The translations under genes were made by a program, and so were the position numbers. The notes under the pieces were generated by a model. The model ran no database searches, had not been told where the DNA came from, and saw only the letters and a list, made by a program, of their open reading frames with translations. From Prevotella sp. (GTDB taxonomy: Bacteria; Bacteroidota; Bacteroidia; Bacteroidales; Bacteroidaceae), in NCBI GenBank assembly GCA_017538105.1, contig JAFYJN010000035.1, positions 1 through 64,000 on the forward strand: DNA of 64,000 nt, given 5' to 3'. Shown here piece by piece: positions 1 through 64,000 of the stretch; the stretch's first letter is position 1, and each line of letters begins with the position of its first letter.

Positions 1-182
1 CCATCGCGGAATCCTAACAGTTCATCGACGGTAATGCCACGCATCTGGATGGCTGTAAGCAGTGCCGCTATTTGTTCATCAGGTATTTCCCCTCTAGTAA
101 TGGCAAGAAGGATGTCGTGGGTCTCATTGCGCTGCAGTTTTTCCTGGTTGAGGATTCTGCCTAAAATTTCTTTCATTTCCAT
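1..182 (-). CDS. trpD: Anthranilate phosphoribosyltransferase, N-terminal part (cut by window edge)
   Basis: The first 60 residues are present and the rest lies beyond the left edge. The sequence resembles the N-terminal helical domain of the TrpD / nucleoside phosphorylase fold (ILGRILNQ..., TRGEIPDEQIAALLTAIQMR, GITVDELLGFRD). In the family this domain precedes the phosphoribosyl-binding domain, and the enzyme joins anthranilate to PRPP in tryptophan synthesis. The start could be the ATG at 182 or the one at 176. The Trp-rich leader and attenuator upstream (240-363) independently support a tryptophan-pathway role. A TrpD2-like paralogue cannot be excluded from this fragment. Confidence 0.78.
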   Translation of the reverse strand, partial: MEMKEILGRILNQEKLQRNETHDILLAITRGEIPDEQIAALLTAIQMRGITVDELLGFRD

Positions 183-240
183 GATTGCTATGTTTTTTGA
201 TTATTATTGAATTTTATATATAATATTATCGAATAAAATA

Positions 241-265
241 AGGCCTGTCGTGGAACGACAGGCCT
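241..265 (-). terminator. Attenuator terminator hairpin in the trp leader
   Basis: An 11-bp perfect stem (241-251 with 255-265) with a 3-nt loop is followed on the minus strand by a T-rich stretch (TTATTTTATT). No gene ends here on either strand, so it lies inside the 5' leader of trpD. The minus-strand segment from 295 to 261 (GCCGTGTG with ACACTGAGGC) can form an alternative helix that takes up the start of the terminator's 5' arm, as an antiterminator would. Confidence 0.75.
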
Positions 266-303
266 CAGTGTATCTTTTTCAATTACGCACACGGCTACGT
301 TAC

Positions 304-363
304 TCACGACTTTTTGAATCTTGAGTAGCGCCACCACCATGCGTTAAAGTTCGAAAATGTCAT
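304..363 (-). CDS. trpL: trp operon leader peptide
   Basis: A 19-codon reading frame, MTFSNFNAWWWRYSRFKKS, has three consecutive TGG codons at 339-331 and ends with TGA at 304-306. It begins about 14 nt after the predicted transcription start of a good promoter. The third Trp codon overlaps the arm 322-332, which can pair with 293-306. Ribosomes stalled for lack of Trp-tRNA would mask that arm and favour antitermination before the hairpin at 241-265. This is the arrangement of the classical trp attenuator. The assignment is by structure and codon content, not by homology. Confidence 0.8.
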   Translation of the reverse strand: MTFSNFNAWWWRYSRFKKS

Positions 364-383
364 AAATATTTTAATTTTGGGTG

Positions 384-414
384 CAAATTTAAAGAAAAAA
401 AATGACCTAGCAAA
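384..414 (-). promoter_or_regulatory. Promoter of trpL-trpD
   Basis: Read on the minus strand, TTTG (411-414), a 19-bp spacer and TAAATTTG (384-391) match the Bacteroidota consensus exactly. The predicted start near 377 leaves a very short 5' end before the leader peptide. Confidence 0.8.
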
Positions 415-503
415 TAATTTGATAGTTTTTTTAATTCAACCAAAATTTACATGGTAAACAAGGTATTCTTGAATGCTCAGAGATGATTATGTAGATTTCA
501 AGT

Positions 504-902
504 TTATGGCAGTGGGATATCTTTGCGGTAGGACGTACCGTTAAGAACACAGATGAGGTCGTTGTGTTGATTGGTAACTCGCACTTCAGCATATGGTATA
601 CGGTGATGGTTGCATACTTCAATAGCTTCTGCAACAAGTATGTCACCCTCTTTGGCCGACTTTAGGAAAGAGATGGAACTGCAAATGCCGAAAGTGAGTT
701 TGCCATGGTTGTTCATGACAGCCGCCAACGCCAAATCGGCAAGGGTGAAGAGAGCACCTCCTTGACAAACATTGCCTCCATTAAGATGACGTTGTTCTAT
801 CTTCATAACCGCCTTGGCATAACCATTGCGAATTTCCGTTAATTGCGCTCCATTTGCTGCCGCAAAGCGGTCGTTAGTGTTGAGATAATTAAGAAGATTC
901 AT
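504..902 (-). CDS. Hotdog-fold thioesterase (PaaI family)
   Basis: A protein of 132 residues from the ATG at 902. The upstream in-frame extension is rejected because the promoter (917-949) lies within it. It shows the PaaI/YdiI-like hotdog pattern: a GNVCQGGALFTLADLALAAV helix, in which the residues after NGG and QGG surround the active site, then GICSSISFLKSAKEGD and a last strand with the motif AEVRVTNQ. The family hydrolyses acyl-CoA thioesters in the cytoplasm. The substrate cannot be read from the sequence. It lies between trpD and a glycosyltransferase but has its own promoter. Confidence 0.8.
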   Translation of the reverse strand: MNLLNYLNTNDRFAAANGAQLTEIRNGYAKAVMKIEQRHLNGGNVCQGGALFTLADLALAAVMNNHGKLTFGICSSISFLKSAKEGDILVAEAIEVCNHHRIPYAEVRVTNQHNDLICVLNGTSYRKDIPLP

Positions 903-916
903 ATGAGTATATAAAA

Positions 917-949
917 CAACGGTATTTAAGTTATTTTTTCGTATACAAA
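917..949 (-). promoter_or_regulatory. Promoter of the hotdog thioesterase
   Basis: TTTG (946-949), 21 bp, then TACCGTTG (917-924) on the minus strand. There is one mismatch to the -7 consensus. It supports the start at 902. Confidence 0.55.
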
Positions 950-975
950 CGATACCTAAGGATATATAGGAATGG

Positions 976-1923
976 CTATAGCGTTTTTTCAATGTTGTAT
1001 CGAGGGCGGTCTTTCACCTCGATGTATATTTTTCCAATGTATTCACCTACGATGCCCAGCCCTATCAAAATACATCCACCGACGAACCATATACTCAACA
1101 TAAGTGACGCCCAACCTGCCACCGTCTGGTGGGCGATAAGTGACCATATTACCCACATGGAAATCAACAACGCGATGAAAAGGAACACCAACCCGAGGGT
1201 AAAGATGAGACGAACCGGTTTTACTGAAAACGACGTGATGCCATCAATGGCGAAGTTGACCATCTTGGAGAGCGGATACTTGCTTTCACCAGCCTTTCTC
1301 TCACTACGGTCGTAGAAGACCTGTTCCGTCTTGTATCCAATGAGCGGCACGATTCCACGCAGGAATAGGTTACGCTCGCGATAGTCCATGAGTTGCTCCA
1401 CAGCCCTTCGACTCATTAGTCGGAAGTCAGCATGGTTGTAAACAGACCGAACGCCCAGCATTTTCATCATTTTATAAAATGCGAGGGCCGTATTGCGTTT
1501 GAACCAAGAGTCTGTCTTTCTCTCCTTTCTCACACCATATACGATGTCGTTACCCTGAAGGTATGACTCCACCATTTGTGGAATGACTGAAACGTCGTCC
1601 TGAAGGTCTGCGTCAATAGTCACCGTGATGTCCGCTCCCATTTCAACCGCCGTGTACAGGCCTGCCATGAGCGCATTCTGGTGTCCACTGTTTCCCGCCA
1701 ATTTAACCCCTTTCACGTGATTGTTGTCTGCATGATAATTCTCGATAATTGTCCACGTCTTATCTCTCGAACCATCATCGACATAGAGCACATTTGAGTT
1801 AACATCTATCAACGAGCCGTTTACCATATTATTGAGTATTTCGGTCATCCGTTGGTTGGTCAATGGAAGCACCTCCTCTTCGTTGTAGCACGGCACAACA
1901 ATAATCAATTTTGGTGGTGTCAT
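976..1923 (-). CDS. Family 2 glycosyltransferase with two C-terminal membrane helices
   Basis: A protein of 315 residues from the ATG at 1923. An upstream start at 1989 falls inside the promoter. The GT-A domain has VPCYNEEE near the N-terminus, DDGSRD and the DADLQDD metal/nucleotide site. A family-specific region follows (RRAVEQL, ERNLFLRGI, ERKAGESKYP), then two hydrophobic helices (about residues 240-300) and a short C-terminal tail. This is the layout of dolichol/undecaprenyl-phosphate sugar transferases (DPM1, GtrB, ArnC types), which load a sugar onto a lipid carrier at the inner membrane. The sugar is not predictable. It is transcribed alone from a strong consensus promoter. Confidence 0.88.
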   Translation of the reverse strand: MTPPKLIIVVPCYNEEEVLPLTNQRMTEILNNMVNGSLIDVNSNVLYVDDGSRDKTWTIIENYHADNNHVKGVKLAGNSGHQNALMAGLYTAVEMGADITVTIDADLQDDVSVIPQMVESYLQGNDIVYGVRKERKTDSWFKRNTALAFYKMMKMLGVRSVYNHADFRLMSRRAVEQLMDYRERNLFLRGIVPLIGYKTEQVFYDRSERKAGESKYPLSKMVNFAIDGITSFSVKPVRLIFTLGLVFLFIALLISMWVIWSLIAHQTVAGWASLMLSIWFVGGCILIGLGIVGEYIGKIYIEVKDRPRYNIEKTL

Positions 1924-1959
1924 AGGTATTTGGAAATTATGATGAAGGTATGGCAAATG

Positions 1960-1990
1960 CAAAGTTATTGTAAATTGTTTATTGGACAAA
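1960..1990 (-). promoter_or_regulatory. Promoter of the glycosyltransferase
   Basis: TTTG (1987-1990), 19 bp, then TAACTTTG (1960-1967) on the minus strand, a full consensus match. The start of transcription near 1954 fixes the ATG at 1923. The rest of 1991-2134 is A/T-rich, without a supported gene. Confidence 0.8.
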
Positions 1991-2134
1991 GAAAGTGGAA
2001 GAATATTTTGAAAAAGTTAAATATTATTTTGGCTATCCACCAGAAAAAGCTATCATATTGTCGTCGAATGGACAACAATTATTATAAAATTCTAGAAAAA
2101 AAGGCAAAAAACACATTTTTTAAATAAAATATCG

Positions 2135-2142
2135 TACCTTTG
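2135..2142 (+). promoter_or_regulatory. -7 box for the large secreted protein gene
   Basis: TACCTTTG matches TAnnTTTG. No clear TTTG is seen at the -33 distance. It places the transcript start near 2148 and rules out the TTG at 2147 as the start codon. Confidence 0.55.
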
Positions 2143-2197
2143 CAGGTTGAAAATAAAACAACCAAAAACAAATACCCATCTACCCTCGAATAGACCT

Positions 2198-4669
2198 ATG
2201 AGAAGAAAGCAACTAATTCATTTATTCATATACGGAATTCTTTGTCTGCTGACACTCCCATGCAATTTGTTCGCACAGGAAACGAACACACCAAAAACTC
2301 ATGCAGAAGCCGCCAGCAGGCAATGGAAAGGCATAGACGTGGATAAAGTGATTAAAAACGGTGAATACCCCGATGGCAAGAAAATATTTTTGTTCAACGT
2401 TGGCACGGGCTGTTTTATTATAGACGGAGGCAACTGGGGTGTTGAGGGGCGTCTTTTCCATGAGGATTTTGGAAGGGCAATGACCTTGCTTCCCACTGGC
2501 CGCATCAACAGTGGTATTACGGAGTCGAACCTTGGTGATAATAAGAATAATTTCTGCGCCAGGCCTCCAGAACCTTTTGGTAGAAGCTGGTCGGATTATA
2601 ATAAATACAATTATACTACCATAATGGATGGAGAAGATAAGACGAATTATAAAATGACTTGGTCTTTTGAGCGAGTTGAAGATCCGTCTGATACAGAGAC
2701 ATACACTTATTATATGTATCTATCTTCTACCACACAATATGATAGATATGCTGGCAAGGATTTTTATCTCGGAGCCGCATGGGGAGAATGTCACTATAAC
2801 CCAAAGGGTGACGGACGGTTTATATTTTTGGATGACGACCGTGCTTGCTGGACAACCGTCAACGTACAGGACGAAAACGCCATAAAAGCAGTTCCTTTAT
2901 GGGATACGACAACAGAGGATGGTGTTTATTTGAAGCAGGAAAACGGAAAGGCAATGTTGGAAAACGGAGATCTTGTGGATATACAAAAGCTATACCAGTG
3001 GCGTCTTGTTTCTGAAGAAGAGTTTATTGCCGCTCTCAGCGACAATCTCATCGGCTTAAACCCCAGTGTATCCTACCTTATTCCCGATCGTGATTTCAGT
3101 CGCAACTCCGATGACTTCTCGAAATGGGTAACGGAGCGCAAAGAAGGCGGCAGCTATACCCAAAACGGCCGTTTGGGTTATACATGGGGGTATAGAACTA
3201 AAGAAACTAATTCTCTCCAAAAACAATACAACAACGAACCTTGGAACGTGCCTGTCAGACTAAAGGAACAGTTTGACGACAAAAATGGCGTCCCAGCAGG
3301 AGATAATTCCATGCAATACGGCATGAAAAATTCGAAATTCGGATATCTTTCTTTCGAGGGAGTAGGTCGTGTTCACACCTCTTTTGAGGTACCACAGCCC
3401 GGATGGTATTTAGTACAATGTTATGGTTTCTGCCAGAGTAACACCAACGATGCCTATCTATACGCCAAAGTGGAAGGCGGCTCCAGCTCTACGGCTAATG
3501 GTGGTTTTTCGTCAGAGAACCTTCGAAGAATACCCAATGGCACATACCAGAAGGACACAAAGCCTGAATGTTTGAAAGTCGGTAAGGAACTCCTCTATAA
3601 TGGAGAGGATTACAAGACCATGTTGTGGATATGCGTTACCGACGCAAACCAACCCATACAGATAGGCTTTGGAAAAGATGCTGCCACACAGAGTGATGGC
3701 GTGAATAACAGCAACACAACTTATTATTATGACACCGACTGGGTATGTGTTGATGACATTCGTGTATCATACATGGGACTCGCTCCTGCCTTTTTCTATG
3801 AAGAAGAAGAAAGTTTAGACTATCTGAATGGCACCATAAAGGAATATGCGCCATTGACGGATCTTGCGGGTTCCGGTCGCTTTTCCGGTGCAGTTATTCT
3901 TGAACGCACTTTGAAAAAGAACCAATGGAACTCCTTCTCGTTTCCCATCTCGTTGACTGGCGAACAAATTAGGTATGCATTTGGCGAAGATGCCATCTTG
4001 GCAAAGGTTCACAGTGTGGGTGAATTGTCACAATCCTATAATGTTATTGATTTTGTGACGGTAGACCTCATGACCTCCGACGTTGTGGTAAAGCCTGGTC
4101 ATTTCTACCTTTTGAAACCAACGAATGATCCCGTTTCCGAAAAAGGTCCAACAGGCGATGTGTTGGACTGCTATCCATTGGGACGTAATTTCTTCTCTAT
4201 CGATGCCGGAACCGTGATGACTCAAAATAATGTATCATCGCTCAACAATGCCAATGACGGAATAGAATTCGCCAATTATATTCAGACACCTGGTTTTGAG
4301 ACATTCAGTGTGAGCGGTGGCACCTACAACGGGACGGCTGACACAAAAGGCGTGTATGCCCCCAAGGGAGGTTATGCTGTGAGCAACAATACCATCTACC
4401 ACTTGAACAAAGACACTCCCATCAAAGGTTTCCGTGGTTGGATAACGCTGACGAATCCTGTTGAAGGCGAAGTCGAAAATGTAACGGGCATGGCTGTTGA
4501 CGGAATCATGGAAGACCTGTCTGCCATTGAAGACATACCCATTGTTGCCAATGGCCTGTCGGACGATACTTCCGTGTACGATATCTGTGGTCGTCGTGTT
4601 GGCACTATGGGAACTGCATTGCCACGAGGCATGTATATAGTGAATGGGAAAAAGTTCATGGTACGATAA
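2198..4669 (+). CDS. Large secreted surface protein with C-terminal sorting-like module
   Basis: A protein of 823 residues from the ATG at 2198. A signal peptide (MRRKQ, hydrophobic core, cleavage near NLFA-Q) is followed by a long body rich in Asn, Gly and aromatic residues that I do not recognise. The last 35 residues, VYDICGRRV...LPRGMYIVNGKKFMVR, form the compact beta module found at the ends of Bacteroidetes type IX-secreted or surface-anchored proteins. The leucine-rich protein at 54702-56738 ends with the same pattern. Secretion to the surface is inferred from both termini and the function is unknown. A small acidic gene follows 24 bp later and is probably co-transcribed. Confidence 0.8.
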   Translation: MRRKQLIHLFIYGILCLLTLPCNLFAQETNTPKTHAEAASRQWKGIDVDKVIKNGEYPDGKKIFLFNVGTGCFIIDGGNWGVEGRLFHEDFGRAMTLLPTGRINSGITESNLGDNKNNFCARPPEPFGRSWSDYNKYNYTTIMDGEDKTNYKMTWSFERVEDPSDTETYTYYMYLSSTTQYDRYAGKDFYLGAAWGECHYNPKGDGRFIFLDDDRACWTTVNVQDENAIKAVPLWDTTTEDGVYLKQENGKAMLENGDLVDIQKLYQWRLVSEEEFIAALSDNLIGLNPSVSYLIPDRDFSRNSDDFSKWVTERKEGGSYTQNGRLGYTWGYRTKETNSLQKQYNNEPWNVPVRLKEQFDDKNGVPAGDNSMQYGMKNSKFGYLSFEGVGRVHTSFEVPQPGWYLVQCYGFCQSNTNDAYLYAKVEGGSSSTANGGFSSENLRRIPNGTYQKDTKPECLKVGKELLYNGEDYKTMLWICVTDANQPIQIGFGKDAATQSDGVNNSNTTYYYDTDWVCVDDIRVSYMGLAPAFFYEEEESLDYLNGTIKEYAPLTDLAGSGRFSGAVILERTLKKNQWNSFSFPISLTGEQIRYAFGEDAILAKVHSVGELSQSYNVIDFVTVDLMTSDVVVKPGHFYLLKPTNDPVSEKGPTGDVLDCYPLGRNFFSIDAGTVMTQNNVSSLNNANDGIEFANYIQTPGFETFSVSGGTYNGTADTKGVYAPKGGYAVSNNTIYHLNKDTPIKGFRGWITLTNPVEGEVENVTGMAVDGIMEDLSAIEDIPIVANGLSDDTSVYDICGRRVGTMGTALPRGMYIVNGKKFMVR

Positions 4670-4693
4670 TTATAGAGGAAAGGAGCTGTTAAG

Positions 4694-4870
4694 ATGAAAA
4701 AAGAATATGTACATCCGCGAGCAGAATCTCATGAGATGAAGTCAGCACCCATGCATGCCATGAGCAAAGTGAAGGGTTATGCCATTGACAATTATGATGC
4801 GGACCCGGAAAAAGTCATCAATTTTGCAGAAGACGAAACTGGAGAAGATGAGTTCCTCGATTTGGACTAA
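4694..4870 (+). CDS. Small acidic protein downstream of the secreted protein
   Basis: A protein of 58 residues beginning MKKEYVHPRAESHEMKS and ending in a very acidic tail (EDETGEDEFLDLD). A purine-rich stretch (AGAGGAAAGGAG) lies upstream. It has no signal peptide or membrane segment. MKK-x-Y-x-x-P starts with acidic ends are, from memory, frequent in Prevotella/Bacteroides small proteins of unknown role, often beside surface-protein genes. The stop overlaps the end of the convergent aminotransferase gene by 4 bp. It could be a secreted peptide precursor or a partner of the large protein; neither is shown. Confidence 0.65.
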   Translation: MKKEYVHPRAESHEMKSAPMHAMSKVKGYAIDNYDADPEKVINFAEDETGEDEFLDLD

Positions 4871-6000
4871 ACAGCACAAGTATTGACTTGTTCTGTGATG
4901 TAAGCGATTTCTTGAGGGGTAAGTCCCGGAAAAAGCGGTAAACTAACCACAGAACGATGTATATGTTCGGTCACTGGCAGCGAGAGGTGACCGAACGCTT
5001 TTTTATAACATGGTTGAAGGTGTGGTGGTACGGGATAATGGACATCGGTGTTCACACCTTTGTGCGCCAATTCAGATCTCCATTGTTCACGGTCGACATC
5101 ATTGTTGAGGAGAATGGGGAAAAGATGATAGACATGGCTTAGCTGTGGAGCCTTAGTGGGCAACGAGAACCCCGGGGATGAAAGATTCCGGTAATAATAA
5201 TCCGCCAACGTCCGCCTTTCCTTGTTCTCTTCATCCAGAAGATGTAGTTTAGCCCTCAACACCGCCGCCTGTATCTCATCCATACGACTGTTTCTTCCCT
5301 TGAATAGATTGTGATAACGTCTGTCCGACCCATAATTTGCCATTGCCCTGACGGTTTCGGCCAATTCCATGTCGTCAGTTGTCACTGCCCCGGCATCGCC
5401 AAGAGCGCCCAACGTTTTAGTAGGATAAAAACTGTGTCCGGCAGCCAAGGACAGGGAACCAGTCTTACGGCATCCTTTCTCGTCAATGAAACAGCAACCA
5501 TGAGCCTGGGCATTATCTTCCACGAGTATCAGGTTGTTCTCCTTACATAATTCCCCTATGCGACTCGAATAAGCACATCGTCCATATAAATGTACAATCA
5601 TAAGAGATTTACATCGAGGTGTGATTGCTTTTTCCAGAGCCTCTTCAGAGATTTGCAGTGTAAATGGATCGGGTTCAACGAACACAGGTTTTAATCTACA
5701 TTCCGTAATGGCCAAGACTGAAGCTATATAAGTATTAGCCGAGACGAGCACCTCGTCGCCCTCTTTCAGTCGTCCTAGAGCCAGAAGTGAACGGTAAATG
5801 AGAGTCAAAGCATCGAGCCCATTGGCACAACTGACGCAGTAACTTGTACCTATATATGCGGCAAAATCGGTCTCGAAGGTAGCTGTTTCCTCACCCCCGA
5901 GATAACGTCCAGAGCGAGCAACTCGTGCCACCGCCTCATCAATTAGGGGTTGGTAACGCAGATTGACCCGTTTCAAGTCGAGGAATGGTATATTATGCAT
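4867..6000 (-). CDS. DegT/DnrJ/EryC1/StrS-family sugar aminotransferase
   Basis: A 377-residue PLP enzyme of normal family length. Seen in order are the N-terminal FLDLKRVN, SCANGLDAL (phosphate-binding region), EDNAQAHG with Asp162, and the Schiff-base lysine Lys195 in FYPTKTLGALGDAG. The family transfers an amino group from glutamate to keto-sugar nucleotides for LPS, capsule or glycan building. The sequence is closest in feel to FdtB/QdtB-type enzymes acting on dTDP-3-keto-6-deoxyhexoses, but the sugar is not certain. It stands alone with no other nucleotide-sugar genes beside it. Confidence 0.88.
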   Translation of the reverse strand: MHNIPFLDLKRVNLRYQPLIDEAVARVARSGRYLGGEETATFETDFAAYIGTSYCVSCANGLDALTLIYRSLLALGRLKEGDEVLVSANTYIASVLAITECRLKPVFVEPDPFTLQISEEALEKAITPRCKSLMIVHLYGRCAYSSRIGELCKENNLILVEDNAQAHGCCFIDEKGCRKTGSLSLAAGHSFYPTKTLGALGDAGAVTTDDMELAETVRAMANYGSDRRYHNLFKGRNSRMDEIQAAVLRAKLHLLDEENKERRTLADYYYRNLSSPGFSLPTKAPQLSHVYHLFPILLNNDVDREQWRSELAHKGVNTDVHYPVPPHLQPCYKKAFGHLSLPVTEHIHRSVVSLPLFPGLTPQEIAYITEQVNTCAV

Positions 6001-6019
6001 AATTATATCGCTTAAAATG

Positions 6020-6027
6020 CAAAGTTA
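6020..6027 (-). promoter_or_regulatory. -7 box of the aminotransferase gene
   Basis: TAACTTTG on the minus strand, 20 bp upstream of the ATG at 6000. No good TTTG is seen at the -33 distance. Confidence 0.5.
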
Positions 6028-6133
6028 CAAAAAAAAAATCATATTGGCAGTATTTCGGAAATAATTCTCCCCACATGCGACTTTTAGCATTTGCGACACC
6101 TCTTTCAATATAAGCAAAAAAATTGATTTTTGT

Positions 6134-6164
6134 TTTGTATTGTTCTCGGTTTGCACTATCTTTG
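6134..6164 (+). promoter_or_regulatory. Promoter of the outer-membrane barrel gene
   Basis: TTTG (6134-6137), 19 bp, then TATCTTTG (6157-6164), a full consensus match. It favours the ATG at 6180 over the one at 6123. Confidence 0.8.
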
Positions 6165-6179
6165 CAAAAAAATTGGAAA

Positions 6180-6833
6180 ATGGTAAAGAATATTTTCATA
6201 GGAATAACATTGTCCCTCTTGTCATTTACAACCGTTTTCGGTCAGACCGACCCCAATCGTGTGAAATGGCATGAACCCTTCGACATATATGTGGGTCCGA
6301 AAGTGGGCGTCACGTACAGCAATTTCACTAAAGTTGGTGGTGACCCCATCATCTGGGGTATGGCAGGTGGTTTTGTGCAAGTATATTTCACTGACCGCTT
6401 CGGCATGAACGTGGAGATGAATTATTCACACCAAGGAGCTAAAAACGTATACCATACCACTTCCAGCGGTGAGCCATCGGGTCCTTACCTTTACCGTATG
6501 GATTACATCAATACCGAGTACAAGCTGAAATACTACATTACTAAACCAGTCTGTGTCTTTGCTGGATTTCACTTTGGCACATTAATCAACGCGAAGACCG
6601 AGTTTGAGGGTGTGAGTCCTAAGCAGATTACCAATATCCGCAAACAGCTGCACCGCCAAGCCTCTGTTTTAATGGGAGCCTCATATGAGACTGAGAAATG
6701 GGTAGTTGATGGTTTGTATTGTTTTCCACTACGTCGAGTAGCGAACAAGAATAGCCACGCTGAAGAGATATTGGGTAATGCCGCCCAAAATATATTCATG
6801 TTGACCTTCGGTTGGAAGATCAAAGTATTCTAA
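6180..6833 (+). CDS. Small outer-membrane beta-barrel protein
   Basis: A protein of 217 residues from the ATG at 6180. A signal peptide (MVKNIFIGITLSLLSFTTVFG-Q) is followed by alternating polar/hydrophobic strands with Gly and aromatic residues (YVGPKVGVTYS, GMAGGFVQVYF, VEMNYSHQG, YKLKYYI, FAGFHFGTL). The chain ends in phenylalanine (TFGWKIKVF), as outer-membrane barrels often do. It resembles the porin-family/OMP_b-brl proteins of Bacteroidetes. Ligand or function is unknown. It is a single-gene unit bounded by a full promoter and a strong terminator. Confidence 0.78.
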   Translation: MVKNIFIGITLSLLSFTTVFGQTDPNRVKWHEPFDIYVGPKVGVTYSNFTKVGGDPIIWGMAGGFVQVYFTDRFGMNVEMNYSHQGAKNVYHTTSSGEPSGPYLYRMDYINTEYKLKYYITKPVCVFAGFHFGTLINAKTEFEGVSPKQITNIRKQLHRQASVLMGASYETEKWVVDGLYCFPLRRVANKNSHAEEILGNAAQNIFMLTFGWKIKVF

Positions 6834-6880
6834 CAAAGGATAAAGAGAAGAGGAAAAGAGCAAGAGAATATCTTTCAAAT

Positions 6881-6910
6881 AAAAAAGCGAACCGATTGGC
6901 TCGCTTTTTT
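6881..6910. terminator. Bidirectional terminator
   Basis: AAAAAAGCGA and TCGCTTTTTT flank a short inner ACC/GGC region. The stem has A and T tracts on both sides, so it can end the barrel gene on the plus strand and act for the minus-strand side too. Confidence 0.85.
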
Positions 6911-6990
6911 GGATAATCCTTAGGATAATACTTGATGTCGTTTTCATATAATAGAAAACGAGGGGGTGGTGTGACTTCTGGAGGATGAGG

Positions 6991-8097
6991 TCATTTCACA
7001 TCTTTGAGGAATTCTCGGATACGGGTAATAGGTATTCCAAAGTTAAAGTTATCACTACCTGCTAGTTTGGCGAAGTTAACAGCCACCACATTACCATATT
7101 CATTTAAGACTGGACTCCCCGATGATCCTTGTACGGTAGGTATACTGTAGAGTACACGATCGCCATCGGGAGTCTGCGTGACTCGACCACTTGTCATCTG
7201 TACACTAATACCCTTGTCTGTCGTAGCAAGCACCAAACCTGCATTATAACCAATCATATATAACTGTTGGTCGATGCGTAATTTTTCTTCACTCTCACTG
7301 CCATTAAAGAATTTGTTGTTCCCCTCGCCGGCGAATGAAAAGATGTGGGCGTTGCTAGGAGTCTTTTTGCTTTTAAGTTGAAGCAATGCCAAGTCGGCAT
7401 CGTTTTTATCTGATATTTTCACTATTTGGCAAGGATTTTTCTGGAGGAAGTCAGCTGGCGACTGAACCTTCACCCCATCGTAGGAAACACCAATCTCGCA
7501 TACTACACGCACATTGATATCACTGAGGTTCGTGTTATACCGCATTCGTTGCGCTGTGGCCATCACCTGCTCGTATAGTTGTTTGATGCGTGCCTGTTCT
7601 GCCACGATACGTTGCAGTTCGGCAGTACTTACCGCACCGTTCATTTGCGCATATGCCAATAACTGTTGTCGCTGTTGTTCAAGTTGATCGTATTGTATTT
7701 CCAACTGTTGACGAGCATAGGCACATTGCATGATGACAGAACGTACGATACGCTGGAGATTGGCATGTAGCTGTTTCTCATCGATCTCCGTCGTAGCCAC
7801 ATGACGATTGGTGAGAAGCAATCCCGTATCGCTAATGAAAAATCCTGTTCCATTCAGCATGCCTGGGTGTTGCTTCACTTCCTGTTCATCAGCAGTAAAA
7901 CCTTCAAGGTCTCCATCTTTGTCGATACCAGTAAAATAGAGTTTTTGACCCGACGGCATTGACACTTCATAATAAAACTTGTTCAATATGAGCACAACAC
8001 CAGATTTTTGTCCTTCAAATATTTCTTCAGGTGTTTTCTTTCCACTACACGCTATCAAGAAGATAACAAGGAACAGCAGGATTTCATTCTTTTTCAT
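6991..8097 (-). CDS. Trypsin-like serine protease lipoprotein with coiled-coil insertion
   Basis: A 368-residue lipoprotein (FLIAC lipobox, Cys17). A trypsin-like fold is marked by His99 in LLTNRHVAT, Asp235 in DADLALLQL and Ser328 in VQGSSGSPVL, the expected triad order. Between His and Asp, residues of about 105-190 form a Gln/Glu-rich heptad-like helix (QLEIQYDQLEQQRQQLL, EQARIKQLYEQ). This is a coiled-coil insertion not usual for DegP-type proteases, and no PDZ domain follows. It is probably anchored in the periplasm. Target unknown. It has its own promoter and is divergent from glmS. Confidence 0.82.
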   Translation of the reverse strand: MKKNEILLFLVIFLIACSGKKTPEEIFEGQKSGVVLILNKFYYEVSMPSGQKLYFTGIDKDGDLEGFTADEQEVKQHPGMLNGTGFFISDTGLLLTNRHVATTEIDEKQLHANLQRIVRSVIMQCAYARQQLEIQYDQLEQQRQQLLAYAQMNGAVSTAELQRIVAEQARIKQLYEQVMATAQRMRYNTNLSDINVRVVCEIGVSYDGVKVQSPADFLQKNPCQIVKISDKNDADLALLQLKSKKTPSNAHIFSFAGEGNNKFFNGSESEEKLRIDQQLYMIGYNAGLVLATTDKGISVQMTSGRVTQTPDGDRVLYSIPTVQGSSGSPVLNEYGNVVAVNFAKLAGSDNFNFGIPITRIREFLKDVK

Positions 8098-8147
8098 ATT
8101 GTGGCATTTTTGGTTCTTCCTTTTGTGGATATTGTATTAATTTTGTG

Positions 8148-8180
8148 CAAAGATAAGGCTTTTCATGATAATTCATCAAA
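8148..8180 (-). promoter_or_regulatory. Promoter of the lipoprotein protease
   Basis: TTTG (8177-8180), 21 bp, then TATCTTTG (8148-8155) on the minus strand. Between it and glmS (8181-8340) the sequence is A/T-rich. No clear glmS promoter and no glmS ribozyme fold were recognised. Confidence 0.7.
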
Positions 8181-8340
8181 TAATTGGCATTGATTTAGCA
8201 CAGATTGACAGAAGCAAACATAATCATAAAATATTTTATCATTTTGATGCAATAATGGACACGAAATGTTTGTTTTTATTAAATAACGGGAGGAATAATA
8301 TAGAAGTGGTACTATAGTAACAAATAAAAGTAATCTATTT

Positions 8341-10197
8341 ATGTGTGGTATAGTTGGATATATAGGTCATCGTGAAGCCTATCCCATTTTGATAGACGGT
8401 TTGAAACGTTTGGAATATCGCGGTTATGACTCCGCGGGTGTAGCCATATTGAATGGCGACAACGCCCTTCATATATATAAGGAGAAAGGAAAGGTTAGCA
8501 ACCTGGAGCAGTTGGCCGACCGTCAAGACACCACAGGTACCTTGGGCATAGCCCATACCCGCTGGGCTACACATGGAGAGCCATCTGCAGTCAACGCCCA
8601 CCCTCATGTGAGCCAGAGTGGCCGTTTGGCGTTGGTTCACAATGGTATCATCGAGAACTATGGGTACATCAAGGAATACCTCACAAGCAAGGGTTACACC
8701 TTCAAGAGCAGCACTGATACTGAGGTATTGGTTCAGATGATTGAGTTCGTACAACAGCGTTTCCATTTGGATTTAGGTATGGCCGTGTTGTATGCCCTTC
8801 GTCGTGTCGTGGGTGCCTATGCCATAGCCGTTATTGACAAAGAGCATCCTGATGAGATGGTTTGTGCCCGCAAGAGCAGTCCTTTGGTTGTCGGCGTGGG
8901 TGAAGACCATAATGAATATTTTATAGCTTCTGATGCCGTTCCCATCGTAGGCTATACCAAACATATCGTATATCTTAACGACAATGAGGTAGCTGTCATT
9001 CGTAGGGGTGAAGCGATGAGTGTGAAGAACTTGAGCAATTCCCGTGACGAAGTAGAAGCCGAGGTAAAAGATGTAGACATTGACCTTGGTAAGTTGGAGA
9101 AAGGTGGTTTTGAGCACTATATGTTGAAAGAGATATTCGACCAACCCCGATGCATTGCCGACTGTATGCGCGGTCGTTTGCTTGTTGACAAGCGCAGTAT
9201 AGTGCTGAGTGCCATTTCTCTCCACCGCAAGGAGTTGGAAGCCGCACATCGTTTTATCATCGTGGCCTGTGGCACCTCTTGGCATGCTGGATTAATCGGC
9301 AAGCAGATGATAGAACAGTTCTGCAAGATTCCTGTTGATGTGGAATATGCCAGCGAATTTAGGTACCGCGATCCTGTGATAGAGAAAGGCGATGTTGTGA
9401 TTGCCATCTCCCAAAGTGGAGAAACAGCCGACACTCTAGCTGCCTTCTCGTTGGCCAAAGAGCGCGGCGCCCTATGTTTTGGCATTGTCAATTCCGTAGG
9501 TTCAAGTATTGCCCGCGCCTCCGACACTGGCATCTACATCCACGTTGGTCCTGAGATTGGTGTTGCCTCAACAAAGGCTTTTACTGGTCAAGTGACCGTT
9601 TTAACACTTTTTGCCTTAGCCTTAGGATTCGACAAAGGCACCATCACGCGAGTGGACTATGAGCAACATATCGAAGAGTTGTCGCTTATCCCTGAGAAAA
9701 TAGAGCGCATCCTGGAGAAGAACGACGAGATAAAAGACATCGCCCGCATTTTGACCTATGCCCGCAATGCCTTGTATATGGGCCGAGGTTTCAACTATCC
9801 CGTGGCTATGGAAGGTGCCTTGAAACTGAAAGAAATCAGCTATATCCATGCCGAGGGTTATCCTGCCGCCGAAATGAAGCATGGTCCCATCGCTTTGGTA
9901 GACAAAGAGATGCCTGTGATTTTCGTGGCCACACACCATCAATTGTACAAAAAAATCATCAGTAACATCCAGGAAGTTTGTGCCCGCAACGGAAGAATTA
10001 TCGCCATAGTGACCGAAGGCGACGAAGCTGTGAAGCACTTGAGTGAGTTTGTGATAGAGATTCCGGAGACCTTGGGTACTTTGGCCCCGTTACTGTCCGT
10101 CATTCCCTTACAGCTTATGGCCTATCATGTAGCCGTAGCTAAGGGGTTGAACGTAGACCAACCAAGGAATCTGGCGAAGAGTGTGACGGTAGAGTGA
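8341..10197 (+). CDS. glmS: Glutamine--fructose-6-phosphate aminotransferase (isomerizing)
   Basis: A 618-residue cytoplasmic enzyme that makes glucosamine-6-phosphate from fructose-6-phosphate and glutamine, the first step to UDP-GlcNAc for peptidoglycan and lipid A. Cys2 in MCGIVGYIG is the glutaminase nucleophile. RWATHGEPSAVNAHPH and HNGIIENY complete that domain. Two SIS domains follow (ACGTSWHAGLIGK, ISQSGETADT, GRGFNYPVAMEGALKLKE) and the C-terminus DQPRNLAKSVTVE is typical. The length is normal. The gene stands alone between a divergent protease gene and a terminator. Confidence 0.97.
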   Translation: MCGIVGYIGHREAYPILIDGLKRLEYRGYDSAGVAILNGDNALHIYKEKGKVSNLEQLADRQDTTGTLGIAHTRWATHGEPSAVNAHPHVSQSGRLALVHNGIIENYGYIKEYLTSKGYTFKSSTDTEVLVQMIEFVQQRFHLDLGMAVLYALRRVVGAYAIAVIDKEHPDEMVCARKSSPLVVGVGEDHNEYFIASDAVPIVGYTKHIVYLNDNEVAVIRRGEAMSVKNLSNSRDEVEAEVKDVDIDLGKLEKGGFEHYMLKEIFDQPRCIADCMRGRLLVDKRSIVLSAISLHRKELEAAHRFIIVACGTSWHAGLIGKQMIEQFCKIPVDVEYASEFRYRDPVIEKGDVVIAISQSGETADTLAAFSLAKERGALCFGIVNSVGSSIARASDTGIYIHVGPEIGVASTKAFTGQVTVLTLFALALGFDKGTITRVDYEQHIEELSLIPEKIERILEKNDEIKDIARILTYARNALYMGRGFNYPVAMEGALKLKEISYIHAEGYPAAEMKHGPIALVDKEMPVIFVATHHQLYKKIISNIQEVCARNGRIIAIVTEGDEAVKHLSEFVIEIPETLGTLAPLLSVIPLQLMAYHVAVAKGLNVDQPRNLAKSVTVE

Positions 10198-10200
10198 GAG

Positions 10201-10252
10201 AAAGGTAAAAAGGTAAAAAGGTAAATAAGTAAAAAGGTAAAAAGGTAAAAAT
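10201..10252. repeat. Short tandem repeat after glmS
   Basis: About six imperfect copies of the 8-bp unit AAAGGTAA lie directly after the glmS stop codon. Similar A-rich short-period tracts occur at 31797-31858 and 39829-39868. No function is apparent. Confidence 0.6.
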
Positions 10253-10273
10253 AGTCAGAAAATATTATTTTTA

Positions 10274-10297
10274 AAGAGCCAAGTTTGCTTGGCTCTT
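10274..10297. terminator. Terminator between glmS and queE
   Basis: A 10-bp perfect stem AAGAGCCAAG / CTTGGCTCTT with loop TTTG, followed by AATTAATTGTT on the plus strand and preceded by TTATTTTTA. It lies between convergent glmS and queE and could serve both. Confidence 0.8.
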
Positions 10298-10306
10298 AAT
10301 TAATTG

Positions 10307-10891
10307 TTATTGTATTCCGATGAGTTTATGGGTTTGGAGAGATAGGCGCCATTCTGGGTTTTGTTTGACGAAATCAACACATTGGGCGATGATTTCTGCA
10401 TTTTGTTGCTTGTTTCCCGTATCACAGGGTTGGAGGAAGAGGTTGTCGGTATCGATGGAGCCGAGCATTTCATAAGGAGAGTGTTTGCCATCGAAAATGA
10501 CCTTTACCTCATCGGCGTAGGGTAATACCACCCTACCCTTTTCACCCACAAACAACTGTTTAGGAGACAGTGTTATCCAATCTATATTTTGTGGCAGGGG
10601 CATGGTGCCATTTGTCTCCACCGCTACGAATAGGTTTTCTTGATGCAGTTTATCCACCAAACTTTCCGTTAGTTGCAGAGCCGGTTCACCGCCTGTAATG
10701 ACCACCATTTGCGCAGGATAGCACGCAACCCTATCCACGATTTCCTCTTCTGAAAGATCTTCGTATGTATCATGCTCAGTATCGCAGAACGCACACATTA
10801 AATTGCACCCTGAAAACCTTACGAAGACCGCCGGAGTGCCAGTATGAAATCCCTCACCTTGCAGGGAATAAAAAATCTCGTTCACCCTCAT
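10307..10891 (-). CDS. queE: 7-carboxy-7-deazaguanine synthase
   Basis: A 194-residue radical SAM enzyme of the queuosine/7-deazaguanine pathway. It rearranges 6-carboxytetrahydropterin to 7-carboxy-7-deazaguanine. The N-terminus NEIFYSLQGEGFHTG is typical. The cluster cysteines are Cys29, Cys33 and Cys36 in GCNLMCAFCDTEH, and TGGEPALQ is the SAM-binding GGE motif. Its start overlaps the queD stop by 4 bp (ATGA), so substrate-producing and substrate-using enzymes are translationally coupled. No preQ1 riboswitch was found upstream. Confidence 0.93.
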   Translation of the reverse strand: MRVNEIFYSLQGEGFHTGTPAVFVRFSGCNLMCAFCDTEHDTYEDLSEEEIVDRVACYPAQMVVITGGEPALQLTESLVDKLHQENLFVAVETNGTMPLPQNIDWITLSPKQLFVGEKGRVVLPYADEVKVIFDGKHSPYEMLGSIDTDNLFLQPCDTGNKQQNAEIIAQCVDFVKQNPEWRLSLQTHKLIGIQ

Positions 10892-11229
10892 TCTTCGTCA
10901 TCTTTGACGTAGACAGCCATATTGTTTTCGCTTTCCATGACCTCCACCTTCCAACAATTGGGAACTTGTTCACATATCCATCGTGCTATGTTTTCCGCCG
11001 TCGGGTTATAAGGGATGAGTTCATTGAAGTTTCCGTGGTCAAGATAACCATGTATACGCTCCTTCACCAGTTTAAAGTCAACCACCATGCCATTGTCGTC
11101 AAGTTCTTTAGCCTTACAATATACGGTAACTATCCAATTGTGGCCATGTAGTTTTTCGCATTTGCTGTCATATGATAGTTTTAGTTGATGACAGCCAGCA
11201 ATTTCCATCCTTTTCTTGATATAGTACAT
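10888..11229 (-). CDS. queD: 6-carboxy-5,6,7,8-tetrahydropterin synthase
   Basis: A 113-residue protein of the PTPS-like family. Zinc ligands are His14, His28 and His30 (GCH...KLHGHNW) and the catalytic cysteine is Cys24 (SKCEKLHGH). PTAENIARWICE is the conserved C-terminal helix. It turns 7,8-dihydroneopterin triphosphate into 6-carboxytetrahydropterin for QueE, encoded immediately downstream with a 4-bp overlap. The stop codon of the M15-like lipoprotein gene lies only 6 bp upstream, so queDE appear to be the last genes of a four-gene operon starting at 12596. Confidence 0.93.
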   Translation of the reverse strand: MYYIKKRMEIAGCHQLKLSYDSKCEKLHGHNWIVTVYCKAKELDDNGMVVDFKLVKERIHGYLDHGNFNELIPYNPTAENIARWICEQVPNCWKVEVMESENNMAVYVKDDEE

Positions 11230-11235
11230 AATAAA

Positions 11236-12072
11236 TTACGGTATAAGAAATTCGGGGCGGTATTCAAAATGCATGGTGTCGTAATGATACCACCGTCCTC
11301 CCCAGATAAATCCATGTTTTTCGAATATCTGCACGATTTGCCGTGGTATCTTGTTTTCGTAGCGGATGCGATCCGTCTCCCCTGCCCCTTTATTGGTCCA
11401 CAGCCAATAGTTTGAAAATTTGGTACAGAGGTCTATGGCGATGCCATAACTATGTGCACTCTGACGTTGTGCTCCTCTTACGGTGCGCCAATAGAACGTT
11501 GAAGACTGTTCGAAATACTTCCTCAATTCAGGATATTGAGCCAATTCCGCCGCCACCTCTTCGAGATGTTGTGAAGCACCGTTAACATTGGTGAAGGGCA
11601 GTCGTTGCCCAAACCAGTTAACGCGCACGAGGTGACGCCGTGCCTCTGCCTCGCTTCTTCCATACATTTTCTTAAAAAGTTGTTCGCAGCGTCCTCGTCC
11701 TGCATCTTCGAGGTATTCGGGTTGCCACACATTCGTGTCGTACGTCATGGAAAACATATCCTCGATGTCGCAATCATCAAGTTTTACGACGAACGATTTC
11801 TCCCTATGGTCATCATAAACGATGCGTGTTCCGTCGGGAAAAACAATATTATTGTCACTGTAGGAGAGTTGAAAATCTGGATAAGCCTCAATGATTCGTC
11901 GTGCACCATCAGGAATCTGCGACTTGGAAGAAAGTGGTGTTTGCTGTGCAGACAACGTGTCCCCATCATGCTGAACTGTGGCAACCGAAGTTGCCACAGT
12001 ATTTGTCTTGTCGCCACATCCCCATGTAAATATGGAGAATATGGTAAGCACTACTGAAATTGTCTTGATCAT
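11236..12072 (-). CDS. M15-type (D-Ala-D-Ala carboxypeptidase-like) lipoprotein
   Basis: A 278-residue lipoprotein (lipobox FTWGC, Cys19). The C-terminal half carries an M15C/VanY-like metallopeptidase signature: SAHSYGIAIDLC (His and Asp zinc ligands) and WYHYDTMHFEYRPEF (third His near the end), with a Glu/Trp-rich stretch between. Such enzymes cut D-amino-acid peptide bonds in peptidoglycan. The N-terminal 130 residues are not recognised. It is co-transcribed with the Lys/Ala-rich exported protein (4-bp overlap) and with queDE. Confidence 0.82.
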   Translation of the reverse strand: MIKTISVVLTIFSIFTWGCGDKTNTVATSVATVQHDGDTLSAQQTPLSSKSQIPDGARRIIEAYPDFQLSYSDNNIVFPDGTRIVYDDHREKSFVVKLDDCDIEDMFSMTYDTNVWQPEYLEDAGRGRCEQLFKKMYGRSEAEARRHLVRVNWFGQRLPFTNVNGASQHLEEVAAELAQYPELRKYFEQSSTFYWRTVRGAQRQSAHSYGIAIDLCTKFSNYWLWTNKGAGETDRIRYENKIPRQIVQIFEKHGFIWGGRWYHYDTMHFEYRPEFLIP

Positions 12073-12596
12073 ATAAGTCCAGCTTCACGCATTTGTTCCT
12101 GAGCCTTCTTCTGTTGCTTGGCAGCCTTCTTGGCGGCTTTCTCTGCTTTTTTCTGCTCTTTCTTGGCTTTTTCTTCAGCTTTCTTTTTCTTCTTTTCTTC
12201 TTTTTCGCGTTTCTTTAGTTCTTTCTCGCGTTTTTTCGCTTCTTTTTCCGCTTTCTTCGCCTCTTTTTCTGCTTTCTTAGCCGCTTTTTCTGCTTTCTTA
12301 GCCGCTTTTTCTGCATCTTTCTGTTGTTTCTCTATTGCCTCCTGTTGTTTTTGCTGTTTTTTGGCTTCTTTCGCGGCCTCTTTTGCGGCGGCTTTCTCTG
12401 CAGCCTCTTTTTCCGCAGCTTCTTTTGCAGCCTGTTCTGCAGCTACCCTTTCTGCCTCTGCCTGTTGGGCTGGAGTCACACCTGGAGCCACCTGTTGTGT
12501 TGGATCTACATAAGGAGCTTGGGGTTGGTCAACCACTTGCGCTTTTACTTGGATCATGGCAAAAAGCGCTAATGCCATCATCAATAGTTTTTTCAT
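12069..12596 (-). CDS. Exported Lys/Ala/Glu-rich helical protein
   Basis: A 175-residue protein with a signal peptide (MKKLLMMALALFAMIQVKA-Q), a Pro/Gln-rich linker to about residue 45, then about 120 residues of nearly pure Lys, Ala, Glu and Gln (repeats of KAEKAAKKAEKEAKKAEKE). It should form one long charged helix, as in TolA domain II or histone H1-like tails. There is no C-terminal domain. It may be a periplasmic spacer or bind anionic polymers. Its coupling (4-bp overlap) to the M15 lipoprotein suggests a cell-wall role. The opposite strand also stays open, which is an artefact of the composition. Confidence 0.75.
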   Translation of the reverse strand: MKKLLMMALALFAMIQVKAQVVDQPQAPYVDPTQQVAPGVTPAQQAEAERVAAEQAAKEAAEKEAAEKAAAKEAAKEAKKQQKQQEAIEKQQKDAEKAAKKAEKAAKKAEKEAKKAEKEAKKREKELKKREKEEKKKKKAEEKAKKEQKKAEKAAKKAAKQQKKAQEQMREAGLI

Positions 12597-12624
12597 TGTC
12601 GTCGGTTTTTGTTAATAGCTGTTG

Positions 12625-12656
12625 CAAAGATAGTGTTTTTTTGATAAAAGAACAAA
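12625..12656 (-). promoter_or_regulatory. Promoter of the four-gene operon ending in queDE
   Basis: TTTG (12653-12656), 20 bp, then TATCTTTG (12625-12632) on the minus strand, about 30 bp upstream of the ATG at 12596. Confidence 0.72.
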
Positions 12657-12779
12657 AAAAAATTCGACAAAGGAACGAATGTAACTCTATTGCTGTGTCA
12701 AAGACAAGTTGATGAAGCAAGATGTATACTGATTATCAATCTATTACATTGTATTGGTGTGTCAATGATGTAAAGGGTA

Positions 12780-12810
12780 TTGCAAACTGGTTTTTCTATG
12801 ATTATCTTTG
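12780..12810 (+). promoter_or_regulatory. Orphan promoter for a candidate small RNA
   Basis: TTG (12780-12782), 20 bp, then TATCTTTG (12803-12810) on the plus strand. No reading frame follows. The predicted transcription start, about 12817, coincides with the first base of a rod-like fold. Confidence 0.6.
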
Positions 12811-12816
12811 CATCGA

Positions 12817-12967
12817 ACCAATACTAATTCTGCATTAAATGCTTCCGCTTCATGAGGTGATTGTCCTAAGCCTTACGTAGTGGGAGCATTTGGTATATGG
12901 GTAATAAGTTAAAAATATAGATATATTATAAGGTGGGCATGCCCACCTTATAATATAATAACTTATT
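12817..12967 (+). ncRNA. Candidate structured small RNA
   Basis: The region between two minus-strand genes holds no ORF but folds as a nested rod on the plus strand. ACC 12817-12819 pairs with GGT 12900-12902. ATAC 12821-12824 pairs with GTAT 12893-12896. The 10-bp helix AAATGCTTCC 12837-12846 pairs with GGGAGCATTT 12882-12891 (one G-U). GCTT 12847-12850 and AGG 12855-12857 pair with CCTAAGC 12865-12871. The rod starts at the predicted transcript start and is followed by the palindromic terminator. No known RNA family was recognised; the rod with a one-sided internal loop is loosely 6S-like. Expression is not shown. Confidence 0.5.
12922..12957. repeat. 36-bp perfect palindrome with outer arms (likely terminator)
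   Basis: Each 18-base half is the exact reverse complement of the other with no spacer (centre between 12939 and 12940, core GGTGGGCATGCCCACC). Outer 8-bp arms AATAAGTT (12903-12910) and AACTTATT (12960-12967) surround it. It lies just past the end of pgm (minus strand) and at the end of the candidate RNA (plus strand), so it probably ends transcription from both sides. Confidence 0.85.
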
Positions 12968-12977
12968 AGAATGTATG

Positions 12978-14729
12978 TTAGTCTAATTTGAGGCTTTCTT
13001 TGATGGCAGCCACTTTTTCTTCCGCTGCCTTTACACAGCGCTCATAGCATTCAGCACACTTGAATGACGGGTCTTTGACTTCAATGTAGAATTTGATTTT
13101 CGGTTCGGTTCCCGAGGGTCGAACACTCACCTTCGTATCGTCATCACAGAACCACTGTAGCACGTTGCTCTTGTCTGGCATATTGAGAGCCGTTGTGTTT
13201 CCTTTATCGTCGGTCTTCTGGAGTGTTTGATAATCCTTGCTGAGTGCCACCTTTGAGCCACCAAGTTCTGTTGGCGGTTGGTTACGGAAATTGGTCATCA
13301 TTTGCTTAATCTCATCGGCACCCGTCTTTCCCGGACGTACCACATTAACAGTCACCTCACGAGAGAAACCATATTCGGCATAGATATCCATGAGCACATC
13401 GTAGAGCGTACGTCCATTGTCTTTCGCCCATGCAGCTATTTCACAGATGAGGCAGATGGAAGCTGGTGAATCTTTATCGCGTACTTTGTCAAACGGCAAG
13501 AATCCAAAGCTTTCCTCGCCACCGCCGATATATTTTTTGACGCCTTCGGATACACGTATCTCATTGGCAATCCACTTGAATCCTGTATAGCAGTCGCGCA
13601 GTTCCACCTCGTTTTTCTCCGCTATCTTAGCTATCACCTCTGTCGTCACAATGGTCTTTACGAGGAATTCATTGCCCTTTAGTTGGCCAAGTTTCTTCTT
13701 GTTGGCGATGATGTACCAGCAGAACATCATACACGTCTGGTTACCGTTGAGAATCTCCCACTCTCCTTTGGCGTTACGGCAAACGATAGCCAATCGGTCA
13801 GCGTCAGGGTCGCTGGCAATGACCAAGTCAGCATTGAGTTTCGTTCCGAGCTTCATGCCCAGGGTCATCGCCTCTGGGTTTTCGGGATTCGGCGACACCA
13901 CTGTCGGGAAGTTTCCATCAATAACCATCTGTTCTGGCACAACGTGGATGTTTTGGAATCCCCATGAGCGCAACGCCTCAGGAATGATGACACGTCCTGT
14001 TCCGTGCATCGGCGAATAGACAATGTTGAGGTCTTTCTGACGAAGTATCACGTCTTGGTCAACCATGGCTTCTTTTACCGCCTGCAGATAATCCCAGTCC
14101 ATCTCGCCGCCGATGATTTGGATAAGGTCTTTGTTGCCTTCAAATTTTACATCATGAATCTTCACCTTGTTCACCTCATCGATAATGCCTTTGTCATGCG
14201 GAGCAAGCACCTGGGCACCATCATCCCAATACGCTTTGTATCCGTTGTATTCTTTCGGGTTATGACTTGCCGTAACATTCACGCCAGCTTGACATCCTAA
14301 TTGTCGGATGGCGAAAGAAATCTCCGGTGTTGGTCTAAGGCCTTCAAACAGATATACCTTGATGCCATTTGCCGAGAAGATATCGGCCACCGACTCTGCA
14401 AACATACGTCCGTTGTTTCTGCAGTCATGTCCAACGACTACAGCCAAGTCTTTTTTACCGGGGAATGCTTTCAGGATATAGTTAGCGAAGCCTTGTGTGG
14501 CCATGCCCACGATATATTTATTCATACGGTTTGTTCCCGCACCCATAATACCGCGCAGTCCACCCGTACCAAATTCCAGATCGCGATAGAACGCGTCGAT
14601 AAGCTCCGTCTTATCATCGTTGTCTAGCATCGCCTGAACAGACTTTCTTGTTTCCTCGTCGAAAGCAGGACTAAGCCATTCTTTAGCCCGCGCTTCGCAT
14701 TGCATAATCAGATCTTTGTTATTTTCCAT
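12978..14729 (-). CDS. Phosphoglucomutase / phosphomannomutase (alpha-D-phosphohexomutase)
   Basis: A protein of 583 residues from the ATG at 14729. A farther upstream start is rejected because the -7 box (14768-14775) lies inside that extension. Motifs in order: GTGGLRG near residue 54, the phospho-serine Ser155 in VTASHNPKEYNG, the metal-binding DPDADR, GGGEES (substrate loop) and RPSGTEPKIKFY (phosphate loop). It interconverts hexose 1- and 6-phosphates in the cytoplasm. The length fits the PGM2-like branch common in Bacteroidetes. Whether glucose or mannose is preferred is not certain. It is a single-gene unit, divergent from the DUF4491 gene. Confidence 0.92.
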   Translation of the reverse strand: MENNKDLIMQCEARAKEWLSPAFDEETRKSVQAMLDNDDKTELIDAFYRDLEFGTGGLRGIMGAGTNRMNKYIVGMATQGFANYILKAFPGKKDLAVVVGHDCRNNGRMFAESVADIFSANGIKVYLFEGLRPTPEISFAIRQLGCQAGVNVTASHNPKEYNGYKAYWDDGAQVLAPHDKGIIDEVNKVKIHDVKFEGNKDLIQIIGGEMDWDYLQAVKEAMVDQDVILRQKDLNIVYSPMHGTGRVIIPEALRSWGFQNIHVVPEQMVIDGNFPTVVSPNPENPEAMTLGMKLGTKLNADLVIASDPDADRLAIVCRNAKGEWEILNGNQTCMMFCWYIIANKKKLGQLKGNEFLVKTIVTTEVIAKIAEKNEVELRDCYTGFKWIANEIRVSEGVKKYIGGGEESFGFLPFDKVRDKDSPASICLICEIAAWAKDNGRTLYDVLMDIYAEYGFSREVTVNVVRPGKTGADEIKQMMTNFRNQPPTELGGSKVALSKDYQTLQKTDDKGNTTALNMPDKSNVLQWFCDDDTKVSVRPSGTEPKIKFYIEVKDPSFKCAECYERCVKAAEEKVAAIKESLKLD

Positions 14730-14767
14730 AATACATTTGTGTTTTTGATGATTTACATTATTTGCCA

Positions 14768-14775
14768 CAAAGTTA
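14768..14775 (-). promoter_or_regulatory. -7 box of the phosphohexomutase gene
   Basis: TAACTTTG on the minus strand, about 40 bp upstream of the ATG at 14729. The -33 element is poor. Confidence 0.5.
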
Positions 14776-14823
14776 ACGAATAAAAATGGAAAAAAGTCCA
14801 TCAACAGGAAATTATTTTTCATT

Positions 14824-14855
14824 TTTGTTTCTTTCATGGAAAAGAGTTATCTTTG
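14824..14855 (+). promoter_or_regulatory. Promoter of the DUF4491 gene and rlmH
   Basis: TTTG (14824-14827), 20 bp, then TATCTTTG (14848-14855). It excludes the ATG at 14836 and supports the one at 14878. Confidence 0.75.
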
Positions 14856-14877
14856 TCAGTCAAATTCTAAAATCATC

Positions 14878-15201
14878 ATGCATTTATATTTCACCGGCAT
14901 TATCATTGCCATCAGCACCTTTTTGGTTATTGGTCTGTGTCACCCATTGGTTATCAAGATTGAATATTACACAGGTACGAAGTATTGGTGGACCTTTCTT
15001 GTTGTGGGTTTATTGAGCATTTTTGCCGCCCTTCTTATTGAAGATGTGATAATCTCATCGATATTAGGTGTGGTAGGAGCCTCTCTATTATGGGGTATCG
15101 GTGAATTGTTCTCACAAAAAAAGCGTGTGGAGAAGGGATGGTTTCCGATGAATCCCAAGCGCAAGAAAGAGTATGAGATGGGTAAGAGTTTAAATAGGTA
15201 A
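14878..15201 (+). CDS. DUF4491 small membrane protein
   Basis: A protein of 107 residues from the ATG at 14878. Three hydrophobic segments (YFTGIIIAISTFLVIGL, WWTFLVVGLLSIFAALLI, VIISSILGVVGASLLWGI) are followed by a basic tail ending KRVEKGWFPMNPKRK. The FHP/CHP-like motif after helix 1 and the KGWFP-NPKR tail are characteristic of DUF4491, an uncharacterised inner-membrane family. rlmH begins 5 bp after its stop, so the two form an operon, which may only reflect a shared promoter. Confidence 0.8.
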   Translation: MHLYFTGIIIAISTFLVIGLCHPLVIKIEYYTGTKYWWTFLVVGLLSIFAALLIEDVIISSILGVVGASLLWGIGELFSQKKRVEKGWFPMNPKRKKEYEMGKSLNR

Positions 15202-15206
15202 AAAAC

Positions 15207-15677
15207 ATGAAAACATTATTGATATTGGTAGGCAAGACAACAGACAAGCATTTGTCGGTGTTGGTTGACGAATATGTAAGTAGAATAGGTCATTATATGC
15301 CTTTTGATTGTATTGTCATTCCAGAATTGAAGAATACAAAGAGTCTAAGTGAGGAACAACAAAAAGAAAGAGAAGGCGACCTTATCATCAAGCATCTTCA
15401 AACGGGCGATACCGTGGTTTTGCTTGACGAGCGAGGAACAGAATTCCGAAGTGTAGACTTTGCCAAGTGGTTAGAACGCCAGAAATCAACAAGCAAACGT
15501 TTGGTTTTTGTCATTGGCGGTCCTTACGGTTTTTCACCCACCATCTATTCCCGAGTCCCGATAAGGATTTCCCTATCAAAAATGACTTATTCCCATCAAA
15601 TGGTTCGTTTGGTGTTTGCAGAGCAGTTGTATCGTGCCTGTACTATTATTAAAGGCGAGCCTTATCATCACGAGTAG
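15207..15677 (+). CDS. rlmH: 23S rRNA (pseudouridine1915-N3)-methyltransferase
   Basis: A 156-residue SPOUT methyltransferase of standard length. It methylates pseudouridine 1915 in helix 69 of 23S rRNA. The knotted C-terminal half carries LLDERGTEFRSVDFA, FVIGGPYGFS (SAM site) and SLSKMTYSHQMVRLVFAEQLYRA with the final EPYHHE, all typical. It is second in an operon with the DUF4491 gene and is followed by a hairpin at 15699-15728. Confidence 0.95.
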   Translation: MKTLLILVGKTTDKHLSVLVDEYVSRIGHYMPFDCIVIPELKNTKSLSEEQQKEREGDLIIKHLQTGDTVVLLDERGTEFRSVDFAKWLERQKSTSKRLVFVIGGPYGFSPTIYSRVPIRISLSKMTYSHQMVRLVFAEQLYRACTIIKGEPYHHE

Positions 15678-15698
15678 AGAAGGACCTTGCAAAAACAT

Positions 15699-15728
15699 CG
15701 CGTTCAAGGCTTCACAGTCTTGAACGCG
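15699..15728 (+). terminator. Terminator after rlmH
   Basis: A 10-bp stem CGCGTTCAAG / CTTGAACGCG with a 10-nt loop, 21 bp after the rlmH stop. No T-run follows immediately. The remainder of 15729-15899 is A/T-rich with nothing recognisable. Confidence 0.6.
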
Positions 15729-15899
15729 CGCAAAAATGATAAATATAGATTAAAATTACTTGTATGCGATTGCTCCCGCAATTGCGTGTGCAAATATAAG
15801 AAAAAAAAGTTACTCCACAATTCTTTTTTCTTTTTTTTTGAATTTCATTGATAAATAATGGGTTATTTTTACGGAAATAACTATTCATCGGTATTATAT

Positions 15900-15930
15900 T
15901 TTGCATATTGACAAAAATTGTTTATCTTCG
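15900..15930 (+). promoter_or_regulatory. Promoter of the TlpA-like gene
   Basis: TTTG (15900-15903), 19 bp, then TATCTTCG (15923-15930), one mismatch in the -7 box. It supports the start at 15961. Confidence 0.65.
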
Positions 15931-15960
15931 CCCAAGAAAAGACAAAAAACTATTAAACAT

Positions 15961-16575
15961 ATGAAAAAAATACATATTATTATGATGGTCGCCGCCATGG
16001 TGTTGGTTGCCACATTTGGTTGCAGCAAACAGAAAGCCACAATCCCTGAAGCAGAAGAACAACAAGAAGTGGGTACGGTTTCTGCATTGGACACATCGAC
16101 GGAATCTCCTACCAATCCTTCGGCATCACACTCCGATACCACAGCCGTGTTGCCGGTTGACGAGTTTACCGCTCCCGACATCACATTAAAAGATCTCGGC
16201 GGCAAGACTGTTAGTCTTAGTTCCTTACGTGGCAAGCCTGTGGTTCTTGACTTTTGGGGTTCATGGTGTGTGTGGTGCATAAGGGGATTTCCCAAGATGA
16301 AAGAATATTACCAGAAGTACGTCGGCAAATTTGAGATTATGGGTATCGACTGCAATGACACTGACGAAGCCTGGCGGAAAGCAGTAAAAGATAATGACCT
16401 ACCTTGGTTACAGGTATATTGTCCGGAAGGTTCTTCGGTTTTCGATGACTACGACATCCAAGGTTTTCCTACAAAAATCATTCTCGATACCCAAGGAAGG
16501 GTGATGAAGACTTTCTTGGGAGAGGACCCAGCATTTTATAAATATTTGGATGATATTTTGAATAATGAGCATTGA
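15961..16575 (+). CDS. TlpA-like thiol-disulfide oxidoreductase lipoprotein
   Basis: A protein of 204 residues from the ATG at 15961. The lipobox ATFGC puts the lipidated cysteine at 21. A Ser/Thr/Glu-rich linker of about 45 residues leads to an AhpC/TSA-thioredoxin domain with LDFWGSWCVWCIRGFP, redox cysteines Cys103 and Cys106, and the cis-Pro region QGFPTKIILD. Such proteins keep periplasmic cysteines reduced or assist in cytochrome or heme-protein assembly. The CE15 esterase gene follows after 17 bp. Its Cys-rich N-terminus could be a substrate, but that is only a guess. Confidence 0.85.
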   Translation: MKKIHIIMMVAAMVLVATFGCSKQKATIPEAEEQQEVGTVSALDTSTESPTNPSASHSDTTAVLPVDEFTAPDITLKDLGGKTVSLSSLRGKPVVLDFWGSWCVWCIRGFPKMKEYYQKYVGKFEIMGIDCNDTDEAWRKAVKDNDLPWLQVYCPEGSSVFDDYDIQGFPTKIILDTQGRVMKTFLGEDPAFYKYLDDILNNEH

Positions 16576-16592
16576 CTATTGAATAAACAATA

Positions 16593-17936
16593 ATGAATAT
16601 GAAAAGAACCTTTATCTTGATGTTGGCCATGAGCAGTTTGTGTGCCATGGCTCAAATAGAAGACAACGGGCACCACTCAAAAGGCGAGAAATGCAGTAAA
16701 TGCGCTCACCACACACAAGGTGAACAATGCGGAAAGGATGGTCAGTGTGCCCATCACCGTATCCCTTTGGTGTATGATGTTGAGAACACTGGATCTGGTG
16801 TAAATCCCGTATTGCCCGTCTTTACCGAATCGCGCAAATGCGAATCGTTACCCGACCCCTTGGAATGGTCCGACGGCAAAGGCCGTGTCAGTTCTTTCAA
16901 AGATTGGTGGAAGCGTCGTGGCGAAATAGCCCGTGAAATACAACATTATGAGATTGGCACCAAGCCCGCAGTAGCTCTCTCCAACATTGAAGCCATGATG
17001 GATGGAGACACGCTGAAGGTTAATGTCACCGTAAATGGGGAGACGCTGCATCTGTCTGCCACCATCCGTTATCCCAAGACGGGTAAGGCCCCCTACCCTC
17101 TGATGATTGGCACAAGTCACCTGACATTACCTGACACACTGTTTGCCACCCGTCCCATTGCCCGTATGAATTTCCACGAACGACAGGTAAACAACTACAG
17201 TCAGTTTGGCAAACCCTCTGGCCGTGGTAATTATGAGTTTGACCGTCTGTATCCTGAATTGACCGAAAATGGCGCCTATAGCGAATGGGCATGGGGACTA
17301 AGCCGTCTGTTGGATGGTTTGCAACTATTGGGTCCCGAGAAGACAAAGATTGACATGCAACACATCGGTGTCAGTGGTTGTTCATATGCTGGCAAAATGG
17401 CCCTCTTCTGTGGAGCCTTTGACGAACGTGTGGCTTTGACCATAGCCCAAGAACCCGGTGGTGGCGGAGCTGCGGTTTGGCGTTATTCCCATTGGATGAA
17501 TATCCAACCTGGTGCCGAGGCTGTAGAGGACCTCGACCGCACCGATTACCATTGGTTTAAGGAAAGCATGCGCACCACCTATGGTGGTGACTCCGTGGCC
17601 TACCTCCCCCACGACCATCACGAGTTGGTGGCCATGATATGTCCACGTGCAGTGTTGATGTTAGGCAATCCTGACTACCGTTGGTTGGCCGACCCCTCTG
17701 GATATGTTTCAATGAACGCGGCCATCAAAGTTTGGGAACAGTTCGGCATAGACGACAGAGCCGGCTACTCAATCGTAGCCGGCCATGGTCATTGTCAGTT
17801 GCCCGAAGTGCAATATCCCGAGGTGGCCGCTTATCTTGACAAGTTTTTGTTGGGCAATGAAAACGTGAACACACACGTCCGTATTGCTCCTGCAGATTAT
17901 TCGGACATAGACTTAGGCAAGTGGATCAAGTATTGA
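16593..17936 (+). CDS. CE15 glucuronoyl esterase with Cys/His-rich N-terminus
   Basis: A 447-residue exported alpha/beta hydrolase. The signal peptide ends at MA-Q (residue 21). Residues 26-56 hold four cysteines and at least six histidines (KCSKCAHH, QCAHH), unlike usual CE15 enzymes. The catalytic domain has the nucleophile Ser264 in GVSGCSYAGK (the CE15 GCSR-x-GK site, here with Tyr), Glu287 in AQEPGGGG and His398 or His400 in GHGHCQLP. CE15 enzymes cut ester bonds between glucuronic acid on xylan and lignin alcohols. A start at the second ATG (16599) is equally possible. Confidence 0.85.
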   Translation: MNMKRTFILMLAMSSLCAMAQIEDNGHHSKGEKCSKCAHHTQGEQCGKDGQCAHHRIPLVYDVENTGSGVNPVLPVFTESRKCESLPDPLEWSDGKGRVSSFKDWWKRRGEIAREIQHYEIGTKPAVALSNIEAMMDGDTLKVNVTVNGETLHLSATIRYPKTGKAPYPLMIGTSHLTLPDTLFATRPIARMNFHERQVNNYSQFGKPSGRGNYEFDRLYPELTENGAYSEWAWGLSRLLDGLQLLGPEKTKIDMQHIGVSGCSYAGKMALFCGAFDERVALTIAQEPGGGGAAVWRYSHWMNIQPGAEAVEDLDRTDYHWFKESMRTTYGGDSVAYLPHDHHELVAMICPRAVLMLGNPDYRWLADPSGYVSMNAAIKVWEQFGIDDRAGYSIVAGHGHCQLPEVQYPEVAAYLDKFLLGNENVNTHVRIAPADYSDIDLGKWIKY

Positions 17937-18443
17937 TTAGTTGCAGTTTGTGACAGAATTGCCACACAGCCACTCATCTTGTATCCAGCCTGTATGCTTG
18001 CCATCAAGCGTCTTAACCTTCACCCAACCATTGGTGATGTCGAGAGGTCTTAATAGTATCTCCTGAGAGAAGGAGTACACGGCAGCCCCTTTGGCGGATG
18101 GCGTCTTTCTCAATGAGAGTCGTTGTCCGCCATAATTTCTTGTGCTCACAGCGATGCACGAACTGTGAATATAATGTTTTTTCGCTGGAGTGAGACGAGG
18201 CATGCCCCCATCGGGCACATAATAGCTCCCGTCAGCAATCTCCCACCACCCGTTCACAGGGTCATAAACATCGAGCATGGCATTTTGGTCAGTTGGGATG
18301 CGGTCCACTATTTTTCCGTTTGGTGCATTGCGCACATTGGAATAGGGTCCATCGCCGTCATGGATAAACACGACAAGACTTTGTGCTTTTGCGCTTGCCA
18401 TTGAGAGGATTACAAGCAAAAAGATAAGAAATAGTTTTTTCAT
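17937..18443 (-). CDS. Exported protein with two SH3-like domains
   Basis: A 168-residue protein with a signal peptide (MKKLFLIFLLVILSMASAKA-Q). Two bacterial SH3-like segments follow: residues of about 25-85 (PYSNVRNAPNGKIVDRIPTD, GWWEIADGSYY) and about 100-160 (LSLRKTPSAKGAAVYSF, NGWVKVKTLDGKHTGWIQ). Such domains bind cell-wall peptides or partner proteins. No catalytic domain is attached. The stop codon directly abuts the CE15 gene's stop in convergent orientation. Confidence 0.75.
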   Translation of the reverse strand: MKKLFLIFLLVILSMASAKAQSLVVFIHDGDGPYSNVRNAPNGKIVDRIPTDQNAMLDVYDPVNGWWEIADGSYYVPDGGMPRLTPAKKHYIHSSCIAVSTRNYGGQRLSLRKTPSAKGAAVYSFSQEILLRPLDITNGWVKVKTLDGKHTGWIQDEWLCGNSVTNCN

Positions 18444-18510
18444 GAGTTATTATTTTAGGGGTTTTAATATGAATCCAGGGTCATCTGGATTTTTGATTAT
18501 GAGAGACATA

Positions 18511-19938
18511 CTACTTCGCTTCAAGGACTCGCCGCTCACCTTGGTAACTTACATACCCTTCGTGTTCAAGGTATTTCATGATGAGATCTGTCGTCTCACG
18601 GTTAAGGCTCCTTCCTTGATCTTTACGTGGTGATGTGCTGATGGCCACCACATAGCTGTTAGTCACCACCTTGTATTTCTTTTTGAGGTCGAGTTTGTCT
18701 CCTTCTAACGTGAGGAGTTGGAGTTTACTAATTCTCGTGCTGTCTGCCTTATCATAATAAACCTCGCACCTGATGCCCCCTACATATGGGAAATTATTAT
18801 CGTCATTATCATGGCACGCGATGAGCATCTGTTGCAGTTCCTCACCTGTCAATTCCAACGATACCGCATCATTGCGGAAAGGGTCAAGACGCAGGACATC
18901 ATTGACAGTGATGTCACCAGCCGGATGGTTCTCGTAACGTACACCGCCGAAATTCTCAATTCCCACGTCAGCTCCAGTTTCTTTGTAAAAAGCATCACAC
19001 ATGAGACATCCCAGTTCCTCATAAGACTCAAATGGTGTAGTTGCCTGGGCTAGCACCCGTTGGAAAGCCTCATTGTCGTTGAAGAACCGCACCAGTTCCG
19101 CTACAACCATATTTTTTGACGAGCACTTCGTAAGATCAATATTTTCAGCAGACTTTCCAACGATTTTCCCATCTTCGAGTTTGATAGTGATATGTGTCAC
19201 CTTACCCATCTTGTTCGCGTTTTGAGTAACAAGCACACCATTAATCATCTCACCCCCATCAAGTTGCGTGTGAGAATGACCGCCTATGATTACATCAACC
19301 CACGGGAATGCATTGGGCATCTCTCTTTCCGTTTCATAACCGTTGTGGGAAAGGAATACGACAACATCACATTGATTGCGCATCCACTCATATTGCTTCA
19401 ATGTTTCGTTGACAGGAGAGAACGATATGCCCTCCACATTGTCTGGATGTGTATCGGGAATGCCATGCGTTCCCAATTGCACGCTACCAACGACACCCAC
19501 TTTCAGGCCTCCAGCATCAAATACCTGAGCGGGGAATGTATGAACACCCAGCGAGGAGTCGGGGTGGATATTGGCACAAAGGTAGGTGAAGTCTGACATA
19601 TTGATAAGCCGTGCCAGTCCATCAGTTTTCGAGTCGAACTCATGGTTTCCAAGTGCCGTTGCATGGAATCCCACAATATTCATGAGTGCCACCATAGGAT
19701 AGGCCGGTATGTCGTAAAGGTCATTGTATGGATTACCCGTTCTATTGTCTCCGGCAGATAGAATGAGAAGGGACGGATAGAGCGCACGTAAGCTATCCGC
19801 CACCGCTGCCAATTGCGGGAAGCGGTCAATAGCCGCATGCATATCGTTAGTGGAGAGGATATGCACTTCCTTCGTTTGGGCAAATGACGCGCTGGCAAAA
19901 GCCAATAAGAAAACAAGAGAAAAGAACAGTTTTTTCAT
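18511..19938 (-). CDS. UshA-like 5'-nucleotidase / metallophosphatase
   Basis: A 475-residue exported enzyme (signal peptide to SFA-Q). The N-terminal metallophosphoesterase domain shows STNDMHAAID, LSAGDNRTG, LGNHEFDSKTDG, FLSHNGYETE and GGHSHTQLDGG, the two-metal ligand set. The C-terminal 5'-nucleotidase domain runs from about residue 280 (ENFGGVRYE, DPFRNDAVSLELTGEEL, YVVAIS). The family removes phosphate from nucleotides or cyclic nucleotides in the periplasm. Its start overlaps the stop of the upstream small gene by 4 bp, so the two are coupled. Confidence 0.9.
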   Translation of the reverse strand: MKKLFFSLVFLLAFASASFAQTKEVHILSTNDMHAAIDRFPQLAAVADSLRALYPSLLILSAGDNRTGNPYNDLYDIPAYPMVALMNIVGFHATALGNHEFDSKTDGLARLINMSDFTYLCANIHPDSSLGVHTFPAQVFDAGGLKVGVVGSVQLGTHGIPDTHPDNVEGISFSPVNETLKQYEWMRNQCDVVVFLSHNGYETEREMPNAFPWVDVIIGGHSHTQLDGGEMINGVLVTQNANKMGKVTHITIKLEDGKIVGKSAENIDLTKCSSKNMVVAELVRFFNDNEAFQRVLAQATTPFESYEELGCLMCDAFYKETGADVGIENFGGVRYENHPAGDITVNDVLRLDPFRNDAVSLELTGEELQQMLIACHDNDDNNFPYVGGIRCEVYYDKADSTRISKLQLLTLEGDKLDLKKKYKVVTNSYVVAISTSPRKDQGRSLNRETTDLIMKYLEHEGYVSYQGERRVLEAK

Positions 19939-20135
19939 GCCTCTTCGATGGACAGTTGTTGGTTTTCGGATAGCGGAGCGTCATGGTCGACGACATGGCC
20001 ATATTTGTCAAGAACTACCACCTCCTTGATGTTCGATTTATCGAATTTGTTTTGCACGAAGTAACGCAATAGCGCATGTTTTACCAATGCGCCTTCGAAC
20101 ATCTCAATTTCTTGTTGGTTGATTGATACGGTCAT
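19935..20135 (-). CDS. Small beta-grasp-like protein upstream of the nucleotidase
   Basis: A 66-residue cytoplasmic protein without a signal peptide. The pattern MTVSINQQEIEMFEGA, a helix (LVKHALLRYFVQ), IKEVVVLDKYGHVVDHD and APLSENQQLSIEEA resembles a shortened ThiS/MoaD ubiquitin-like fold. The C-terminal Gly-Gly needed for sulfur transfer is missing. The assignment is fold-level inference only. It is translationally coupled to the exported nucleotidase by an ATGA overlap, which is odd for a cytoplasmic/periplasmic pair. Confidence 0.6.
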   Translation of the reverse strand: MTVSINQQEIEMFEGALVKHALLRYFVQNKFDKSNIKEVVVLDKYGHVVDHDAPLSENQQLSIEEA

Positions 20136-20225
20136 AATAATTGGAATTTAAACTGTTTACTGCTTTTCTTTTGCAATATTACGATTTTTTTCGTTAAAAT
20201 AAAAGGTTATACGGGTATTTTTATT

Positions 20226-20233
20226 TACTTTTG
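20226..20233 (+). promoter_or_regulatory. -7 box of the PsbP-like protein gene
   Basis: TACTTTTG matches TAnnTTTG, 22 bp before the ATG at 20256. No -33 TTTG is evident. Confidence 0.45.
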
Positions 20234-20255
20234 TCTTTTTAAAGTATGAAATGTG

Positions 20256-20822
20256 ATGAAAAAACTATTAATTTTCCTTTTAGTACTCGTATTATTGGTA
20301 GTAGGGTTCATCTTCTATATGGGTTGCGATGGTAAAGCAGATCGCCCGTCTGAAGAAGCCATGCATACTGATTCCGCAGCGTTGAAAGGTATGACTTTCA
20401 AGACGTACGAGAACAACAAATTCGGTTACAGTATTGAATATCCAGATATCATGGCATGCGACACTAGTTCCATTGCCAGCGAATTGGACATTGTACGCAT
20501 AGAACTGCCCGACAAATCTATGAACAACCTGACCATTGAAGTGAAGGAAAAGCCCAAGGGTTGGAGTGCCGAGGAACGAAAAGCCGAGTTCGACCAGACC
20601 TTGGCCGAAGTGGAAGCCTTCTCCCCAGGAAGCGAGTTCAAAGACGGGGAGTGGATGTATATGTACGATTTCGACGATGTCATTCCGATTCACGAGATGA
20701 TGCGTGTGGTTTACCGAGGTGATCGTCGTTACCAAATTACCTACACATACGACAGCGAAGGTGAGTCGTCCTTGGCGGCTGGTCGTGTCCACTGCATCCA
20801 ATCATTCAAGTTGCGAAACTAA
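20256..20822 (+). CDS. Membrane-anchored or exported PsbP-like protein of unknown function
   Basis: A protein of 188 residues from the ATG at 20256 (a GTG directly before is possible). One N-terminal hydrophobic segment (LLIFLLVLVLLVVGFIFYMGC) could be a lipoprotein signal with Cys25, though the lipobox is weak, or a membrane anchor. The rest (YENNKFGYSIEYPDIM, VRIELPDKSMNNLTIEV, FKDGEWMYMYD, YRGDRRYQITYTYD, AGRVHCIQSFKL) follows the beta-rich PsbP/Mog1-like pattern seen in many bacterial lipoproteins. No function can be assigned. Confidence 0.7.
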   Translation: MKKLLIFLLVLVLLVVGFIFYMGCDGKADRPSEEAMHTDSAALKGMTFKTYENNKFGYSIEYPDIMACDTSSIASELDIVRIELPDKSMNNLTIEVKEKPKGWSAEERKAEFDQTLAEVEAFSPGSEFKDGEWMYMYDFDDVIPIHEMMRVVYRGDRRYQITYTYDSEGESSLAAGRVHCIQSFKLRN

Positions 20823-20852
20823 TAAGGAGTCGTTTTCCTTGGCATTGAACAA

Positions 20853-20888
20853 CATAGAACTACCCCATCAACATAGGGTAGTTCTATG
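20853..20888. terminator. Bidirectional terminator hairpin
   Basis: A 13-bp perfect stem CATAGAACTACCC / GGGTAGTTCTATG with a 10-nt loop, between convergent genes ending at 20822 and 20937. Confidence 0.75.
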
Positions 20889-20936
20889 CATAATTATTAC
20901 TATAGGTAATCATCCTCCTTGATTGACAAGGAATGG

Positions 20937-21704
20937 TTACTCGTGTGCGTTAGGGTCGAAACGGAAGGAATGTCCGTTCCATTTCCAATTGTAATACGTG
21001 GATTCGAAATCCTTGTCTGGTCCGCTGAATACAATAATTTCAATATCCTTTCCTTCAGAAGGCAAGCGAAGCGACCATTCGGGGAATTTCTTTGTGATAC
21101 GGTCCAGCTCGTCGGAAAGAGCGGGTTCGGGTTTCATCATCTTCGTGTTCGGATCATAATCGTATGACACCAGCAAATGTTCCGCCTTTTGTCCTTCTTT
21201 CTGACATTCCATCCATACCGCTAGCAACTTATGGCCATTTCTCCTTTTCCAATAGCACAGTGTCGTTCCTGTTGGCAATTCGGTAGTTGTTTCAATGGAA
21301 ACATATCCGTTTCGTGCCTCAAGATTGACGTAATAACCTTGTTGTTCCGTCTGTTGCGTCTGTCCCGCCAGATGGTCACATAGAGCGCGGTTAGGATCGA
21401 AACCCGGATATTGTTCGCAGAACGCTTTTGCAAAAGCTTGGATATCAGACTCCGTCGTCTGCAATGTAATGGTCTTTTCTCGCCATACCTGTCGAATGCC
21501 ATCAATACCTTGAGGCACATTTGCCACATCCGCCGTATCAGAAGTTTCATGAGCGAGATTCGTATCCGGTGGAGTATTCTGGGCTTTCTTAGTCGCCAAT
21601 TCCACATTTGGTTTTCCTGCGGGAGGTGTAGTTGGTTGTTTTTTCCCACAAGCACAAACCATGCTGGTCAAGACGAGAAAAAAAAGAAGGGATGAAGTTT
21701 TCAT
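20937..21704 (-). CDS. Lipoprotein of unknown function
   Basis: A protein of 255 residues from the ATG at 21704. Lipobox MVCAC (lipid Cys about 19) followed by a Thr/Pro/Asp-rich linker of about 45 residues. The folded part (QVWREKTITLQTTESDIQAF, FCEQYPGFDPNRAL, GYYVNLEARNGYVSIETT, TLCYWKRRNGHKLLAVWM, PEWSLRLPSEGKDIEIIVFSG) alternates strands and short helices. I do not recognise the family. It should face the periplasm or be surface exposed. It is a single gene, convergent with the PsbP-like gene. Confidence 0.75.
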   Translation of the reverse strand: MKTSSLLFFLVLTSMVCACGKKQPTTPPAGKPNVELATKKAQNTPPDTNLAHETSDTADVANVPQGIDGIRQVWREKTITLQTTESDIQAFAKAFCEQYPGFDPNRALCDHLAGQTQQTEQQGYYVNLEARNGYVSIETTTELPTGTTLCYWKRRNGHKLLAVWMECQKEGQKAEHLLVSYDYDPNTKMMKPEPALSDELDRITKKFPEWSLRLPSEGKDIEIIVFSGPDKDFESTYYNWKWNGHSFRFDPNAHE

Positions 21705-21854
21705 CAAATACAGTTTTTTGTATATTTTTCGGATTATTCAGACGAGGAGAGTCGCATCCATGATGCAAAAGTAATTAAAACATTGAATAAAACACTAAAG
21801 AAGAGGAAAATTCATCAAGAAAAGCCACTCTTTGCTACATTATCAACCTATAAA

Positions 21855-21886
21855 TTGGGATATAAAACTAGAATATGTTACTTTTG
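21855..21886 (+). promoter_or_regulatory. Promoter of the secreted protein at 21913
   Basis: TTG (21855-21857), 21 bp, then TACTTTTG (21879-21886). It excludes the upstream in-frame start at 21832. Confidence 0.55.
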
Positions 21887-21912
21887 CAGCAGTCATCATA
21901 AAAACAATCAAT

Positions 21913-22566
21913 ATGAAAGCAATAGCATCTACCATTATCCTTCTGTTTGGTTTTACCCTTAACATATCCTCACAACAGCTGAAAGAGAATGGAACAACAG
22001 TGAACAGCATTGTTCCGGAAGGATGGTCTTTTGAAGTGGTTAACGGTGATCTAAACAAAGACGGTCACTTAGACATGGCCATCCTCACCTATCCCAATTA
22101 CAGCGAGCACATGAAAGTTCGCGAGGATGGTTATGTGTATAATTTCAATCAACCCCTATTAGCTATTTATTTCGGAGAATCTTCCGGTAATTACCGTCTG
22201 TGGAAGTCATACGACAATGTTGTTCCCGCCCGTGAAGACGAGTTTATCAGTATCGATGCTTCGTTGAACATCACCCCGCGTGGAACGCTGGAAATCAGCA
22301 TTTCAGAATTTTCATCTGCTGGTTCATGGCAATCTACATCTTCAAAATACACCTACCGTTATCAAAATGGCGATTTCTTCCTAATAGGAAAAGATGAAGA
22401 ATCGATGTGGCGCAATAGTGGGGAACGTAGCATTGTGAGCGAAAATTACCTCACCCATAAACGTCAATGTGTCACGGACAATGTATTCAATGACAATGTG
22501 AAGCGCAAAGAGGTTTGGAGTAAACTTGAGCGCCGACCCTTACAAAGGATGGGGGAAGCACAATAG
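21913..22566 (+). CDS. Secreted protein with a DxNxDGxxD calcium-type loop
   Basis: A protein of 217 residues from the ATG at 21913. A signal peptide (MKAIASTIILLFGFTLNISS-Q) precedes a beta-rich body. GDLNKDGHLDMAILTY matches the DxNxDGxxD calcium loop used by FG-GAP/VCBS and dockerin-like proteins, but only one copy is present. Further stretches (LLAIYFGESSGNYRLWKSYD, SIDASLNITPRGTLEISI, KYTYRYQNGDFFLIG) resemble a family of Bacteroidetes exported proteins without known role. No partner is suggested by its neighbours. Confidence 0.72.
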   Translation: MKAIASTIILLFGFTLNISSQQLKENGTTVNSIVPEGWSFEVVNGDLNKDGHLDMAILTYPNYSEHMKVREDGYVYNFNQPLLAIYFGESSGNYRLWKSYDNVVPAREDEFISIDASLNITPRGTLEISISEFSSAGSWQSTSSKYTYRYQNGDFFLIGKDEESMWRNSGERSIVSENYLTHKRQCVTDNVFNDNVKRKEVWSKLERRPLQRMGEAQ

Positions 22567-22602
22567 TCCCTATTAAGCAGGAAAAAGACAGAGACCACGC
22601 GA

Positions 22603-23157
22603 TTATATCGTTTTTACGACACGGCACGGGTTACCAACAGCGATAGAATTCGACGGGATGTCGTTGACGACGACCGAAGCTGCCCCTATCGTCACATTGT
22701 CGCCAATAGTCACCCCTGGCAAGATAACCACACTGCCCCCTATCCACACATTATTCCCAATGGATACCGGCTTGGCCCACTCCCTTCTACTGTTTCTTTC
22801 CATAGGGTTTGTACTGTGGCATGCCGTATAGATACTAACGTTAGGCCCTATGAAACAGTCGTCGCCAATGGTAACTCGCGCTTCGTCGAGGACTGTGAAA
22901 TTAAAGTTTGCAAAGAACCGCTTGCCGACTCTTATCTGTTTTCCATAATCGCAATAAAACGGTTGGTTGATGATAATGTCATCGTCGGCCACTTCACCAA
23001 GCAACGTCTTGAGTAATTCCTTTTTTGCTTTCGTATCATTTGGTGGAAGAGTATTATATCGACAGATTATCTCCTTCACTTCATTCAGTTCACTTAGCAA
23101 TTCATCATCAACAGCCGAATAGAGATATCCGGCTATCATTTTTTCTTTTTCAGTCAT
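22603..23157 (-). CDS. Sugar O-acetyltransferase (maltose/NodL type)
   Basis: A protein of 184 residues from the ATG at 23157. An N-terminal Mac domain (MTEKEKMIAGYLYSAVDDELLSE) is followed by a left-handed beta-helix of hexapeptide repeats (VGKRFFANFNFTVLDEARVTIGDDCFIGPNVSIY). The catalytic histidine lies in TACHSTNP. The end VVNDIPSNSIAVGNPCRVVK is typical. The family moves acetyl groups from acetyl-CoA to hydroxyls of sugars such as maltose or galactosides in the cytoplasm. The substrate is not determined. Confidence 0.9.
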   Translation of the reverse strand: MTEKEKMIAGYLYSAVDDELLSELNEVKEIICRYNTLPPNDTKAKKELLKTLLGEVADDDIIINQPFYCDYGKQIRVGKRFFANFNFTVLDEARVTIGDDCFIGPNVSIYTACHSTNPMERNSRREWAKPVSIGNNVWIGGSVVILPGVTIGDNVTIGAASVVVNDIPSNSIAVGNPCRVVKTI

Positions 23158-23214
23158 TGAACACATCGTTTATAAAAAAACTGTTTATCTCTGCAAAGTA
23201 ACAAAAAAAAACTG

Positions 23215-23222
23215 TATTTTTG
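23215..23222 (+). promoter_or_regulatory. -7 box of the DUF4380 gene
   Basis: TATTTTTG matches TAnnTTTG, 21 bp before the ATG at 23244. The -33 element is not clear. Confidence 0.45.
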
Positions 23223-23243
23223 TAGCCGAAGAATAAAAAAAGC

Positions 23244-24134
23244 ATGAAAAGATTTTTAATATTACTCATGATGGCCGCAGGCATGTCAAGCCTATTGGCC
23301 CAAACCACGACCAATCAAGAAGAAGGTGAAGGGAAATATGTATTATGTATGGGTGACGTGTCTATGACCATTGATGCCGCCCATGGTGGCAAGATTCTCT
23401 CCTATAAATACAAGGATCAGGAAATCATCTCACAATCGTCTTGGCGAGAATCCTTTGGCAGCACTTTTTGGACCAGTCCCCAAAAGGAATGGAACTGGCC
23501 TCCTGTACCTGAGTATGACAAGATGCCTTATTCGGTGAATCATTATAGTGCCACAGAACTGGCCTTGACTAGTCAGATGTCTGAACGTATGAAATACCGC
23601 ATTCGTAAAAATTTCGTTGTTGACGCCTCTGACAATGCTATTGTGGTTACCTATACCATCATCAACGAATCAGACGAGACTCGACAAGTTGCCCCGTGGG
23701 AAATTACCCGTGTGGCAAATGATGGCGGTCTCGTTTTCTTCGATGCTCCGTTAAGCAGTGTCACTCCAGCCGGTTTGCTATCCTTTGAAGCCAAGCACGG
23801 TGCCGTTTGGTATCGTTCCGACGAGGCGCCTCAAAACCGTAAGATCAATGCCGACGGCAAGGGCTGGCTGGCCTATTGCAGCAACGGACTATTAATGGTG
23901 AAACAATTCGACGACCTCACTCCCTCACAGCCTGCTCCAGGTGAGGCTGAAATACAGGTATATGTGAACATGCGCAAAACGTATATTGAATTGGAGAGCC
24001 AAGGTACGTACACCACGCTTGAGCCAGGCGGACAGTTACAATGGACTGTTCGTTGGCACCTCATGCCATATGAGAGAGAATGCATTCCTTCTAAAGCATT
24101 GTTGAAGAAGGTGAAAAAGATAAAAAAGAAATAA
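23244..24134 (+). CDS. DUF4380 exported mutarotase-fold protein
   Basis: A 296-residue protein with a signal peptide (MKRFLILLMMAAGMSSLLA-Q). The body follows the galactose-mutarotase-like beta-sandwich of DUF4380: MTIDAAHGGKILSYKYKDQEI, GSTFWTSPQKEWNWPPVPEYD, VVTYTIINESDETRQVAPWEI, and near the end LEPGGQLQWTVRWHL. Aromatic residues at WTSPQ-x-x-WNWPP would line a sugar site. The family is found near polysaccharide-use genes, and a carbohydrate-binding or epimerase role is inferred. The C-terminus is a short Lys tail (KKVKKIKKK). Confidence 0.8.
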   Translation: MKRFLILLMMAAGMSSLLAQTTTNQEEGEGKYVLCMGDVSMTIDAAHGGKILSYKYKDQEIISQSSWRESFGSTFWTSPQKEWNWPPVPEYDKMPYSVNHYSATELALTSQMSERMKYRIRKNFVVDASDNAIVVTYTIINESDETRQVAPWEITRVANDGGLVFFDAPLSSVTPAGLLSFEAKHGAVWYRSDEAPQNRKINADGKGWLAYCSNGLLMVKQFDDLTPSQPAPGEAEIQVYVNMRKTYIELESQGTYTTLEPGGQLQWTVRWHLMPYERECIPSKALLKKVKKIKKK

Positions 24135-24156
24135 AGGGTAGAAGTCAACAGTATTG

Positions 24157-24198
24157 ATACCCAATCGGGCAGACCAGCTGGTCTGCCCGATTGGGTAT
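24157..24198. repeat. 42-bp perfect palindrome between convergent genes (likely terminator)
   Basis: Each 21-base half is the exact reverse complement of the other, with no loop (centre between 24177 and 24178, core GGCAGACCAGCTGGTCTGCC). It sits between the ends of the DUF4380 gene (plus) and the GH51 gene (minus), so a two-way terminator is the simplest reading. Confidence 0.85.
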
Positions 24199-24241
24199 TA
24201 TATGAAAGGGAAAGGCCTTAACTATTTAGATAATCTGAGAA

Positions 24242-26230
24242 TTACAGATTTATCTCAAACATTTGGATAGAGTACGGTGGCATGTCAACCTTCATCTTTT
24301 TCTGTATTTTCACATTCTCCTTTTGGGGCTGAATAGGTTGGCTGTCATAGTTATTTTCATCCTCAGCCTTGCCTTGGATAACCGTTTTTACAGCTGTCGT
24401 TTTCATGCCCTTGAAACGGGAGAGGTCGATTTCGGCCTGTTTTTTGTCTGCACTGGCATTGCACAATTTAACGAACAGTTTTCGTGTTTTCGTGTTGAGG
24501 ATTACCGACTGTCCTTGATGGTTTGAAGCATCGTTGATGTTTACGCAGTCGCCGTAGAAGTAGTCTCCCGAAGAGAGGCCGAACATCTGTTGCACATAGT
24601 AGCTGCAAGTAAGGTACGGACGTTCGTTATCGAAATAAATCAGGTCGGGGTTCCAGTTAGTGTTGTCCTTGCGTGCGAAAAGCGGAGCGTATGATGTCAT
24701 ACATACCACGTCGCCATTGCGTTCGACATGAAGGAGGTAGAGGCCTTCTGCCAACGCATCAATGAGTTTCTTGTCCTTAGCCGCATATTCACCCAGATAG
24801 ACCTTTGTCTTGCGATCACGAGGATAATTGTCGTACTGACGGTTATTAAGGAAGAAGTCGCGAGGCTCATAGTAATGTTCATCAAGGATGGGCAAGTCTA
24901 TTTCCTCCGCCAGTTTCCAACCCGTCTCAAAGTCACGATTCCCTGGATGTGAGCCTGGTCCCGCTGTACCTACGATGACGATTTCAGGATGTGCCTTGTG
25001 TACTCTTTCATAAATGTATTTAAATCGTTCGATGAACTCGGGCGAGATACGCTCTTCATTACCCAATCCCAAGTATTTGAGGTTGAATGGAGCCGGGTGT
25101 CCCGCTTCAGCGCGTATGCGTCCCCATTTAGTTGTCACGTCGCCATTGGCCCATTCAATGAGGTCGAGTGCTTCATTCACCCACTCGTCCATTTCCGACA
25201 TAGGAACCCAGTCCTGTGCCTGATCTTTCATTCCCCATCCACCATTAGTACCTTGACAACTTACGCCACACGGAAGGATGGGCACAGGCTGCATGCCCAA
25301 GTCTTCACAGAATTGGAAATACTCATAGTAACCAAGACCCATTGACTGGTGGTAACCCCATGTGTTTTTCAACCCATGACGTTGTTCTTTCGGCCCGACC
25401 GTTGTTTTCCATCGATATGTGTCCCAAAAACCATCGCCACCTCCGTGCACCACGCATCCACCAGGGAAACGCATGAATTTCGGGTGCAGGTCGGCCAGAG
25501 CTTGTGCCAAGTCGGGGCGAAGCCCATGTCCTTTGAATGTCTCTCCTGGCATAAGGGACAGCATATCAACATCTATGATGCCCTTGTCGAGAACAAGAAT
25601 CTGTAGCACCGCGTTGGTAGCGTCTTCAGAAACCGACAATTGTGCCTCGTATTTCTGCCAACTGTTTGACGACACTTTCACCTCAGCATCCGCCAGCAGT
25701 ATGGGGTTTTTTCCCCACCCCTGCTGTGGTACGACGAGTGCCACACGCACCGTTTTCTCGCCACCCTCCACATTTCTGAAGAAAGCAGAGAAACAGTAGT
25801 CTTTGTTCGCCTTGACGGAAATGCCATTGAATCCGTCATTCTGTATGCCGAAGCCCGTCCATCCCTTATAGTCATAGTAGTGTCCTACTCTTTCGACATT
25901 CAACCTCATATAAGTAGGATTGTTTGGATGTATGGGGTTGGTTCCCAATGGTTGGATATAACCCAAAGAATGTCCCGGCCTAATGGTACGCCATGCCGTT
26001 CCTGCGCCCCAACCATCGCGTTCAGCAGGGCTGAACTCGAAAGAGCCATTTTGCAGCAATTCCGCGTAAAGTCCACCATCGGCGGCACTACTGATATCTT
26101 CGAAAAAGATTCCGATTAATTCGTCACTTATGGCCTTGCCACCTGCAGGAGGATTATTAATAGACTTTTGCGCATTGACGGAAAGTGTTGCCATCAAGCA
26201 GGCGCAGGATAATAACTTCAGTTTATTCAT
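24242..26230 (-). CDS. GH51 alpha-L-arabinofuranosidase
   Basis: A 662-residue exported enzyme (signal to VNA-Q). An N-terminal carbohydrate-binding-like region (about 40-230; YMRLNVERVGHYYDYKGWTG) precedes the TIM barrel. It has FMRFPGGCVVHG, LGLGNEE with the acid/base Glu392 and VYLGEYA with the nucleophile Glu481, and then a C-terminal beta domain ending MPPYSIQMFEINL. Family GH51 removes arabinofuranosyl side chains from arabinoxylan and arabinan. It fits with the CE15 and other esterases nearby, though no transporter pair is present. Confidence 0.93.
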   Translation of the reverse strand: MNKLKLLSCACLMATLSVNAQKSINNPPAGGKAISDELIGIFFEDISSAADGGLYAELLQNGSFEFSPAERDGWGAGTAWRTIRPGHSLGYIQPLGTNPIHPNNPTYMRLNVERVGHYYDYKGWTGFGIQNDGFNGISVKANKDYCFSAFFRNVEGGEKTVRVALVVPQQGWGKNPILLADAEVKVSSNSWQKYEAQLSVSEDATNAVLQILVLDKGIIDVDMLSLMPGETFKGHGLRPDLAQALADLHPKFMRFPGGCVVHGGGDGFWDTYRWKTTVGPKEQRHGLKNTWGYHQSMGLGYYEYFQFCEDLGMQPVPILPCGVSCQGTNGGWGMKDQAQDWVPMSEMDEWVNEALDLIEWANGDVTTKWGRIRAEAGHPAPFNLKYLGLGNEERISPEFIERFKYIYERVHKAHPEIVIVGTAGPGSHPGNRDFETGWKLAEEIDLPILDEHYYEPRDFFLNNRQYDNYPRDRKTKVYLGEYAAKDKKLIDALAEGLYLLHVERNGDVVCMTSYAPLFARKDNTNWNPDLIYFDNERPYLTCSYYVQQMFGLSSGDYFYGDCVNINDASNHQGQSVILNTKTRKLFVKLCNASADKKQAEIDLSRFKGMKTTAVKTVIQGKAEDENNYDSQPIQPQKENVKIQKKMKVDMPPYSIQMFEINL

Positions 26231-26569
26231 TTCTCATTGATAGATTATAGTTTACGATTGCGAAGTTAACATTATTTTTCCGAAGAATCGTGTTCGCATT
26301 CATCATTATAATAATTATGATATATAATGAATAGTTTTTGATACATTTCACTGGGCTTATTTTTGTTTTTTTCTTCTCTATTAAATAATGAATGGCCTTT
26401 TTTAAAGAAATCTACAATTAAACCTTTTGCAAAAAAATACGTCAAAAAAGAAATCGGGAAAAAACCATAATATAAACCATATTATTATATAGTATTATTA
26501 GGTAATGTTTACCATATCAACGCTTGATTCATTTACTAACTTATTAATATTCACCAAATTTATCAACCA
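26231..26569. other. A/T-rich intergenic region
   Basis: This holds no ORF. A near -7 box for the GH51 gene is seen on the minus strand at 26261-26268 (TAACTTCG, one mismatch). A small inverted repeat GGTAA-TGT-TTACC lies near 26502-26514 upstream of the next plus-strand gene. No terminator or known RNA was recognised. Confidence 0.4.
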
Positions 26570-27094
26570 ATGAAAAAAACGATGAAAAAAGCATTCATGA
26601 TGATGTTTGCATTGTTGGCACTTCCGATGGCCATGCAAGGTCAGGTGAAGTACCACGACGTAGAGTTGAACGAAGCCACGGGTCCCGTGAAGTCAATCAC
26701 TCAGGATGTGATGGGCAACCTCCAGACCACTTTATTCAGTGAGGACGGGAAAATGCAACGCGAGGGTATCAGCAATCCTGTTTATGATGCCGACGGTTAT
26801 CTCCAGTCGTTCAAGATGGAAGTGCAAGGTATGGAGATGAGTGTAACCTATAAGTGGGAAAACGGCAAAGTGGTTAGTCAAACGATGGACATGGGTGGCC
26901 AAGGGTTCACCATCTCCCGCACTTACAATGAACAGGGAGCTCCCGCCACGGAAAGCATGAACTTCGGTGGCAATGAGATGGTATCCCCCTATACTGACTA
27001 TAAATACGATGACCATGGCAACTGGATCAGTCGCAAGGGCAGCATGATGGGTCAGGAAATGGAGCAGACCCGCACCATTACTTATTATGAGTAA
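26570..27094 (+). CDS. Exported protein with YD/RHS-like strand repeats
   Basis: A 174-residue protein with a signal peptide (KKAFMMMFALLALPMAMQG-Q; start at 26570 or the second ATG at 26582). The body has repeated short strands: PVYDADGYLQSFKMEVQGMEMS, YKWENGKVVSQTMDMGGQG, RTYNEQGAPATESMNF, YKYDDHGNWISRK. This Y-x-x-D/N-x-x-G pattern is that of RHS/YD repeats found in many Bacteroidetes exported proteins. It is Met-rich (about 10%), which is unusual. Function unknown. Confidence 0.72.
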   Translation: MKKTMKKAFMMMFALLALPMAMQGQVKYHDVELNEATGPVKSITQDVMGNLQTTLFSEDGKMQREGISNPVYDADGYLQSFKMEVQGMEMSVTYKWENGKVVSQTMDMGGQGFTISRTYNEQGAPATESMNFGGNEMVSPYTDYKYDDHGNWISRKGSMMGQEMEQTRTITYYE

Positions 27095-27190
27095 TTAAAG
27101 GAGTTAAGTAGTTAAGCCAAATGATTGTTTTATCAAAATGCATGAGATTGGCGAGACTATTATCATTTATATTCGTTTTGTCTATATAAA

Positions 27191-28639
27191 ATGAGACGAT
27201 TCTTTTTGACCAGCTGTGTATTGGTATTGTGTTTATCAGCACTTGCCCAGACAGATAGAACGTTTACTTTGGACCTGACCGACGACGGTCAGGCCCAAAT
27301 GGTTTGTTATTTAGCAGAGAATCCCACGGGGAAAGCTATTGTTGGTATTCCCGGCGGCGGTTATTCCGTATTGTCAAACAACCATGAGGGCACCATGGCA
27401 CACGGATGGCTAAATCAGCGCGGTATCTCCTATTTTGTGGTGAACTACCGATTGCCCAATGGTGACAGGACACGTCCCATCAGTGATGTGGAGAAAGCCT
27501 TCCGCATTGTTCGTGACTCTGCCTCTGTGTGGCATATCCATCCTCGCGATATCGGCATCATGGGCTTTTCGGCAGGTGGTCATTTGGCCTCGGTCATCTC
27601 CACCCATTCAGCATATGAGGTACGTCCCGACTTTACAATACTATTCTATCCTGTGATTTCGATGGACGAGCGCGTGTCACACAAATACTCCTGTATCAAT
27701 TTCCTTGGTGAAGAGGGGCAGAAAGACCCCGTGTTGGTCTATGATTTCTCGACTCAAAATGCCGTAAAACGTCACTTGACACCTCCTGCGCTTATTGTCA
27801 TGGCCAATGACGACCGTTTGGTTCCCCCTGTGACCAATGGTGTGGCATACTATTCCGCCATGCGCAATGCAGGCAATGAGTGCGCGATGTATATCTATCC
27901 TTCAGGTGACCACGGTTTCGGCTTCGGTCCTTGGTTCCCGTATCATCAACAGTTGCTTTCCGACATCGGCAATTGGCTTGATGCTCGCAAGACACCCGCA
28001 GCCGACGCTCTCCGTGTGGCATGTATAGGCAACAGCATCACAGATGGTCATGGCATAGACATGGCCACTCAGCATGGTTATCCCGCACAGTTGCAGAAAG
28101 CCCTTGGCGAAGGCTATTGGGTAAGGAATTTCGGAGTCAGCGGACGTACTATGCTAAACAAGGGCGACCTGCCTTATATGAACGAGCAGGCATGGCGTGA
28201 TGCCTTGGCATTTGACCCAGACATTGTGATTATCGGTCTAGGCACGAATGACTCGAAGCCCCAGAACTGGCAGTATTCATCCGAGTTTAAGAACGACTTG
28301 TTACAGATGATTAACCAACTGCGTCCCAAACTGTCGTTCCCCAGCCAGAAAAAAGGCAAAAAGGTAGTGAAGATGAATCCATCGGCAAAGCCCCGTATAT
28401 TTCTCTGCACTCCCCCACCCGCATTGAAGTCTTCATGGGCCATCAACGATGCTATCATCACCAATGATATTATCCCCATTCAGAAAGAAGTGGCACAAGA
28501 ATATGGTTTGCAGTTGATTGACCTGCACGCACTCTTCACCAACCCTGAAACATTGTTGCAGGAAGACGGCATCCATCCCAATGACAAAGGAGTGGGTTTC
28601 ATGGCTAAAATTATCTCTGAGGCCATAAAAGCGAAGTGA
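27191..28639 (+). CDS. Two-domain exported esterase: alpha/beta hydrolase plus SGNH hydrolase
   Basis: A 482-residue protein with a signal peptide (to SALA-Q). Domain 1 (about 25-265) is an alpha/beta hydrolase of the acetylxylan-esterase/BD-FAE type: oxyanion region GIPGGGYSV, nucleophile Ser127 in GFSAGG, Asp in MANDDRLVPP, His241 in GDHGFG. Domain 2 (about 272-482) is an SGNH/GDSL hydrolase: Ser282 in GNSITDG, GLGTND with Asn353, and DGIHPND with the catalytic Asp and His. Both types deacetylate or deacylate plant polysaccharides. Joined, they probably strip esters at different positions of xylan or pectin. Substrates not proven. Confidence 0.88.
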   Translation: MRRFFLTSCVLVLCLSALAQTDRTFTLDLTDDGQAQMVCYLAENPTGKAIVGIPGGGYSVLSNNHEGTMAHGWLNQRGISYFVVNYRLPNGDRTRPISDVEKAFRIVRDSASVWHIHPRDIGIMGFSAGGHLASVISTHSAYEVRPDFTILFYPVISMDERVSHKYSCINFLGEEGQKDPVLVYDFSTQNAVKRHLTPPALIVMANDDRLVPPVTNGVAYYSAMRNAGNECAMYIYPSGDHGFGFGPWFPYHQQLLSDIGNWLDARKTPAADALRVACIGNSITDGHGIDMATQHGYPAQLQKALGEGYWVRNFGVSGRTMLNKGDLPYMNEQAWRDALAFDPDIVIIGLGTNDSKPQNWQYSSEFKNDLLQMINQLRPKLSFPSQKKGKKVVKMNPSAKPRIFLCTPPPALKSSWAINDAIITNDIIPIQKEVAQEYGLQLIDLHALFTNPETLLQEDGIHPNDKGVGFMAKIISEAIKAK

Positions 28640-28658
28640 ACTGTGTATTTTATACAAC

Positions 28659-28693
28659 AAAAATCGCCAACTCTTACCGAGTTAGCGATTTTT
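28659..28693. terminator. Terminator after the double esterase
   Basis: A 15-bp stem with one mismatch (AAAAATCGCCAACTC / GAGTTAGCGATTTTT), a 5-nt loop and flanking A and T tracts. Confidence 0.85.
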
Positions 28694-28697
28694 TGTT

Positions 28698-28705
28698 TAT
28701 TTTTG
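28698..28705 (+). promoter_or_regulatory. -7 box upstream of the GH95 operon
   Basis: TATTTTTG immediately follows the preceding terminator, about 85 bp before the GH95 start. No good -33 element is seen. Confidence 0.45.
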
Positions 28706-28789
28706 CAGGATGAGAGAGGATGGGATTTGTAAGGTAAGCGATTATCATAATTTGAATAATATTCCCCCAAACATAATTTGAATAGCTGA

Positions 28790-31336
28790 ATGATGAAATG
28801 CTTAATAGATAGAACAATTTCACGAAAGAAAAAGAGCTTTATCGGTATCTTGGTGCTCATGCTATTGTTAACGAAGAGTATGGGTGTCGAAGCCCAGGAC
28901 TACCAATTACGTTACGACCAGCCTGCAAGCAATTGGCTTGAAGCCCTGCCAGTGGGTAACGGTCATCTAGGCGCCATGGTATATGGTCGAAACCATGAAG
29001 AAATTATCCAATTGAATGAAGACACCTTTTGGAGCGGTTCTCCCCATGACAACAACTCTTCGGAGTCGTATGCCCATCTTGAAGAGGTACGTCAGTTGAT
29101 ATTCGATGGTCATGAAGAAGAAGCAAGTCGGTTGATAGACCAATATTTCATCAAGGGTCCCCATGGTATGCGTTTCCTCCCTATGGGGGAATTGTATCTT
29201 CGTTTTGCGTCATCTGGTGATAGCACCTATTTAGGGCGTCGTTTGGAACTTGACCGCGCTATGGCCACAGCCAGCTACAAGGTATTGACCAATCCTAAGA
29301 AGCGCAGGGCCTCCACCTGCACGGAAACCGTCTTCTCTTCAATGGCCGACGACGTGATTGTCGTTCGATTAGCTACCGACAAAGGGAAGGCACTCTCCTT
29401 CTCTGTCGGTTTCCGCAGCCAGTTGCCCGTTCGTCAGCACATAGAAAAAGGTGTGCTTATCGCCCATGTCGACGGAGCTGACCATGAGGGCATAAAAGCC
29501 GGTTTGGGTGCCGAATGCAGGATAAAAGTAACTACTGACGGTGCGTTGCAGGAAGAAGCAGAGAGTTTTACCATAAGCAACGCCTCAGAGGTAACTTTAT
29601 ATATTGTCGCTGCCACCAACTACGTGAACTACCATGATATCAGCGGCGATGCCAGTGCCAAGAATGCTCGCACCCTTGCAGCCATTGAAGGTGTTCCCTA
29701 TCGCACGCTATTAGACCGTCATCTGGCCAAATACCAAGAGCAATATCGCCGGGTGAGTCTGGAACTGGGTTATGCAGACGAGAGCCAAAACGCTCCGACT
29801 GACCAGCGTCTGTTACATTTTTCAGAAAGTAAGGACAACAGTTTCGTCGCTTTGATGTTCCAGTATGGCCGTTACTTACTGATTACCAGTTCACAGCCAG
29901 GCACGCAGCCCGCCAACCTGCAAGGACTGTGGAACGACCAGTTGAATGCCCCGTGGGACTCGAAATATACCATCAATATCAATGCCGAAATGAACTATTG
30001 GCCCTCAGAGGTGTGTAATATTAGCGAGACCCAGGAACCCTTATTCTCGATGATTAAGGATTTAAGTGAGACTGGAGCCAAGACCGCCCAACAGATGTAC
30101 CACTGTGGCGGTTGGGTAGCCCATCACAACACTGATCTCTGGCGTATTGCAGGACCTATCGATGGGGCCCAGTGGGGTATGTTCCCCAATGGTGGTGCAT
30201 GGTTGGCCACCCACCTGTGGCAACATTACCTGTTCAGTGGCGACAAGGAGTTTTTGCGTACGTGGTATCCTGTCATCAAAGGCACTGCAGATTTCTATCT
30301 CGACTATTTGCAACCCCATCCTCAATATGGTTGGTTGGTGGCTGTACCATCCGTATCTCCCGAACACGGTCCCATGGGCAAACGCACTGCTGTCACCGCG
30401 GGTTGCACGATGGATAACCAAATTGTTTTCGATGCATTGAGCAATACGTTGTCTGCCGCCCGTGTCTTAGGAGAATCATCGGAGTACCAAGACCGTCTTC
30501 GCCAGACCATCGCCCAATTACCACCCATGATGATTGGTCGTCACGGACAGTTACAAGAATGGCTCATCGACGGTGATGACCCCAAGGATGAGCACAGGCA
30601 TATCTCTCATCTTTACGGACTGTACCCTTCAAATCAGATTTCACCATTCAGCCACCCAGAGTTATTCGCCGCCGCTGCCACCACGTTAGCTCAACGCGGT
30701 GACATGGCAACAGGATGGAGTCTTGGTTGGAAAATCAATTTCTGGGCCCGCATGCTTGATGGCAACCATGCCTACCGTATCATCTCGAATATGCTCCATC
30801 TGTTACCATCGCAAGGACGAGAGTCTTATTATTTCGGTGAAGACGGCAGGAGACAGATGGCTATGGGCCGCACCTATCCTAATCTATTTGATGCCCATCC
30901 CCCCTTCCAGATTGACGGCAATTTCGGTTTCACCGCTGGTGTGGCAGAAATGCTGTTACAAAGCCATGATGGTGCCGTTCATCTATTGCCTGCCCTTCCC
31001 GAAGCATGGAGCAAAGGCAAAGTGACGGGATTGAAAGCTCGTGGCGGATTCATCGTAGATGAGGAATGGTCGGTCGATGGCCAAGTTTCTCTAAAGGTGA
31101 AGGTTAAATCCACCCATGGTGGAGTGTTACGTTTACGTTCTTATCTGCCTTTGGAGGGAAGGGGGTTGCGGCCCGCACAGGGCAGTTGTCCTAATCCTCT
31201 GTTGAGCGGTGCCGAAGTGAAGCAGCCTATGGTTTCCCAAGAGTTGTCGCAGGCGCCTTCAACTTCTCTCCGTCAAGTGTATGAATATGACATCGACACA
31301 AAAAAAGGAGATGAGATTATGCTGAAGAATCGGTAG
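28790..31336 (+). CDS. GH95 alpha-L-fucosidase / alpha-L-galactosidase
   Basis: An 848-residue exported enzyme (basic N-terminus, hydrophobic core, cleavage near VEA-Q). The GH95 order is clear: N-terminal beta domain ([29 protein letters not shown]), the helical barrel with [28 protein letters not shown] (catalytic Asn pair), VSPEHGP (acid Glu) and [20 protein letters not shown] (Asp). GH95 members remove terminal L-fucose or L-galactose. The downstream L-galactose-dehydrogenase-like and lactonase genes favour L-galactose. Start at 28790 or the adjacent ATG at 28793. Confidence 0.9.
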
Positions 31337-31353
31337 TATTATATATATCATTA

Positions 31354-31794
31354 ATGACCATTATGAAGAATATCAAACAAATTGAGAAGGTGGGTTTGCT
31401 GTTAGTAGCCCTTCTCGCATTCAGTGTTCAAGTTCACGCCCAGAAAAAGGGTTGGACGGGCAGTTATATCGCTTCGCATTGCGCCGGAACGACCGCCGGA
31501 GGCACAAGCATCTGTTATAACATAAGTTTTGAGATTGACCATGACGGTACCTATTACGGCTCCATGTCTATAGACGGTTGGCAGTGCATGGTACGTGCCA
31601 ACGTATATGCCGAAGTAAAGGGGAACAAACTAACCATTTACTACGACAGTCCCCAAGACGATAATATGGGATTCAACGTGGCCAAAGGCACTAAGATTGT
31701 CACCATCACCAAGGGTAAGAAACGTCTTATCGCCTACTGGGGAAAAGACATGATAGAATCTGAGTTTGTTGTCGCGGCTACAAGAATCCAATAA
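31354..31794 (+). CDS. Small exported protein of unknown function
   Basis: A 146-residue protein (143 from the second ATG at 31363) with a signal peptide ending VHA-Q. The mature part is a likely single beta domain with two cysteines early (ASHCAGTTAGGTSICYN), FEIDHDGTYYGSMSIDGWQCMV, KLTIYYDSPQDDN and KKRLIAYWGKD. I do not recognise the family. It starts 17 bp after GH95 and is probably co-transcribed. Confidence 0.72.
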   Translation: MTIMKNIKQIEKVGLLLVALLAFSVQVHAQKKGWTGSYIASHCAGTTAGGTSICYNISFEIDHDGTYYGSMSIDGWQCMVRANVYAEVKGNKLTIYYDSPQDDNMGFNVAKGTKIVTITKGKKRLIAYWGKDMIESEFVVAATRIQ

Positions 31795-31796
31795 CG

Positions 31797-31858
31797 TTGT
31801 AAGATTATAATATTATAAGATTATAAAATTAAAATATTAAAGAATTAAAAGATTATAG
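31797..31858. repeat. A/T-rich short-period repeat
   Basis: Repeats of GATTATAA, ATTAAAA and similar units lie between the small exported protein gene and the aldo-keto reductase gene. A further 38 bp without a clear promoter precede the latter. Confidence 0.5.
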
Positions 31859-31896
31859 ACAAATAATTTAGGCACTGAACTCTAAACAATATAGTA

Positions 31897-32847
31897 ATGG
31901 TATACAATGAATTAGGGAAGACAGGATTGCGCTTGTCGAATCTTAGTTTCGGAGCTTCGTCGTTGGGTGGCGTATTTCGTGGTATTCGTGAAGAAGAAGG
32001 TATCCGTGCCGTCCATACGGCAGTAGACAACGGCATCAACTTCATCGACGTATCTCCATACTACGGTCATTTGAAAGCAGAAACGGTATTAGGAAAAGCG
32101 CTGCAAGAAATACCGAGAGACAAGTATTACATATCAACGAAGGTGGGGCGCTATGGGAAAGATGGCGTGAACACATGGAACTATTCCGCGCAACGCGTCA
32201 CCGACAGTGTGTATGAGAGCATGGAACGGTTACATGTGGACTATATCGACCTAATCAATGTCCACGATATCGAGTTTCAGGCTAGTATGGATGGCGGTTT
32301 GCAAAAGGTTGTTGACGAAACCTTGCCCGCCTTGGTAGCCCTCCGCAAGAAAGGTGTGGTGGGTCATGTTGGCATCACCGACCTCCAGCCCGAGAACCTG
32401 AAATGGGTCATTGAGCGTTGTGACGATGGCACTGTCGAGAGCATCCTGAATTTCTGCCACTATTCATTGAACGACACGTTGCTCACCGAATACCTCGATT
32501 TCTTTGAGAATCACGGAGTGGGAGTCATTAACGCCTCCCCCCTGTCAATGGGACTACTGTCTAGTCGTGGCACGCCCGATTGGCATCCTGCTCCCGAACC
32601 ATTGAAAGACGCTTGTGCAAGAGCTGCTGCCTTCTGCCAAAAAGAAGGATATCCCATAGAAAAGTTAGCCATCCAATTCTCTACCAGCCTTAACCCCCGC
32701 ATCACGAGCACCTTGTTCAGCAGTGCCAACCCCGCCAACGTACTGAAAAACATCAGTTATGTGAACGAGCCTATGGATGCTGACTTGGTAAAGGAGGTAC
32801 AAGCGATTATTGGCGACCAAATGTTTGTGCGATGGAAGAACTCTTGA
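31897..32847 (+). CDS. Aldo-keto reductase, L-galactose/L-fucose 1-dehydrogenase-like
   Basis: A 316-residue cytoplasmic enzyme. The AKR tetrad is Asp51, Tyr56, Lys82 and His123 (INFIDVSPYYG, ISTKVGR, LINVHDIE). The sequence style (LGKTGLRLSNLSFGASSLGGVF, WNYSAQRVTDSVYESMERL, FCHYSLNDT, NASPLSMGLL) matches the plant L-galactose dehydrogenase and bacterial L-fucose dehydrogenase branch, which oxidises C1 to the lactone using NAD(P)+. Its stop overlaps the lactonase gene by 16 bp. Confidence 0.85.
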   Translation: MVYNELGKTGLRLSNLSFGASSLGGVFRGIREEEGIRAVHTAVDNGINFIDVSPYYGHLKAETVLGKALQEIPRDKYYISTKVGRYGKDGVNTWNYSAQRVTDSVYESMERLHVDYIDLINVHDIEFQASMDGGLQKVVDETLPALVALRKKGVVGHVGITDLQPENLKWVIERCDDGTVESILNFCHYSLNDTLLTEYLDFFENHGVGVINASPLSMGLLSSRGTPDWHPAPEPLKDACARAAAFCQKEGYPIEKLAIQFSTSLNPRITSTLFSSANPANVLKNISYVNEPMDADLVKEVQAIIGDQMFVRWKNS

Positions 32848-33770
32848 TAATTGACGCTCATAGTCACTTGTGGTTGCGTCAGGACACCAGTTGGAATGGT
32901 CAGGTAATTCGCACCACCAAGAATGGCCGTTCCCTGTTTCTTGGTGAAGAAGTGCAGATGCTCCCCCCGTTCATGATTGACGGCAAGAACACCGCCGAAG
33001 TATTCCTAAGCAACATGGATTTTGCACAGGTTGCCGGAGCCGTCGTTGTGCAAGAATTTATCGACGGCATCCAAAATGACTATCTGAACGTTGTACGTCA
33101 ACGTTATCCCGACCGATTCCTTGTTTGCGGTATGGTGGACTACTTGAAAGAAGATTTCTTCGAACAAGCACGTTCTTTGATAGAAACTGGATTCAAGGGG
33201 ATGGCTATCCCTGGTCACCGTCTGTTGGGGCGATCATTATTGAGTGACGAGCTGATGAAAATGTTTCATTTGATGGAAGAAAAAGACATACTATTGTCCA
33301 TTACCCTTGCCGATGGCGACCAACAAGTGAGCGAACTGGAAGATGTTATCCAGGAATGTCCCCGACTACGTGTTGCCATCGGTCATCTGTGCATGGCCAA
33401 TCCGCCTGTAATATCCCCCTGGGAGAATCCCTCATGGCGACGACAAGTGAAATTGGCAAGCCACGAGCATGTGAAAATAGAGACTGGCGGCATCACGTGG
33501 TTATACAATTCTGAGTTTTACCCGTACCCCACCGCTATACGTGTTATCCGAGAGGCTGCATCGTTAGTGGGCATGGACAAGATTATGTGGGGCAGCGACT
33601 ATCCCCGCACCATCGCCGCCATCACCTATCGCATGTCGTATGATTTCATTGTGAAGTCTAATGAATTGACGTGGAAGGAGAAATTTATGCTGCTGGGTGG
33701 TAATGCGAAAGAGTTCTACGGCTTTAGAGTGTTGCCGCAACTACCGTACGTTAAGCACATGGCAGAGTGA
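32832..33770 (+). CDS. Amidohydrolase-family sugar lactonase (L-galactono/L-fucono-lactonase-like)
   Basis: A 312-residue TIM-barrel amidohydrolase (Amidohydro_2, COG3618-like). Metal and catalytic residues appear in IIDAHSHLW (His10, His12), a later conserved His in AIGHLCMANPP, and the final WGSDYPR Asp. The group hydrolyses sugar lactones to acids. It starts 16 bp before the end of the dehydrogenase that would make its substrate, so L-galactono- or L-fucono-lactone is the natural guess. No signal peptide, so it is cytoplasmic. Confidence 0.83.
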   Translation: MEELLIIDAHSHLWLRQDTSWNGQVIRTTKNGRSLFLGEEVQMLPPFMIDGKNTAEVFLSNMDFAQVAGAVVVQEFIDGIQNDYLNVVRQRYPDRFLVCGMVDYLKEDFFEQARSLIETGFKGMAIPGHRLLGRSLLSDELMKMFHLMEEKDILLSITLADGDQQVSELEDVIQECPRLRVAIGHLCMANPPVISPWENPSWRRQVKLASHEHVKIETGGITWLYNSEFYPYPTAIRVIREAASLVGMDKIMWGSDYPRTIAAITYRMSYDFIVKSNELTWKEKFMLLGGNAKEFYGFRVLPQLPYVKHMAE

Positions 33771-33820
33771 AGGATATTGAACGTTGGACATCGAAAATTA
33801 TAGTTTGACAAATAAAAAAT

Positions 33821-34840
33821 ATGAAAGCGATACAAATAAGTGGATTAAGGGAGATGGGAGTCGTCGGAATTCCAGAGGAAGTGATGAGAGAAAATGAAGT
33901 GCTCCTTCGTTTGGAATATGTCGGTTTTTGCGGCTCTGACTTGAGTACTTATATGGGCAAGAATCCCATGGTGAAAATGCCCGTGATACCAGGTCATGAA
34001 GTAGGAGCCGTGATAGAGAAAGTGGGCCGTTCCGTTCCAGAAGGTCTGAAGCCAGGCATGGTGGTTACGGTGAACCCGTACACCAACTGCGGCAAATGCG
34101 CCTCGTGCAGAAACAAACGTGTCAATGCCTGTCAGCATAACGAGACGTTGGGCGTTCAGCGTAATGGTGCCATGCGCGAATACATCGCATTGCCATGGGA
34201 GAAAATCATTCCAGCAGGATTACTCACACCCCGCACCTGTGCCTTGATAGAGCCTATGAGTGTCGGCTTCCACGCAGTGAGCCGTGCGCAGGTAACGGAT
34301 ATCGACGTAGTGATGGTTATCGGATGCGGCATGGTGGGCATGGGAGCCGTTGTCCGTAGCGTACAACGCGGCGCCACCGTTGTCGCCGCCGACATCGACG
34401 ATGAAAAACTATCGTTGGCCAAGGAGATGGGTGCCTGTTATGTCATCAACACGAAGACAGAGGATGTCCATGCCCGTCTGCTAGAAATCACTTCTGGTTT
34501 CGGCCCCGACGTAGTGATAGAGGCTGTCGGCAGTCCCATCACCTACCAGATGGCCGTTAACGAGGTTGCCTTCACGGGGCGCGTCATTTGCATCGGCTAC
34601 GCCAAGGCCGAGGTATCTTTCCAGACCAAATTTTTCGTCCAGAAAGAGTTGGACATCCGTGGTTCACGCAATGCCGAGCCCAGTGATTTCCGTGCTGTAA
34701 TTCATTATTTGGAGAAAGGCTCTTGCCCTGTGGATTCCCTTATCAGTCGTGTGGTCAAGCCTGAAGAAGCCGCCACAGCCATGCAAAAGTGGTCTGAAGC
34801 ACCCGGCAAGGTATTTAGGATATTAGTGGATTTCACCTAA
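33821..34840 (+). CDS. Zinc-dependent alcohol dehydrogenase, L-galactonate 5-dehydrogenase-like
   Basis: A 339-residue medium-chain dehydrogenase. Catalytic zinc ligands are in GFCGSDLS and PGHEVGAVIE. The structural zinc cysteines are in NPYTNCGKCASCRNKRVNAC, and the nucleotide loop is VMVIGCGMVGMGAV. Position after the aldose dehydrogenase and lactonase suggests oxidation of L-galactonate to D-tagaturonate, the reaction of E. coli LgoD/YjjN. Tagaturonate reductase and later steps are not in this window. Threonine or sorbitol dehydrogenase activity would look alike in sequence. Confidence 0.82.
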   Translation: MKAIQISGLREMGVVGIPEEVMRENEVLLRLEYVGFCGSDLSTYMGKNPMVKMPVIPGHEVGAVIEKVGRSVPEGLKPGMVVTVNPYTNCGKCASCRNKRVNACQHNETLGVQRNGAMREYIALPWEKIIPAGLLTPRTCALIEPMSVGFHAVSRAQVTDIDVVMVIGCGMVGMGAVVRSVQRGATVVAADIDDEKLSLAKEMGACYVINTKTEDVHARLLEITSGFGPDVVIEAVGSPITYQMAVNEVAFTGRVICIGYAKAEVSFQTKFFVQKELDIRGSRNAEPSDFRAVIHYLEKGSCPVDSLISRVVKPEEAATAMQKWSEAPGKVFRILVDFT

Positions 34841-34852
34841 GGCTGACCACTT

Positions 34853-36352
34853 ATGAAACGATTGAATTGGCTTATTGCCTTCTTTCTAACCATTTCAACT
34901 ATGCCTATATTCGCCCAACGAAAATCCCCGATTGTCAGACCCGCCACACAGGCTGGACGATTTTATGAGAGCGACCCCAACGTGTTGCGACAAGAAGTGG
35001 ACGACTTTCTTCGCCGTCATGCCAAAGAGCGCTCTTATGACAACTTAGCCGCTGTTATCGTACCCCATGCCGGGCATTATTTCTCCGGCAACGTAGCTGC
35101 TTCTGCCTATATGGCCATCCCTTCTGATAGACATTACAAGCGCATTTTCCTGTTGGGTCCCAGCCATTACGAATGGCTTGAAGGTGCGAGCGTAAATACA
35201 GAAGCGGACTACTACGCCACTCCTCTTGGTAGGGTTAAGATAGACTGTGAGACCGCACTGGCACTGACCCATGAAGATAGTGTTTTCGCGTATCACAAGA
35301 AAGCCCACGACCGTGAACATTGCCTTGAGGTGCAGTTGCCTTTTCTCCAGCGGCGGATGAAAGAAGTTCCTCCCATTGTTCCCATCATCATCTCTACGAA
35401 TGACTATACGAAGTTGCAGCGAATGGCCGAGGTGCTGAAGCCCTATTTCACCGAAGAAAATCTCTTTGTAATCAGCAGTGACTTTTCCCACTACCCTTCA
35501 TATAAAGACGCTTACGAGGTAGACGGGAATACACGCGATGCTATACTTAGCGGTGATGTAGGCCGGTTCATTGCCACGATAGAAAGCAACAGCCGTCTTG
35601 GCAAGAAGAACCTCTCCACCAGTGCCTGCGGCGAGTTTCCCATCGTCACCCTGATGCTCATGCTCAATGACGAATATGAGATAAAACACTTGTTGTACCA
35701 AAATTCTGGTGACATCGACCACCATGACCCCACACGTGTGGTGGGCTACCATTCATTTGCCATTCTACGAAAAGCGAAAACCACGAAACAAGATTCGCCC
35801 ACTGGATTCACCCTTACAGACAGTGACCGCCAACAGTTAAAACAAATCGCAAAGGAAAGCATACTGTCTGTTTTTGACCACAAGACCTATCATCCAGATG
35901 GACAACATCTTAGAACGACAAATCCTACCCTTGCCCACCATTGCGGCGCTTTTGTCACCCTCACCCAAGAGGGTCGGCTTCGCGGTTGCATTGGTATGCT
36001 CAGTGGAACCCAACCCCTTTACCAAACTATCTCTGAGATGGCTAAAGCAGCCGCCTTTGAAGACCCACGTTTTCCCGACCTACGTCGTGAGGAAATGGAC
36101 ATTACAGACATTGAGATTTCTGTTCTCAGTCCGATGCGTAGGATTAAGAGTATTGACGAATTTGAGTTGCATCGCCACGGCATCTATATTGTGAAAGGTC
36201 ATCGCAGCGGCACGTTCCTTCCTCAAGTGGCAGACGAAGTGAACTGGACGAAAGAGGAGTTTCTCGGTCATTGTTCCCGCGACAAAGCAGGTCTTGGTTG
36301 GGATGGTTGGCGTACTGCCGAGATATATGTTTATGAAGCTGTCGTTTTCTGA
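34853..36352 (+). CDS. Exported MEMO-AMMECR1 fusion protein (AmmeMemoRadiSam proteins B and A)
   Basis: A 499-residue protein. Residues 1-22 look like a signal peptide (MKRLNWLIAFFLTISTMPIFA-Q). Residues of about 28-310 form a MEMO domain with the presumed metal ligands His72 (VPHAGHYFSG), His156 (HDREHCLEVQLPF) and His213 (SSDFSHYP). From about 322 to the end lies an AMMECR1 domain (LRGCIGML, DITDIEISVLSPM, VADEVNWTKEEFLGHC). The two are often separate or fused beside a radical SAM gene. Its ATG is 12 bp after the dehydrogenase stop and its stop overlaps the radical SAM ATG by 1 bp. Biochemical function is not established to my knowledge. Confidence 0.9.
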   Translation: MKRLNWLIAFFLTISTMPIFAQRKSPIVRPATQAGRFYESDPNVLRQEVDDFLRRHAKERSYDNLAAVIVPHAGHYFSGNVAASAYMAIPSDRHYKRIFLLGPSHYEWLEGASVNTEADYYATPLGRVKIDCETALALTHEDSVFAYHKKAHDREHCLEVQLPFLQRRMKEVPPIVPIIISTNDYTKLQRMAEVLKPYFTEENLFVISSDFSHYPSYKDAYEVDGNTRDAILSGDVGRFIATIESNSRLGKKNLSTSACGEFPIVTLMLMLNDEYEIKHLLYQNSGDIDHHDPTRVVGYHSFAILRKAKTTKQDSPTGFTLTDSDRQQLKQIAKESILSVFDHKTYHPDGQHLRTTNPTLAHHCGAFVTLTQEGRLRGCIGMLSGTQPLYQTISEMAKAAAFEDPRFPDLRREEMDITDIEISVLSPMRRIKSIDEFELHRHGIYIVKGHRSGTFLPQVADEVNWTKEEFLGHCSRDKAGLGWDGWRTAEIYVYEAVVF

Positions 36353-37227
36353 TGGAGAAACACGAATGCCATTATTATCAACTGTTGGACGACGGAGTCA
36401 TGGAATGTCTGCTCTGCCCCCACCACTGCCACATTGCAAAGGGCAAGACAGGACGCTGTCGCAGTCGTCGGAATGACGGCAATCGTCTAGTCAGTGAGGT
36501 CTATGGCCGTCCTTGTGCTGTTGCCATTGACCCCATCGAAAAAAAGCCCCTGTATCATTTCCATCCCGGCACGAAATGTCTGTCCATAGCTTGCACGGGC
36601 TGCAATTTCCATTGTCTGAACTGCCAGAACCACGATATTTCACAAGCTGCACCTAATGAGGTAACTGTAGTAGACTTATCACCCGAACAAGTGGTCGATC
36701 TTTGCATCGAACATAATTGTCCCGGCATTGCCTACACCTATACTGAGCCTCTTACTTATATAGAATATGTTGCGGATATCGCCCGACTTGCCCACGAACG
36801 CGGATTGTGGAATATCCTAGTGAGCGCCGGATATGTTTGCAAAAAACCCCTACGTGACCTTTTGCCTTTTCTCGATGCAGCCAATATCGACCTGAAGTCG
36901 TTCAGTGACACTACCTATAGGGAGGTGAGCGGCGGTAGGTTGTCCATAGTGTTAGACACTATTCTCGCTCTGCGCGATGCCGGTGTATGGTTGGAAATCA
37001 CCAACCTGGTCATTCCTGGAGTGAACGATGATGCCGACGGAATAAGTTCTATGTGCAAATGGTTAGTTAACCATCATTTGGAAGGAGCTCCACTCCATTT
37101 CAGTCGTTTCTTCCCACAGTACAAGATGAGACATATTCCCCCTACCCCGTTGAAGACCTTGGCTATAGCCAAACGTATCGCTGAGGAAGAAGGCATCAAA
37201 CACGTATATTTAGGCAATGTGGGGTGA
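36352..37227 (+). CDS. AmmeMemoRadiSam system radical SAM enzyme
   Basis: A 291-residue pyruvate-formate-lyase-activase-like radical SAM protein. The N-terminal cysteines CLLCPHHCHIAKGKTGRC may hold a second metal or cluster. The SAM cluster is Cys84, Cys88 and Cys91 in GCNFHCLNCQNHD. TYTEPLTYIEY and DAANIDLKSFSD are family motifs. It has no signal peptide and is cytoplasmic. It is translationally coupled to the exported MEMO-AMMECR1 protein, its obligate genomic partner in many genomes. Its target is unknown. Confidence 0.9.
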   Translation: MEKHECHYYQLLDDGVMECLLCPHHCHIAKGKTGRCRSRRNDGNRLVSEVYGRPCAVAIDPIEKKPLYHFHPGTKCLSIACTGCNFHCLNCQNHDISQAAPNEVTVVDLSPEQVVDLCIEHNCPGIAYTYTEPLTYIEYVADIARLAHERGLWNILVSAGYVCKKPLRDLLPFLDAANIDLKSFSDTTYREVSGGRLSIVLDTILALRDAGVWLEITNLVIPGVNDDADGISSMCKWLVNHHLEGAPLHFSRFFPQYKMRHIPPTPLKTLAIAKRIAEEEGIKHVYLGNVG

Positions 37228-37247
37228 GCCCTCCCGACCCCTCCGTT

Positions 37248-38522
37248 TCATTGCCGTCGTGATTTGATATACGACCTTACATCATTCCAGTGGTAATAAG
37301 GAGGTGTTTTCGTATTGATGCCAGGTATAGTGGTCTCATTTTCGTTGAGAAGGAATTTCACCAAAATATCGTTGGATTGATTCTTTCGATAGAACACCAT
37401 CTGAATGTTCGCCGCCATGGGTATTATCTTATCGATGGAGATGTACTTATATAGGTTTTCCAAGTCGTTCGTAGCCCCCATAGCCTCTTTCAGTCCAAGC
37501 ACGTAAGCCAGCGGTAACACAGAGCTGTCGTGGCTGAAACGTAACGTCATGGCCGGTTTTCCCTCCATTAATACCTTGTCAGCGGAAGCCATGATGCTGT
37601 CGACCACTTCGTTGAGGATATGGTAATATGGTGCGCTTCCCGGTACCAGTCCCGTATCGAGCAGCCACGACACGTTGTAGCCTTGCCACATATCGAACAG
37701 TTCGTCGGGTGTGAAAATGTCAATGAGCGAAATACCCAGTTCCGGCACGTTCTGCAAGTCTTCCGCCACATTGTACAACGCCTCCATGAGTTCCCTACCA
37801 TTGAAAGAGGATGTTAGTTTTGAAGTATCGGTAATCAAAGAAGCCACCAAACGTTGTGGATTGTGAGCCCTTTCAAAGATCACCTTCGCCTGTTGCCACA
37901 TCGCATCGCTTTCTGGAGAAGCCCCTGGTTTGAGACTTAAGTCCTCCACCACATATTTCATATCGTGTTTGCTGGCATCGAGTGTTATCTCCATTGCCGG
38001 ATTCAGCGACTGCATTTCCATGCAGAAATTGAACATGCTGAGCATACACCTTCGTGATGTCGACGATTTGGCTTCAACTTGTAACGGTTGCGAAAGGAGG
38101 TCATTAAAGCGTTCATACATACGATGCGCTATTTCACGGTGTTGTCGTCCTCCCAATTCCGTCAAATCGCCATCTCGGTGCCATGCGTCGGCATATCCAA
38201 TACGCAGTTTTTCGAGAACCTCCTTTCCCTTTGGCGAAAGCAATCCCACATTCTGTGCGCTATCAAGCATATTAATAGCTGTGAGGTAGTATTGGTTATT
38301 CGACATATAACGCGATCCATGTCGGGCATAATGGAAAATATAGAAAGGCTCATATCCCGCTGGTGGCGGAGAGAGTTTCTGTTGTCGTGGCCCTGGGTAA
38401 GCAAAGTAGTTGGAACCTGTCCTGTAGATGTCATTGAGCATTTCTTTTTTGGTGGTCTGTGCCCAAGTGGCCGTCGCCATCATCAACGCGAGGGCCACAA
38501 CCATTATCCTATTGTTTTTCAT
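37248..38522 (-). CDS. Histidine acid phosphatase (phytase-like), copy 1
   Basis: A protein of 424 residues from the ATG at 38522 (a start two codons upstream is possible). Signal peptide to TWA-Q. The clade-2 histidine phosphatase motifs are the nucleophile His68 in HYARHGSRY, the arginine in SSTSRRCMLSM and the proton donor in RFSHDSSVLP. The HD pair is as in AppA-type phytases, not the HAE of MINPP enzymes. It probably removes phosphate from phytate or other sugar phosphates in the periplasm or outside. It overlaps the upstream paralogue by 14 bp. Confidence 0.87.
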   Translation of the reverse strand: MKNNRIMVVALALMMATATWAQTTKKEMLNDIYRTGSNYFAYPGPRQQKLSPPPAGYEPFYIFHYARHGSRYMSNNQYYLTAINMLDSAQNVGLLSPKGKEVLEKLRIGYADAWHRDGDLTELGGRQHREIAHRMYERFNDLLSQPLQVEAKSSTSRRCMLSMFNFCMEMQSLNPAMEITLDASKHDMKYVVEDLSLKPGASPESDAMWQQAKVIFERAHNPQRLVASLITDTSKLTSSFNGRELMEALYNVAEDLQNVPELGISLIDIFTPDELFDMWQGYNVSWLLDTGLVPGSAPYYHILNEVVDSIMASADKVLMEGKPAMTLRFSHDSSVLPLAYVLGLKEAMGATNDLENLYKYISIDKIIPMAANIQMVFYRKNQSNDILVKFLLNENETTIPGINTKTPPYYHWNDVRSYIKSRRQ

Positions 38523-39819
38523 TGTCATTGGATTTATAGGTTATATTGGCATTTTCCAGCATTTCACTGTAATAACGTTCCACGTCCGTCCAGTGGTAGA
38601 AGGGGAAACTATCCGTTTGAATAGGTATTGACGTTTCATTTTCATTCATCAGGAATTTCACAAGAACATCGCCGCCACCTTGTTTTCTAAAGAATACCCA
38701 TTGCACATTCCCCGCCATGGGAATCAATCGGTACAACGCGAATGAATTGTGCAGGTTCTCCATGTCGTCGGTAGCATGAATAGCTTCCTCCACCCCCATG
38801 ATGTATGCGAAAGGCAACAGCACGCTGTCATGTCCGAAGCGCAGACGAACCCCCTCTTTGCCCGAATTCACCATTTGTCGTGCCTCGTCAATGAAATTTC
38901 TCAGAAGTGGGTATATGGCATAGTAATTGGGTTGCGCTCCCGGCATGAGTCCCTCCCATAGGCACCAGCTGGCGTTGTATGCCCTGAATCCATCAATAAT
39001 CTCATCGTCTGTCAACACATCATTAAACGATAATTGAAGTTCCGGCAGGCAAAGCAAGTCAGCATTGACCTCCCACAAGTTATCAGCCAATATATGAGGA
39101 TCAACAAGTTTTTTCGCCTTGGTCGTGTCGTTGAAAAGGAGCGTCATCAAACGTTTCCCGTTAAGCATCCTGTGTTTAAAATCTGACAGTATGTCGTACA
39201 GCTCACCATCTCTCTTCGACTTGGGAATGGCGATGCTGTCGTTGGGTGTGAGGTAATACATATCGTGCTCGCTCGCATTCATCTCAATGTCAAGCAGCGG
39301 GTTCATCGTCAACAGTTCCAAGCAGCAATTTGCCATGCTGAGCATACATCGTCTCACTGTCGAAGAGTTGGCCTTTACCTTCAGCGGTTTCGTCATCAGC
39401 GATGGATAGTTAGTCACCATGCGATGGGCAATGGCCCGATGCTGTCGTGCTCCCAGCTGTGTCAGGTCACCATAGCGTTTATTGGCATCTTCGTTTACGA
39501 TTCTCATTTTCTGCAGGGTCTCTTCACCTGTTGGTGTAAGCAATCCCATGGAATGTGCCGAATCGAGTTTATTGAAGAGGTTTTTGTACACGTCATCATC
39601 GGTCATGTAGCGAGCGCCGTGCCGACCATAATGAGTGATATAGAATGGTTCGTATCCAGCTGGCGGTGGAGTAACATGCCCCGACGGATTGGGATAATTA
39701 CAATAGTTCGAGCTTGCCAATTCTGGATGTGCCAGCAGTTCTGCCCTCGATGTCTGTGCCTGTACGGCCATAGATGCCATAACGAACACTATGAATAGCC
39801 ATGTTTTCCGTTTTTTCAT
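38509..39819 (-). CDS. Histidine acid phosphatase (phytase-like), copy 2
   Basis: A 436-residue paralogue of the next gene in the operon. Signal peptide to VQA-Q. Motifs are His67 in HYGRHGARY, SSTVRRCMLSM and RFGHDSVLLP. The two proteins align over their whole length (PPPAGYEPFYI, LMTLLF/LVASLI, KFLMNENET/KFLLNENET), so a tandem duplication followed by divergence is likely. The gene starts with MKKRKTW at 39819 and is the first of the pair. No promoter box was recognised upstream. Confidence 0.87.
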   Translation of the reverse strand: MKKRKTWLFIVFVMASMAVQAQTSRAELLAHPELASSNYCNYPNPSGHVTPPPAGYEPFYITHYGRHGARYMTDDDVYKNLFNKLDSAHSMGLLTPTGEETLQKMRIVNEDANKRYGDLTQLGARQHRAIAHRMVTNYPSLMTKPLKVKANSSTVRRCMLSMANCCLELLTMNPLLDIEMNASEHDMYYLTPNDSIAIPKSKRDGELYDILSDFKHRMLNGKRLMTLLFNDTTKAKKLVDPHILADNLWEVNADLLCLPELQLSFNDVLTDDEIIDGFRAYNASWCLWEGLMPGAQPNYYAIYPLLRNFIDEARQMVNSGKEGVRLRFGHDSVLLPFAYIMGVEEAIHATDDMENLHNSFALYRLIPMAGNVQWVFFRKQGGGDVLVKFLMNENETSIPIQTDSFPFYHWTDVERYYSEMLENANITYKSNDNEKQ

Positions 39820-39828
39820 GGAGGAAAA

Positions 39829-39868
39829 GAAAGATTAAAAGATTAGAAAATTAAAAGATTAGAAGGAT
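39829..39868. repeat. A-rich short-period repeat upstream of the phosphatase pair
   Basis: Units GATTAAAA and GATTAGAA repeat in the leader region. Similar tracts are found after glmS and before the aldo-keto reductase gene. Confidence 0.5.
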
Positions 39869-39931
39869 GAGATTAAATAAAGGTACTGATGGATGATAAA
39901 TAGGAGAATGACAAGGGATAGGATTCATTGA

Positions 39932-39969
39932 AAACAATGGCGTTGCCTTTTATGGCAACGCCATTGTTT
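39932..39969. terminator. Terminator of the flavodoxin gene
   Basis: A 16-bp perfect stem (39932-39947 with 39954-39969; AAACAATGGCGTTGCC on the left) with loop TTTTAT, 17 bp after the flavodoxin stop on the minus strand. Confidence 0.85.
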
Positions 39970-39986
39970 GATGGAACTATCTGTAT

Positions 39987-40793
39987 TTAGCGTACCACCT
40001 GTGTGAATTCTGGTTTTGATCCTTGATCTTTACCGACTGTGACGTAGATGGTAGAGGTGGCCTCATTGCCATCGAACCCTCTGCTCTTGACCATGAACTT
40101 ATAATCGGTGCCGTCAGGAGTCTGTCGTTTTCCCACTGTGGAGGGTGTGCCGAGAGGGAATTGGTAACTGGAACATGCCGCATCAAATAGTGCTTTCTCC
40201 TCGTCGGTGACAGGTTGCTGTTCAGAGTAATCGGGCAGTTTCTCCACCGTGCCCGCCTTGTATCCATTTTCTTTTAGGAACCTGTCAAGTTCCTTTGCAG
40301 CAGCAGCAACCCTTGCCGTACGCACTCCATATCCCTCTTGTATCTTTGCCTTAGGGAGTGCTTTCTTGAGAGCATCGGTTGATGTATTCAATCCACCACT
40401 ACCGAATGTACAAAATGGTATGATGGTCTTTCCTTCGAAATCATTGTTCTTGACCAGTGTGGCGATAGGCATCGCATAGGTGCCGAACCAGATGGGATAT
40501 CCGAGGAAGATGGTATCGTAATCAGCGATTTTGGACTTGAGCGGTTTAATTTCAGGTGTCTGTCCGCTCTGCATCTCACGTTGTCCCCGTTGCATGGTTT
40601 GCTGGAAATCACCAGAATAAGGTTCCACGGCTTCGATGCTTTCGATGTCGGCGCCTAATTGTTTTTGCAATTCTTCGGCCACAGTCTTTGTCGTTCCTGT
40701 TTCAGAATAATAGAGAATCAACGTTTTTGATTTCTGAGCGCAGCCTGTTGTGATGGAGGCGATAAGAGTCATTGCCAAAAATAATTTTTTCAT
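39987..40793 (-). CDS. Flavodoxin-domain lipoprotein
   Basis: A 268-residue protein with a lipobox (SITTGC, Cys18). Residues of about 23-185 form a flavodoxin fold: LILYYSETGTTKTVAEEL (FMN phosphate loop), IFLGYPIWFGTYAMPIATL and IIPFCTFGSGGLNTS (isoalloxazine loops). The C-terminal 80 residues (LFDAACSSYQFPLGTPSTVGKRQTPDGTDYKFMVKSR) form an extra small domain not found in classical flavodoxins. An FMN protein fixed to the outside of the cytoplasmic membrane or on the outer membrane is unusual. The redox partner is unknown. Confidence 0.87.
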   Translation of the reverse strand: MKKLFLAMTLIASITTGCAQKSKTLILYYSETGTTKTVAEELQKQLGADIESIEAVEPYSGDFQQTMQRGQREMQSGQTPEIKPLKSKIADYDTIFLGYPIWFGTYAMPIATLVKNNDFEGKTIIPFCTFGSGGLNTSTDALKKALPKAKIQEGYGVRTARVAAAAKELDRFLKENGYKAGTVEKLPDYSEQQPVTDEEKALFDAACSSYQFPLGTPSTVGKRQTPDGTDYKFMVKSRGFDGNEATSTIYVTVGKDQGSKPEFTQVVR

Positions 40794-40818
40794 AAGTTAG
40801 TGTTATTGATGTATTTTG

Positions 40819-40850
40819 CAAAGTTACAACAACTATTTCTAACGAGCAAA
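40819..40850 (-). promoter_or_regulatory. Promoter of the flavodoxin lipoprotein gene
   Basis: TTTG (40847-40850), 20 bp, then TAACTTTG (40819-40826) on the minus strand. The gap to 41015 beyond it contains only small inverted repeats (TGACCATTGGTCA near 40984) and no supported gene. Confidence 0.72.
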
Positions 40851-41015
40851 AATATGAAGAAAAACTTTTTCCTACTTAACTAAGATAGTCTGGTGATCAT
40901 CATAAACATCATGAGAGAGTCATGCGACATCGCCAATAAAGGAATCTGAAGAATGTAACAGAAATCTATGAACTGTTCATGCTGACCATTGGTCATAAGT
41001 TTGACCTGTAAGCCA

Positions 41016-41846
41016 TCATCTAACAGTGATGTGGAAACACCCCTGTTTCACCTCGTATTTCACATAACAACGTTGTTGTTGTCGCAAATCGCGCAACACT
41101 TCAGACAACACCCATTTGAGCGTATCGTTCTGAACGGCCCTTCTAACGGGGGCTTGTGGAGGTTGCACCGTGACATAACGATTGTAACAAATATCGAAAG
41201 TGGTACCATAAAGATGGCAACTGTTTTCCGTAGCGTTTTTGTTATGTCCACGCAATTTCTCCACATCGTCGGCAGTACGTGTGGCACTGGTGACAATCAT
41301 CTGGTGGAGAGGCACGTGTTTAACATAAAGACTATCTAGGAAGCTACGACCTATGTCCTGAAGTAGTACAGCTGCCCTAGGAACCAGATAAGGGATACTG
41401 CGTTTGAGGTTGTCGAGTCGGAAATAAGGATTAGCTCCAACATAAACCATTTCACCTTTCCTTCTATCCAGCTCGTCCCTATTGGCGAGAGGAGAGATGC
41501 CATAAGCCAAAGCTGCCGTCAGCTGTACATCGTTGGAATCGGGAAAAGCCTCCTTATAGTTATAGACGCCCATGATAGGGTGTTTTTTATCAGTGTAAAC
41601 GGGCAAGGATGTCGCAGTTGGCGTAAGTGAGCTTACAGTATCATTCACAGCAGCTTGAGTTGTGGGTTTTATCGTATCCGCCGTGGCTATCTTTACACTA
41701 TCCTCATAGATCGCAACATCTTCCCCAACCGTTCTTGGACCGGCCACGGAAGGGAAGATGCACCTTACTAAGGCCAAGACAAGCACGACCGCCACAAAGC
41801 CTTGCAAGAATCTGTTTTTGGATATAATCTTTCTCAAATCGCCCAT
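41016..41846 (-). CDS. DUF5715 membrane-anchored protein
   Basis: A protein of 276 residues from the ATG at 41846. The GTG at 41855 overlaps the -7 box and cannot be the start. One N-terminal membrane segment (FLQGFVAVVLVLALVRCIF) is followed by a Thr/Asp-rich linker and a domain with MIVTSATRTADDVEKLRGHNKNATENSCHLYGTTFDI. This is a DUF5715 signature reminiscent of the M15 peptidase S-x-H-x-x-G...D site. DLRQQQRCYVKYEVKQGCFHITV is the typical end. Peptidase activity is not established. Confidence 0.8.
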   Translation of the reverse strand: MGDLRKIISKNRFLQGFVAVVLVLALVRCIFPSVAGPRTVGEDVAIYEDSVKIATADTIKPTTQAAVNDTVSSLTPTATSLPVYTDKKHPIMGVYNYKEAFPDSNDVQLTAALAYGISPLANRDELDRRKGEMVYVGANPYFRLDNLKRSIPYLVPRAAVLLQDIGRSFLDSLYVKHVPLHQMIVTSATRTADDVEKLRGHNKNATENSCHLYGTTFDICYNRYVTVQPPQAPVRRAVQNDTLKWVLSEVLRDLRQQQRCYVKYEVKQGCFHITVR

Positions 41847-41854
41847 AGACGGCA

Positions 41855-41862
41855 CAAAGATA
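41855..41862 (-). promoter_or_regulatory. -7 box of the DUF5715 gene
   Basis: TATCTTTG on the minus strand only 8 bp upstream of the ATG at 41846, which predicts an almost leaderless mRNA. Confidence 0.5.
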
Positions 41863-41992
41863 CGATATTTTCATCAAAAAAGAAAAGGATATGAAACATT
41901 TACTCTATTCACCACTGTGATTATCCAAATTTCTCCATTGTGAAAAACGGCCCAATTGCGGTGCCTTGGCATTAAAAACAAAAACTTCATAT

Positions 41993-42023
41993 TTTGTTTT
42001 TCGCTCGCCTTGCAGTAATTTTG
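41993..42023 (+). promoter_or_regulatory. phoH promoter P1
   Basis: TTTG (41993-41996), 19 bp, then TAATTTTG (42016-42023), a full consensus match within repeat copy 1. The leader would be about 100 nt. Confidence 0.7.
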
Positions 42024-42073
42024 AATAAATCACGCTACGGCTCGGCTATAAAAACAAAAACTTCGTATTTTGT

Positions 42074-42104
42074 TTTGTATTTCGCTCGCCTTGCAGTAAT
42101 TTTG
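42074..42104 (+). promoter_or_regulatory. phoH promoter P2
   Basis: TTTG (42074-42077), 19 bp, then TAATTTTG (42097-42104), within repeat copy 2. The 5-bp insertion creates a new TTTG at the correct distance. The transcript would start near 42110, 19 nt before the TTG start codon. Confidence 0.75.
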
Positions 42105-42128
42105 CAGGAAAATAACGAAATTCAAAAA

Positions 42129-43073
42129 TTGGTAGAGAAACACATAGTAATAGAAGATGTTGACCCCATCATGCTGTATGGAGCCAACAATGTTCATTTA
42201 CAGATGATTAAGTCGCTCTTCCCGAAGTTGCGCATCATGGCCCGCGGCAATGTGATACGTGTTTTGGGCGAAGAAGATGAATTGGAGCGTTTTGAAACCC
42301 ACATGAAAAACCTCCGTCATCATCTGCTGACGTATAATGTGCTTACGTCGGAAGACATTCTTCAAATCATCAAGGGCGAACGCACTCCTTCCGAATCATC
42401 GAAAGGAGTGTTGGTATATAGTATGTCAGGGCGGCCCATCAAGAGCCGAAGTGAAAACCAACAGGCACTCATTGATGCGTACGACACCCATGACATGGTA
42501 TTTGCCGTAGGACCCGCTGGCACAGGCAAGACCTATTTGAGCATCGCCTTGGCTGTGCGTGCCCTGAAGGAGAAGACTGCCAAAAAGATAATACTCTGTC
42601 GTCCCGCCGTGGAAGCAGGTGAGAAGTTAGGCTTCCTGCCCGGTGACATGAAAGATAAAATTGACCCTTATCTACAGCCCCTATATGATGCGCTGGAAGA
42701 TATGTTACCAGTAGTGAAATTACAGGACATGATGGAAAAGCACGTCATCCAGATTGCCCCCCTTGCTTTTATGCGCGGTAGAACGTTGAGCGATGCTGTG
42801 GTGATTCTTGACGAAGCACAGAACACAACACCTGCACAGTTGCGTATGTTCCTCACCCGAATGGGTTGGAACACGAAGATGCTGATTACTGGTGACCTGA
42901 CACAGGTGGATTTGCCTAAGGGCCAAAAAAGTGGCCTGCGTGAGGCTTTGGACACGTTGAGTGGCATTGAAGGCATCGCTGTAGTTGAGATGTCAAAGAA
43001 AGACATTGTGCGTCATAAGTTAGTAACAAGGATTGTACAAGCATATGAAAGGGTGGATAAAGCTCAAGAATAA
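42129..43073 (+). CDS. PhoH-like ATPase
   Basis: A 314-residue cytoplasmic P-loop protein of the PhoH/YbeZ type. It has an N-terminal KH-like region (VHLQMIKSLFPKLRIMARGN) and the Walker A motif FAVGPAGTGKTYLS. VVILDEAQNTTPAQLRMFLTRMG is Walker B, and DIVRHKLVTRIVQAYE is at the end. YbeZ-type proteins act in ribosome and RNA metabolism together with YbeY. The start is taken as TTG 42129 because homologues begin at the equivalent of xVEKHIVxED, no ATG exists nearby and the open frame farther upstream contains both promoters. It heads a long plus-strand run. Confidence 0.88.
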   Translation: MVEKHIVIEDVDPIMLYGANNVHLQMIKSLFPKLRIMARGNVIRVLGEEDELERFETHMKNLRHHLLTYNVLTSEDILQIIKGERTPSESSKGVLVYSMSGRPIKSRSENQQALIDAYDTHDMVFAVGPAGTGKTYLSIALAVRALKEKTAKKIILCRPAVEAGEKLGFLPGDMKDKIDPYLQPLYDALEDMLPVVKLQDMMEKHVIQIAPLAFMRGRTLSDAVVILDEAQNTTPAQLRMFLTRMGWNTKMLITGDLTQVDLPKGQKSGLREALDTLSGIEGIAVVEMSKKDIVRHKLVTRIVQAYERVDKAQE

Positions 43074-43125
43074 GGGGGCAGATTAGTATAACAGAAATAA
43101 AGAGAAATATAAGACAAGAAAAGAA

Positions 43126-44076
43126 ATGAAAGCATTGACAACAACCAATTTCCATTTTCCTGGACAAAAGAGCGTATATCACGGGAAAGTCCGTGACGTG
43201 TATGACATTGACGGCGACCTGCTTGTGATGGTAGCCACCGACCGCATTTCTGCTTTCGATGTCATTTTACCGAAGGGAATTCCTTTTAAAGGTCAGATTT
43301 TAAACCAGATAGCCGCCAAGATGCTTGACAGCACCAGTGACATCTGTCCAAACTGGAAATTGGGCACCCCCGACCCCATGGTTACCGTTGGTTTACGTTG
43401 TGAAGGTTTCCGCGTAGAGATGATTATCCGCGGCATCCTTACCGGAAGCGCTTGGCGTGCCTATGAAGAAGGTTGTCGCGAATTGTGTGGTGTTCGTCTT
43501 CCCGACGGAATGCGGGAGAACGAACGTTTTCCCGAGCCCATCATCACACCGACCACAAAGGCAGACGAGGGACATGACATGAACATCTCCCGAGAAGAGA
43601 TTATTTCCACAGGGTTGGTGAATGCCGAGGACTATGCGGTGATGGAAGAATACACCCGAAAATTGTTCGCTCGTGGTCAGGAGATTGCCGCTCAACGTGG
43701 TCTAATTCTCGTGGACACCAAATATGAGTTTGGCAAGCACGACGGCAAAGTGTACCTCATCGATGAGATACACACTCCTGATAGCAGCCGCTATTTCTAT
43801 GCCGACGGATATGAGGAGCGTTTCGCTAAAGGCGAGCCCCAGCGTCAGTTGTCAAAGGAGTTTGTGCGCCAGTGGCTGATAGAGCATGATTTCATGAACG
43901 AACCTGGGCAGACGATGCCCGAGATTACCGATGCCTATGCCGAGAGCGTGAGCGACCGCTACATCGAGTTGTACGAACACATCACCGGCGAAAAGTTCTT
44001 GAAAGATGATCATGCCAGCGATCTGTCAGCTCGCATAGAGAAGAACGTAAGCAACTACCTATCCCAACGCCAATAA
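43126..44076 (+). CDS. purC: Phosphoribosylaminoimidazole-succinocarboxamide synthase
   Basis: A 316-residue enzyme (SAICAR synthetase) that ligates aspartate to CAIR in purine synthesis. Motifs are [28 protein letters not shown] (ATP loop), [28 protein letters not shown] and [19 protein letters not shown]. The length fits the long bacterial/eukaryotic-like form common in Bacteroidetes. It follows phoH by 52 bp and the methyltransferase gene begins 2 bp after its stop, so it is in the operon. purM also lies in the same run. Confidence 0.96.
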
Positions 44077-44078
44077 TA

Positions 44079-44813
44079 ATGTACGAGCAGGAGCGTATCA
44101 AACCCTACAACGAAGAAGGCGATAAGCGAGCCCAGGTGGAGGAGATGTTCGACAACATCGCTCCCACTTACGACAAACTTAACCATCTATTGTCGTGGAA
44201 CATCGACAAGAGGTGGCGCAAGCGTGCCGTTGCAGAGTTGGCCCCCTACTCTCCTGCCACGATCCTCGACGTAGCCACTGGCACGGGTGATTTCGCCCTG
44301 CAGTTGGCCACCACACTTCATCCACAGGAAGTTGTTGGTGCCGACATTAGTGAAGGCATGATGGAGGTGGGCCGCCAGAAAGTACACTCCGCCGGACTTG
44401 ACGACATCATACAATTCACCAAGGAAGACTGTTTCAAGATGACTTTTCCCGATGGCCGTTTCGATGCCGTCACCGCCGCCTTCGGCATCAGGAACTTTTC
44501 CGACCTCGACGCTGGACTTCGTGAGATGTGCCGTGTACTGAAACCCGGTGGCCACTTAAGCGTTGTCGAGTTAACGACTCCACGCCGATTCCCCATGCGT
44601 CAGTTGTTTTGGCTCTATTCACACACCATCCTCCCCATTTATGGTAAGTTGGTTTCCAAGGACGGCAGTGCCTACCGTTATTTGACCGCCACGATTGAAG
44701 CCTTTCCCCAAGGCGAAGAGATGGTGAATATCTTGAGACGCGCCGGTTTCAGCGAAGCACGTTTCCACAGAATGACTTTCGGTGTTTGCACGCTCTATTT
44801 CGCAACCAAATAA
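44079..44813 (+). CDS. menG: Demethylmenaquinone methyltransferase
   Basis: A 244-residue class I SAM methyltransferase of the UbiE/MenG type. Motifs are [28 protein letters not shown] (family signature), [16 protein letters not shown] (SAM motif I), [26 protein letters not shown] and [11 protein letters not shown]. It methylates demethylmenaquinone, the last step of menaquinone synthesis. As Bacteroidales use menaquinone, the MenG role is assumed rather than UbiE's ubiquinone role. It is tightly packed between purC and aroE. Confidence 0.94.
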
Positions 44814-44823
44814 CCCCTTGATT

Positions 44824-45564
44824 ATGGACAAATACGGACTTATCGGCTACCCTTTGGGGCATTCCTTCTCCATCAGCTATTTCAACGAGAAGTTCAAAAA
44901 TGAAGGCATTGACGCAGTATATGAGAATTTCGAAATTCCCTCGATAGATAATTTCCTTGAAGTGGTGGAAACCAACCCTGACCTCCGCGGCTTGAATGTG
45001 ACAATACCCTATAAGCAGAAAGTGATGAGTTTCCTCGACTATATCTCTCCCGAGGCCCGCGCCATTGGTGCGGTGAACGTCATCCGCATTGAACGCAAAG
45101 GGACTAAGACCATCATGAAAGGCTACAACAGCGATGTTATAGGCTTTACCCAGAGCATTGAGCCATTATTGGAAAGCCACCACAAAAAAGCTCTCGTATT
45201 GGGAACTGGCGGCTCATCGAAAGCCATCGCCTTCGGCCTCCATTCCTTGGGGGTGGAGAGTGTATTCGTAAGTCGTTACGAGCGACCTGGTACCATCCAG
45301 TATGACAAACTGACCCCTGAGGATGTGAAAGAATACAACGTGATAGTAAACTGTACGCCCTGTGGCATGTATCCCCACACCGACCAGTGCCCTTTGTTAC
45401 CCTATGAGGCCATGGACAACCACAACCTGCTTTACGACTTGATTTACAATCCCGACAAAACCCTTTTCATGCGCAAGGGGGCCGCTCAGGGAGCCACTGT
45501 AAAGAATGGTTTGGAGATGTTGCTTTTGCAGGCCTTTGCAAGTTGGGATTTTTGGAATGAGTGA
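44824..45564 (+). CDS. aroE: Shikimate dehydrogenase
   Basis: A protein of 246 residues from the ATG at 44824. An upstream in-frame ATG at 44782 would overlap menG by 32 bp and add residues not found in the family. Motifs are YGLIGYPLGHSFSISYFNEKF (shikimate site), NVTIPYKQKVMSFLD with the catalytic Lys, VLGTGGSSKAIAFGL (NADP loop), NCTPCGMYP and NGLEMLLLQAFASWDFW. It reduces 3-dehydroshikimate to shikimate in the chorismate pathway. Confidence 0.95.
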   Translation: MDKYGLIGYPLGHSFSISYFNEKFKNEGIDAVYENFEIPSIDNFLEVVETNPDLRGLNVTIPYKQKVMSFLDYISPEARAIGAVNVIRIERKGTKTIMKGYNSDVIGFTQSIEPLLESHHKKALVLGTGGSSKAIAFGLHSLGVESVFVSRYERPGTIQYDKLTPEDVKEYNVIVNCTPCGMYPHTDQCPLLPYEAMDNHNLLYDLIYNPDKTLFMRKGAAQGATVKNGLEMLLLQAFASWDFWNE

Positions 45565-45710
45565 TGAAGGGAGTCCCCCTTCCCTTTAGAAGCGAAAACC
45601 AGTAATTCACCCATCCCCTCAAAGAAAGTGTGCTGGTAATGAACGTGAAAATGAGGAATGATGAGGGAGGAATGAAAAGATATTTATCAGGAAACAATAA
45701 TACGAAATAC

Positions 45711-46883
45711 ATGGATAATAAAAACCGTTATATGATGCGTGGTGTGAGTGCCCAGAAAGAAGACGTGCACTCCGCCATCAAGCACATAGACAAGGGGCTT
45801 TACCCCCATGCCTTTTGCAAAATCATCCCTGACATCATTGGTGGCGATCCCGAATATTGCAATATCATGCACGCCGACGGAGCAGGCACCAAGTCGTCAT
45901 TGGCATATATGTATTGGAAAGCCACAGGCGACCTAAGTGTATGGCGCGGCATCGCACAAGACGCCATTGTGATGAACACCGACGACCTGTTGTGTGTGGG
46001 AGCTGTTGACAACATTCTTTTGTCGAGTACAATTGGTAGGAACAAGATGCTCATCCCCGGTGAAGTTGTCTCCGCCATCATCCAAGGCACAGATGACTTG
46101 TTAAAGCAAATGCGAGAGATGGGCATCGGCATCTATCCCACCGGTGGAGAAACGGCCGACGTGGGCGACTTGGTAAGGACCATCATTGTTGACAGCACAG
46201 TTACCTGCCGTATGCGCCGCAGCGATGTCATCGACAATGCCAATATCCGTCCAGGCGATGTCATTGTAGGATTATCATCCTCAGGACAAGCTACCTATGA
46301 AGACCGATACAACGGAGGTATGGGCAGTAACGGTCTGACAAGTGCCCGTCACGATGTGTTCGCCAAATACTTGGCCACGCTCTATCCAGAGAGTTTTGAT
46401 TCCGCCGTTCCCAACGAACTAGTGTATAGTGGCAAATACCAGTTAACTGACCCCATCGAAGGAACATCCGTGGACGCAGGTCAGTTGGTGCTCTCCCCCA
46501 CCCGCACCTACGCTCCCGTGATACGCCGAGTGCTGGACGAGATGCATGAAGAGATTCACGGTATGGTGCATTGCACAGGCGGAGCCCAAACAAAGGTGTT
46601 GCATTTTGTGAAGGACGACTGTCATGTGGTGAAAGACAACCTGTTTGATGTTCCTCCTTTGTTCCGCATCATCCAAGAATGTAGCGGCACAGATTGGCGT
46701 GAGATGTACCAAGTGTTCAACATGGGACACCGGATGGAAATCTATGTTCGCCCGGAGATGGCCCAACGCATCATTGACATCAGCCAAAGTTTCAACATTG
46801 ACGCCCAGGTGGTTGGTCATATCGAAGAAGGAAAGCGTGGGTTGACGATTGAAAGTGCCTACGGAAAATTTGATTATCAATAA
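45711..46883 (+). CDS. purM: Phosphoribosylformylglycinamidine cyclo-ligase (AIR synthase)
   Basis: A protein of 390 residues from the ATG at 45711. A longer in-frame start at 45630 lies in poorly conserved sequence. It shows MMRGVSAQKEDVHSAIK, HADGAGTKSSLAYMYWK, MNTDDLLCVGA, PTGGETADVGDLVRTI, VIVGLSSSGQATYE and VFNMGHRMEIYV, the AIRS-family ATP and FGAM site. Its somewhat divergent, longer sequence is the Bacteroidetes form. It closes the imidazole ring in purine synthesis, together with purC upstream. The 146 bp before it hold only a 6-bp hairpin (45567-45586). Confidence 0.9.
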   Translation: MDNKNRYMMRGVSAQKEDVHSAIKHIDKGLYPHAFCKIIPDIIGGDPEYCNIMHADGAGTKSSLAYMYWKATGDLSVWRGIAQDAIVMNTDDLLCVGAVDNILLSSTIGRNKMLIPGEVVSAIIQGTDDLLKQMREMGIGIYPTGGETADVGDLVRTIIVDSTVTCRMRRSDVIDNANIRPGDVIVGLSSSGQATYEDRYNGGMGSNGLTSARHDVFAKYLATLYPESFDSAVPNELVYSGKYQLTDPIEGTSVDAGQLVLSPTRTYAPVIRRVLDEMHEEIHGMVHCTGGAQTKVLHFVKDDCHVVKDNLFDVPPLFRIIQECSGTDWREMYQVFNMGHRMEIYVRPEMAQRIIDISQSFNIDAQVVGHIEEGKRGLTIESAYGKFDYQ

Positions 46884-46892
46884 ATTGCGTCA

Positions 46893-48002
46893 ATGGAAAA
46901 CAACAGCATTTTACAGAAACTTGACGGTCTGGAAGCACGTTACGAAGAGATTTCCACCCTTATTACCGACCCCGATGTTATAGCCGACCAGGAGCGTTAT
47001 GTGAAACTCACCCGCGAATACAAGGAGTTAGGAGACATCATGGATGCCCGAAAAAGGTATATAGCTTGCCTGACTGGCATCCATGAGGCCAAGGACATCA
47101 TCGCCAATGAGAGCGACCCCGAAATGCGCGAAATGGCCCGTGAGGAACTGCAGATGAACGAAGCGTTACAACCTCAATTGGAAGAAGAAATCAAACTCGC
47201 TTTGGTACCCAAAGATCCCGAGGATGCCAAGAATGTCCAAATGGAGATTAGGGCAGGTACTGGTGGTGATGAAGCGTGTCTTTTTGCCGGTGACCTCTTC
47301 TCGATGTACAAGAAGTTCTGCGATTCGAAAGGATGGAACCTTTCTGTTACCAGTGTCAGTGAAGGAGCCGTCGGCGGTTACAAAGAGATAGACTTTGCTG
47401 TTAGTGGCGATGGTGTCTATGGCATTTTGAAATACGAGTCGGGGGTTCACCGCGTGCAACGCGTTCCTGCCACGGAGACACAAGGTCGTATGCATACCAG
47501 CGCCGCCACAGTGGCCGTTTTGCCTGAGGCTGACAAGTTTGAGGTGACCATCAACGAGGGCGACATCAAATGGGACACCTTCCGCAGCAGCGGTGCCGGC
47601 GGACAGAATGTGAACAAAGTGGAATCGGGCGTTCGTCTGCGCTATCCGTGGAAGAATCCCAATACAGGCGAAGTGGAGGAAATTCTCATCGAGTGTACCG
47701 AAACCCGTGACCAACCCAAGAACAAAGAACGGGCATTGTCACGTCTGCGTACTTTCATTTACGACCGCGAACATCAGAAATACATGGACGATATCGCCAG
47801 TCGCAGAAAGTCGTTGGTGTCGACGGGTGACCGTTCTGCGAAGATACGCACCTATAATTTCCCGCAGGGGCGTGTTACCGATCACCGTATTGGATATACG
47901 ACTCATGACCTGCAAGGTTTTCTCGGCGGTAACATTCAGGACATGATTGACGCCCTGACGGTTGCGGAGAATGCAGAACGAATGAAAGAGGCGGAAATGT
48001 AG
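46893..48002 (+). CDS. prfA: Peptide chain release factor 1
   Basis: A 369-residue factor of normal length. The N-terminal helical domain ([18 protein letters not shown]) is followed by the stop-codon region, and the GGQ loop is in [19 protein letters not shown]. The RF1-type PxT-like recognition region is near the [14 protein letters not shown] segment. It recognises UAA and UAG and triggers peptide release on the ribosome. The gene follows purM by 9 bp and lies in the long housekeeping operon. Confidence 0.95.
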
Positions 48003-48015
48003 GAACCCACCCTAG

Positions 48016-48032
48016 CCCTCCTATGGGGAGGG
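48016..48032 (+). repeat. GC-rich hairpin after prfA
   Basis: CCCTCC (48016-48021) and GGAGGG (48027-48032) form a short stem in an otherwise A/T-rich spacer. No T-run follows. A similar small hairpin lies after aroE at 45567-45586. It may be a weak terminator or a repeated spacer motif. Confidence 0.35.
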
Positions 48033-48076
48033 GGAGAAAGCAAAAAAACGTTAGTGCTAAACTAAATGATACAAAT

Positions 48077-48898
48077 ATGACAAGAGAAGAGCTGGTCCAT
48101 CTAATATTTGAGCGGAAGAGTTTTCTTTGTGTAGGACTAGACCCCGACATGTCCAAGATGCCCAAGCATCTACTTGTAGAGGACAATCCCATTTATGCGT
48201 TTAACCGCGCCATCATAGATGCCACCGCACCATATTGTGTGGCTTATAAGCCAAATCTGGCATTTTACGAACAGTTGGGAGGGAGTGGAATGGAAGCCTT
48301 TGAGTTGACAGTGAGTTATCTACAAGAGCACTATCCTAGGCATTTTATCATCGCCGATGCCAAACGTGGCGACATTGGCAACACATCGAAGATGTATGCC
48401 CGCAGTTTCTTCGACCACTATGGTGTAGATGCCGTCACCGTCGCCCCATACATGGGCATTGACAGCGTAACGCCCTTCCTCACATACAAAGACAAATGGG
48501 TGGTGCTATTGGCCCTGACCAGCAACATCGGTTCTTTGGATTTCCAACTCACAGAGAGCCAAGACGGCGAGCGCCTGTTTGAGAAAGTACTTCGCGTGTC
48601 ATCGGAATGGGGCACTATCGATAACATGATGTATGTAGTGGGAGCTACGCGTGGCGAATTGATTGCCGATGTGCGCAAGGTGGTGCCCAACCATTTCCTG
48701 CTCGTTCCCGGAGTGGGAGCACAAGGAGGCAGCCTGGAAGAGGTGTGCCGTTATGGCATGACCTCAGACTGTGGACTCCTTGTCAACAGTTCCCGGGGTA
48801 TTCTCTATGCCAGTCAAGGAGAAGATTTCGCCGAAGCTGCAGCCGCAGCAGCCAATTCCTTACAGGAAGAAATGGCATTAATAATTTCGAATTACTAA
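48077..48898 (+). CDS. pyrF: Orotidine 5'-phosphate decarboxylase
   Basis: A protein of 273 residues from the ATG at 48077. It is the longer PyrF type with [14 protein letters not shown] at the start, the catalytic [14 protein letters not shown] (Asp-Lys-Asp tetrad), [12 protein letters not shown] and the phosphate loop [11 protein letters not shown]. It makes UMP in pyrimidine synthesis. An upstream in-frame ATG at 48023 gives an unconserved Lys-rich extension across the hairpin and is rejected. Confidence 0.95.
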
Positions 48899-48928
48899 TG
48901 AGGAATTACGAATGAGGAGGGTTGAGTG

Positions 48929-50149
48929 ATGAGTGTGCATAAGATTATCAACGACCCAGTATTCGGTTTCATCAAGATCCCGAGGGGGCCGTTGCTCGAT
49001 ATTGTGAAACATCCGCTGTTCCAGCGACTTTCACGCATTAAGCAGTTAGGATTGGCTTCCGTGGTCTATCCGGGGGCACAGCATACTCGTTTCCAGCACT
49101 CGTTAGGTGCCTATTACCTCATGTCGGAAGCCATTCTATCTCTTTCGCAAAAAGGTATTTTTATTTTCGACAGTGAGGCCGAAGCCGTGGAAGCCGCCAT
49201 CCTAATGCACGACATCGGGCATGGCCCATTCTCGCATGTGTTGGAAAATACCCTCATCAGCGGCATTTCACACGAGGAGATTTCCTTGTTGATGATGGAA
49301 CAAATCAACAACGATCTGAAAGGGGCTCTCACCTTGGCCATACAGATTTTCAAGGGCAACTATCCCAAGCGGTTTCTCCATCAGCTGTTAAGCAGCCAGT
49401 TGGATATGGACCGCCTTGACTATTTACGCCGCGACAGTTTTTTTACAGGCGTGACGGAAGGCAACATCGGCAGTGCCCGCATCATCAAGATGCTGAATGT
49501 GAAGGACGACGAGTTGGTTGTCGATTCTAAAGGTATCTATTCGATAGAAAACTACCTCACCTCTCGCCGCCTAATGTATTGGCAGGTGTACCTCCATAAA
49601 ACTACGGTTGCCATGGAGAAGGTTCTGGTTAATACCTTGTTACGTGCCAAGGCTCTCTGTCGGTCAGGAGCGGATTTGTTCGCCCCACCCTCATTGCATT
49701 ATTTTCTCACACATGATGTGGACCATGACTATTTCTTGAACCATGCCGAAGCCCTTGAACATTATGAGCGTTTGGACGACAATGACATTTGGTGTGCCGT
49801 GAAAGAATGGTCGCGTCATGCCGACCCCGTATTGAGGATGTTGTCGCGTGACATCGTGGAACGTCGTCCTTTCCATGTTGAAATCAATGAGCAGCCATTC
49901 CCAGACGACTACGTGTCGGACATTCTGTCACGGATGGAAAAAGCCACAGACATTCATGGTAGAGACCTTGACTACCTATATAGCATGAACACCATTCAGA
50001 AAGACATGTATGATGTGACCGACGACCACATCAGCATATTATATAATGACAGCAGTACAAAAGACATAGCCGAGGCCTCGGAAATACTCAATGTTTCGTT
50101 ACTTTCCAAAAAAATACGCAAATATTATCTTTGTTATCAAAGATTTTGA
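48929..50149 (+). CDS. HD-domain phosphohydrolase
   Basis: A protein of 406 residues from the ATG at 48929 (a GTG one codon upstream is possible). The HD metal site is formed by HTRFQHSLGAYYLM, AAILMHDIGHGPFSHVLE and the distal LDMDRLDYLRRDSF. This matches the YdhJ/SAMHD1-like group, which hydrolyses (deoxy)nucleotide triphosphates or related phosphates. The exact substrate is unknown. It sits between pyrF and lpxD in the same direction, with a -7 box for lpxD after its stop. Confidence 0.85.
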   Translation: MSVHKIINDPVFGFIKIPRGPLLDIVKHPLFQRLSRIKQLGLASVVYPGAQHTRFQHSLGAYYLMSEAILSLSQKGIFIFDSEAEAVEAAILMHDIGHGPFSHVLENTLISGISHEEISLLMMEQINNDLKGALTLAIQIFKGNYPKRFLHQLLSSQLDMDRLDYLRRDSFFTGVTEGNIGSARIIKMLNVKDDELVVDSKGIYSIENYLTSRRLMYWQVYLHKTTVAMEKVLVNTLLRAKALCRSGADLFAPPSLHYFLTHDVDHDYFLNHAEALEHYERLDDNDIWCAVKEWSRHADPVLRMLSRDIVERRPFHVEINEQPFPDDYVSDILSRMEKATDIHGRDLDYLYSMNTIQKDMYDVTDDHISILYNDSSTKDIAEASEILNVSLLSKKIRKYYLCYQRF

Positions 50150-50160
50150 AGAAAAAACCG

Positions 50161-50168
50161 TATATTTG
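50161..50168 (+). promoter_or_regulatory. -7 box for an internal lpxD promoter
   Basis: TATATTTG fits TAnnTTTG, 27 bp before the lpxD ATG. No TTTG occurs at the right distance, so it may be weak. Confidence 0.45.
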
Positions 50169-50195
50169 CAAAATTATTGAAAACATTATCTACGA

Positions 50196-51233
50196 ATGGA
50201 GTTTTCTGCCCAACAAATAGCCGATATGGTACAGGGACGCGTGGAAGGCAATCCTGACACCCTGATACATACTTTTTCAAAAATAGAACAAGGCGAGGAA
50301 GGATCAATTTCTTTCATCTCCAATCCCAAGTATGCCCATTATATCTATGAGACCAAAGCAAGTGTTGTTCTAGTGAACGAAGATTTCGAGGTGGATTGTC
50401 CCATATGTCCCACATTGATTCGTGTGAAGAACGCTTACGAGACTGTAGCCCAACTGTTACAACTATACGAGTCGATGAAACCCAAGAAGAGTGGCATCGA
50501 CAGTTTGGCCTTCGTTTCCGACACAGCCACCGTGGGTGAAGGATGCTATATCGGTGCCTTCGCTTATATTGGCGAAGGTGCAACTATTGGCAAGGGTACC
50601 CTAATATACCCCAATGCCTATATAGGCGACGAGGTGACTCTCGGCGACGGATGCATTGTCTATCCACATGCCGTGGTGTATCACGGTTGTAAATTGGGCA
50701 ATCGTGTTATCATGCATAGTGGCAGTGTTGTTGGTGCCGATGGTTTTGGCTTCGCTCCTGGCGCTGACGGTTACGACAAGATTCCCCAAATAGGCATTGT
50801 GACCATCGAAGACGATGTTGAGATTGGAGCTAATACCTGCATTGATCGTTCGACTATGGGCAGCACCATCGTTCATCGCGGTGTGAAGTTGGACAATCTG
50901 GTACAATTGGCCCACAACACCGAAGTTGGGGAACATACCGTCATGTCTTCGCAAGTAGGCGTGGCTGGCAGCACTAAAATTGGTTCGTGGTGTATGTTTG
51001 GCGGACAGGTCGGCATCTCCGGCCATATCACCATTGGCGACAAGGTTTGGTTTGGAGCCCAGTCAGGCGTACCAAGTAGCGTGAAGAGTGACCAAAAGCT
51101 GATAGGCACCCCCCCGATGGAGCAAGTTCCCTATTTCAAGTCGCAGGCCATGTTCCGTCGTCTGCCCGACATGTACAAGCGGTTGTGCGCATTGGAGAAA
51201 GAGTTAGAATTGTTAAAGAAACAAGAGCGATAA
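50196..51233 (+). CDS. lpxD: UDP-3-O-acylglucosamine N-acyltransferase
   Basis: A 345-residue lipid A enzyme adding the N-linked 3-hydroxyacyl chain. It has the N-terminal uridine-binding domain ([36 protein letters not shown]), then hexapeptide repeats ([20 protein letters not shown]) with the catalytic His in [14 protein letters not shown] coiled C-terminal helix ends [16 protein letters not shown]. It is followed 7 bp later by lpxC-fabZ and then lpxA, so three consecutive lipid A steps are clustered. Confidence 0.96.
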
Positions 51234-51240
51234 ACATAAT

Positions 51241-52626
51241 ATGTACAAGCAAAAGACACTAAAAGGCAGTTTTTCCCTTTTTGGCAAAGGGTTGCACACT
51301 GGTTTAAGTTTGACCGTGACATTTAATCCTGCCCCAGAAAACCATGGATACAAAATACAGCGCATAGACCTTGATGGCCAGCCCACCATTGATGCTGTGG
51401 CCGAAAAGGTGGTGGACACCCAGCGTGGCACAGTGTTGCAGAGTGGCGATGTGAGGGTATCTACCGTTGAGCACGGGCTAGCCGCCCTATATGCTTTGGG
51501 CATTGACAACTGTCTAATCCAGGTAAATGGTCCCGAGTTTCCCATCTTGGATGGCAGCAGTGCCATGTATGTGGAGAAGATCAAACAAGTGGGAGTGGAA
51601 GAACAGAACGCCCCCAAAGACTACTATATCATCCGTCACAAACTAGAGGTGAAGGATGAGGAGAGCGGCTCCTGCATCACTATCCTTCCTGATGAAGAGT
51701 TCAGCATCACTGCGATGTGTTCTTTTGAGTCGAAGTTCATCAACAGCCAGTTTGCCACATTGGACAATATCTCCACGTTCAGCGAAGAGATTGCCCCCGC
51801 CCGCACATTTGTCTTCGTACGCGACATTGAGCCATTGTTGAAAGCCAACCTTATCAAAGGAGGCGATATGGACAACGCCATCGTCATTTACGAGCGGCAA
51901 ATCACACAGGAACAGTTAGATCAGTTGGCCGACCTGCTTAACGTGCCCCACATGGATGCCACAAACCTGGGTTATATCCAACCCAAGCCCTTGGTTTGGG
52001 AAAACGAGTGTACTCGTCATAAACTGCTAGATGTCATCGGCGACATGGCACTCATCGGTAAGCCCCTAAAAGGTCGTATCATCGCCACCCGTCCTGGCCA
52101 TACCATCAACAACAAGTTTGCCCGTCTGTTGCGCCGTGAGATACGCAAGCATGAGATACAAGCTCCCATCTACGACCCCAACGACGCCCCAGTGATGGAC
52201 AACATCCGTATCCGTGAGTTGTTACCCCACCGCTATCCTATGCAGTTGGTGGATAAAGTGATAGCCTTGGGTCCGACAAGTATCGTTGGTGTTAAGAACG
52301 TAACCAGCAACGAGCCATTCTTCACTGGACACTTCCCCCAGGAACCTGTGATGCCTGGAGTACTCCAAATAGAAGCCATGGCTCAGTGTGGCGGTCTGCT
52401 CGTACTGAACACTGTAGAAGAACCAGAGCGCTGGTCCACCTATTTTCTGAAGATTGACGAGGTGAAATTCCGCCAAAAGGTTGTTCCCGGCGACACCTTG
52501 CTTTTCCGTGTGGAATTGCTTCATCCGCTTCGTCATGGCATCAGCACCATGCGCGGTTATATGTTCGTTGGAGACCAGGTTGTGTCGGAAGCCACATTCA
52601 CAGCCCAGATTGTGAAGAATAAATGA
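51241..52626 (+). CDS. lpxC-fabZ: Bifunctional UDP-3-O-acyl-GlcNAc deacetylase / 3-hydroxyacyl-ACP dehydratase
   Basis: A 461-residue fusion usual in Bacteroidetes. Residues 1-310 are LpxC: TVEHGLAALYALGIDNC with the zinc His, PILDGSSAMY, HKLLDVIGDMALIGKPLKGRI and the proton-transfer His in RPGHTINNKFA. Residues 320-461 are FabZ: LLPHRYPMQLVDKV, GHFPQEPVMPGVLQIEAMAQ with the catalytic His and Glu. The first part commits UDP-acyl-GlcNAc to lipid A and the second dehydrates acyl chains in fatty acid elongation, so both pathways share one transcript and polypeptide. Confidence 0.96.
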   Translation: MYKQKTLKGSFSLFGKGLHTGLSLTVTFNPAPENHGYKIQRIDLDGQPTIDAVAEKVVDTQRGTVLQSGDVRVSTVEHGLAALYALGIDNCLIQVNGPEFPILDGSSAMYVEKIKQVGVEEQNAPKDYYIIRHKLEVKDEESGSCITILPDEEFSITAMCSFESKFINSQFATLDNISTFSEEIAPARTFVFVRDIEPLLKANLIKGGDMDNAIVIYERQITQEQLDQLADLLNVPHMDATNLGYIQPKPLVWENECTRHKLLDVIGDMALIGKPLKGRIIATRPGHTINNKFARLLRREIRKHEIQAPIYDPNDAPVMDNIRIRELLPHRYPMQLVDKVIALGPTSIVGVKNVTSNEPFFTGHFPQEPVMPGVLQIEAMAQCGGLLVLNTVEEPERWSTYFLKIDEVKFRQKVVPGDTLLFRVELLHPLRHGISTMRGYMFVGDQVVSEATFTAQIVKNK

Positions 52627-52683
52627 GAAGTGAGGGGTGAGAAGTGAGGTGAAGGGTGAGATTTGAATTTTAAATCGATTATT

Positions 52684-53454
52684 ATGAATACAATCAGTGA
52701 GATGGCGTATGTCCATCCGGAGGCCCAGTTAGGTGACAACAATGTAATAGGTCCGTTTTGCTATATAGACCGTAACACGGTGTTGGGTGACAACAACACT
52801 TTGCTGAACAACGTCACCATCCATTACGGAGCACGTATCGGCAATGGCAACGAGTTCTTCCCAGGAGCGAGCATCTCGACGAAACCTCAAGATTTAAAGT
52901 TCCGTGGTGAGGACTCTCTTTGCGAGATAGGAGACAACAACAGCATCCGCGAGAATGTGACCATCTCTCGTGGTACTGCTTCAAAAGGAACAACCATCGT
53001 TGGGAACAACAATTTATTGATGGAAAATATGCATGTTGCCCACGACTGCGTCCTTGGCAGCCATTTGATTATCGGCAACAGCACCAAGTTTGGCGGTGAG
53101 GTGGTTGTAGACGACTACGCCATCATTAGTGCCACTTGTTTGATTCACCAGTTCTGTCATGTCGGCGGTTATGTCATGTTCCAAGGCGGTAGTAGGACAA
53201 GTATGGATATACCACCTTATATTATTGCAGGCAAAGAACCCATCCGTTATGCTGGCATCAATATCATCGGTCTGCGTAGGCGCGGTTATACCAACGAGCA
53301 AATTGACCAGATACACGAAACCTATCGCATCCTCTATTCCAAAGGAGTGATGGCCGAAGGAATAGCCGAGGTGCGCCGTGTGCTGCCCTCCACTCCTGAG
53401 ATAGACTACATTCTTGACTTTGTGGAGAATTCGAAGCGCGGTATCATCCGTTAG
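52684..53454 (+). CDS. lpxA: UDP-N-acetylglucosamine acyltransferase
   Basis: A protein of 256 residues from the ATG at 52684 (a TTG-initiated longer frame is rejected). Hexapeptide repeats start with YVHPEAQLGDNNVIGPFCYID. The catalytic His lies in MHVAHDCVLGSHLIIGN and the substrate loop is GLRRRGYTNEQI. It is the first enzyme of lipid A synthesis, transferring 3-hydroxyacyl from ACP to UDP-GlcNAc. The preceding 57 bp are purine-rich with repeated GAGAAGTGAGG-type units. Confidence 0.96.
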   Translation: MNTISEMAYVHPEAQLGDNNVIGPFCYIDRNTVLGDNNTLLNNVTIHYGARIGNGNEFFPGASISTKPQDLKFRGEDSLCEIGDNNSIRENVTISRGTASKGTTIVGNNNLLMENMHVAHDCVLGSHLIIGNSTKFGGEVVVDDYAIISATCLIHQFCHVGGYVMFQGGSRTSMDIPPYIIAGKEPIRYAGINIIGLRRRGYTNEQIDQIHETYRILYSKGVMAEGIAEVRRVLPSTPEIDYILDFVENSKRGIIR

Positions 53455-53460
53455 TTTTTC

Positions 53461-54354
53461 ATGACACTCTTTGTTGTTTTAGGTCCCACCGGTGTTGGAA
53501 AGACAGAGACCACTCTTGTCTTGGCAGAACGATTGGGAATACCTATTATCAATGCTGATTCACGTCAATTATTTGCGGAGATACCCATCGGCACAGCCGC
53601 CCCTACGCCCAAACAGCAGCAGCGAGTGAAGCATTATTTTGTCGGCACCTTACATCTGAGCGACTATTACAGTGCCTCAATGTATGAAAACGATGTCCTC
53701 CGTCTATTATCGGAGGACAGTCATTTTACCCAATCTCCTTACGCTTTGTTGAGTGGAGGCAGCATGATGTATATCGATGCTGTGTGCGAAGGCATTGATG
53801 ACATTCCAACAGTGGATGCTGATACACGATCATTGATGAAAGAACGTTTGTCTTCTGAAGGACTGGAGCGATTGTGTGAGGAATTGCGTGTGTTGGACCC
53901 CGACTATTATTCCATTGTTGACAAAAAGAATCCCCGTCGCGTGGTTCATGCGCTGGAAATATGTTATATGACCGGCAAGCCCTACAGTCATTTTCGTCGA
54001 AAGGAACGCAAGGAGCATCCTTTCAAAGTGGTAAAGATTGGTTTGACTCGTCCTCGTGAAGAATTATATGCACGTATCAACCGACGAGTGGAGATAATGA
54101 TGGAATCCGGTCTGCTTGATGAAGCGAGGCGTGTGTTGCCCTATCGTAATGAGAATGCCCTGAACACTGTCGGCTACAAGGAGTTGTTCGACTATTTCGA
54201 TGGTCTATGCACGTTGGACAATGCCGTTGAGCGCATCCAGAACAACACACGAAAATACTGCCGTAAACAACTTACTTGGTTCAAGAAAGACCCGTCGACA
54301 AAATGGTTCCATCCCGACGATGTTGAAGGGATTCTTGGCTGGATAAAAGCCTAA
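53461..54354 (+). CDS. miaA: tRNA dimethylallyltransferase
   Basis: A 297-residue enzyme with the P-loop [61 protein letters not shown] and the C-terminal [16 protein letters not shown]. It adds the isopentenyl group to A37 of tRNAs reading UNN codons. It ends the housekeeping run. Its stop codon overlaps the terminal codon of the minus-strand cas1-like remnant, marking a boundary with the disordered region that follows. Confidence 0.94.
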
Positions 54355-54541
54355 ATGAACTTCGACAATCTGGCAATCAGGGGAACAGTGAGCCTGACAG
54401 AATGATTGTCGATTATAGCCATCTGGATATCTTCTAATAATCGTAACGTCAAGTTGCCCGTTTCCTTGTCGGCAATAACAAGCATCCCCTCTTTTAACGA
54501 TAGTTCCTTGGACTTTCAAAAACGATAGTTTGTTTAGCCAT
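54351..54541 (-). pseudogene. Truncated, frameshifted cas1-like remnant
   Basis: On the minus strand an ATG at 54541 opens MAKQTIVFE and stops after 15 codons. A one-base shift after codon 9 (an A lost from a run of As) restores SKELSLKEGMLVIADKETG and then LRLLEDIQMAIIDNHSVRLTVP, ending at 54351. The order (initial K-x-T-x-x-F, a LSLK-x-x-xLVI strand, a PIEDI-like LLEDI followed by a hydrophobic strand and a T-x-P helix start) fits the N-terminal domain of type II Cas1. The catalytic C-terminal domain is absent. No array, cas2 or cas9 was seen. Confidence 0.5.
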
Positions 54542-54603
54542 TTTTCAGTCAAGTTATGAAAAAAAAGAAGAAATCAAGCAAAAATGCAAAAAACTCCATT
54601 TAA

Positions 54604-54635
54604 TTTGGAATATCCAGATATTTCAACTAACTTTG
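54604..54635 (+). promoter_or_regulatory. Orphan plus-strand promoter
   Basis: TTTG (54604-54607), 20 bp, then TAACTTTG (54628-54635). Downstream lies only the 23-bp repeat and then the antisense end of the leucine-rich protein gene. The transcript, if any, would be a short or antisense RNA. Confidence 0.5.
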
Positions 54636-54658
54636 ATTCAATAAATTACGCCACATAG

Positions 54659-54681
54659 GCTTTAAATGCTTCAAAAAAAGG
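54659..54681 (+). repeat. 23-bp repeat, left copy
   Basis: GCTTTAAATGCTTCAAAAAA followed by AGG, identical but for one base to 57127-57149. Both copies lie downstream of a plus-strand -7 box and flank the leucine-rich protein gene. Confidence 0.6.
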
Positions 54682-54701
54682 TCGTTTAAAACTGAATGTT
54701 C

Positions 54702-56738
54702 CTATTTATTACTAATCACTTTTTTCTTGCCTCTATAAATATATACACCCTTAGGAAGGCCATCCAGAGTAAATGCTGCAGACTTCACCTTTCTTCCGCT
54801 CAAGTCATAGACGTCATTCGGAACAGCATCCTTCATGATGCTTTGAACACCAGATGAATATGAAGTAATAGGAGAATTGTCAGCATCAATAAAGTCTCCT
54901 TCATAAAACATTCGAGTGTATTCGTCTTGGTCTTGAAGACATGCCACAATACTCAGTTTATTTTTGTCCTGACAAAGGCTCTGAGTCTTTTCAGATAGTC
55001 GCAAGGTGTATGTTTGCACTTGCGGCACACCAAAAAGGAAGGATTCCCCCCATAATGGATTATCGTAATAACCTACTGCAACGTCAGGATATGCCATATC
55101 GGATATGGTATATGGCAAATGAGTAATCGATTGAAGATAGGGGTCGTCTGTAGTCATACCTGCATAGCCATTAAGTTGTTCCCAATCTGGGCCCTCTCCT
55201 TTCATACCATCTTCCACAAGTGTGTATATAATTAGGAAAAGTCTTTTCTCTTTTGAATAGTGGCTCATATTGATTGTCGACTCGGTTACGATTTTTATTT
55301 CCGTCTGCTCTGCATCGGCCCATTGAGCTGAAAGAATTTTCACTTTACCAAAATGTGGCGTTGCCATTTTTTTCTCTATAAGGTCAAGAATTCCAAGAGG
55401 TTCTGAACCTTCTCCATAGTAAGGATCATAATGGTGGTAGTCGCCTTTTTCATCACACCACCCATTTATACCATTTATCTGACAGGCAGGAGTAACAGGA
55501 GTGTACGAGAATGGGTCACACCACATAATGTCACCAACATGCTTAGACGCTCGGATAATTTTGTCGCCATATTTCTCTTTAAGTTTCTCGAATCCTATAT
55601 TAGAACGAAGAGCCCAAATACATGTAGTGCTAGTATAGTCCTCTATTAGTACTTTATGGTCAAGCACAGGGATATAAACGCAAGCTGTTCCACGAGTATT
55701 CGGCAGGATGTCTGCTCCATAATTCACAGGAATACCATTCATCTTGATAATATCTAAAATAACATCCACTTCCTTTGGCTCATCAAAGTCAGGAAGAGAG
55801 AATGATAGCGTGAAAGGTTTACCGTTGGCGGCAATGGGCTGTGGGAATTCGTATGTCTGTTCCTCTCCTTCAATGCCATCGATTATTGGAATATAGGAAA
55901 TACTAGAAACCGGGGTGGTTCTCTCATTTATAAAATTAATATTGAAAGCCACTGGATTCCCATGAACAACATATTGTCGGCCAAAATCCTCTGGATAGGC
56001 AATGTCCGTAGGATGTTCAAATAGGGGTTCACCCTCCTTGATAATCCTGAAACGTCCCCACTCGTCATCGGCTTTGAAACTGCTTGTCGTACCTTCTGGT
56101 ACGTATAAAGTGGCCCGCATAAAGGTTTCATCGTCAAAAAAATGTTTCCACCTATCATAAGAGATGGGCTTGGATGAGCGGACTGTGACAGAGGCAAGAT
56201 GTGGTATATTGGTAAAGGATTTGGGGCTTATAAATTCTAAACTCGATGGTAAATTTATTGATGTCAGAAGGTTATCGTTAAATGCTAGTTCCCCAATTGT
56301 TTTCAGACCCTCATGGAAACTTACGTGTACAATACCTCGACAATAAGCGAAAGCCCCCTCCTCAATAGTTTCTACACTTTCTGGTATGTCAATATCTTTT
56401 AGATTGTAATTGTAGTCAAATGACCACTCTTCTATTGTTTTGATTGTGTTGGGCAAGTAAAACGCACTCATTTTAGTACCAGATAAAGCCCCACGACTAA
56501 CCGCCACGACTGTATAGCCGTTAGCAGACTCGGGGATTGTCAGAACCCCTTCTTGATTTTTGTCAATGGCAGCGATATTTAAATCGCCAACTCCCACTTT
56601 GCACGTTTTTTCGGCCTCGCTAACTACCATAAAGGTAATATCAACACCTTCATTTGACTTTGCCACAAAAGTGTCACCATCGTTTCCCCACATTGCAGTA
56701 CAGCTCAAGAGTGCCAATAAAAAAATATAATATTTCAT
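54702..56738 (-). CDS. BspA-type leucine-rich surface protein with Omp28-like domain
   Basis: A 678-residue exported protein (signal MKYYIFLLALLSCTAMWG). Residues of about 60-230 are LRR_5 repeats of the BspA type (VLTIPESANGYTVVAVSRGAL, IDIPESVETIEEGAFAYC, SINLPSSLEFISPKSF). A middle region follows, then an Omp28-like thioredoxin-related part (VLIEDYTSTTCIWALRSNIGF, with the usual CxxC reduced to a single Cys). The last 35 residues (VYDLSGRKVKSAAFTLDGLP, KGVYIYRGKKKVISNK) form a type IX sorting-like module. Such proteins bind host or bacterial surfaces. No promoter is evident directly upstream. Confidence 0.85.
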   Translation of the reverse strand: MKYYIFLLALLSCTAMWGNDGDTFVAKSNEGVDITFMVVSEAEKTCKVGVGDLNIAAIDKNQEGVLTIPESANGYTVVAVSRGALSGTKMSAFYLPNTIKTIEEWSFDYNYNLKDIDIPESVETIEEGAFAYCRGIVHVSFHEGLKTIGELAFNDNLLTSINLPSSLEFISPKSFTNIPHLASVTVRSSKPISYDRWKHFFDDETFMRATLYVPEGTTSSFKADDEWGRFRIIKEGEPLFEHPTDIAYPEDFGRQYVVHGNPVAFNINFINERTTPVSSISYIPIIDGIEGEEQTYEFPQPIAANGKPFTLSFSLPDFDEPKEVDVILDIIKMNGIPVNYGADILPNTRGTACVYIPVLDHKVLIEDYTSTTCIWALRSNIGFEKLKEKYGDKIIRASKHVGDIMWCDPFSYTPVTPACQINGINGWCDEKGDYHHYDPYYGEGSEPLGILDLIEKKMATPHFGKVKILSAQWADAEQTEIKIVTESTINMSHYSKEKRLFLIIYTLVEDGMKGEGPDWEQLNGYAGMTTDDPYLQSITHLPYTISDMAYPDVAVGYYDNPLWGESFLFGVPQVQTYTLRLSEKTQSLCQDKNKLSIVACLQDQDEYTRMFYEGDFIDADNSPITSYSSGVQSIMKDAVPNDVYDLSGRKVKSAAFTLDGLPKGVYIYRGKKKVISNK

Positions 56739-56778
56739 AACTATACTGTTTTAAGTTTGTACTATCTTCTCTCTTTGG

Positions 56779-56970
56779 TCAAAACTGCACAAACTCTTTG
56801 ATACGGAGAGAGCGCAGACCCGCCATATTTCCAGTCAGGCTCACCACAAGCCCCAAATACGTCATGGAGAAGTCCACGCTCTTAAGCGTAACTCCTATAC
56901 GTATTTGGTTTGCTCTCTTTTCTTCGCGAGGTGGTGATTCGACTGGAAAATCTGAGCAATTAAATGTCAT
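56779..56970 (-). CDS. Possible small protein upstream of the leucine-rich protein gene
   Basis: A 63-residue frame starting at the ATG at 56970, 23 bp downstream of a -7 box (56993-57000), and ending 40 bp before the leucine-rich protein gene in the same direction. The N-terminus is polar (FPVESPPREEKRANQ) and the C-terminal half more hydrophobic (VTLKSVDFSMTYLGLVVSLT). I do not recognise it. It could be a real leader-type small protein, a decayed gene end, or chance. Confidence 0.35.
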   Translation of the reverse strand: MTFNCSDFPVESPPREEKRANQIRIGVTLKSVDFSMTYLGLVVSLTGNMAGLRSLRIKEFVQF

Positions 56971-56992
56971 GTCTCATGAAGAGAACACGTAG

Positions 56993-57000
56993 CAAATATA
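56993..57000 (-). promoter_or_regulatory. -7 box upstream of the small ORF and leucine-rich protein gene
   Basis: TATATTTG on the minus strand. It predicts a transcript from about 56987. The -33 element is poor. Confidence 0.4.
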
Positions 57001-57083
57001 CAAAATGTTTTGGAAATAATGCTTACAATGAACAAAAAAATGAGAAAAACGTAATAATCTGGGGTTCTCTAATGATTATTTTG

Positions 57084-57091
57084 TATTTTTG
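57084..57091 (+). promoter_or_regulatory. -7 box of a small plus-strand unit
   Basis: TATTTTTG 6 bp before the ATG at 57097. The predicted transcript start nearly coincides with the start codon. Confidence 0.4.
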
Positions 57092-57096
57092 CAGCT

Positions 57097-57207
57097 ATGA
57101 ACGATAAGACTCTACGTGCCTACTATGCTTTAAGTGCTTCAAAAAAAGGGTCATTTTACATTGCTATAGAGGGCTTCCTTCTCAATTACATCAATCAGAT
57201 GGAATGA
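57097..57207 (+). CDS. Possible 36-residue small protein
   Basis: The frame MNDKTLRAYYALSASKKGSF followed by YIAIEGFLLNYINQME lies directly after a -7 box and ends 20 bp before a hairpin, so a compact transcription unit is possible, probably leaderless. Codons 11-18 (ALSASKKG) are encoded by the 23-bp repeat (57127-57149). The same peptide ALNASKKG is readable in the left repeat copy, preceded there by a stop codon. No known family. Confidence 0.35.
   Translation: MNDKTLRAYYALSASKKGSFYIAIEGFLLNYINQME
57127..57149 (+). repeat. 23-bp repeat, right copy
   Basis: GCTTTAAGTGCTTCAAAAAA followed by AGG. It differs at one base from 54659-54681, 2.47 kb away. Confidence 0.6.
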
Positions 57208-57226
57208 ACATGAAATATCTGTGCTA

Positions 57227-57250
57227 TCTGTGAGACTTTTTTCTCACAGA
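57227..57250 (+). terminator. Hairpin after the small plus-strand unit
   Basis: A 9-bp perfect stem TCTGTGAGA / TCTCACAGA with a T-rich 6-nt loop. No T-run follows, so termination is uncertain. Confidence 0.4.
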
Positions 57251-57312
57251 AATCTCAGAAACACACAGAAGTTAATGTTCCCAAAAAAGAGCGTGTTGTC
57301 ATACTTTTTTCG

Positions 57313-57320
57313 TATTTTTG
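57313..57320 (+). promoter_or_regulatory. -7 box of the PBP1A gene
   Basis: TATTTTTG. Its start of transcription near 57326 excludes the TTG at 57325 and favours the ATG at 57349. Confidence 0.5.
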
Positions 57321-57348
57321 TACGTTGAAAAGGATAAAGGGCGACAGG

Positions 57349-59877
57349 ATGAAATGGCTATGGCGTAAGATATGTAATTTCTTCACCTGGTATCCCCGTC
57401 TGTACAAGGGCCGGCGATGGTACACGAAAGTGATGATTGCTTTCGTGTCGATGGTGGTGGGATTGATTGTGTATCTTGGCATGGTCGACATCAATTTTCT
57501 TTGGCTTTTCGGTGACTCCCCCGGTTTTTACAGCATCATGCATCCCCCTCAGAGTGAGGCGTCGGAATTGTATAGTGCCGATGGCAAGCTGATAGGTAAG
57601 TTCTACAACGAGAACCGCAGTCCAGTAAAATACGAGGATATCAGTCCCGTATTCTGGAAAGCACTCATCGACACCGAGGACGAGCGCTATTTCTCCCACC
57701 ACGGCATCGACTACCTTGGTTTGGCAGGTGCGGTGAAGGATGCTATCGTACATGAAGCTCGCGGAGCTTCGACCATCACTCAACAGTTGGCCAAAAACCT
57801 ATTTCATGTTCGCACCCAGTATTCCACTGGGTTGCTGGGAAAGGTTCCTGGTCTTCGCATCATCGTGATGAAGAGCAAGGAATGGATTTTGGCCACAAAG
57901 TTGGAATTGGTATACAACAAACAAGAGATTTTGACAATGTACGCCAATACGGTGGAGTTCGGCCCTAACGTCTACGGCATCAAGACCGCCGCAAAAGTAT
58001 ATTTCAAGACAACCCCCGCCGAGCTTACCACTGAGCAAGCCGCCCTCTTGGTAGGCATGTTGAAAGCTACCACTATTTATAATCCCGTGATGAATCCCGA
58101 CCGCAGTTTGGAACGGCGAAACGTGGTGCTGCATAATATGTACAAACATGGCGACCTGGAACGGGCAGCCTACGACTCCCTTCGTTTGGAGCCCATGAAA
58201 TTGACGTATACCCCCGAAGCCGCCACCGAAGGCTACGCCCCCTATTTTAAGGCCGCTGTGGCGCATCACCTTTCCGACTGGTGCAAGGACTACGGTTACG
58301 ACCTCTACAATAGTGGTCTGAAAATCTACACCACCTTGGACAGTAAGATGCAGCGCTATGCTGAACAGTCAGTGAAGGAGCATATGCGCTCGTTGCAGCA
58401 AAGTTTCAATGCCCATTGGGGGCAGGAAGTGCCGTGGAGAGACGAGAAAGGCAAGGTCATCCCCCATTTCATTGAAGACATTGCCAAGAAGCTTCCCCTT
58501 TACAAGGAGTTGGAAGAGCGTTTCCCCCGCCATCCCGACTCCATCATGTATTACCTGAACAAGCCCCACACCGTCACCCTGTGGAGTTATGATCGCGGAC
58601 GTTACGAAACCCGCATGAGCACTCTCGATTCCATCCGCCACATGGTGAAATATCTTCACAGCGGCTTCATCGCCATGGAGCCTCAGACAGGCGAGGTGAA
58701 AGCCTGGGTAGGCGACATTGACTATAACACGTGGAACTATGACAAGGTGACCGCCAAGCGTCAGTCGGGCAGCACATTCAAACTGTTTGTTTATACCGAA
58801 GCTATGAACCAAGGACTCACTCCATGTGACAAACGCCGCGACGAGCCCGTAGTAGTGCCCGTGGTTTATGGCACTCGCGAAGTGGTGGAATGGAAGCCTG
58901 AAAATTCTGGTGGACATTTTTCCTATGACTCCATCCCCCTGAAAGATGCCTTCGCACGGAGTCTGAACAGTATTGCTGTCAGATTAAGCCAAGAGATGGG
59001 TATCCGCAACATTATCCGCACGGCCAAAGACATGGGTATCACCAGTGAACTGAGTACCCACCCCTCCATGGCCTTGGGTTCGAGTGATGTGACTCTTTAC
59101 GAGATGGCCACCGCCTACAGTACCATAGCCAATGACGGCAAATGCCATAAGCCCATTCTGGTGACCCGTATTTTGGACCGCAAGGGCAAGGAAATATACG
59201 TAGGCAACGATGAGCAGCCCCGCGCCCTACCCTACAAGACCGCCTATCTGATGCAACAGATGTTGATGGGTGGAGTGAAAAATCCACGCGGCACATCACG
59301 CAGCATCACCACATACGTCTCCGACCAGATGACCGACATCGGCGGAAAGACTGGCACCACGAACAATCATAGTGATGCCTGGTTCATGGGAGTGACACCC
59401 AAACTGGTGGTTGGAGCTTGGGTAGGTGGTGAATATCGAAGCATTCATTTCCGCACAGGAGCATTGGGAACAGGCGGTCGTGCCGCCCTTCCCATATGCG
59501 GACGTTTCCTCCGTCTGGTCCTTGGCGACGGAGCCTATAAGAAATACCGAGGCCGTTTCATGATTCCCAAGGGCGAAGAAGTGCAGACCGAATGGTATGA
59601 TTGTTCCATCACTTATACCCGTCCTGTCGAACCCGACACACTTTATTACCATGAGGGCGACCCGAATTACGACGAGCCATTGTATGATGCCTATGGCAAT
59701 CCCGTTCAAGGCATCATGCCTTATGATGAATACGACGAACGGGACTTGTACCGACAGTATGGCATCCCGTCGGACGAGCCACCCACAGAAAGAGAGGAGC
59801 GAGACACTCGTCGTAACGATAAACGATCGCCCTCCGAAGGCGTGGAGCCAAAGGAGATTCAGTATAAGGATTTATAA
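57349..59877 (+). CDS. mrcA: Penicillin-binding protein 1A (bifunctional transglycosylase/transpeptidase)
   Basis: A protein of 842 residues from the ATG at 57349. One N-terminal membrane helix (VMIAFVSMVVGLIVYLGMV) leads to the GT51 glycosyltransferase domain (TEDERYFSHHGIDYLGL with catalytic Glu, ARGASTITQQLAKNLF, KEWILATKLE). The transpeptidase domain follows with the acylated serine in SGSTFKLFVY, the SxN motif in RSLNSIAV and KTGTTNNHSDAWF. The acidic/Arg-rich tail (PPTEREERDTRRND) is cytoplasmically improbable and should be periplasmic. It polymerises and crosslinks peptidoglycan. Confidence 0.94.
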   Translation: MKWLWRKICNFFTWYPRLYKGRRWYTKVMIAFVSMVVGLIVYLGMVDINFLWLFGDSPGFYSIMHPPQSEASELYSADGKLIGKFYNENRSPVKYEDISPVFWKALIDTEDERYFSHHGIDYLGLAGAVKDAIVHEARGASTITQQLAKNLFHVRTQYSTGLLGKVPGLRIIVMKSKEWILATKLELVYNKQEILTMYANTVEFGPNVYGIKTAAKVYFKTTPAELTTEQAALLVGMLKATTIYNPVMNPDRSLERRNVVLHNMYKHGDLERAAYDSLRLEPMKLTYTPEAATEGYAPYFKAAVAHHLSDWCKDYGYDLYNSGLKIYTTLDSKMQRYAEQSVKEHMRSLQQSFNAHWGQEVPWRDEKGKVIPHFIEDIAKKLPLYKELEERFPRHPDSIMYYLNKPHTVTLWSYDRGRYETRMSTLDSIRHMVKYLHSGFIAMEPQTGEVKAWVGDIDYNTWNYDKVTAKRQSGSTFKLFVYTEAMNQGLTPCDKRRDEPVVVPVVYGTREVVEWKPENSGGHFSYDSIPLKDAFARSLNSIAVRLSQEMGIRNIIRTAKDMGITSELSTHPSMALGSSDVTLYEMATAYSTIANDGKCHKPILVTRILDRKGKEIYVGNDEQPRALPYKTAYLMQQMLMGGVKNPRGTSRSITTYVSDQMTDIGGKTGTTNNHSDAWFMGVTPKLVVGAWVGGEYRSIHFRTGALGTGGRAALPICGRFLRLVLGDGAYKKYRGRFMIPKGEEVQTEWYDCSITYTRPVEPDTLYYHEGDPNYDEPLYDAYGNPVQGIMPYDEYDERDLYRQYGIPSDEPPTEREERDTRRNDKRSPSEGVEPKEIQYKDL

Positions 59878-59912
59878 GGGTAACAGCAAAGCCGCCATCT
59901 ACGGCAATATAG

Positions 59913-61673
59913 ATGAATCGTGTTTATGAGGTTATGAGAGACACCACTGAACATATTGACCTGGAAAACCATGAGTTTCAGGCTGCGCTTCATCTAGTGG
60001 AGCACAGCAACAGGTCGTTGTTTCTCACGGGCAAAGCAGGCACGGGGAAATCCACGTTCCTTCGTTATATTTGCAGCCAAACACAGAAAAAACATGTAGT
60101 GCTAGCCCCTACAGGCATCGCGGCCATCAATGCTGGCGGCAGTACGCTTCACAGTTTTTTCAAACTTCCCTTCCACCCCTTATTACCCGATGACGTTAAA
60201 TACTCACCTCGCCATATCAAGGAAACACTGAAATACAACGGTGAAAAACGCAAGATGCTGCGTGAGTTGGAGTTGATAATTATAGATGAAGTAAGCATGC
60301 TACGTGCAGATATCATCGATTTTATTGACAAGGTGCTGCGCATCTACTCACGCAACATGAAAGTACCCTTCGGTGGCAAACAACTGTTACTCGTCGGCGA
60401 TGTGTTCCAATTGGAGCCCGTGGTCCGTGAGGAAGACCGTCAACTACTGCTTCCCTACTACAAGAGTATGTTTTTTTTCGGAGCTCACGTATTTGAAGAG
60501 TTACCGTTGGTAAGCATCGAACTGAAAACCGTGTACCGTCAGAATGATGCCCACTTCATACGTATGCTGGACCACATTCGCACCAATCAGATAAGCGACA
60601 TCGACCTTAGACAACTGAATAGCCGTGTTGGTGCCGAACTAAAGTATAGCGACTCCCAATTGGCGATAACCCTTTCGGCGCGTCGCGATACCGTCGACTA
60701 TATCAACGAGCAGCGTTTGGCATCCCTCCCTGGTGAAGCAATCAGTTATCATGGCGTTATCACTGGCGAGTTTCCCTCTTCCAGTCTTCCCACCACTGAA
60801 GTCCTCGACCTGAAACCCGGTGCTCAGATTATCTTCGTAAAGAACGACAAAGACCGCCGATGGGTGAACGGAACGCTTGGCATGATAGATTCTATGTCAA
60901 CTGCCGATGACGGCCTGCCTTTCCTTACCATCATCACCGAAGACGGTGACAGCTATGACGTTGTGGAAGAACGTTGGAGCAATATGCGATACACCTTCAA
61001 CGAGAAAGAGAAGAAGATTGAGGAAGAAGAAATCGGTACTTTCACCCAATTTCCCATCCGCCTGGCATGGGCCATCACCATTCACAAAAGTCAGGGGCTA
61101 ACATTCCGTCAGGTGAAGATAGATTTCAGCGGTGGTGTTTTTGCCGCTGGTCAAGCCTACGTTGCTTTGTCACGCTGCCAATCGTTGGAAGGCATCAGTC
61201 TTCTCGAACCCCTTCGCCGTGGCGACATCTTTGTAAAGAACGATGTTCTCCGTTTTTCCGCCCAGTTCAATGACGGTCGTCTCTATAGCAGCGCCCTCTC
61301 ATACAGTGAGGCTGACCGCGAGTACATCGAGGCTTTGAGGAGTTTCGATGAAGGCGACATGCAACTGTTTCTTCAACATTTCTTCAAGGCTATCCATCTG
61401 CGTTATGACATAGAGAAACCCGTTGTACAGCGTTTCCTGAGGCGTAAACTCGACGTTGTGAACCAGTTACGTCTCGAGAACGAACGTCTTCGGGAAGAAA
61501 TGCACAAACGCGAACGTTTCTTGAAGAAGTTGTCCGCTGAATATACGCTGATGGGCAAGGACTGTGAGCGCGAGCATATGATCGACGCCGCCATCGCCAA
61601 TTACCGCAAGGCCTTAGAATTGTACCCCGAAGCTCGTGAACCGAAGAGAAGATTAAAGAAGTTGGAGTCTTGA
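59913..61673 (+). CDS. Pif1/RecD-like helicase with C-terminal TPR-like tail
   Basis: A 586-residue superfamily 1B helicase. Motifs are LTGKAGTGKSTFLRY (Walker A, Lys46), APTGIAAINAGGSTLHSFF, LIIIDEVSMLRAD (motif II), LLLVGDVFQLEPVV (III), LKTVYRQND (IV) and AWAITIHKSQGLTF plus VALSRCQSLEGI (V, VI). After the helicase core, a coiled stretch (LRLENERLREEMHKRERFLKK) and one TPR-like unit (AAIANYRKALELYPEAREPKRR) form the C-terminus. It probably unwinds DNA in replication or repair. It follows PBP1A by 35 bp and may share its transcript. Confidence 0.88.
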   Translation: MNRVYEVMRDTTEHIDLENHEFQAALHLVEHSNRSLFLTGKAGTGKSTFLRYICSQTQKKHVVLAPTGIAAINAGGSTLHSFFKLPFHPLLPDDVKYSPRHIKETLKYNGEKRKMLRELELIIIDEVSMLRADIIDFIDKVLRIYSRNMKVPFGGKQLLLVGDVFQLEPVVREEDRQLLLPYYKSMFFFGAHVFEELPLVSIELKTVYRQNDAHFIRMLDHIRTNQISDIDLRQLNSRVGAELKYSDSQLAITLSARRDTVDYINEQRLASLPGEAISYHGVITGEFPSSSLPTTEVLDLKPGAQIIFVKNDKDRRWVNGTLGMIDSMSTADDGLPFLTIITEDGDSYDVVEERWSNMRYTFNEKEKKIEEEEIGTFTQFPIRLAWAITIHKSQGLTFRQVKIDFSGGVFAAGQAYVALSRCQSLEGISLLEPLRRGDIFVKNDVLRFSAQFNDGRLYSSALSYSEADREYIEALRSFDEGDMQLFLQHFFKAIHLRYDIEKPVVQRFLRRKLDVVNQLRLENERLREEMHKRERFLKKLSAEYTLMGKDCEREHMIDAAIANYRKALELYPEAREPKRRLKKLES

Positions 61674-61724
61674 GGATTCCTCTTCTTCTGAAGATTCAGA
61701 ATGGAAGTGAAGAGGGAAAAACTA

Positions 61725-61761
61725 AAAGGCAATCGTCAGTTCTATTTTGACGATTGCCTTT
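61725..61761. terminator. Bidirectional terminator between helicase gene and tRNA-Pro
   Basis: A 14-bp perfect stem AAAGGCAATCGTCA / TGACGATTGCCTTT with a 9-nt loop. It lies downstream of the helicase gene on the plus strand and of the tRNA on the minus strand. Confidence 0.85.
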
Positions 61762-61771
61762 CAGGTATCAG

Positions 61772-61845
61772 TCGGGGCGACAGGATTCGAACCTGCGACC
61801 GCCTGGTCCCAAACCAGGAGCGCTACCGGACTGCGCTACACCCCG
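61772..61845 (-). tRNA. tRNA-Pro (anticodon TGG)
   Basis: A 74-nt cloverleaf on the minus strand. The acceptor stem is CGGGGTG / CGCCCCG with discriminator A. The D-arm region is AGCGCAGTCCGGTAGCGCT. The anticodon stem is CCTGG / CCAGG with loop TTTGGGA giving anticodon TGG, and the T-loop is TTCGAAT. The 3' CCA is not encoded (CTG follows). UGG reads proline codons CCN. Confidence 0.96.
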
Positions 61846-61935
61846 TTTTGCAAAATCAGCTGCAAAAGTAATTACTTTCCTTGGATTTTGCAAATAAAGT
61901 TCCTTTATTTTTCATCCAGGAACACCCAAACTCCT

Positions 61936-63123
61936 TTATTTCAGCAATTCGAGTTCGGTAAACACCTTCTTAAGTGCCCTTACGCCCCTTTCCACCTGTT
62001 CCTCGGTATGGGTAGCCATGAGTGCGAATCGCACAAGTGTGTCTTGTGGAGCACATGCTGGAGGTATTACCGGATTGATGAACACGCCATTGTCGAAAGC
62101 CATTTTAGTAACGGTAAACGTCTTCTCCACATCCCTTACATAAAGTGGAATGATGGGGCTCTCTGTGTCACCTATTTCAAATCCTTCTTCGCGGAACCTA
62201 CGTAACGCGTAGTTGGTCACCTTCCAAAGTTTTTCCATTCTTTCAGGTTCACTACGCATGATATGAAGCGCCTCGCGTGCAGCCGCCGTGGCAGCCGGTG
62301 TGTTTGATGCACTGAAGATATATGTGCGGCAGGTATGGCGCAACCAATTGATGGTATCGAAGTCGGCTGCAATAAAACCACCGATGCTGGCAAGACTCTT
62401 GCTGAAAGTACCCATGATAAGGTCAACATCGTCGGTTACGCCGAAATGGTCACATACTCCCCTTCCCTCTTTTCCGAAGACACCCAATCCATGAGCCTCG
62501 TCGACCATAATGGATGCATTGTATTTTTTCTTCAGCTCAACGATTTCAGGTAGCTTGGCCAAGTCGCCCTCCATAGAGAACACACCATCGACTACAATCA
62601 ATTTCACCGCGTTTGGTTCGCATTTTTGTAGTTGTTTCTCCAAGTCCTCCATGTCGTTGTGCTTGAATTTCAGTTGTTTCGCAAACGACAATCTTCGTCC
62701 ATCGACAATACTGGCATGGTCGCGTTCATCACAGATGATATAATCTTCCCTACCGCAAATGACGGCAAGAACACCAGAATTGACAAAAAAGCCAGTAGAG
62801 AAGCACAAGGCATCCTCTTTATGTTCGAATTCAGCCAGTTCTTTTTCCAGTTGTACATGCAGGTCGAGAGTACCATTGAGGAATCTGCTTCCCGCACACC
62901 CTGACCCATACTTGTCGAGCGCCGCTTTGGCTGCGTCGATAATTCGTTGGTCACCTGTGAGACCAGTATAAGCATTTGAACCGAACATTAGAACGTGCTG
63001 TCCACCCATATCCACTTCAGTTCCCTGCTTTCCGTAGATTTCTCTAAAATAAGGATATACCCCTTTTTCCATGTAATGCTGCGGAACCCGGTACTCGCTC
63101 AGTTTTTCTTGTAAAAGACCCAT
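61936..63123 (-). CDS. spt: Serine palmitoyltransferase (alpha-oxoamine synthase family)
   Basis: A 395-residue PLP enzyme of the AONS/KBL/SPT family. FGSNAYTGLTGDQRIIDAAK and GSGCAGSRFLNGTLDLH are substrate/cofactor motifs. DEAHGLGVFGKEGRG has the PLP-pairing Asp and His, and Lys242 is the Schiff base in GTFSKSLASIGGF. In Bacteroidetes this type joins serine with an acyl thioester to give 3-ketosphinganine, the first step of sphingolipids. BioF or Kbl activity is less likely, as no biotin or threonine genes are near. A lipid-kinase-like gene is divergent, which supports a lipid role. Confidence 0.87.
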   Translation of the reverse strand: MGLLQEKLSEYRVPQHYMEKGVYPYFREIYGKQGTEVDMGGQHVLMFGSNAYTGLTGDQRIIDAAKAALDKYGSGCAGSRFLNGTLDLHVQLEKELAEFEHKEDALCFSTGFFVNSGVLAVICGREDYIICDERDHASIVDGRRLSFAKQLKFKHNDMEDLEKQLQKCEPNAVKLIVVDGVFSMEGDLAKLPEIVELKKKYNASIMVDEAHGLGVFGKEGRGVCDHFGVTDDVDLIMGTFSKSLASIGGFIAADFDTINWLRHTCRTYIFSASNTPAATAAAREALHIMRSEPERMEKLWKVTNYALRRFREEGFEIGDTESPIIPLYVRDVEKTFTVTKMAFDNGVFINPVIPPACAPQDTLVRFALMATHTEEQVERGVRALKKVFTELELLK

Positions 63124-63163
63124 TATCTAATTGAAATAAGAGTAAAATATTGTTTTTAGGCTG

Positions 63164-63171
63164 CAAAGATA
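63164..63171 (-). promoter_or_regulatory. -7 box of the serine palmitoyltransferase gene
   Basis: TATCTTTG on the minus strand, 40 bp upstream of the ATG at 63123. The -33 element is unclear. Confidence 0.5.
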
Positions 63172-63266
63172 CAAAAAATGTCGTTATTAGCGTACATTTT
63201 TCCCATTTTTCTTGAAATAAGTAAAAAAACACATCATGTCATCATTAATGAATGGACGAATTTGCG

Positions 63267-63274
63267 TACTTTTG
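63267..63274 (+). promoter_or_regulatory. -7 box of the lipid kinase gene
   Basis: TACTTTTG 32 bp before the ATG at 63307. No -33 TTTG is seen. Confidence 0.45.
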
Positions 63275-63306
63275 CACAGTATAGAAGCCATTTAGTCATA
63301 ACCATC

Positions 63307-64000
63307 ATGTTAAAGAAACGCATTCTGTTTATTCTCAATCCCATATCTGGCACTGTGAAAAAAGCCGGTATTCCCAATATGGTGGAGAAGTATCTGGACC
63401 ACACCCTTTTTGATTCCGCCATCCGTTATACGGAGTATGCTGGTCATGCCACAGAGATAGCCCAAGAAGCCTGCGATGTAGGTTACGACATTGTGGTGGC
63501 CGTAGGTGGCGACGGAACGATTAATGAGGTGGGCCGTGCATTGATCCATACGTCCACCGCCATTGGCATCATACCCTGCGGCAGTGGCAACGGTCTGGCC
63601 CGCCACCTGTCAATTCCCGTGAACATCAAGAAAGCCATAGAACTGATTAACCGCTGCGAGATACATGAGTTAGACTATGGCACCATTAACGGCCATCCCT
63701 TTTTCTGTACCTGCGGCATGGGCTTCGATGCCTTTATCAGCCAAAAATTTGCCGAGGGCGGCAAGCGTGGCAAACTGAAATATATGCAGTTGGTATTGAG
63801 TCAAGGATTACGCTATAAAGGAGAGCCTTACGACATCACTATCGGCAACGAGGAGTTGCACCATTTTGCCTATCTTGTGTCGTGTGCCAATGCCTCTCAA
63901 TATGGAAACAATGCTTATATTGCCCCCCAAGCATCGATGAGCGATGGCCTGTTGGACGTTATTGTCATGGATCCTTTCGGTTTTTTGGATGCGCCTGAAA
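63307..64000 (+). CDS. Diacylglycerol/sphingosine kinase-like lipid kinase (cut by window edge)
   Basis: The first 231 residues of a DagK/YegS-family kinase are present and the end is off the window. It has KRILFILNPISGT (start), the nucleotide motif VVAVGGDGTINEVGRAL, IPCGSGNGLARHL, and CGMGFDAFISQKF. The family phosphorylates diacylglycerol, sphingoid bases or ceramide at the inner membrane. It is divergent from the serine palmitoyltransferase gene across 183 bp, so a sphingoid or ceramide substrate is plausible but unproven. Confidence 0.9.
   Translation, partial: MLKKRILFILNPISGTVKKAGIPNMVEKYLDHTLFDSAIRYTEYAGHATEIAQEACDVGYDIVVAVGGDGTINEVGRALIHTSTAIGIIPCGSGNGLARHLSIPVNIKKAIELINRCEIHELDYGTINGHPFFCTCGMGFDAFISQKFAEGGKRGKLKYMQLVLSQGLRYKGEPYDITIGNEELHHFAYLVSCANASQYGNNAYIAPQASMSDGLLDVIVMDPFGFLDAPE

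Follow-up and report, generated by a model that had tools for sequence, protein, structure and literature searches.

The window, by which we mean the whole 64,000-nucleotide stretch of DNA from a rumen-type Prevotella sp. analysed here, carries a two-gene form of an apparently extracytoplasmic AmmeMemoRadiSam system. We think it reasonably likely that the module combines a Sec-secreted MEMO-AMMECR1 fusion with a cytosolic radical SAM enzyme, and that it belongs to a branch which, outside the genus, mostly has predicted export signals on the two partners and nearly always adds a SpeE-like protein, our label for a polytopic membrane protein whose domain resembles spermidine synthase. The new element is the predicted occurrence, in other Bacteroidota, of signals on both partners together with this SpeE-like protein.

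The AmmeMemoRadiSam proteins have human homologues, MEMO1 and AMMECR1, that are of medical interest; we know of no settled function or activity for the system. Radical SAM chemistry needs SAM and a strong reductant and is usually pictured as confined to the cytosol. An exported radical SAM enzyme, if true, would break that picture and pose the problem of SAM delivery. If the whole branch is sent to the envelope of the cell, envelope substrates become the ones to look for, and a single phylum supplies natural contrasts: loci where each partner has a signal, where only the fusion does, and where none is present.

The locus and its family assignment

The fusion (34853..36352, forward strand, 499 aa) unites proteins B and A of AmmeMemoRadiSam in a single chain. 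It exceeds the Pfam and NCBIfam cut-offs, with 223.6 bits against TIGR04336 (cut-off 26) and 160.3 bits against TIGR04335 (cut-off 99). Its stop overlaps by 1 bp the start of the radical SAM gene (36352..37227, forward strand, 291 aa), whose product scores 322.3 bits against TIGR04337 (cut-off 220) and has a CX3CX2C cluster motif, CNFHCLNCQN. All three AmmeMemoRadiSam families are thus represented above curated cut-offs by adjacent genes of one genome, and the fusion is the sole match in that genome assembly. Unlike the system as otherwise described, the window has two of the parts fused, with a secretion signal on the fused part and none on the radical SAM enzyme; in relatives each partner bears a predicted export signal, and the SpeE-like membrane protein is added.

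On the same strand, 12 bp upstream of the fusion, ends a zinc-dependent alcohol/polyol dehydrogenase (33821..34840; PF00107/PF08240), a neighbour in one small lineage only that we place outside the module. A sequence-only reading of this DNA had given the coordinates, the MEMO-AMMECR1 fusion, the gap and the overlap, all of which we found in the sequence. Its label 'L-galactonate-type' for the dehydrogenase did not hold: the best NCBIfam match, PRK10083, gave 173.4 bits, under the cut-off of 376, and the assignment therefore goes no further than a zinc-dependent alcohol/polyol dehydrogenase.

Domains of the fusion

The MEMO domain (PF01875, residues 31-301; 34943..35755, forward strand) is followed by the AMMECR1 domain (PF01871, residues 331-499; 35843..36349, forward strand), whose LRGC motif (C379) is invariant in all 15 rows of alignment A1. 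H72, H105 and C259 align with H49, H81 and C244 of human MEMO1 (7KQ8 and 3BCZ; C244S mutant, 7M8H), which PMC11081632 gives as its iron ligands; the words AMMECR1 and radical SAM are absent from the main text of that paper. An extradiol (LigB-type) dioxygenase was rejected, because such enzymes bind iron through two histidines and a carboxylate, and here C259 stands at the carboxylate position. Memo-like domains fused to peptide-binding RRE domains are mentioned in PMC12710340. The archaeal AMMECR1-family structures 1ZQ7, 1VAJ and 1WSC match in sequence across the AMMECR1 half of the profile; unlike the window fusion they are separate chains, named hypothetical proteins. Human MEMO1 is of one family with the window protein, with the three iron/copper ligands aligned, whereas the bacterial protein is predicted to be exported and is fused to AMMECR1. 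Human MEMO1 keeps the metal ligands and, to our knowledge, has no human radical SAM partner; the core chemistry therefore need not depend on such a partner.

The fusion carries a predicted signal peptide

A Sec-type signal peptide was predicted at residues 1-21 (MKRLNWLIAFFLTISTMPIFA; 34853..34915, forward strand), with putative cleavage before Q22. Together with that glutamine the segment ends x-x-A/Q (...TMPIFA/Q, the slash marking the cleavage site), in agreement with the Bacteroidetes Q-rule. An in-frame TGA at 34844-34846, 6 bp upstream of the fusion ATG, bounds the start tightly, and the hydrophobic segment is therefore read from the first codons. Signals and cleavage sites throughout this work are predictions from simple rules written for the analysis. 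Under one such rule, applied to 80 Prevotella loci, an A/Q-type ending was found in 109 of the 340 ORFs that have one hydrophobic segment at the N-terminus versus 11 of 442 ORFs that have none; 12 of the 29 window ORFs with a single hydrophobic N-terminal segment have it, the fusion included. L051 and L052, its closest two relatives, also have the ...FAQRKS ending. A Sec or lipoprotein signal on the fusion, one of the features by which we define the exported three-gene branch, is present on the window protein by rule-based prediction. These data agree with the apparently cleavable signal peptide of the sequence-only reading, and the window fusion is very probably exported. The suggestion that the fusion stays anchored suits many relatives, since a lipobox (e.g. 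MNSC/NGQ) was found in 46 of 85 distinct same-genus copies by an earlier, rougher signal rule, but not the window copy, which has the look of a cleaved, soluble protein.

The radical SAM partner lacks a signal

The radical SAM enzyme begins MEKHECHYYQ... and, as had been proposed, shows no signal by rule; nor was the Tat-type or anchoring N-terminus that marks this partner in the exported branch found on it. The next-best radical SAM profile belongs to the glycyl-radical enzyme activases (pyruvate formate-lyase activase group; TIGR02493). That assignment was rejected, the best activase model giving 55.2 bits against a cut-off of 231.75, and Pfam and NCBIfam profiles revealed no glycyl radical enzyme among the scanned neighbours. 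No SPASM or sulfatase-type maturase model from these collections matched at E <= 0.001. Loss of Tat was rejected as the cause of the signal-less Prevotella enzyme, because the window's genome has TatC; within the genus, 12 of the 13 genomes with the fusion have TatC, as do 13 of the 23 without it (0 of 4 and 13 of 19 in the two sets of non-carriers), a difference into which we read nothing further. Two of 259 radical SAM frames (L161 and L162) have a heme-type CxxCH motif ahead of the enzyme domain.

The pair, but not its surroundings, is conserved in Prevotella

The fusion and radical SAM genes overlap by 1 bp in 41 of 81 Prevotella loci and are adjacent in 34 more (75 of 81 in total). A MEMO match and an above-cut-off TIGR04337 match occur in the same 25 of 60 genomes, those of the window and of 59 relatives. 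Flanking genes vary, the 80 upstream genes falling into 57 unrelated clusters and the 74 downstream genes likewise into 57, and no further conserved partner was found beside the pair (largest family 8 of 80 upstream and 7 of 74 downstream genes). The conserved element is the fusion/radical SAM pair, not its neighbours.

At 72 of 80 distinct same-genus loci the fusion has a signal and the radical SAM enzyme has none; the separation of the partners by export, raised from the window alone, is a real puzzle that these loci share. By rule the fusion is signal-less at the other eight, including those of Xylanibacter ruminicola D31d (L095) and Prevotella P6B1 (L102). Apart from the lipobox count, the signal counts are the raw output of one rule, in which L288 (lipobox missed), L060 (hydrophobic, called none), L263, L040, L310 and L189 look wrong or doubtful by eye. 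The eight loci would suit a scheme in which the fusion works in the cytosol and its N-terminal segment is a relic with poor or dual targeting. We consider this improbable, because the signal is kept at 72 loci and because the signal sequences differ and yet often have a common lipobox or, among the window and its near relatives, a common A/Q ending.

Many relatives outside the genus have predicted signals on both partners

Outside the genus, 35 of 37 loci with an exported fusion (35 of the 47 sampled fusion loci) have a signal-bearing radical SAM enzyme: 31 are Tat only, two are Tat with a second, signal-less copy and two are membrane-anchored. The exceptions are L332, which is convincing, and L310, which has a doubtful N-terminus. 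Where the fusion is signal-less, so is the radical SAM enzyme in eight of 10 cases, and at loci with a standalone MEMO gene neither partner has a signal in 20 of 23. The Tat-type N-terminus, [K/R]-R-x-F-[I/L/V], was found on 61 radical SAM enzymes, whereas a similar rule was passed by 18 of 1058 other ORFs. The F position is phenylalanine in 61 of 61, although the rule allowed F, L or M; K or R follows the motif in 55, and its first arginine is replaced by lysine in 48.

The SpeE-like gene was found in 13 of 15 Tat-type genomes (not G400 or G503) versus one of 15 others, a weak match. None of 13 same-genus fusion carriers has it, and the window's genome (G000) gave no match. Since the SpeE-like protein hardly occurs except where the radical SAM enzyme bears a signal, it probably serves that enzyme; perhaps, and this is speculative, it supplies SAM. 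Two Tat-type genomes, G382 and G427, gave no TatC match. The three-gene form showed no further conserved neighbour (largest neighbour family, five of 47 loci). Separation of the partners, as first proposed, is a fair description of Prevotella, but that reading overlooked the signal-bearing radical SAM enzymes and the membrane protein found elsewhere. Among the papers listed in searches of open-licence literature, none was seen to describe an exported AmmeMemoRadiSam system; the radical SAM mention in PMC10924467 is unrelated to one.

Direction of change

In the radical SAM tree, Prevotella lies within a 97%-supported group of 86, which itself sits in a larger set; the other deep members of that set have export signals, and the two deeper branches of the tree have 83 and 87% support. 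In the fusion tree, Prevotella, G038 and G539 group beside, not inside, the SpeE-like clade; without such nesting, loss is not proved. G038 has a lipoprotein-type fusion, and its long-branch radical SAM enzyme groups with the signal-less clade. A tree test of joint change in the two signals had at most five independent pairs and was not significant. The most likely reading, favoured by the radical SAM tree though unsettled, is that both the SpeE-like gene and the Tat-type signal disappeared from Prevotella. There is a real but lesser chance that the Prevotella state is primitive, with an exported fusion as the starting point to which the sister lineage later added a SpeE-like gene and a Tat-type signal. 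The position of the Prevotella, G038 and G539 group in the fusion tree is consistent with this; the export signals on lineages just outside the 86-row radical SAM group argue against it.

Models for the two-gene form

The fusion, the signal-like N-termini, the adjacency and the co-occurrence come from the sequence, and from them we infer actual export and the direction of change. In the model that we prefer, Sec would carry the fusion to the periplasm, where Q22 would be exposed, and the radical SAM enzyme would remain in the cytosol, the SpeE-like gene and Tat-type signal having been lost in the Prevotella form. Against this model count the lysine in most Tat-type motifs, the fusion tree, the two out-of-genus exceptions L332 and L310, the pairing in G038, the Tat-type genomes with no SpeE-like or TatC match, the non-significant tree test and the metal ligands kept by human MEMO1. 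Sulfatase maturases are cytosolic radical SAM enzymes that act on sulfatases which are then secreted. By analogy only with the anaerobic members, which would work alike in pairing a cytosolic radical SAM enzyme with a later-secreted protein, we tentatively suggest that the enzyme may meet the fusion before or during secretion and modify it or a ligand that it carries out. Somewhat less likely, the enzyme may make a small molecule which then reaches the fusion across the membrane. A joint reading of all these loci is also tentative: many Bacteroidota would run a Tat-exported radical SAM enzyme beside a Sec-exported or lipoprotein MEMO-AMMECR1 protein, with the SpeE-like protein bringing SAM or a SAM-derived group across, and in Prevotella the radical SAM step would have been pulled back to the cytosol, making the membrane protein dispensable.

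The two proteins may instead catalyse different steps of a pathway on either side of the membrane, with an intermediate that crosses and no contact between them. We regard this as unlikely, though not negligible. It would account for a pair conserved although the predicted compartments differ, and the lack of another conserved neighbour in the 47 loci sampled for the three-gene form is consistent with it. However, the flanking families of the Prevotella pair, at most eight upstream and seven downstream genes, include no conserved gene for an intermediate carrier, and elsewhere, in other families, both partners are predicted to lie in one compartment.

The sugar-gene neighbourhood

That a sugar-acid operon sets the substrate, the module acting on an oxidised sugar, is very improbable: the 12-bp spacing and shared strand and the identical gene order in L051 and L052 favour it, but 77 of 80 loci have a different upstream gene, for which reason we rejected the sugar operon as a general functional context and the proposed sugar link as a clue to what the module acts on. 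In the remaining three, the window, L051 and L052, that gene is the dehydrogenase; the gene order with the sugar genes is thus largely, but not wholly, peculiar to this genome. Of 92 loci searched, three had homologues of the dehydrogenase, amidohydrolase and GH95 genes, and two of these three are a single contig counted twice.

The module in the window

Samples of rumen or other forestomach origin (buffalo, yak, cattle, goat, sheep and deer) gave the nearest named loci, which are mostly labelled Prevotella or Prevotellaceae; the host of the window is very probably a rumen-type Prevotella. The MEMO-AMMECR1 fusion (34853-36352; MEMO domain at residues 31-301, AMMECR1 domain at 331-499) occurs as one copy in the assembly and is directly followed by the radical SAM gene (36352-37227). 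Each passes the curated cut-off of its AmmeMemoRadiSam family: the two fusion halves those of proteins B and A, and the product of the following gene that of the radical SAM enzyme. A gap of 12 bp separates the fusion from the preceding dehydrogenase gene and an overlap of 1 bp joins it to the radical SAM gene. This confirms the observation in the sequence-only reading, which had described the fusion, both spacings and an apparent signal peptide on the fusion but not on its partner. The radical SAM match stops at model position 288 of 349, and most matches outside the genus end later. The minus strand at 37248-39819 carries two adjoining histidine-phosphatase-family genes, each with an A|Q signal-like N-terminus; the pair has high identity only in the nearest relative (L031/L051) and 30% in locus L078.

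With an in-frame stop 6 bp upstream of the fusion ATG, the protein cannot start further upstream and enclose the N-terminal segment in its interior. This hydrophobic segment terminates in A|Q. Bacteroidetes signal-peptidase-I substrates mostly expose glutamine at the cleavage site, with a share of ~71% for the whole phylum (mBio 2023, PMC10653852). Under a simple rule applied to 80 Prevotella loci, 340 ORFs have just one hydrophobic segment at the N-terminus, and 109 of them show the A|Q ending, against 11/442 ORFs without such a segment; within the window it closes 12 of 29 single-segment ORFs, the fusion included. The signal of the fusion and its cleavage, likewise called by a simple rule, are predictions.

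Predicted separation of the partners within the genus

The same-genus set comprised the window, 80 named loci and 12 wide loci from relatives. Duplicates were recognised from the final 150 residues of the fusion frame and removed, copies with an N-terminus cut by a contig end were dropped, and those with a radical SAM gene within 9 kb were kept, leaving 80 loci. A hydrophobic signal on the fusion was combined with a signal-less radical SAM enzyme in 72 of these; the sampled genus therefore mostly keeps the predicted separation, which supports and sharpens the puzzle raised earlier, that export would separate the fusion from its partner. The fusion was ruled signal-less in the other eight, with a signal-less radical SAM in seven (one, L060, has a fusion that is nevertheless hydrophobic by eye) and a doubtful membrane-like call in one. 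By a separate rule, 46 of 85 distinct same-genus fusion copies carry a lipobox, 25 have a cleavable or membrane-type segment and 14 have none. Four signal-less copies, that of Xylanibacter ruminicola D31d among them, form a small clade.

The radical SAM ATG overlaps the fusion stop by 1 bp in 41 of 81 loci (the window and 80 named); the genes are adjacent with other spacing in 34, far apart in two, and four loci lack a radical SAM gene. A genome-wide check of these four and of L079 found an over-cut-off copy elsewhere in two genomes, none in two, and the L079 gene in pieces. In L079 the gene behind the exported fusion is interrupted and reads as two pieces. Across the window's own genome and 59 relatives, MEMO and over-cut-off radical SAM matches fell in the same 25 of 60 genomes. 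Upstream genes, callable in 80 of the 81 loci, form 57 clusters, as do the 74 callable downstream genes. The conserved unit is the fusion/radical SAM pair, not its neighbourhood. The dehydrogenase lies upstream in 3/80 loci, namely the window and its two nearest relatives (L051, L052), and homologues of the dehydrogenase, amidohydrolase and GH95 genes occur in 3/92 loci, two of which are one contig. The link to sugar genes is a trait of a small lineage, and the suggestion that it hints at the substrate is unsupported.

Predicted signals on both partners outside the genus

Radical SAM matches (E <= 1e-40) were present in 67/296 genomes of the phylum sample and in at least 119/247 of the order sample, the window's own included in each. 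Surroundings were retrieved for 160 + 20 of the listed places, 12 of the 160 being same-genus. Calls outside the genus used profiles built in this analysis, one fixed signal rule and a radical SAM distance of at most 9 kb.

In 61 radical SAMs the N-terminus is Tat-type: it has the motif [K/R]-R-x-F-[I/L/V] and, after it, a hydrophobic stretch that is often rich in glycine. The rule required K/R, R, a later F/L/M and then I/L/V/M; where it left a choice, F was found in 61/61 and K or R next in 55/61. The preceding residue is S, N, T or D in 58/61, and the motif opens with K in 48 and with R in 13; native Tat signals can have lysine in place of their first arginine. L049 and L303 exemplify the full S-R-R-x-F-[L]-K or -R pattern. 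A like rule, covering 45 residues counted from the first ATG, was passed by 18 of 1058 other ORFs in loci outside the genus. TatC was found in the window's genome and in 48 of 50 genomes searched (three outside the intended set, all TatC-positive). No TatC match was obtained among these 50 for G382 and G427 (listed completeness 85% and 93%), both with Tat-type radical SAMs. Since TatC is common in the group, its presence shows export capacity only.

An exported fusion was called in 37 loci, with a signal on the radical SAM in 35 and none in two. The 35 comprise 30 Tat-type enzymes with, and one without, a gene for a polytopic spermidine-synthase-like membrane protein (SpeE-like), two Tat-type enzymes with a second, signal-less copy, and two membrane-anchored enzymes. 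The Prevotella state (exported fusion, signal-less radical SAM) is convincing in L332, from another family, and doubtful in L310. The ten loci with a signal-less fusion have a signal-less radical SAM in eight, a Tat-type enzyme in one (L288, where a lipobox was seen on reading the fusion) and a membrane-like one in one (L263, start doubtful). Of 23 loci with standalone MEMO, 20 are signal-free on both partners, two are exported with Tat-type and SpeE-like proteins, and one (L189) probably has a wrong start. These calls describe a branch of AmmeMemoRadiSam in which all parts, the radical SAM enzyme included, are predicted to be exported; this is the wider result and the one most worth testing.

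In L044 (318-2489) and L267, a single exported fusion and a SpeE-like gene are followed by a tandem of one Tat-type and one signal-less radical SAM gene; tandem Tat-type genes with a SpeE-like gene in the locus number three in L289 and two in L319. An extra CxxCH (heme-c-like) lies between the Tat-type signal and the enzyme domain in L161 (7839-9092) and L162 (8068-9315), 2 of 259 radical SAM frames; the C-terminal cysteine pairs of these two are absent from the window's enzyme (36352-37227). Genome G038 (L043, L330) has a lipoprotein-type fusion, and its only over-cut-off radical SAM lies on the same contig at a distance of ~19 kb; this enzyme has a long branch and groups with the standalone-MEMO clade.

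A SpeE-like third protein

The SpeE-like proteins (mostly 700-870 aa) are encoded between or beside the fusion and the Tat-type radical SAM. PF01564 (spermine/spermidine synthase) was the sole over-cut-off Pfam domain in six scanned, and hydrophobic segments flank the domain on both sides in six checked. The 46 aligned sequences mostly retain the nucleotide-binding-loop glycine motif and have a proline-containing P-x-P stretch, at what we take to be the position of the catalytic aspartates in true spermidine synthases. Outside the genus, radical SAMs with a SpeE-like gene in the locus were Tat-type in 47/51 cases and anchored in two, and those without one were Tat-type in 14/116. We searched 30 chosen genomes, 15 Tat-type (12 chosen for a fetched locus lacking the gene, three with the gene already known) and 15 others. 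The gene was present in 13 of the 15 Tat-type genomes, both misses being from one family; 14 of the 15 others gave no match and G051 a weak partial one. It was absent by genome search from all 13 same-genus fusion carriers. We infer that the SpeE-like protein serves the exported radical SAM; the boldest, speculative reading is that it supplies SAM to that enzyme.

History of the radical SAM signal

The 120 rows of a radical SAM tree, built by a quick method and rooted at the midpoint, included 15 same-genus loci and 10 of 60 phylum loci; 14 named order loci, most of them members of the signal-less clade, were omitted. Prevotella enzymes and L332 group together (99%), and they and the main Tat-type clade fall in one group of 86 rows (97%). 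Outward of it follow lineages that are anchored in the membrane (83%) or Tat-type, the latter including one lipobox-like call (87%). A faster 167-row tree gave the same 86-row grouping of kinds (99%). This placement favours loss of the signal by the Prevotella radical SAM. In the fusion tree (72 rows, 22 same-genus; labels set by hand for L288, exported, and L310, none) the Prevotella group and the SpeE-like clade lie side by side, a placement that decides neither for nor against loss. A sign test for joint change had at most five independent pairs and was not significant.

Possible function

A 2019 paper reportedly connected Memo-Ammecr1 systems with the modification of bases or isoprenoids. 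It is cited with the phrase 'recently-described Memo-Ammecr1 systems' in another article (PMC7159879). Residues H72, H105 and C259 of the window's MEMO half align with H49, H81 and C244 of human MEMO1, which bind iron or copper (PMC11081632); the same paper states that dioxygenase activity was not seen with the substrates tried. In the C244S mutant 7M8H, the serine falls in the C259 column of the alignment. All three metal-binding residues of human MEMO1 are kept in this half. The reading adopted here makes the fusion a secreted metalloprotein with a cytosolic radical SAM partner, which may either act on the fusion prior to its export or make a product that gets to it. In the AMMECR1 half, LRGC is invariant in 15/15 aligned rows.
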